Position numbers and translations under genes: made by a program
DNA from: Planctomycetaceae bacterium
GTDB taxonomy: Bacteria > Planctomycetota > Phycisphaerae > Phycisphaerales > SM1A02
NCBI GenBank assembly: GCA_002685335.1
Contig: NYWY01000050.1
Location: 1-17,723, forward strand
Length of the DNA stretch: 17,723 nucleotides
Direction of reading: 5' to 3'
In this document: positions 1 to 17,723 of the stretch, piece after piece
Layout: every line of letters starts with the position of its first letter
Numbering within the stretch: position 1 is the first letter of the stretch
The notes under the pieces: generated by a model
The model's input: only the letters and a program-made list of their open reading frames with translations
What the model was told of the DNA's origin: nothing
The model's database searches: none

Positions 1-1
1 G

Positions 2-340
2 TGGTTCATGGAGATGTTCGTCGACAGCTACGACTGGGTCATGGTCCCCAACGTCTACGCGATGAGCCAGAACGCGGATGGCGGACTCATCACCACCAAG
101 CCGTACTTCTCCGGGTCTTCCTACATTCGAAAGATGAGCAATCATCCGAAGGGCGACTGGACGGACGTCTGGGACGGCCTCTACTGGCGTTGGATCATCA
201 ATCACTCGGACGAACTCGCTCGCAACCCCCGTTGGGCCATGATGTGCGCCGCCGCGCGAAAGATGGCCCCGGAGAAGCGTGAGGCACACCTGGCCAATGC
301 CGAAGCGTTTCTCGACGCGATTCGGCCGAACGAAGGCTGA
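2..340 (+). CDS. Cryptochrome/photolyase-related protein, C-terminal end (5' truncated by window)
   Basis: The last 112 residues of a flavoprotein of the deoxyribodipyrimidine photolyase-related (PhrB/CryB-like) family, which repairs UV photoproducts or senses blue light using FAD. The reading frame is already open at base 2, so the gene starts outside the window. Seen directly: the FAD-domain block FMEMFVDSYDWVMVPNVYAM, then GGLITTKPYFSGSSYIRKMS, then WDGLYWRW and NPRWAMM, in the order expected for the family C-terminus. Family knowledge: the well-studied PhrB-type members carry three of four [4Fe-4S] ligand cysteines just after the SSYIxKMS block. Here that stretch reads NHPKGDWTDVWD and has no cysteine, so this copy looks like the variant without that cluster. 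The gene converges on the protease gene downstream. Family assignment is fairly secure; repair versus photoreceptor role cannot be decided. Confidence 0.85.
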   Translation, partial: WFMEMFVDSYDWVMVPNVYAMSQNADGGLITTKPYFSGSSYIRKMSNHPKGDWTDVWDGLYWRWIINHSDELARNPRWAMMCAAARKMAPEKREAHLANAEAFLDAIRPNEG

Positions 341-388
341 CCGTCTGCCGGACCGCCGATGGTGTGAAGTTGGCTCCCTTCTTCGGCG

Positions 389-420
389 ATCCTCCCCGGG
401 GGTTGGTGCCCCGGGTGGAT
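389..420 (+). terminator. Hairpin downstream of the photolyase gene
   Basis: An inverted repeat about 50 bases after the photolyase stop: ATCC/GGAT outer stem (389-392 with 417-420), a small internal loop, then a 7-bp stem CCCGGGG/CCCCGGG (395-401 with 409-415) around a 7-base loop. It is followed by GGATTT and has no true T-run, so it is only a candidate transcription terminator for the + strand gene. Confidence 0.35.
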
Positions 421-429
421 TTCGAGATC

Positions 430-460
430 GTGACCCCGTGACCCCGTGACCCCGTGACCC
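430..460. repeat. Tandem 8-bp repeat GTGACCCC, 3.9 copies
   Basis: Almost four exact head-to-tail copies of GTGACCCC in the gap between the convergent photolyase and protease genes (341-687). A simple-sequence repeat; no function is visible. The rest of this gap holds only the two terminator hairpins and no convincing ORF. Confidence 0.85.
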
Positions 461-634
461 ATCGATGTCGGCGTAGGGAACGGCGGACGCTCCATGTGAA
501 GCGGCCGCCAACTGAAACGTGGTCGGAGAGGATGGAACCTTCTCGCCGTTCGTGCGGCCCGGAGGATGTTCCGGCGGACCTTCTCGATCGGTGGGCGGTT
601 CGCGGTCGCCGTCGTACGCGTGGACCATCAAAGA

Positions 635-664
635 CGACGCCCTCGGCACGGGCCGAGGGCGTCG
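635..664 (-). terminator. Terminator of the subtilisin-like protease gene
   Basis: A perfect 13-bp stem (635-647 with 652-664, core GACGCCCTCGGC) around a 4-base loop ACGG, starting about 25 bases after the protease stop codon. On the minus strand it is followed by TCTTTG, a short T-rich stretch. Position, stem strength and loop size fit a Rho-independent terminator. Confidence 0.65.
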
Positions 665-687
665 AAGATGAAACTGGATTCGGGCGC

Positions 688-3060
688 TCAGGGGCAGCCG
701 CCCCAGGCGGACAGGATCAGACCGAGGTCACCGCCACCGACGTTGCCGTCGCCGTCGAGGTCGGCGTCCGGATCCGAGGTTCCAAAGACCGCAAGCAGCA
801 GTCCCAGGTCGTCTCCACCGACCGAACCGTCGCCGGTGAGGTCTCCGGGACAGGGAGCGGTGTCTTCGCAGAGCACGCCACCGACCGTGAGGAGGTCGAT
901 CGCCGCTTCGACCACCGAGCCATCACCGAGGTCGCTCGCGATGAATCGAATCCGCATATTGGAAGACGGGGTGATCAGCGATCCGATGTTGAACGTCTTG
1001 GTCACCCAGGCGCCCGCATTCTCGGTGACGTTCTCGACCGTCTGCCAGGTCGATCCACCGTCATTGGAGATGTCGATCACCATGGTGTCGCTCTCCGGGG
1101 CGGCCCCGGTGTCGTTCGAGTACCAGCGGCGATAGCTGATGACGGAACCATTGACCGCGGCTCCGTCGAACGAGGGCGAGATCAGGGTGGTGATGCCACC
1201 GTCGATGTCGTTCTCGCCGAGACTTCCCCCGACCGACCCCTGTCCGGTGAAGAAGCAGGAGGATCCGCTGGCGGCGTTCTCAGGCTGGGCATCCGTCCCG
1301 TTGGGATTGCCTCGGGTCCAGAGGCCGGTGGTCGCGGTGTCGGAGGGCAGTCCGATGGTCCACCCGGCGTTCGAGTTCGCATCGTCTTCGATCACGATGA
1401 CCTCCTCGCCGACGGCCACGAAGAGTGGATCGCCCGTACCACCGGAAGGAAGGTTGATGACCCCGGCGGTCTCGCCTTGAATCGTGAAGTAGAAGCGGGG
1501 ACTCCAGTCGCACTCGGCGGGAGGAAGCGTCGCTTCGAATCGGTCCGAGCTGACCTGGGTCAGAGGAAGCGATTGGAATAAGCCGCTGCCGAAGTCGATC
1601 TCCAGGGTGGACGAACCGTCGACCAGGATGTCTTCGCGAGGATCGATGGTGACCGCGAGGGTCAGTTCTTCGCCGGCGGGCACGTAATCCGGCAGCGTTC
1701 CAGCCAGGGCGATCTGGGGGCCGAGGAAGGACTGCTCGAGTGCCGCTTCCACATCCAGCACGCCGCCGGTTCCGACCAGGCCGGAGAGACCGGACACTGG
1801 TCGGACGCTTGCGTAGATGATGTCGACGACGTCTTCGTAGTCCACGTCACCCAGCACGCTGTAGACGAGGGCGACGCCACCCGCCACGTGCGGCGTGGCC
1901 ATCGAGGTGCCGTTGAAGCTCGAATAGCCGTTGTTGGGCGTGGTGCTCAGGACGTTGACGCCGGGGGCCGCGATGTCGACGCCGGTGCCGTACTGGCTGA
2001 AGGAAGCGAGCACATCGTTGGAATCGGTCGCCGCCACCGAGATGATGTTGTAGTGGGTGTAGAGGGCGGGGTAGCTTGCGCTGCTGGTTCCGCCATTGCC
2101 GGCCGCGGCACAGAAGATGTGCTCGTAGTTGTTGCCGGCGGACTGGATCAGGTTGGAGAAGGTCGAACTGAATCCGCCTCCGCCGTAGCTGTTGTTGGAG
2201 ACCTTCGCTCCGTTGATGCAGGAGGCCTGAAGCGAGTCGAGGATGGCCTGGGTGGACAGTGACTGGTTTCCGACTCGGAAGATCATCAGGCTGCACTTCC
2301 AGTTGACGCCCACCACTCCGAGGTTGTTGTTGCCGCGGGCACCGACGGTGCCGGCGGTGTGCGTGCCGTGTCCGTTCTGGTCCGCGGGATTCGCATCGTT
2401 GTCGTAGAAGTCCCAGCCGAAGGTGTCGTCGACGAGGCCGTTGCCATCGTCATCGATGCCGTTGCCGGAGATCTCGCCGGGATTCGACCAGAGGTTGTCC
2501 GCCAGATCCGAGTGGGTGGGGTCCGTTCCGGAGTCGATGATCGCGATCGCGAAATCCTGTTCGCCGACATGATCGTCCCAGGCGGCGGGCGCGTTGATCC
2601 TGGACATCCCGTAGAGATTGTTCCAGTACGTGTCGTTCGGAGTGGTGTCGAAGAACTCCATCACGTAGACCGGCTCGATGTACTCGAGGATGTCACCGCG
2701 GAATCGATATCGATCAAGGAAGTCCGAGACCTTGCCTTCGATGTCGAGGCAGTAGGTCCCCGGCATCATCCTTTCGTACGAGCTCGAGACCGAAGCGTTC
2801 ATCTCCTCGAGCAGCCCGATCCGACCTCCGGCATCGATCGCCTGGCGGAATCGAACGAACACCCGGTTGGGGACGACGTCGTACTGGCCCCAGGTCTCGT
2901 CGGTGATGATTGACTCGCGGACGCCCTCGTCCACCATGCCTCCGGCATCAAGGATTTCCGGGGCCACGGCGGGTCTGACCCCGGGGCCGTCCGAAGTGGC
3001 GGCAAGGATCGGGGTGCTCGCGATGGCCAAGGCGATCGAAGCGTGGGTGAGGATGATCAT
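688..3060 (-). CDS. Secreted subtilisin-like serine protease (S8) with C-terminal dockerin-like repeats
   Basis: A secreted 790-residue endopeptidase. The ATG at 3060 is chosen because AGGAG lies 10 bases upstream (3071-3075) and the protein then begins with a signal peptide, MIILTHASIALAIAS..LAA. Residues about 60-135 look like a propeptide (NRVFVRFRQA ... EYIEPVYVME). The catalytic domain shows the S8 triad in order: Asp176 in AIIDSGTD, His231 in NGHGTHTAG, Ser386 in NGTSMATPHVAGG, with the oxyanion Asn322 in AAGNGG. About 250 residues of beta-sandwich-like sequence follow (LWTRGNPNGT, SYRRWYSNDTG). The last 50 residues hold two dockerin-like calcium motifs, DLTGDGSVGGDD and DLDGDGNVGGGD, and end in LILSAWGGCP. 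From memory, such Phycisphaerales C-termini are annotated as a 'GC-type' dockerin anchor. The gene is divergent from the lipoprotein gene at 3714. Substrate unknown; family assignment secure. Confidence 0.93.
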   Translation of the reverse strand: MIILTHASIALAIASTPILAATSDGPGVRPAVAPEILDAGGMVDEGVRESIITDETWGQYDVVPNRVFVRFRQAIDAGGRIGLLEEMNASVSSSYERMMPGTYCLDIEGKVSDFLDRYRFRGDILEYIEPVYVMEFFDTTPNDTYWNNLYGMSRINAPAAWDDHVGEQDFAIAIIDSGTDPTHSDLADNLWSNPGEISGNGIDDDGNGLVDDTFGWDFYDNDANPADQNGHGTHTAGTVGARGNNNLGVVGVNWKCSLMIFRVGNQSLSTQAILDSLQASCINGAKVSNNSYGGGGFSSTFSNLIQSAGNNYEHIFCAAAGNGGTSSASYPALYTHYNIISVAATDSNDVLASFSQYGTGVDIAAPGVNVLSTTPNNGYSSFNGTSMATPHVAGGVALVYSVLGDVDYEDVVDIIYASVRPVSGLSGLVGTGGVLDVEAALEQSFLGPQIALAGTLPDYVPAGEELTLAVTIDPREDILVDGSSTLEIDFGSGLFQSLPLTQVSSDRFEATLPPAECDWSPRFYFTIQGETAGVINLPSGGTGDPLFVAVGEEVIVIEDDANSNAGWTIGLPSDTATTGLWTRGNPNGTDAQPENAASGSSCFFTGQGSVGGSLGENDIDGGITTLISPSFDGAAVNGSVISYRRWYSNDTGAAPESDTMVIDISNDGGSTWQTVENVTENAGAWVTKTFNIGSLITPSSNMRIRFIASDLGDGSVVEAAIDLLTVGGVLCEDTAPCPGDLTGDGSVGGDDLGLLLAVFGTSDPDADLDGDGNVGGGDLGLILSAWGGCP

Positions 3061-3128
3061 GGTTCTGCATCTCCTGCGTTGTGAGGGAAGAGTCACGCGG
3101 GTGTTTCACCGCGCCCGGACTGAAGGAG

Positions 3129-3154
3129 TGACGAATAAAGATGACGTTTGTTCC
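3129..3154 (-). promoter_or_regulatory. ECF-sigma-like promoter candidate for the protease
   Basis: Read on the minus strand, GGAAC (3154-3150) is followed after exactly 16 bases by CGTCA (3133-3129). This matches the GGAAC-N16-CGTC layout of many extracytoplasmic-function sigma promoters. It would give a leader of about 60 bases before the protease ATG. No good TTGACA/TATAAT pair was seen nearby. Inference from one pattern match only. Confidence 0.3.
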
Positions 3155-3231
3155 AGAATTTCGAAAGGTCTGAAATGATGGAGAACCGTGTCCGGTGTTA
3201 TCGATATCGCGTGCGAAAACGAACGTGTCAC

Positions 3232-3247
3232 CCAAACATCTGTTTGG
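3232..3247. promoter_or_regulatory. 16-bp palindrome between divergent exoprotein genes (operator candidate)
   Basis: CCAAACA-TC-TGTTTGG is a perfect 7-bp inverted repeat with a 2-bp centre. It is AT-rich compared with its surroundings and lies between the protease start (3060) and the lipoprotein start (3714). The size and symmetry fit the site of a homodimeric helix-turn-helix regulator. It has no long loop or T-run, so a terminator is unlikely. Confidence 0.4.
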
Positions 3248-3701
3248 ATCGGGGGGCGATGGGAGGCGTCGGATTCGAGTTTCATCACCTGGAATCCGGT
3301 TCACCCGTGTTCATCCCGGCGTTCGTACCGCCTCGGTGATCGGACGACCGAGTCCCGGAACACGTCGCGATACCGCCGATATCGAGGTCCGAGATCACGA
3401 TGGTTCTCGAAAAGATGGTGTCTCATCGCTCCGGAATCGAAGCGGGAGACAAAGAGAGACACAGGTCTTCTGCGGTTTCGGTATCGAGCCGTCCGGTCAG
3501 GCCCGGCCGTCGATGGCATGAGCGGCATCGAGACGAGGCGGAGCTCATCAGTGGTTCCGGCCCGATCACCCCTCATACAGTCGGGTTCGTGGTCGAGGGG
3601 TTCACGGCGGAGGTCCGAAGGGCACGCGAGGTGGATCAACGCCCGCTGAACCGATTCACGCCGATCGAGACCAATGGAGCCTGGGCGGGAGCCGAGACCG
3701 A
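3248..3701. other. Long intergenic stretch with no recognised gene
   Basis: About 450 bases, part of the 653-base gap between the divergent protease and lipoprotein genes. Several overlapping ORFs are open here on both strands, but they lack convincing starts, are Arg/Ser/Pro-rich and resemble no family, so I treat them as chance ORFs of GC-rich DNA. A weak hairpin CTCGGT/ACCGAG (3332-3337 with 3347-3352) was seen. An unrecognised small RNA or long upstream control region is possible. Confidence 0.5.
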
Positions 3702-3707
3702 TACCAT
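3702..3707 (+). promoter_or_regulatory. -10-like TACCAT, six bases before the start codon (leaderless promoter candidate)
   Basis: GATACCAT lies so that TACCAT ends exactly six bases before the ATG at 3714. No Shine-Dalgarno sequence precedes this ATG. The same GATACCAT-N6-start layout occurs before the GTG at 9064, and TAGACT-N6-GTG at 17529. No clear -35 box is visible. Transcription would start at or next to the start codon. Confidence 0.5.
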
Positions 3708-3713
3708 CTCACC

Positions 3714-5513
3714 ATGCGCCAACTTGATTTCATCGTCATCGCGTTCCTCGCCGCTTGTCTTCTCGGCACCAGTGGGTGCCGGACCGAAGCGGAAGCCGGT
3801 ACCGAGTCGACTTCGATCCTGTCCGCCGCCCCCCGCGCGGACCCGCCGCGATCCGGCCGCGATCCGTCGACCCTGCCGGACCCGCTTCCGCGGCAACTGG
3901 GTGGACCGGTGGCACGGGGAACGACCGAAGTCTTCACCATCGACACGAACGCCTTTCGACGCCGGATCGATCGGCGAAGATTCGACGGAGTCGGAGTGCG
4001 GCCCGCGAGTTTCCTGCCGCCTCACCGGAAGCCGAAACTCGATTTCGATCGGCCGGAGAACGATCTGCCGGTCGGAGATCCGGTTCCGATCGCCCGGACG
4101 ACCCCCGAGAACGCGTTTCCCGGGATTCGGCAGACGCCGTGGAGTCCGCCGGATCCTTCGATCGCGGTCGGTCCCCAGCACGTTCTTGAAACCGTGAACA
4201 TGAAGATCGCGTGGTTCGACAAGTCGGGCACGCCGCAGTTCGAACAGTTTCTCGACGACACGGGTGATCCGGGATTCTTCGAAGAGGTGGGGGCCGGCGG
4301 TTTCACCTTCGATCCCAAGTGCTTCTATGACACGCACGCCGAGCGATACGTCGTTCTCGCTCTTGAGTACTACTCCGGCGCCGGTGAAGCCTGGATGACC
4401 TTCGCCGTGAGTGATGACGACGATCCCGACGGGATCTGGTTCAAGTACCGAACCTGGGCTTTGATCGAATCCGAGGGAAGCGAGTACTGGGTCGACTATC
4501 CGGGTTTCGGGTACGACGAGAACGCCTGGTACATCACGTCCAACCTGTTCGAACTCGGGAACGGACCCGGACCGGGATTCCTTGGAGGGTTGGTTCGAGT
4601 CATCGACAAGTCGGGGCCGCTCTCGGGCGAAACCGCCGAATGGTCCGATCTGATCGCGGGTGGCGCTTCCTGGCAGGTCGCCCAGGCGCCTGCCGCCGGC
4701 CAGTCGACTCGCATCGTTCGCCAGGCGGGAGGCGACCAGCTGGAGATCGGTCGGATCGAAGACCCGCTCGGAGATGCGGTCCTCTCGACTGCGCTGGTCG
4801 ATGTTCCCAACGTGGACTTCGACAATGCCGCCCCCACTCCGGTCGGCGACGGACTCTGGATCGTCGATCCGCGGATCATCAACGCGACCATTCGCGACGA
4901 GGTGCTCTGGTTGGGCAATCATGGGCGCCGCCCCGGCAGCACGGTGGCATCGGCGGTGTGGTACGCGATCGATTGTGGAACGGATCCGCCGTTGCTCGAC
5001 CAGGCGGGCGCCTTCACCTTCGAGAATGACGAGCATTCGTTCTTTCCCGCCCTTGCGGTCAACGGTCTCGGAGATGCGGCCATCGGATTCGGTCGTTCGG
5101 GGCCCGGCCTCGATCCGGTGATCGAAGTGGCCGGCCGTCGGGCCACGGATCCTCCGGGCACCATGAGCACGTCGGTCCGGGTGGGAGCGAGCGTGACCAG
5201 TCCGACCGGCGGTGGCGGGCCCGACGGCCTGAGTCGATGGGGGGACTACTTCGACTGCACCGTGGATCCCGTGGACGACCGCACCTTCTGGATGGTGGGC
5301 GAACTCCAGGATGCCGATGGCTGGACCACCGAGATCCATCGCTTCACGGTCGGTCTCGCCGCCGACCTCAACGGTGACGGGGTCGTGAACGGAGCCGACT
5401 TCGGTCTCCTCCTCGCCGCCTTCGGTGATGCCGGCGGCCCGGCGGACCTCAACCGGGATGGCCTGGTCGACGGCGGTGACGCGGGACTGATGCTGTCGGA
5501 TTGGTCGGACTGA
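3714..5513 (+). CDS. Exported lipoprotein-like protein with C-terminal dockerin-like repeats
   Basis: A 599-residue exported protein of unknown function. The N-terminus MRQLDFIVIAFLAACLLGTSGC is a signal peptide ending in a possible lipidation Cys22. Its -3 residue is Thr rather than the usual Leu, so lipidation is uncertain. A low-complexity Pro/Arg-rich stretch reaches about residue 120. The main body (about 145-545) has many Trp, Tyr and Gly turns, such as DPSIAVGPQHVLETVN, WMTFAVSDDDDPDGIW, YWVDYPGFGYDENAWY and SRWGDYFDCTVDP, and looks like a beta-propeller or other all-beta extracellular fold (inference). Residues 551-599 hold the paired calcium motifs DLNGDGVVNGAD and DLNRDGLVDGGD. The gene is divergent from the protease, and both products share the same C-terminal module. 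It has no Shine-Dalgarno; see the -10-like element at 3702. No catalytic motif was recognised. Confidence 0.85.
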   Translation: MRQLDFIVIAFLAACLLGTSGCRTEAEAGTESTSILSAAPRADPPRSGRDPSTLPDPLPRQLGGPVARGTTEVFTIDTNAFRRRIDRRRFDGVGVRPASFLPPHRKPKLDFDRPENDLPVGDPVPIARTTPENAFPGIRQTPWSPPDPSIAVGPQHVLETVNMKIAWFDKSGTPQFEQFLDDTGDPGFFEEVGAGGFTFDPKCFYDTHAERYVVLALEYYSGAGEAWMTFAVSDDDDPDGIWFKYRTWALIESEGSEYWVDYPGFGYDENAWYITSNLFELGNGPGPGFLGGLVRVIDKSGPLSGETAEWSDLIAGGASWQVAQAPAAGQSTRIVRQAGGDQLEIGRIEDPLGDAVLSTALVDVPNVDFDNAAPTPVGDGLWIVDPRIINATIRDEVLWLGNHGRRPGSTVASAVWYAIDCGTDPPLLDQAGAFTFENDEHSFFPALAVNGLGDAAIGFGRSGPGLDPVIEVAGRRATDPPGTMSTSVRVGASVTSPTGGGGPDGLSRWGDYFDCTVDPVDDRTFWMVGELQDADGWTTEIHRFTVGLAADLNGDGVVNGADFGLLLAAFGDAGGPADLNRDGLVDGGDAGLMLSDWSD

Positions 5514-5592
5514 ATCCGGCCCGGGGTCCGGGGATGAAGTCGTTCATCGACGTCGAGTCACCGCGTCCGGGTCGTCACCCATCGCGGAGAAA

Positions 5593-5622
5593 CAGCGGCC
5601 GTCCGCTTCGGAACGGCCGCTG
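5593..5622 (-). terminator. Strong hairpin terminator after tRNA-Arg, possibly bidirectional
   Basis: A perfect 10-bp stem CAGCGGCCGT/ACGGCCGCTG (5593-5602 with 5613-5622), capped by a further CCG/CGG stem around CTTC. On the minus strand it starts 8 bases after the tRNA and is followed by TTTCTCC. It also sits 80 bases after the lipoprotein stop on the + strand, so it may serve both convergent units. Confidence 0.65.
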
Positions 5623-5629
5623 CTTGAAG

Positions 5630-5703
5630 CGTCCATGGGAGGACTCGAACCTCCAACCCCTGCCTTCGGAGGGCAGTGCTCTATCCAATTGAGCTACATG
5701 GAC
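5630..5703 (-). tRNA. tRNA-Arg (anticodon CCG)
   Basis: A full cloverleaf can be drawn on the minus strand. The acceptor stem GTCCATG/CATGGAC has 7 bp. The D stem GCTC/GAGC has loop AATTGGATA. The anticodon stem CTGCC/GGCAG has loop CTCCGAA, giving anticodon CCG (reads CGG, Arg). The variable region is GGGTT, and the T stem GGAGG/CCTCC has loop TTCGAGT. The discriminator base is G at 5630, and the CCA end is not encoded. It lies 52 bases after the stop of the coiled-coil membrane protein gene on the same strand and has its own promoter candidate and terminator. Confidence 0.96.
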
Positions 5704-5752
5704 CGATCCGTTCGCGACCGGGAGGGCGGTCATCCCCCCGGAGCGATCGCGG

Positions 5753-5781
5753 AGTCTATTCGTTGCCCCTCGCCTCGTCGA
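5753..5781 (-). promoter_or_regulatory. Promoter candidate for tRNA-Arg inside the end of the upstream gene
   Basis: On the minus strand TCGACG (5781-5776), then 17 bases, then TAGACT (5758-5753). The -35 matches TTGACA at four of six positions and the spacer is ideal. The TAG of the -10 box is also the stop codon of the membrane protein gene. A start near 5746 would give a leader of about 43 bases before the mature tRNA. Confidence 0.4.
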
Positions 5782-6739
5782 GCATGCGTTGAACGAGGGC
5801 GAGTTCCGCGGCCATGCGGGCCCGTTCGAGGGTCGCGGATTCGAGGGCCTCGTCAAGAAATTCCAGCTGTTCGATCGCGGTTCTCCAGCGGCGGATCGAA
5901 CGGGTGTTCTCGGTGGTGAGTCGCTGGTGATCGACCACGAGAATTCCCGCCGCGTCCAGTTCGGCGTTCATCGCGGCCCGCTCGTTCTGCAGGATCGAAA
6001 CCTCTTCTCGAAGCAGGGCGAGTTCCGGGCCGGGATCCATGGGGACGACGGGTGCCGGACGGGCCAGGACCGCCGCCGGACCGGACTCGGGAGAAGACTC
6101 GGTCGGCGTCTCGCCGCTACCATTTTCGGGCCAGAAATCAGTGACCAGCCAGGCCACGAGAACGGCGGTTGCGACCATCCAGCCCCCCCGGCCGGAGCGA
6201 CCGGCTCGGTCGCCCGAGGGAGGCCGGGACGTCGGCCCGTCGGTGACCACTCGACCGGTGGCGTCGGCTCGAGGCGCCGTTGGATGAGGACTTCCCTCGG
6301 GGCGTCCGCCGGCAGGCGAAGTCGGAACCCAGGTCCGACTGGTGGTGTTCACCGGTTCCGCGTCGCCCGTGGTTTCGGTCTGCGACGTCGAGCCGACCAG
6401 AGAATTCGGCGTGTCCGGCTCTTCGGGAGATTCATGGGGCATGGGGGCCTCCGTGGCTGCGATCCGTGCGGGGTGATGATCTCCCGACGCCTCTGCAGCT
6501 TCGGCTTCTTCGCCCGTCGGCCGCCAGTTCATCGCCCACTTGGGAGGGCGATTGTCATCGAGGCGGGTGACGATCCGATCCAGAGAGCCTTTCGACTCCG
6601 AGGCCGCCTTCACTGGAGGCTCGACCGCATCGTCGTTCTCATCGCGGTGGCCCGCCTCGGTCTCTTCGGAATCAATCGGATCGAAGGCTGCGAAGGGCAA
6701 CGGGGGGGTCTCGTCGGAGTATGAGGAGGAATCGCTCAT
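5756..6739 (-). CDS. Single-pass membrane protein with disordered N-terminus and C-terminal coiled coil; function unknown
   Basis: A 327-residue protein that I do not recognise. Residues 1-185 are acidic, Pro/Ser/Thr/Glu-rich and probably disordered, except for the short conserved-looking patch LDRIVTRLDDNRPPKWAMNW (about 53-72). One hydrophobic segment, GWMVATAVLVAWLVTDFW (186-203), follows a basic stretch (GDRAGRSGRGG), which suggests the N-terminus is cytoplasmic. After a Pro-rich linker, residues about 237-325 form a predicted coiled coil (LLREEVSILQNERAAMNAEL ... ERARMAAELALVQRMLDEA). The C-terminal part would be periplasmic. There is no enzyme motif. A structural or scaffolding role is only a guess. 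The ATG at 6739 overlaps, in the shared bases CATG, an ATG on the other strand and has no good Shine-Dalgarno, so the start is less certain than the rest. Confidence 0.75.
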   Translation of the reverse strand: MSDSSSYSDETPPLPFAAFDPIDSEETEAGHRDENDDAVEPPVKAASESKGSLDRIVTRLDDNRPPKWAMNWRPTGEEAEAAEASGDHHPARIAATEAPMPHESPEEPDTPNSLVGSTSQTETTGDAEPVNTTSRTWVPTSPAGGRPEGSPHPTAPRADATGRVVTDGPTSRPPSGDRAGRSGRGGWMVATAVLVAWLVTDFWPENGSGETPTESSPESGPAAVLARPAPVVPMDPGPELALLREEVSILQNERAAMNAELDAAGILVVDHQRLTTENTRSIRRWRTAIEQLEFLDEALESATLERARMAAELALVQRMLDEARGNE

Positions 6740-7028
6740 GAGTCTGGTGGATGACCGGTCGGGGATTTCCGGGTCGCTGCAGGAGGACTGGGACTCGGAG
6801 AGACTACGCGTTGCGGTGCTGGAGCGCCTGAAACCGCCGGTTCATCCACAGTTCGAAGCGGCATTGGAAAGCCCCTCAGCCCGCTCGGAGATCCCCGTAC
6901 CGACCCGCCCCGGAGCACTTCATGAGACTCGCCCAGTTCCAGCAGCACATCCGAGATCGCTACTACGAGACCGATGCCGCCCGGGGGGTTCCGGGCACGT
7001 TTCTCTGGTTCACCGAGGAAGTCGGTGA
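6738..7028 (+). CDS. Possible small protein upstream of and overlapping the MazG-like gene
   Basis: A 96-residue ORF that fills the otherwise empty 180 bases between the membrane protein and the MazG-like gene, then overlaps the latter by about 107 bases in another frame. For: a strong GGAGGA lies seven bases before its ATG, and over its unique part the second codon position is much poorer in GC than the first and third, as in real genes. The stretch WDSERLRVAVLERLKPPVHP looks protein-like. Against: the GGAGGA is also the antisense of a Ser run in the neighbouring gene, the ATG overlaps that gene's start, and the tail overlapping the MazG-like gene looks non-native (Arg/Pro/Gly-rich). No family was recognised. 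Confidence 0.3.
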   Translation: MSLVDDRSGISGSLQEDWDSERLRVAVLERLKPPVHPQFEAALESPSARSEIPVPTRPGALHETRPVPAAHPRSLLRDRCRPGGSGHVSLVHRGSR

Positions 7029-7206
7029 ACTCGCCCAGGCCCTCGGCCATCGCGAACGAGGAGATGGAGACGACGTGAATCTTCGCGAGGAATTCGCCGA
7101 TGTCCTCGCCTGGCTCACCACGTTGGCCAACATCTGCGAAGTCGACCTCGAGGCGGCACTCACCCAGAAGTATTTCGAACACGGCGGACCCGCCGGAACC
7201 AAGTGA
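6922..7206 (+). CDS. MazG-like nucleotide pyrophosphohydrolase
   Basis: A 94-residue all-alpha NTP pyrophosphohydrolase of the MazG-like superfamily, which hydrolyses nucleoside triphosphates to monophosphate and pyrophosphate, often to clear damaged nucleotides. Seen directly: a first helix MRLAQFQQHIRDRYYETD, then the metal-binding signature EExxE as Glu32-Glu33-x-x-Glu36 (TEEVGELAQAL) and ExxD as Glu57-x-x-Asp60 (REEFADVLAWL), then the final helices with EVDLEAALTQKY. The length matches single-domain MazG-like proteins. The start is set by GGAG six bases before the ATG. The gene ends 15 bases before asnB and is probably co-transcribed with it. Substrate not predictable. Confidence 0.88.
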   Translation: MRLAQFQQHIRDRYYETDAARGVPGTFLWFTEEVGELAQALGHRERGDGDDVNLREEFADVLAWLTTLANICEVDLEAALTQKYFEHGGPAGTK

Positions 7207-7221
7207 ACGGATCCGTATCGC

Positions 7222-9051
7222 ATGTGTGGTCTCTTCGGCATTCTCTCCTCCGGCGACGACGGACTTCCGCGGGATGAGTCGACCTTCCAGGCTCTTCGAG
7301 ATCTCCTGGCTCATCGAGGCCCGGACGATTCGGGGGCGTGGGCGGACCGCAACGTCTGGATCGGACATCGGCGTCTGGCGATCATGGATCCCGCCGGGGG
7401 GCACGAGCCGTTCGTGATCGGAGCCGGGACCGCGGATCCGTGCATCGTGGTCTTCAACGGCGAACTGCTCGAACACCAGGGTCTGCGTCGGGAGCTGGAG
7501 GCGGAAGGCGAGGTCTTTCGGACGACGTGTGACGCGGAAACCGCCGCGGTGGCCCTGGCTCGCTGGGGCGAGGCGGCGCTTGATCGCTTTCGCGGCATGT
7601 TCGCGGTGGCCTGGTACCGGCCGGCGACTCGACGACTGTGTCTCGCCCGGGATCCGATGGGCGTGGTGCCGCTGCTTCATACCGTCGATCCTTCGTCCCG
7701 ATTCGTTTTTTCCAGCGAGCTCGGACCGATTCTGGCTCATCTCGGGGGGGCGGCTCGGGTTGATTCCGACACGGTCGCGACCTACCTCGCAACCATTCGG
7801 ATCACCACGGGGGATCGCACGCTGGTCGAGGGGGTTCGTACGATCCGGCCGGGACATCTGGCTCGAATCGATCTTGACCAACCGCGACCTCGCATCGACA
7901 TCCGGGCCTGGTGGACACCGCCCCGAGCGACGGGTGAATTGACCGGAGCCGATGCGGATGAGGCGATCCGGGGGGTGATCGAGAATTCGCTCGAAGCCCA
8001 TCTTCAGAGCGACGTCGAGGTCTGCTCGTTGCTTTCAGGCGGGATAGACAGTGCGGTCCTGACGAGGCTCGCGGTCGATCGGAGATCGGACTGGCGTACC
8101 TTCACGGCGACCGGTGGCGACGGGATCGACGATCCGGATCGAGCGGCGGCTCGGGTGATGGCGGAGGTGCTGGGGCTCGAAACGGCGGAAGTCAGTGTGA
8201 ACGAGACGACGGAGCCGCCCCTCGCGCGCTGGCGACGGATGATTCGAACCCTCGGAGTACCCCTGGGGACGCCCAACGAGATCGCGATCAACGCGCTCGC
8301 CGAAGCGGTTCGGGACGCCGGGGTGAAAGTCGCGATCAGCGGCGAGGGGGCCGATGAACTGCTGGGCGGCTACGAACCGGTTCTGCGAGTGGTTTCGGGC
8401 ATCGCGGCCACCGGCCCCTCCGCGGAAGTCGCGGCCGCCGCGCTTCTGGAGATCGTGTCCTGGATCTCCCCTGCGAGGCAGGGGGACGTTCTTTCCGAGC
8501 CCTGGGTGGAGGCGATTGGTGGTCATCGTGGACTTCTCCGGGAGACCGCCGACGCGATCGAGTCCGGTGGTTCGGCGGCTGATCCTCGCTCGTACCTCCA
8601 CTGGTTGCAGCAGGTGAATCTGACCGGCCTTCTGGGGCGACTCAATCACGCGGGAATGCTCGCCTCGATCGAGGCCCGGCCGCCATTCGCGGATCGCCGG
8701 GTGGCGGAGACGGTCGCTCGGATCGCGACCGACGATCTGTTTTCGGTCTCGTCCGACCCTGACCGGCCTGCAGCGACCAAAATCACACTCAGGCGTGCCT
8801 TCGCCGGACGATTGCCGGAGGGGATTCTCACTCGCCCCAAGGCGAGTTTTCCCACACCTTTCACCCCCTGGGCGATCGAGATGCTCGAGGATGCGGCGGT
8901 TCGAGACGGCCTGGAGCCACTCCTCGCGGCCGAGTCCATGCAGGCCCTCGCGACTCCGGGCGGTACCGATTCGATTTCGCCGATGCTCGCCTGGCCGCTG
9001 GCGAATCTGGGTTCCTGGTCGGTCGAGACCGGGCTTTCACTGGTCCCCTGA
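7222..9051 (+). CDS. asnB: Asparagine synthetase (glutamine-hydrolysing)
   Basis: A 609-residue two-domain cytoplasmic enzyme that makes asparagine from aspartate, ATP and glutamine. The N-terminal class II glutaminase domain starts directly with the nucleophile Cys2 (MCGLFGIL), which fixes the start. It keeps HRGPDDSG (31-38), GHRRLAIMDP (48-57), FNGE (78-81; Asn79) and Asp104 in TTCDAET. The synthetase domain has the pyrophosphate loop SGGIDS (272-277), SGEGADELLGGYEPV, and the C-terminal K..LR.AF..RLP..I..RPKASFPTPF block. Family members run about 550-630 residues, so this copy is full length. It lies 15 bases after the MazG-like gene. A relative acting on another amidation substrate cannot be excluded, but every catalytic block of AsnB is present. 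Confidence 0.93.
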   Translation: MCGLFGILSSGDDGLPRDESTFQALRDLLAHRGPDDSGAWADRNVWIGHRRLAIMDPAGGHEPFVIGAGTADPCIVVFNGELLEHQGLRRELEAEGEVFRTTCDAETAAVALARWGEAALDRFRGMFAVAWYRPATRRLCLARDPMGVVPLLHTVDPSSRFVFSSELGPILAHLGGAARVDSDTVATYLATIRITTGDRTLVEGVRTIRPGHLARIDLDQPRPRIDIRAWWTPPRATGELTGADADEAIRGVIENSLEAHLQSDVEVCSLLSGGIDSAVLTRLAVDRRSDWRTFTATGGDGIDDPDRAAARVMAEVLGLETAEVSVNETTEPPLARWRRMIRTLGVPLGTPNEIAINALAEAVRDAGVKVAISGEGADELLGGYEPVLRVVSGIAATGPSAEVAAAALLEIVSWISPARQGDVLSEPWVEAIGGHRGLLRETADAIESGGSAADPRSYLHWLQQVNLTGLLGRLNHAGMLASIEARPPFADRRVAETVARIATDDLFSVSSDPDRPAATKITLRRAFAGRLPEGILTRPKASFPTPFTPWAIEMLEDAAVRDGLEPLLAAESMQALATPGGTDSISPMLAWPLANLGSWSVETGLSLVP

Positions 9052-9057
9052 TACCAT
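9052..9057 (+). promoter_or_regulatory. -10-like TACCAT, six bases before the GTG of the phosphatase gene
   Basis: GATACCAT overlaps the asnB stop codon, and TACCAT ends exactly six bases before the GTG at 9064, as at 3702 and 17517. Only 12 bases separate the asnB stop from this GTG, and there is no Shine-Dalgarno. Leaderless initiation, or coupling to asnB translation, would explain the arrangement. Confidence 0.45.
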
Positions 9058-9063
9058 TCACTC

Positions 9064-10662
9064 GTGAACGACACTCTTAGAATCAGACTCCGGAACGCCG
9101 AGACCACCGATCTCGAGGAGCAGGTCCGCGAATTCAGCAAGGCGGCGGTGATCGGTCGCAGCCGGGACGCGGATCTTCTGCTGCTGGACCCCGGGGTGTC
9201 GCGGCGTCACGCCAAATTGATGCCCGGCGACATGGGCGAGTGGTACGTCGAGGATCTTCACTCCACCCGGGGTACGAAGGTCAACGGGCGTCGGCTCGAT
9301 ACCGGAGAAATGGCGACCATCGGCCCGGGAGATCTGTTGGAGATCAACCCCTGGAGTCTTCTGGTCCTCGATGAGAATCAGGGGACCACCGGCGTTCTGC
9401 TGAACGAATCCGGTCAGGACGGGACGATCGAAGATGCGGTCGCGGATCCGATGCTCCAGGCTCGATTCGAGGGCCTGATGGATGCGCTGAGACGAACCGC
9501 GGGCTGGACCGGTGAGGAGGAACTCTTCGCGGCGATGCTCGACTCGTTGCTGGCGGCCAGCGATCTGGAACGCGCGATGCTCCTTCGCATCGAAGGTGAC
9601 GAGACCAGGGCGATGTCGATCCGGGCTCGGCGCCGGGACGAGGAACGGCAACCACGCGGCTTCAGTCGAACCCTGGTCTCGGCCGCGATCGACCGGGAAG
9701 GAACCGTCCGGATGGAAGCCCACCCGGACATCGCGGGCGGTCAGAGCCTGGTGATGTCGGGAGCCGGCGAGGCGTTCTGTCGGCAGGTCGCGAATGACGA
9801 AGAGGGCGTGCAACTCGCGCTCTACGGGGATCGGGTCACCTGCGAGACCGATGGCGATGAACTGGTCGCCTGGTTCGACGCGATCTCCGATCTCTGCGAA
9901 GTGGCCCTTCGAATGCAGCGGGGACGTCGGGCTGAGACCGAACGGGCGAGGTTCGCGGCCGAAATGAACGCCGCCCGGGCGGTGCAGGAACTTCTCCTGC
10001 CCGAAGCCGACGGGCGTTTCGAGCAGTTGACCTGGACCTCGCTTGCGATTCCGGGGCTGGAGATCGCGGGTGATCTCGTCGATGTCCGACCGGTTCACGG
10101 CAATCTGCACGTGATGCTGGGCGACGTGACCGGCAAGGGAACCCGGGCCGGCCTGGTCATGGCCGGGGCTCAGGCCTGTGCCGATGCGTTGGTGGAGGAA
10201 GGCCTGCCCCCCAAGGAACTGGTGGAACGCCTCGACGCCTGGGCGGTTCGAAACACCCCGGAGATGTGCTTCGTCACCCTCTGGTGCGGTCGGATCGAAC
10301 GTGATGGCACGGTTCACTACGTCGATGCCGGGCACGGTCTGGCCTTGGTGCAACGAGCGGATGGTTCCATCGAATATCCCGAGGCGGGACGCCGTCCACC
10401 CATCGGCATCGAGCCGATGCCGTGTGAACGGACCGAGCTTCGCCTGGAGCCGGGCGATGCGTTGCTGATCTTCAGCGATGGACTCATCGAAGAACCCGGT
10501 CCGGACGACCCCAACGACCGATACGGCCTGGAGCGGGTGATGGAAACGGTCGAGCGGGTCGGGGTCGACCCCAAGGCCATTCACACCGAACTCGTGGACT
10601 GGTGCGGGCGAACCCAGTTCGAGGACGACCTCACCGTACTGGTCGTCCGGCGGGATCCCTGA
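9064..10662 (+). CDS. FHA-domain PP2C (SpoIIE/RsbU-type) serine phosphatase
   Basis: A 532-residue cytoplasmic signalling phosphatase. Residues about 5-103 are an FHA domain, which binds phosphothreonine: GRSRDAD (31-37), VSRRHA (45-50), DLHSTRGTKVNG (64-75). Residues about 130-285 form a linker domain of GAF-like size (LFAAMLDSLLAASDLERAML), too divergent to name firmly. A helix with heptad character (MQRGRRAETERARFAAEMNAARAVQELLLP) leads into the PP2C domain. That domain has its metal-binding acids at Asp337 (AGDLVDV), Asp354 (GDVTGKGTRAGL), Asp472 (FSDGLIEE) and Asp521/522 (EDDLTVLVV), so it should be active. RsbU-type members dephosphorylate anti-sigma antagonists in partner switches; no such partner is visible here. 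The start is forced: the asnB TGA is in frame only five codons upstream and no other start codon intervenes. Both genes are therefore in the same frame. Confidence 0.92.
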   Translation: MNDTLRIRLRNAETTDLEEQVREFSKAAVIGRSRDADLLLLDPGVSRRHAKLMPGDMGEWYVEDLHSTRGTKVNGRRLDTGEMATIGPGDLLEINPWSLLVLDENQGTTGVLLNESGQDGTIEDAVADPMLQARFEGLMDALRRTAGWTGEEELFAAMLDSLLAASDLERAMLLRIEGDETRAMSIRARRRDEERQPRGFSRTLVSAAIDREGTVRMEAHPDIAGGQSLVMSGAGEAFCRQVANDEEGVQLALYGDRVTCETDGDELVAWFDAISDLCEVALRMQRGRRAETERARFAAEMNAARAVQELLLPEADGRFEQLTWTSLAIPGLEIAGDLVDVRPVHGNLHVMLGDVTGKGTRAGLVMAGAQACADALVEEGLPPKELVERLDAWAVRNTPEMCFVTLWCGRIERDGTVHYVDAGHGLALVQRADGSIEYPEAGRRPPIGIEPMPCERTELRLEPGDALLIFSDGLIEEPGPDDPNDRYGLERVMETVERVGVDPKAIHTELVDWCGRTQFEDDLTVLVVRRDP

Positions 10663-10682
10663 CCCCACCCGGCAGTGCTCAT

Positions 10683-10731
10683 GGAAGTTCGCCCGGAAGT
10701 CCGCCCGGGAGTTTTGGCTGGGAGTTCGGGG
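10683..10731. repeat. Four imperfect tandem copies of a 12-13-bp unit
   Basis: GGAAGTTCGCCC, GGAAGTCCGCCC, GGGAGTTTTGGCT and GGGAGTTCGGGG follow one another directly in the gap between the convergent phosphatase and Cys-rich genes. The copies decay from left to right. No function is visible. The rest of 10663-10927 holds only weak hairpins, for example CACCGG/CCGGTG at 10827-10842, and no clear terminator. Confidence 0.6.
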
Positions 10732-10927
10732 GGGGCTCCAGTCACCGCTGAAAAATCACGGCCAACCGGTCGCTGGAGATCACTCCGGAGCGCGAGCGAG
10801 GGCTTCCGACGCTCGGATGGCTTTCGCACCGGGGTCCCGGTGACTCGGGGCGAACCAGTCCATCCCCCGGTGGCGTCGCCTGCCGGACTCTGGACCGAAA
10901 CGCCTCATCGGGGCCCGTGCGTCCCGA

Positions 10928-13900
10928 TCAGTCGCAGATCTGGGTGGCGATGAACACGCAGGTCTCGTCCCAGTCCCCGATGCAGCAGAAGGGTTCGAAG
11001 ACGCAGACGCATTCGCAGACGTCCTCGGTGTCGCAGAAGGGACCGGGGTGGGGCTCGTCGCACGGACCGGTATCCGAGTCGCCGCAGGCCAGGTCGTTGA
11101 TGCAGAGGTCCTCGCAGTTTTCCTGGGCGAGGCTGGCACAGATCGTGTCCCAGCCGGACTCGCACGCCGCGTCGATCGCGATGACCGTCTCGCAGCATGT
11201 CTCGTCGCTGCAATTCGGCGTGCCGTTGGCGAAGCAGCAGTCACCGGCGTTGGGATCACCGCACTGCGGTGCGGGGCAGGCCCCGTCGGGATCGGTGCAC
11301 TCGTCGTTCGCCAGTGCCATGCCCGCACAGACCAGGTCCCACTCCGCGTCGCAGCAGAATGAATCCTGGGCGCACACGGCATCGCAACAGGTTTCGTCGT
11401 CGCACTTCGGCGTGAAGTTCGGCACGCAGCAGCCGCCGGCACAAGGATCGCCGCAATCCCAGTTCGCACCGCAGTTGCAGCGGGTGTCCTGGCGAGCGAG
11501 GCGGACGCATTCAAGGTCCCAGGTCGAGTCGCAGCAGATCGGATCGGTGTCGCAGACCGATTCGCAGCACCGCTTGTCGTTGCAGGAGGGGGAGAAGTTC
11601 ACCTCGCAGCATTTTCCGGCCGGGAAGTCACCGCACTCCGGGACTTCGCACGACTGGAGGGCTTCGTTCGCACAGGTCGCGTCCCATGCCGCGGAACAGC
11701 AGATCGGATCGATCTCGCAGACCGCGTCGCAGCATTCGGCGTCCGAGCAGCCCGGGTTCAGGTGGGGATAGAAGCACGGTCCCGCGGATTCCAGACCGCA
11801 TCCTCGACGACAGCGTTCTTCCGCGAAGGACACGCAGAACGAGTCCCAGCGGGTGGTGCAGCAGATCGGGTCGATGGTGCAGACGGCCTCGCAGCACGGC
11901 GTGTCGTCGCAGAAGGGCGTGTCATGGGATTCAGTGCAGGATCCCGCCACCGACGCTCCGCACTGCAGGTCACTTCCGCAATAGAAGCGGGCGGTGGTGG
12001 CGCAGTTCTGGTCCCAGTCGATGGTGCAGCAGGCTTCGTCGATGCGGCAGACCGCGACGCAGCAACTCTCGTCCTCACAGCCGGGGCGGGGTTCGCTCGA
12101 GTCCCGGGCTTCGAAGCAGCTGCCTTCGCAGGGGCAGTTCAGGTCTTCGATGTCGCTGTTGAACAACCGACTGCAGTTGTCCAGGGCGATCGTGCCGCAG
12201 AGATTGTCCCATTCGGTGTCGCAGCAGCGAGGGTCGAAGGTGCAGACCACGTTGCAGCACGACGGATCGTCACACATCGGGGTCGGATGGGGCGTGAAGC
12301 AACTGCCGATGCCGGGGCATTCGTACAGGCCGCCGCAGACCGCCTTGGCCGCCTTGACGCAGCCGGCATCCCAGCGGTTGGTGCAGCAGTACTCGAAGCC
12401 TTCGGTGGCACAGACCTGGGCGGAGCAGACGGCGTCGTTGCAGCCGGGCGAGCCGTGTCGCGTGAGGCAGGAGTCGCGGGATCCACCGGCGGCCGGCGGG
12501 TCACACGCGTTGATCGCCTGTTGTGCACAGACCGCGTCCCAACGGACTTCGCAGCAGTACGCGTCGAAGTCGACGCAGATCGAGGTGCAGCAGGTCGCAT
12601 CGGAGCAGCCGGGAAGGGGCGCCTGGATGTAGCAGTTTCGAGCGGTGGGCAGCCCGCAGACCTCGGTGAGCTTGCACTCGGTGCGACCCTGGGCGAGGCT
12701 TGCGCAGGCGGAGTCCCAACGATCGGTGCAGCAGAACGAGTCGATCTCGCACACGGCCTCGCAGCAGTCCTCGTCCGAGCAGGCGGGGGTCGATCCGCCC
12801 GCGAGACAACTGCCCGCAAGGATGTCGCCGCACTGGTTGCACTCGCTCTGAGCGAGCTCCACGCACGATTCGTCCCACGCGGTCGTGCAACAGGTGACGT
12901 CGATGATGCAGACGTTCTGGCAGCAGGCGATGTCGTCGCAATAGGGGGTCTTGCCGGGCACGTTGCAGGAGCCGGCGAGAATGTCGCCGCATCCGGGGAA
13001 GAGATCGTCGAAGGGTGAACAGACCTCCAGGGCGCCTTCGGCGCAGAGTTCGTCCCAGATCGCTTCACAGCAATAGGAATCGATGTAGCAGACCGCGTTG
13101 CAGCATTCCGCGTCCTGGCAGCCGGTGAGGTACTGCGAGCCGAGCTCGCGTGCCTCGAAGCAGGACCGGTTCAAGGGTCCGAACTCGATGAGCTTGGGGC
13201 CGCAGGTGCAGTCGGGGGCCTGGATCTCGCAACCCGCGGTCGCGAGCTGGGCACAGTATTCGTCCCATCGAACGTCGCAGCAGTAGGCGTCGTACCCACA
13301 GACGATCTGGCAGCAGGCGGCATCCTCGCAGTACGGGGTGAAACTCTGGTAGCAGCAGTTGCCGGTCGCGGGTGAACCGCACCGGTAGAGGCCGTCCTGA
13401 GCTTCCACGCTGGTGGATCCGACCATCGTCACGTCGGGTTGCCCGGTGACGTCCGCGGGGACCAGGACGCACTGCAGGGCCGCGAGATCGACGCACTTCT
13501 GATCCCAGGCGGTGTTGCAGCACGTGGGGTCGAGCTCACACACCAGCTGGGAGCAGTAGCCGTCGGAGCAGCCGCCGAGATCACGGACCGTCAGGCAGTT
13601 GCCGAGGCCGCGGGTGAGCGGTTCCGGCCAGCGACAGAGCTGGTCGGCGATCTGGACGCACGCCGCATCCCACTCGCCTTGCTGGAAGAGATCCCGACAG
13701 CCTGGGTAGTTGATCGAGAGGGTCGCCAGGCATTCCTGGATGTCCTGGTCGAAGTTCTGATTGCCGGCGGGAGCGCAGTAGGCCGGGTTGAGCAGGCAGA
13801 GGAAGAGCTGGAGACGATCGAGCTGCGCCTGAAGCGGATCGGGCTGCTTCGGGGTGGGGTCGACCGGAGCGCAGAGAAGGGCATTCGACGGGAAGACCTG

Positions 13901-14773
13901 GATGTTGAGGCCGGGCTGATCACGGATCACACCCAGGGCGATCGTGGCGCAGGCCGCATCCCAGTCACCCACCAGCGTGCCGTCGAGCAGAACACTCGGC
14001 TCGCAGCAGTTCGGGTCGATCTTGCAGACTTCCTCCTGGAGAACGAGGTTGCTGCAGGGGGTCTGGCAGTGTTGCTTGACCAGTTCGACGCAGGTGGTGT
14101 CCCAGACCGTCACGCAACACGCGGGGTCCGAGGCGCAGACCAATTCCCGGCAACGGGCATCCGAACATCCCGGGTAGCCGTGTTCGAAGAGGCAGTCGAG
14201 GTTGGTGATCTCCCACTCGTGATCGCACAGGCAGTTGCCGGCATCCGGTTGATTGTCGGGCGCGTTGGCGACGCAGATGTTCTCCGCGATGTTCACGCAG
14301 TTGGCATCCCAGAGGATGCCGCAGCAGAGCGGATCGGCATTGCAGACCGCGCTGCAGCAGGTCGCGTCGCTGCAACCGCCGGGCATGGGGCCGCCGGGGA
14401 CCGCGGGGGTGAAACAGTCTCGATTCGCCGGGTCGCCACAGGCTTCCCGGCAGGCGCCGTCGGACTCGTTCACCACGCAGTTGAGGATTTGGAGATCTTC
14501 CGTGTCGACCACCCCGTCGTCGTTGAAGTCGGCGCACAGGTTCTGGGGGAACTGGACCTTGTAGATCTCGAAGGTCATCAGGTCGAACTCGTCGAGGAGT
14601 CCGTCGGCATTGAGGTCGCCACGGCACTGCCCGCATTCGACCCAGAACTGCGGGTTCTCGGGCGGCGGGGGGCAGAACTGGGCTCGGGCGCCCGCGGAGA
14701 ACACCATGACCGTCAGGGTCGCCACGAAGGCGAGGAGACGGAGGTGGCCGGGGGTGTGGGTTCGGGTCGACAT
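10928..14773 (-). CDS. Giant secreted cysteine-rich tandem-repeat protein with N-terminal dockerin-like motifs
   Basis: A 1281-residue exported protein with no enzyme motif that I recognise. The ATG at 14773 is preferred because it gives a clean signal peptide, MSTRTHTPGHLRLLAF..MVFSAGARA, cut before QF. An ATG at 14785 is also possible, and neither has a Shine-Dalgarno. After the signal come two calcium-loop motifs, DLNADGLLDEFD and DFNDDGVVDTED, here at the N-terminus rather than at the C-terminus as in the protease and lipoprotein. The rest is about 19 tandem units, 17 clear and 2 degenerate, of a module P-x-C-x-D-x-x-C-C-x-x-V-C-x-x-D-x-x-C-C-x3-W-D-x-x-C-x3-A-x3-C. A linker often reading CGDxxAGxC joins them. 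Such density of paired cysteines implies a disulfide-stapled extracellular rod or matrix protein (inference). It is probably transcribed alone: uppS upstream ends 204 bases earlier, with a palindrome and a -10-like box in between. Confidence 0.9.
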   Translation of the reverse strand: MSTRTHTPGHLRLLAFVATLTVMVFSAGARAQFCPPPPENPQFWVECGQCRGDLNADGLLDEFDLMTFEIYKVQFPQNLCADFNDDGVVDTEDLQILNCVVNESDGACREACGDPANRDCFTPAVPGGPMPGGCSDATCCSAVCNADPLCCGILWDANCVNIAENICVANAPDNQPDAGNCLCDHEWEITNLDCLFEHGYPGCSDARCRELVCASDPACCVTVWDTTCVELVKQHCQTPCSNLVLQEEVCKIDPNCCEPSVLLDGTLVGDWDAACATIALGVIRDQPGLNIQVFPSNALLCAPVDPTPKQPDPLQAQLDRLQLFLCLLNPAYCAPAGNQNFDQDIQECLATLSINYPGCRDLFQQGEWDAACVQIADQLCRWPEPLTRGLGNCLTVRDLGGCSDGYCSQLVCELDPTCCNTAWDQKCVDLAALQCVLVPADVTGQPDVTMVGSTSVEAQDGLYRCGSPATGNCCYQSFTPYCEDAACCQIVCGYDAYCCDVRWDEYCAQLATAGCEIQAPDCTCGPKLIEFGPLNRSCFEARELGSQYLTGCQDAECCNAVCYIDSYCCEAIWDELCAEGALEVCSPFDDLFPGCGDILAGSCNVPGKTPYCDDIACCQNVCIIDVTCCTTAWDESCVELAQSECNQCGDILAGSCLAGGSTPACSDEDCCEAVCEIDSFCCTDRWDSACASLAQGRTECKLTEVCGLPTARNCYIQAPLPGCSDATCCTSICVDFDAYCCEVRWDAVCAQQAINACDPPAAGGSRDSCLTRHGSPGCNDAVCSAQVCATEGFEYCCTNRWDAGCVKAAKAVCGGLYECPGIGSCFTPHPTPMCDDPSCCNVVCTFDPRCCDTEWDNLCGTIALDNCSRLFNSDIEDLNCPCEGSCFEARDSSEPRPGCEDESCCVAVCRIDEACCTIDWDQNCATTARFYCGSDLQCGASVAGSCTESHDTPFCDDTPCCEAVCTIDPICCTTRWDSFCVSFAEERCRRGCGLESAGPCFYPHLNPGCSDAECCDAVCEIDPICCSAAWDATCANEALQSCEVPECGDFPAGKCCEVNFSPSCNDKRCCESVCDTDPICCDSTWDLECVRLARQDTRCNCGANWDCGDPCAGGCCVPNFTPKCDDETCCDAVCAQDSFCCDAEWDLVCAGMALANDECTDPDGACPAPQCGDPNAGDCCFANGTPNCSDETCCETVIAIDAACESGWDTICASLAQENCEDLCINDLACGDSDTGPCDEPHPGPFCDTEDVCECVCVFEPFCCIGDWDETCVFIATQICD
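10931..14383 (-). repeat. Array of about 19 eight-cysteine protein repeats
   Basis: This is the coding stretch of the repeat module within the Cys-rich gene. Core units are about 35 residues, joined by linkers of 16-25 residues, sometimes longer, for a typical period of 54-65 codons. Nearly invariant positions are the eight cysteines, the Asp two residues after the first Cys, and the Trp-Asp pair before Cys7. The third and fourth units are degenerate: one carries an insertion before GDWDAAC, and one has lost its centre (PGCRDLFQQGEWDAAC). The last three clear 'DPICC' units (around 11532, 11697 and 11859) also share DNA-level identity at 165- and 162-base spacing. Confidence 0.88.
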
Positions 14774-14840
14774 CTGGAGGATCATCAAGAGTGCGGTTCG
14801 TCGGTGGAGGAACGGGCATCGGTCCCGGGAATATGGGGCC

Positions 14841-14874
14841 GGAATCGGCGGTCACGAGTCGTGTCGCCGATTCC
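14841..14874. promoter_or_regulatory. Long palindrome upstream of the Cys-rich gene
   Basis: A perfect 10-bp inverted repeat GGAATCGGCG/CGCCGATTCC (14841-14850 with 14865-14874) with a second palindrome, CACGAGTCGTG, nested in its centre. It lies between uppS and the Cys-rich gene, directly after the -10-like TACACT on the minus strand. No T-run follows on either strand, so an operator or a 5'-leader hairpin is more likely than a terminator, though termination of the purA-uppS operon cannot be excluded. Confidence 0.45.
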
Positions 14875-14876
14875 TG

Positions 14877-14882
14877 AGTGTA
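14877..14882 (-). promoter_or_regulatory. -10-like TACACT upstream of the Cys-rich gene
   Basis: TACACT on the minus strand, of the same TANNNT form as the other candidates in this window. Transcription would start near 14870, inside the palindrome at 14841-14874, giving a leader of roughly 95 bases. No convincing -35 box. Confidence 0.3.
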
Positions 14883-14988
14883 TGCCACCCTCGGGATGCG
14901 AACCAGCCACACCGACTTCTTCGTCATTCGTGTAGCCCGGGGGGAGGGATCCCGGTCTTTCAATGGTTTCCTTCGGGAGTTTTCGGTC

Positions 14989-15771
14989 CTACCCGTCGGC
15001 GGTCGGAGCGATCGCCCCGAATCTTCGGGCTCGTCCGGCGAAGACCTCGAATGCCGCGTGAAGCTCCGCGGTGCCGAAATCCGGCCAGGTCACGTCGGTG
15101 ACCACGAGCTCCGCGTAACTGATCTGCCAGAGCAGGAAATTCGAGATTCTCATCTCGCCCGCCGTTCTGACGAGCAGATCGGGGTCCGGCAGGCCGTGGG
15201 TGTCGAGCCGGGCCTCCAAGGCCGCCTCGTCGATCGATTCCGGATCGAGCCGGCCCGCGGCCACTTCGGCCGCGAGGGTTCTGGCCGCATCGGTCAATTC
15301 CGCTCGGCCACCGTAGTTCAGGGCGAGACAGAGGGTGAGCCCGGGACAGTGCCTGGTCGCCTCTTCACAGGCATCCGAGGCATCCAGGACCGAGGTGGGA
15401 AGTCCCTCGCGACGACCGATCCGGCGGAATCGAATTCCGTTCTCGATCATTCGAGCCCGTTGGTCCACCAGATGGGCCTGGCAGAGCGTCATGAGGGCGT
15501 CGACCTCGTCCGCCGGGCGTTTCCAGTTCTCGCTGCTGAACGAGTAGAGCGTGAGGGCCTCGAGGCCGAGCCTGGCGCACTCCGTGGTGACGAGGTCCAC
15601 GGTGCGGGCGCCGGCCTGATGGCCGGCCAGCCGGGGCAGCCCCTGACGTCCGGCCCATCGCCCGTTGCCGTCCATGATGATCGCGAGGTGACGGGGAAGA
15701 AGTCCCGGCTCGGGACGTTCCGCCTTCACCATCGCCTCTTCGGAGGCCGGAGTGACTGGGTCTTCATTCAC
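14989..15771 (-). CDS. uppS: Isoprenyl (undecaprenyl diphosphate) synthase
   Basis: A 260-residue cytoplasmic cis-prenyltransferase that condenses isopentenyl diphosphate onto farnesyl diphosphate to make the C55 lipid carrier for cell-wall and surface polysaccharide synthesis. Signature blocks are all present: HLAIIMDGNGRWA with catalytic Asp34, GHQAGA (50-55), LYSFSSENWKRP with Asn82, LNYGGRAEL (151-159) and RTAGEMRISNFLLWQ..YAEL with Arg202, Glu206, Arg208 and Glu221. The length matches the family (about 250). The GTG start at 15771 is supported by AAGGA seven bases upstream. The gene follows purA by 22 bases on the same strand, so they are probably one operon. cdsA, a frequent partner of uppS, is not adjacent. 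Confidence 0.95.
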   Translation of the reverse strand: MNEDPVTPASEEAMVKAERPEPGLLPRHLAIIMDGNGRWAGRQGLPRLAGHQAGARTVDLVTTECARLGLEALTLYSFSSENWKRPADEVDALMTLCQAHLVDQRARMIENGIRFRRIGRREGLPTSVLDASDACEEATRHCPGLTLCLALNYGGRAELTDAARTLAAEVAAGRLDPESIDEAALEARLDTHGLPDPDLLVRTAGEMRISNFLLWQISYAELVVTDVTWPDFGTAELHAAFEVFAGRARRFGAIAPTADG

Positions 15772-15793
15772 GCGGAAATCCTTGGGGATGACC

Positions 15794-17146
15794 TCATCCG
15801 GCCACCAGCACTTCGCGACGCTCCGGCCCGATGCTCACGATCTCGATCGGGACTCCGACGAATGATTCGATTCGATCGAGATAACGACGAGCGGCGTCGG
15901 GAAGGTCCTCCCGACCTTCGGGTGGCGTCACCGGATCCGGCCAGCCGGGCATCGTCTCGTACACCGGTTCGATCTCCGCGAGATCGAGTGCATCCGGCGG
16001 GAAGCGATCGGTGATCGATCCGTCCGGGCGTCGATAGCCGACGCAGACCTTGACTTCATCGAGCCCGCCGAGCACGTCGAACAGGGTGCAGGCGATGCCG
16101 GTCACGCCACAGACCATCGCGGTGTAACGAACCGCGACCAGATCCAACCAGCCGCAGCGGCGAGGTCGTCCGGTGGTGGTCCCGAATTCGCGGCCTCGCT
16201 CCCGGATCTGATCGCCGATCACGTCATCGAGTTCGGTCGGGAACGGGCCGCCGCCAACTCGGGTCGAATACGCCTTCATGATGCCCAGCACCCGATCGAT
16301 CCGTCCGAGTGGCACGCCGGTTCCCGCGGGAATCCCGAGGGTCGAGCAGTTGGAACTGGTGACGAACGGATAGGTGCCATGGTCGACGTCGAGCAAGCAC
16401 GCGTTGGCACCCTCGAAGAGAAGACTTCGCCCGTCGGACAGGGCGTCGTGCAGGTACCAGGTGGTGTCGGTGACGTGCGGAGCGAGGCGTTCGCCCTGGG
16501 CGAGGGCTTCGTCGAGCAGTCGCGAGACGTCCACTGATTCGGGGTCCTGCACCCCCAGGGATCGAAGCTGGGCTTCGCGGAGTCCACAGGCCAGTTCGAG
16601 CTTGGTTCGGAGGCGGTCCTCGTGGGCGAGATCACCGACCCGGATCGCGGTGGAGCGGAAGACCTTGTCCGCATACGCGGGGCCGATGCCTCGACGCGTG
16701 GTGCCGATCGCATCGCGTCGATTTCCGGCCATGAATTCCTCGAGGGCTCCGTCGAGGGCCTTGTGATAGGGCATCACCACGTGGGCTCGACTCGACAGAC
16801 GGAGATTGGAATCGACCTCGATACCGCGGCCTCGGAGGCCGTCGATCTCCTCGAGCAGTTTGGCCGGGTCGACCACCACGCCGTTACCGATGATGCAGGT
16901 GCAGCCGGGGAAGAGGATTCCCGATGGCACGAGGTGGAGGGCGTATCGCTCGTCGCCGACCACGACGGTGTGTCCCGCGTTGGCACCGCCGTTGTATCGG
17001 ACGATGCAGTCGTGGTCCGGGGCCAGGATGTCGACCAGCTTGCCTTTGCCCTCGTCGCCCCACTGGAGGCCGACCACGGCGGTATGGCCACCTCCCTGAG
17101 GGTAGGAGCCTGGATCGGACGCGTGTTGATTGGAAGAGTTGGGCAT
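15794..17146 (-). CDS. purA: Adenylosuccinate synthetase
   Basis: A 450-residue cytoplasmic enzyme that joins IMP and aspartate using GTP, the first step from IMP to AMP. Motifs in order: the P-loop and catalytic block LQWGDEGKGKLVD with Asp31, NGGANAGHTVV with His59, IGTTRRGIGPAYADK in the IMP-binding region, STRVGGGPFPTE, and GTTTGRPRRCGWLD. The ATG at 17146 is set by AGGAG five bases upstream (17152-17156). The ORF stays open upstream, but that extra sequence does not look native. The N-terminus carries about 20 extra residues (MPNSSNQHASDPGSYPQGGG) before the conserved fold. It heads the operon with uppS and is divergent from the zinc-ribbon gene. A TAGACT box lies 20 bases upstream of the start. 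Confidence 0.96.
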   Translation of the reverse strand: MPNSSNQHASDPGSYPQGGGHTAVVGLQWGDEGKGKLVDILAPDHDCIVRYNGGANAGHTVVVGDERYALHLVPSGILFPGCTCIIGNGVVVDPAKLLEEIDGLRGRGIEVDSNLRLSSRAHVVMPYHKALDGALEEFMAGNRRDAIGTTRRGIGPAYADKVFRSTAIRVGDLAHEDRLRTKLELACGLREAQLRSLGVQDPESVDVSRLLDEALAQGERLAPHVTDTTWYLHDALSDGRSLLFEGANACLLDVDHGTYPFVTSSNCSTLGIPAGTGVPLGRIDRVLGIMKAYSTRVGGGPFPTELDDVIGDQIRERGREFGTTTGRPRRCGWLDLVAVRYTAMVCGVTGIACTLFDVLGGLDEVKVCVGYRRPDGSITDRFPPDALDLAEIEPVYETMPGWPDPVTPPEGREDLPDAARRYLDRIESFVGVPIEIVSIGPERREVLVAG

Positions 17147-17166
17147 GAATTCTCCTGCGATGTGGC

Positions 17167-17172
17167 AGTCTA
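17167..17172 (-). promoter_or_regulatory. -10-like TAGACT upstream of purA
   Basis: TAGACT on the minus strand, 20 bases before the purA ATG, leaving a short leader of about 14 bases that contains the AGGAG ribosome site. It is identical to the hexamers at 5753 (tRNA) and 17517 (hemW-like gene). No clear -35 box. Confidence 0.4.
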
Positions 17173-17220
17173 CGACGCCCGGAAACCTTCGGGGGCCTTC
17201 GAGATGGTCCGGATTGCGGG

Positions 17221-17245
17221 TTCCTGCTTCAGCCTGCTTCAGGAA
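17221..17245. promoter_or_regulatory. Overlapping direct and inverted repeat between purA and the zinc-ribbon gene
   Basis: CCTGCTTCAG occurs twice head to tail (17223-17232 and 17233-17242), and the whole is flanked by TTCCTG ... CAGGAA, an inverted repeat (17221-17226 with 17240-17245). It sits midway in the 151-base divergent intergenic region, where a shared operator would be expected. Confidence 0.4.
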
Positions 17246-17297
17246 AGGTCGATCTGCCCGGAGTCGGCGTCGGCGAGGCGTCCGGAGGAGGTGATGG

Positions 17298-17498
17298 GTG
17301 AGTGAACCGCAGGTCATTCGAATCATGTGTCCGAATCTCGGCTGTCAGCGAGTGCTGGCCGTACCGGATCATGCCCGTGGCAAGCTGGTTCGATGCCGCT
17401 CCTGTGGCACCAACATCCGGATTCCCGCGATGCGGGACCCGGCGATTCCGCGGAATCTCGGCGTCCAGGCGTCGGAGTCCGGCGGCGATGCCGCCTGA
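17298..17498 (+). CDS. Small zinc-ribbon protein
   Basis: A 66-residue protein with four cysteines placed as a zinc ribbon: Cys11 and Cys16 in MCPNLGCQRVLAVP, and Cys33 and Cys36 in GKLVRCRSCGTNIRIP. The first pair has four residues between the cysteines rather than the usual two. The layout (C..C, hydrophobic strand, VP, GK, RCxxC) resembles MJ0042/FmdB-like finger domains. The C-terminal 25 residues look unstructured. The GTG start is supported by GGAGGAGGTG just upstream. It is divergent from purA and 30 bases ahead of the hemW-like gene. Function unknown; nucleic-acid or protein binding is a guess. Confidence 0.75.
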   Translation: MSEPQVIRIMCPNLGCQRVLAVPDHARGKLVRCRSCGTNIRIPAMRDPAIPRNLGVQASESGGDAA

Positions 17499-17516
17499 GT
17501 GACTCGCGTGACGGCG

Positions 17517-17522
17517 TAGACT
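17517..17522 (+). promoter_or_regulatory. -10-like TAGACT, six bases before the GTG of the hemW-like gene
   Basis: TAGACT ends exactly six bases before GTG 17529, and no Shine-Dalgarno is present. The TAG is in frame with the gene, so the start cannot lie further upstream. This is the third TANNNT-N6-start arrangement in the window. Confidence 0.5.
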
Positions 17523-17528
17523 CGTCAC

Positions 17529-17723
17529 GTGCCTCCTGATGAACTCCCTCTCCGCGTCCTGCAGAACGCCGTCGCCTCCTCGGGTGATGATGCGGCGATG
17601 TTGCTTGAAGGGGCGGCGCCGGATGCGATCTACGCCCATGTGCCGTTCTGTCGCCACAAGTGCCATTACTGCGATTTCTATTCCCTCGTCGACCGTCGAG
17701 ATCGCTTCGACGACTTCGTCCGA
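17529..17723 (+). CDS. hemW: HemW-like radical SAM protein, N-terminal part (3' truncated by window)
   Basis: The first 65 residues of a radical SAM enzyme of the HemN/HemW group, which are heme chaperones or coproporphyrinogen oxidase-like proteins. The diagnostic block IYAHVPFCRHKCHYCDFYS is present, with Cys41-x3-Cys45-x2-Cys48 binding the [4Fe-4S] cluster that cleaves S-adenosylmethionine, and the aromatic Tyr47 typical of the family. The GTG start is bounded by an in-frame TAG four codons upstream, and the next in-frame ATG is only 13 codons before the block's IYAHV. The N-terminal extension of about 33 residues before the block is longer than in most HemW proteins. HemW is preferred over HemN from motif spacing, but the truncated gene does not settle this. 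Confidence 0.8.
   Translation, partial: MPPDELPLRVLQNAVASSGDDAAMLLEGAAPDAIYAHVPFCRHKCHYCDFYSLVDRRDRFDDFVR

Follow-up and report, generated by a model that had tools for sequence, protein, structure and literature searches.

A Near-Constant Array of 17 Cysteine-Rich Modules in a Planctomycete Protein: A Possible Disulfide-Hardened Scaffold

Introduction

Two described planctomycete systems invite comparison with the protein considered here. Cysteine-rich YTV proteins are reported from wall preparations, and only in Planctomycetales (PMC8567305). The "planctosome" is a peptide-degrading complex of dockerin, LTD, and M12B components proposed for freshwater Phycisphaerae (PMC6461901). We analyzed a stretch of 17,723 nucleotides (the window; contig NYWY01000050.1) from a planctomycete of the order Phycisphaerales. 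It encodes a multi-module protein that an earlier reading of the letters (the original prediction) described as a giant exported surface fiber, adhesin, or matrix protein.

Results

The open reading frame lies on the minus strand at 10928..14788 and encodes 1286 amino acids from a TTG start at 14788. The original prediction placed it at 10931..14383; the frame is real, but it is longer than that, and "giant" is a generous word for its product. An ATG at 14785 gives the 1285-residue form found in databases, where the homolog P0001 (1285 amino acids) differs from the window protein at 7 of 1285 residues. A putative signal peptide ending in SAGARA (14681..14788, minus strand) was recognized by eye in the translation, so that the protein is apparently exported, as had been proposed. 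The protein contains 192 cysteines (about 15%) and many Asp residues; cysteine content ranges from 11.9% to 18.9% among the 120 listed homologs. The multi-module protein is highly acidic, and some members carry N-terminal additions.

Near the N terminus, two EF-hand-type loops arranged as in a dockerin (DLNADGLLDEFD ... DFNDDGVVDTED) lie at 14480..14620 (minus strand). The Dockerin_1 match to this region is weak (12.2 bits, E 0.22, under the Pfam cut-off of 22.9), as is the best phmmer match of the window protein to solved dockerins (E 0.12), but two loops can be read. They form the sole calcium-type motif of the protein. Dockerin_1 was also the only family matched when residues 16–1286 were searched against a Pfam copy that lacks PF26780; EGF, TSP1, VWC, and TIL were not matched. 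NCBIfam and PHROGs profile searches of the protein returned nothing at E ≤ 1.

The module array (10931..14440, minus strand) comprises 17 full and two degenerate ten-cysteine modules, delimited by regular expression, unit HMM, and cysteine pattern. The expected number of about 19 copies was borne out: a W-D/E-xxC expression finds 19 units in the window protein, and the unit HMM finds 19 at 8 bits or more, 17 of them at 20 bits or more and with a complete or nearly complete cysteine pattern. The degenerate units are the third (13934..14056, minus strand; residues 245–285, 16.4 bits) and the fourth (13634..13738, minus strand; residues about 353–387, HMM match 372–385, 11.4 bits). A run of 15 full modules then extends to the C terminus (10934..13570, minus strand; residues 407–1285). 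The eight-cysteine pattern C-x4-CC-x3-C-x5-CC-x7-C-x7-C holds across 1285 same-length units from the window protein and its homologs, a set whose defining expression itself demanded several of the cysteines and the Trp. The two aspartates noted earlier are well conserved in this set, that two residues past the first Cys in 1003 of 1285 units and that of the Trp-Asp pair in 1243 of 1285. Matches to a loose form of the unit pattern number 16 in the window protein and average 0.018 over 2000 shuffles that preserve its composition.

The CG..AG.C segment, first taken for a linker, belongs to the domain: AlphaFold2 models it confidently, and correlated cysteine loss pairs its cysteines with those of the unit. 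The module is thus a domain of about 54 residues with ten cysteines and probably five disulfides, among which the pairs Lb-C1, La-C7, and C6-C34 are predicted. Of the 22 modules without C1, 21 have lost Lb as well. Loss in specific pairs is what disulfides would produce, in keeping with the stapling originally suggested. It argues against a cysteine-rich metal-binding or thiol storage protein, as does the apparent export; the 192 cysteines and many Asp residues would suit such a protein, which we consider highly improbable. Total cysteine number, counted on whole database sequences, is even in 64 of the 120 listed homologs and odd in 56, so not all homologs can pair every cysteine within one chain.

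Three consecutive modules (11459..11968, minus strand) were modeled by AlphaFold2 as all-helical, with three helices per module (pLDDT 92.3, pTM 0.71). The three conserved aspartates sit immediately ahead of the three predicted helices or no more than two residues from where these begin. Of the calcium motifs in the original prediction, only the weak N-terminal loop pair survives; the module aspartates appear to cap helices rather than to bind calcium. The expectation of a new fold fared better: Foldseek matched the predicted module fold to nothing in the PDB. From residue 100 on, the full chain was modeled with pLDDT 86.3 and pTM 0.77, and is predicted to form one defined assembly.

The module could not originally be placed in a named repeat family. 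To judge from database labels it is nonetheless catalogued, as PF26780, which is the precomputed label of all 120 listed homologs (326 were found), near-identical P0001 among them, and of all listed proteins from further module searches; formally, this tells against the novelty originally expected. The module had no match in NCBIfam, the PDB, or the Pfam copy without PF26780. Among the literature matches listed, no title or abstract start concerned the multi-module protein, and PF26780 was not mentioned. What is new here is the near-constant 17-module architecture, the positional correspondence of its modules, the prediction of the chain as a single assembly, the single copy per genome in our sample, the synteny, and the sharing of the module with secreted peptidases and lectin-type proteins.

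When units scoring 20 bits or more are counted, the window protein and 104 of the 120 listed homologs each have precisely 17. At the 8-bit threshold, 82 of the 120 have 17 units and the window protein has 19. Order is conserved as well as number. Among nine 17-unit proteins that are 43–49% identical, 541 of 1224 unit comparisons had their best match at the corresponding position (72 expected); the window protein against those nine gave same-position best matches in 76 of 153 (nine expected). By this sequence comparison, the modules correspond by position among divergent homologs. Such constancy disfavors the surface fiber or adhesin first envisaged, a flexible, extended string of modules binding particles or cells. 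Adhesin repeats usually vary in number, and the chain pTM of 0.77 speaks against loose beads. Although apparent export, repetition, acidity, the N-terminal additions, and the co-occurrence of the module with C-type lectin domains would all fit an adhesin, we judge this reading unlikely.

The distribution, sampled within Planctomycetota genomes, is narrow, as had been anticipated: 2 of the 294 genomes sampled from the phylum, 39 of 248 from the class, and 40 of 151 from the order carry the module, in samples that were each centered on and included genome G003, picked for having the gene. At E ≤ 1e-60, 26 of the 151 order genomes each gave a single match to the multi-module gene. A protein search with a 170-residue piece yielded two proteins from eight candidates, owing to its length limits. 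One listed homolog, P0119, is labeled Pseudomonadota by its source; its nearest relatives in the set are 71–77% identical, and we suspect a mis-binned MAG. A plasmid- or phage-borne protein found no support, since tblastn with three modules (E ≤ 1e-5) matched none of 72,556 plasmid and 50,697 phage records and a BFVD fold search gave three matches at E ≤ 10 and none at E ≤ 0.001.

Gene order in the window is purA (adenylosuccinate synthetase, 15794..17326), uppS (undecaprenyl/polyprenyl diphosphate synthase, 14989..15771), and the multi-module gene, all on the minus strand. All 19 other multi-module loci examined have uppS upstream in the same orientation, and in 15 of them the two genes overlap or are no more than 600 bp apart; purA is conserved nearby. 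Both are housekeeping genes and are silent on scaffolding.

This locus beside an envelope gene, together with single copy, conserved architecture, and about 15% cysteine in an apparently exported protein, favors the main rival to a scaffold: a structural cell-envelope protein that forms a disulfide-hardened outer layer or coat, plays a YTV-like part in this clade, and carries no enzymes. The odd cysteine totals in 56 homologs would permit inter-chain cross-links. PF07639, the YTV domain, was matched in none of the 151 order genomes by a search that did match 3 of 59 phylum genomes (a positive control), and the cysteine-rich YTV proteins reported from wall preparations in Planctomycetales offer a precedent (PMC8567305). 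However, 111 of the 151 order genomes manage without the module, and its presence on peptidases and lectins points beyond a pure wall protein. A peptidoglycan substitute also appears unneeded: mraY, a single gene of the pathway, scores above its cut-off in 142 of 151 order genomes, among them 24 of the 26 that have the multi-module gene (of the exceptions, G458 has two fragments below cut-off and G572 a weak match only). Replacement of peptidoglycan is therefore disfavored, and the envelope reading as a whole strikes us as somewhat unlikely.

The module also occurs on M12-type, M43, and trypsin-like peptidases (assigned in part by accession names that we take to denote these families), and on M43, subtilase, C-type lectin, β-helix, and galactose-binding-type proteins. 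Secreted enzymes carry one to a few copies, often at the ends of peptidases. That position, with the dense disulfides expected, would suit an inert protective or spacer module that staples its neighbors against proteolysis, the multi-module protein being a protease-resistant decoy, reserve, or inhibitor. This would not account for the constant count of 17 modules, their position-specific identities, or the conserved locus, and we give it little credence.

A loose regular expression detects dockerin-type loops in 24 of the 25 module-bearing ORFs at the fetched loci (one of them a multi-module fragment), in 63 of 98 further module proteins, and in 58 of the 120 listed multi-module homologs. Among other ORFs of 300 amino acids or longer, the count is 5 of 148. 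GC-type dockerins were matched in 102 of the 151 order genomes (94 over cut-off), including all 26 with the multi-module gene. Cohesins were matched in five of those 26; the other 21 have no recognizable cohesin. A universal dockerin receptor was not supported as a role for the multi-module protein, which is absent from 76 of the 102 dockerin-bearing genomes.

Discussion

The explanation we prefer, with a confidence somewhat short of even, is a secreted, disulfide-hardened scaffold of fixed architecture, perhaps part of a peptide-degrading surface apparatus. The protein would be exported, probably by Sec, and oxidized outside the cytoplasm. Its 17 helical modules of about 54 residues, each locked by about five disulfides, would come together as a single defined assembly, hardened and highly acidic, presumably on the cell surface. 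In an extracellular apparatus that degrades peptides, the modules would provide both docking and structure, a role suggested by the single copies that the same genomes encode on secreted peptidases and on lectin-type proteins. The multi-module protein might then organize or carry the module-bearing metallo-, serine, and subtilisin-type peptidases and lectin-type proteins encoded there. In favor of this reading are the near-constant number and order of the modules, the predicted single assembly, the single copy per genome, the synteny with uppS, the occurrence of the module on secreted peptidases and lectin-type proteins, the frequency of dockerin-type loops on module-bearing ORFs, and the existing planctosome proposal (PMC6461901). 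Several observations count against it: GC-type dockerins occur without the multi-module gene in 76 genomes, dockerin-type loops are missing from 62 of the 120 listed homologs and 35 of the 98 module proteins, and the odd cysteine totals of 56 homologs preclude complete pairing within those chains.

A more specific possibility, which we rate as decidedly unlikely, is a new kind of scaffoldin, cohesin-free and disulfide-built, whose distinct sites, fixed in number, hold the secreted dockerin- and module-bearing peptidases. If so, the 17-module protein would be the missing partner for at least some of the abundant GC-type dockerins, an idea prompted by the presence of dockerins in 26 of 26 multi-module genomes, 21 of them without a recognizable cohesin. 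The protein bears on how GC-type dockerins are attached in planctomycetes where cohesins were not found, and on envelope and surface proteins in a lineage where YTV wall proteins were not found. It also presents a small, disulfide-rich domain, confidently predicted to be helical and with no PDB match, in two uses, as one to a few copies on enzymes and as a near-constant 17 in one protein.

The YTV-domain wall proteins of Planctomycetales (PF07639) are likewise reported to be cysteine-rich and restricted to planctomycetes (PMC8567305), but the window protein has no PF07639 match and its repeat differs. Its modules also differ in cysteine order and spacing from hydrophobins, anaphylatoxin domains, and plant eight-cysteine proteins; these too are small domains with vicinal cysteine pairs. 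Cellulosomal scaffoldins and the proposed planctosome share with it a secreted backbone of many modules, a dockerin-like domain, and genomes with dockerin-bearing peptidases. Unlike a cellulosomal scaffoldin, the window protein has no cohesin match in the Pfam search. Cohesins are β-sandwiches, whereas the module is predicted to be all-helical and disulfide-rich.

A giant protein with a nearly constant number of modules

The giant ORF (10928–14788, minus strand) encodes 1286 amino acids. A signal-peptide-like stretch whose last residues are SAGARA (judged by eye) is followed by a pair of dockerin-like EF-hand loops, which match Dockerin_1 below threshold (12.2 bits, cut-off 22.9), and then by repeats up to the C terminus. 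The original prediction of about 19 cysteine-patterned copies was borne out by the unit HMM and a regular expression, which count 19 units, 17 at ≥20 bits and two degenerate. A loose form of the cysteine pattern occurs 16 times (0.018 expected from shuffled sequences). Cysteine accounts for 192 residues (15%), and the protein without its signal peptide has 206 acidic and 49 basic residues (computed pI ∼4).

Homologues were collected by similarity to residues 600–1100 of the giant, a query that biases the set toward similar architecture; relatives of 0.55 to 1.75 times the giant's length were eligible, so a count of 17 is not imposed by the length limit on its own. Exactly 17 units at ≥20 bits were found in 104 of the best 120 of 326 homologues, as in the window protein; one of these, P0001, differs from the latter at 7 positions in 1285 residues. 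At an 8-bit threshold, which admits degenerate units, the window protein has 19, 82 of the 120 have 17, and the remainder have 15, 16, 18, 19, 20 or 25. Two long homologues, P0020 (1862 aa) and P0023 (1826 aa), have 25 units rather than 17, which may reflect expansion or mark a second subfamily. The giants at 19 genome loci, also scored at 8 bits, have 17 units in 15 cases, 18 in three and 16 in one.

Units also retain positional identity. Among nine divergent 17-unit proteins (43–49% identity), a unit's best match occupies the corresponding position in 541 of 1224 comparisons (72 expected). For the window's 17 units against these nine the figure is 76 of 153 (9 expected), with units 2 and 6 having no same-position best match in any of them. 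Separately, lamin-tail-like stretches, recognized by eye, precede or alternate with modules in homologues P0095 and P0108 and at loci L018, L034 and L036; a Pfam search of the L018 protein gave no match.

The module is a predicted helical domain

The core consensus, from 1285 same-length units, is C-x4-CC-x3-C-x5-CC-x3-WD-x2-C-x3-A-x3-C. Cysteine loss was followed in 983 non-redundant modules, obtained with a 75% identity filter from 2828 distinct modules in 244 sequences (homologues listed by two protein searches, the window protein and ORFs of fetched loci). Ten cysteines is the modal count (471 of 983; range 5–14). Four core cysteines, numbered by unit position, are nearly invariant: C11, C17, C18 and C26. 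C26 is never lost, and C11 is lost eight times, four of them with C17 and three with C18. Lb, a cysteine of the CG..AG.C linker segment, is missing from 21 of 22 modules lacking C1 (p = 8e-23), C34 from 29 of 41 lacking C6 (p = 6e-23) and La, another linker cysteine, from 75 of 110 lacking C7 (p = 1e-29). We infer, rather than measure, disulfide pairs Lb–C1, C6–C34 and La–C7, because weaker associations are also significant at p < 1e-3 (La with Lb, an optional second linker cysteine and C17; C6 with C7; C7 with C17 and C34) and the identity filter leaves part of the relatedness. The CG..AG.C segment had been taken as a linker joining units; since its cysteines are co-lost with unit cysteines, it belongs to the domain. 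Total cysteine number is even in only 64 of the best 120 of 326 homologues, which leaves room for inter-chain links or unpaired cysteines.

AlphaFold2 modeled three consecutive modules with 55 sequences (pLDDT 92.3, pTM 0.71) as all helical, with three helices per module; each helix starts immediately behind a conserved Asp or no more than two residues from one. Foldseek found no match to this fold in the PDB at E ≤ 10. Residues 100–1285 predicted as one chain gave pLDDT 86.3 and pTM 0.77, which suggests that the modules adopt one defined arrangement rather than forming loose beads.

Distribution and locus

Named homologues and records L001–L004 indicate Planctomycetota as the lineage, mostly Phycisphaerae or Phycisphaerales. 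The unit profile matches 2 of 294 phylum, 39 of 248 class and 40 of 151 order genomes, counting each time the gene-bearing genome at the center of the samples (G003). The multi-module protein (query P0040, E ≤ 1e-60) occurs as a single copy in 26 of the 151, including G003 and P0040's own genome. All 26 lie within the 40; the other 14 have 1–22 module matches without the giant, per-genome counts being lower bounds as limited candidates were scored.

Twenty loci were selected for module matches in long ORFs; all but L056 contain the giant. Each of these 19 has uppS upstream of it on the same strand, with purA also present on the stretch, and the window shows this order too. The uppS–giant distance is within 600 bp, or the ORFs overlap as called from the furthest start, in 15 and 3.0–5.3 kb in four. 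Closer relatives (L002, L004, L043, L044 and L052) also keep mazG, asnB and, beside the giant, a gene for an FHA domain–SpoIIE-type phosphatase fusion, identified by family match and convergent with the giant in the window (9064–10662, plus strand). An RNA search of the whole window found only a tRNA-Arg (anticodon ccg; 5629–5703, minus strand).

The original prediction had suggested a disulfide-stapled surface fiber, adhesin or matrix protein. Constant unit number, positional identity, single copy and conserved locus speak for a part of set size with distinct sites, not a variable adhesin.

Modules and dockerins on secreted-type proteins

Of the first four genomes, three supplied 20 hand-picked stretches, with 25 ORFs that bear between one and four modules; these include the N-terminal part of a giant and several ORFs truncated at contig ends. 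Pfam scans of ten identified M43 metallopeptidases (two), a subtilase, a C-type lectin and a beta-helix with laminin G; T9SS-associated galactose-binding domains occur in two, including the protein with the lectin domain. Of the remainder, a dockerin match below threshold was the only result for two, and two had no Pfam match. The matches listed in the second protein search include PF26780-labeled peptidases: M12-type, M43 and trypsin-like.

Dockerin-type loops, detected by a loose regular expression, occur in 24 of the 25 module ORFs and in 5 of 148 other ORFs of ≥300 aa, a rough contrast because these controls were unfiltered for secretion. Of 98 additional module proteins from the second search, 63 have them, as do 58 of the 120 listed multi-module homologues, there toward the N terminus; the association is far from complete. 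Within the window, a subtilase (688–3096, minus strand; Peptidase_S8, E = 5.8e-50) carries at its C terminus a stretch resembling a GC-type dockerin (24.3 bits, cut-off 29); its translation shows no WDxxC module. The only family match of a 599-aa protein (3714–5513, plus strand) is a C-terminal dockerin-like pair below cut-off.

That giant and secreted peptidases have the module in common speaks for a common extracellular apparatus. Together with the fixed architecture, it makes a disulfide-hardened surface scaffold our favored, if tentative, reading of the giant. An envelope structural protein ranks next and is rather unlikely. In its favor, YTV proteins, the cysteine-rich wall proteins of Planctomycetales, match none of the 151 order genomes in a search positive in 3 of 59 phylum genomes; against it, mraY scores above cut-off in 24 of the 26 giant-bearing genomes. 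The family is already cataloged, with PF26780 labeling all 120 listed homologues (of 326), and our literature search found no paper treating it. Within the reach of that search, the predicted fold, 17-module architecture, synteny and disulfide inference for the scaffold candidate are new.

GC-type dockerins (NF041540) match 102 of the 151 order genomes (94 above cut-off), often by the dozen. All 26 giant-bearing genomes and 38 of the 40 with modules have them (module co-occurrence over the 151, Fisher p = 4e-6, kinship ignored). Cohesin (PF00963) matches only ten (nine above cut-off), five of them giant-bearing. With dockerins in 102 genomes against cohesin in 10 and the giant in 26, most of these dockerins therefore have neither a recognizable cohesin in their own genome nor the giant. 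For freshwater Phycisphaerae, a paper whose main text contains no word starting with "cysteine" has proposed a peptide-degrading cohesin/dockerin complex, the "planctosome", in which an LTD anchor and M12B peptidases take part (PMC6461901).
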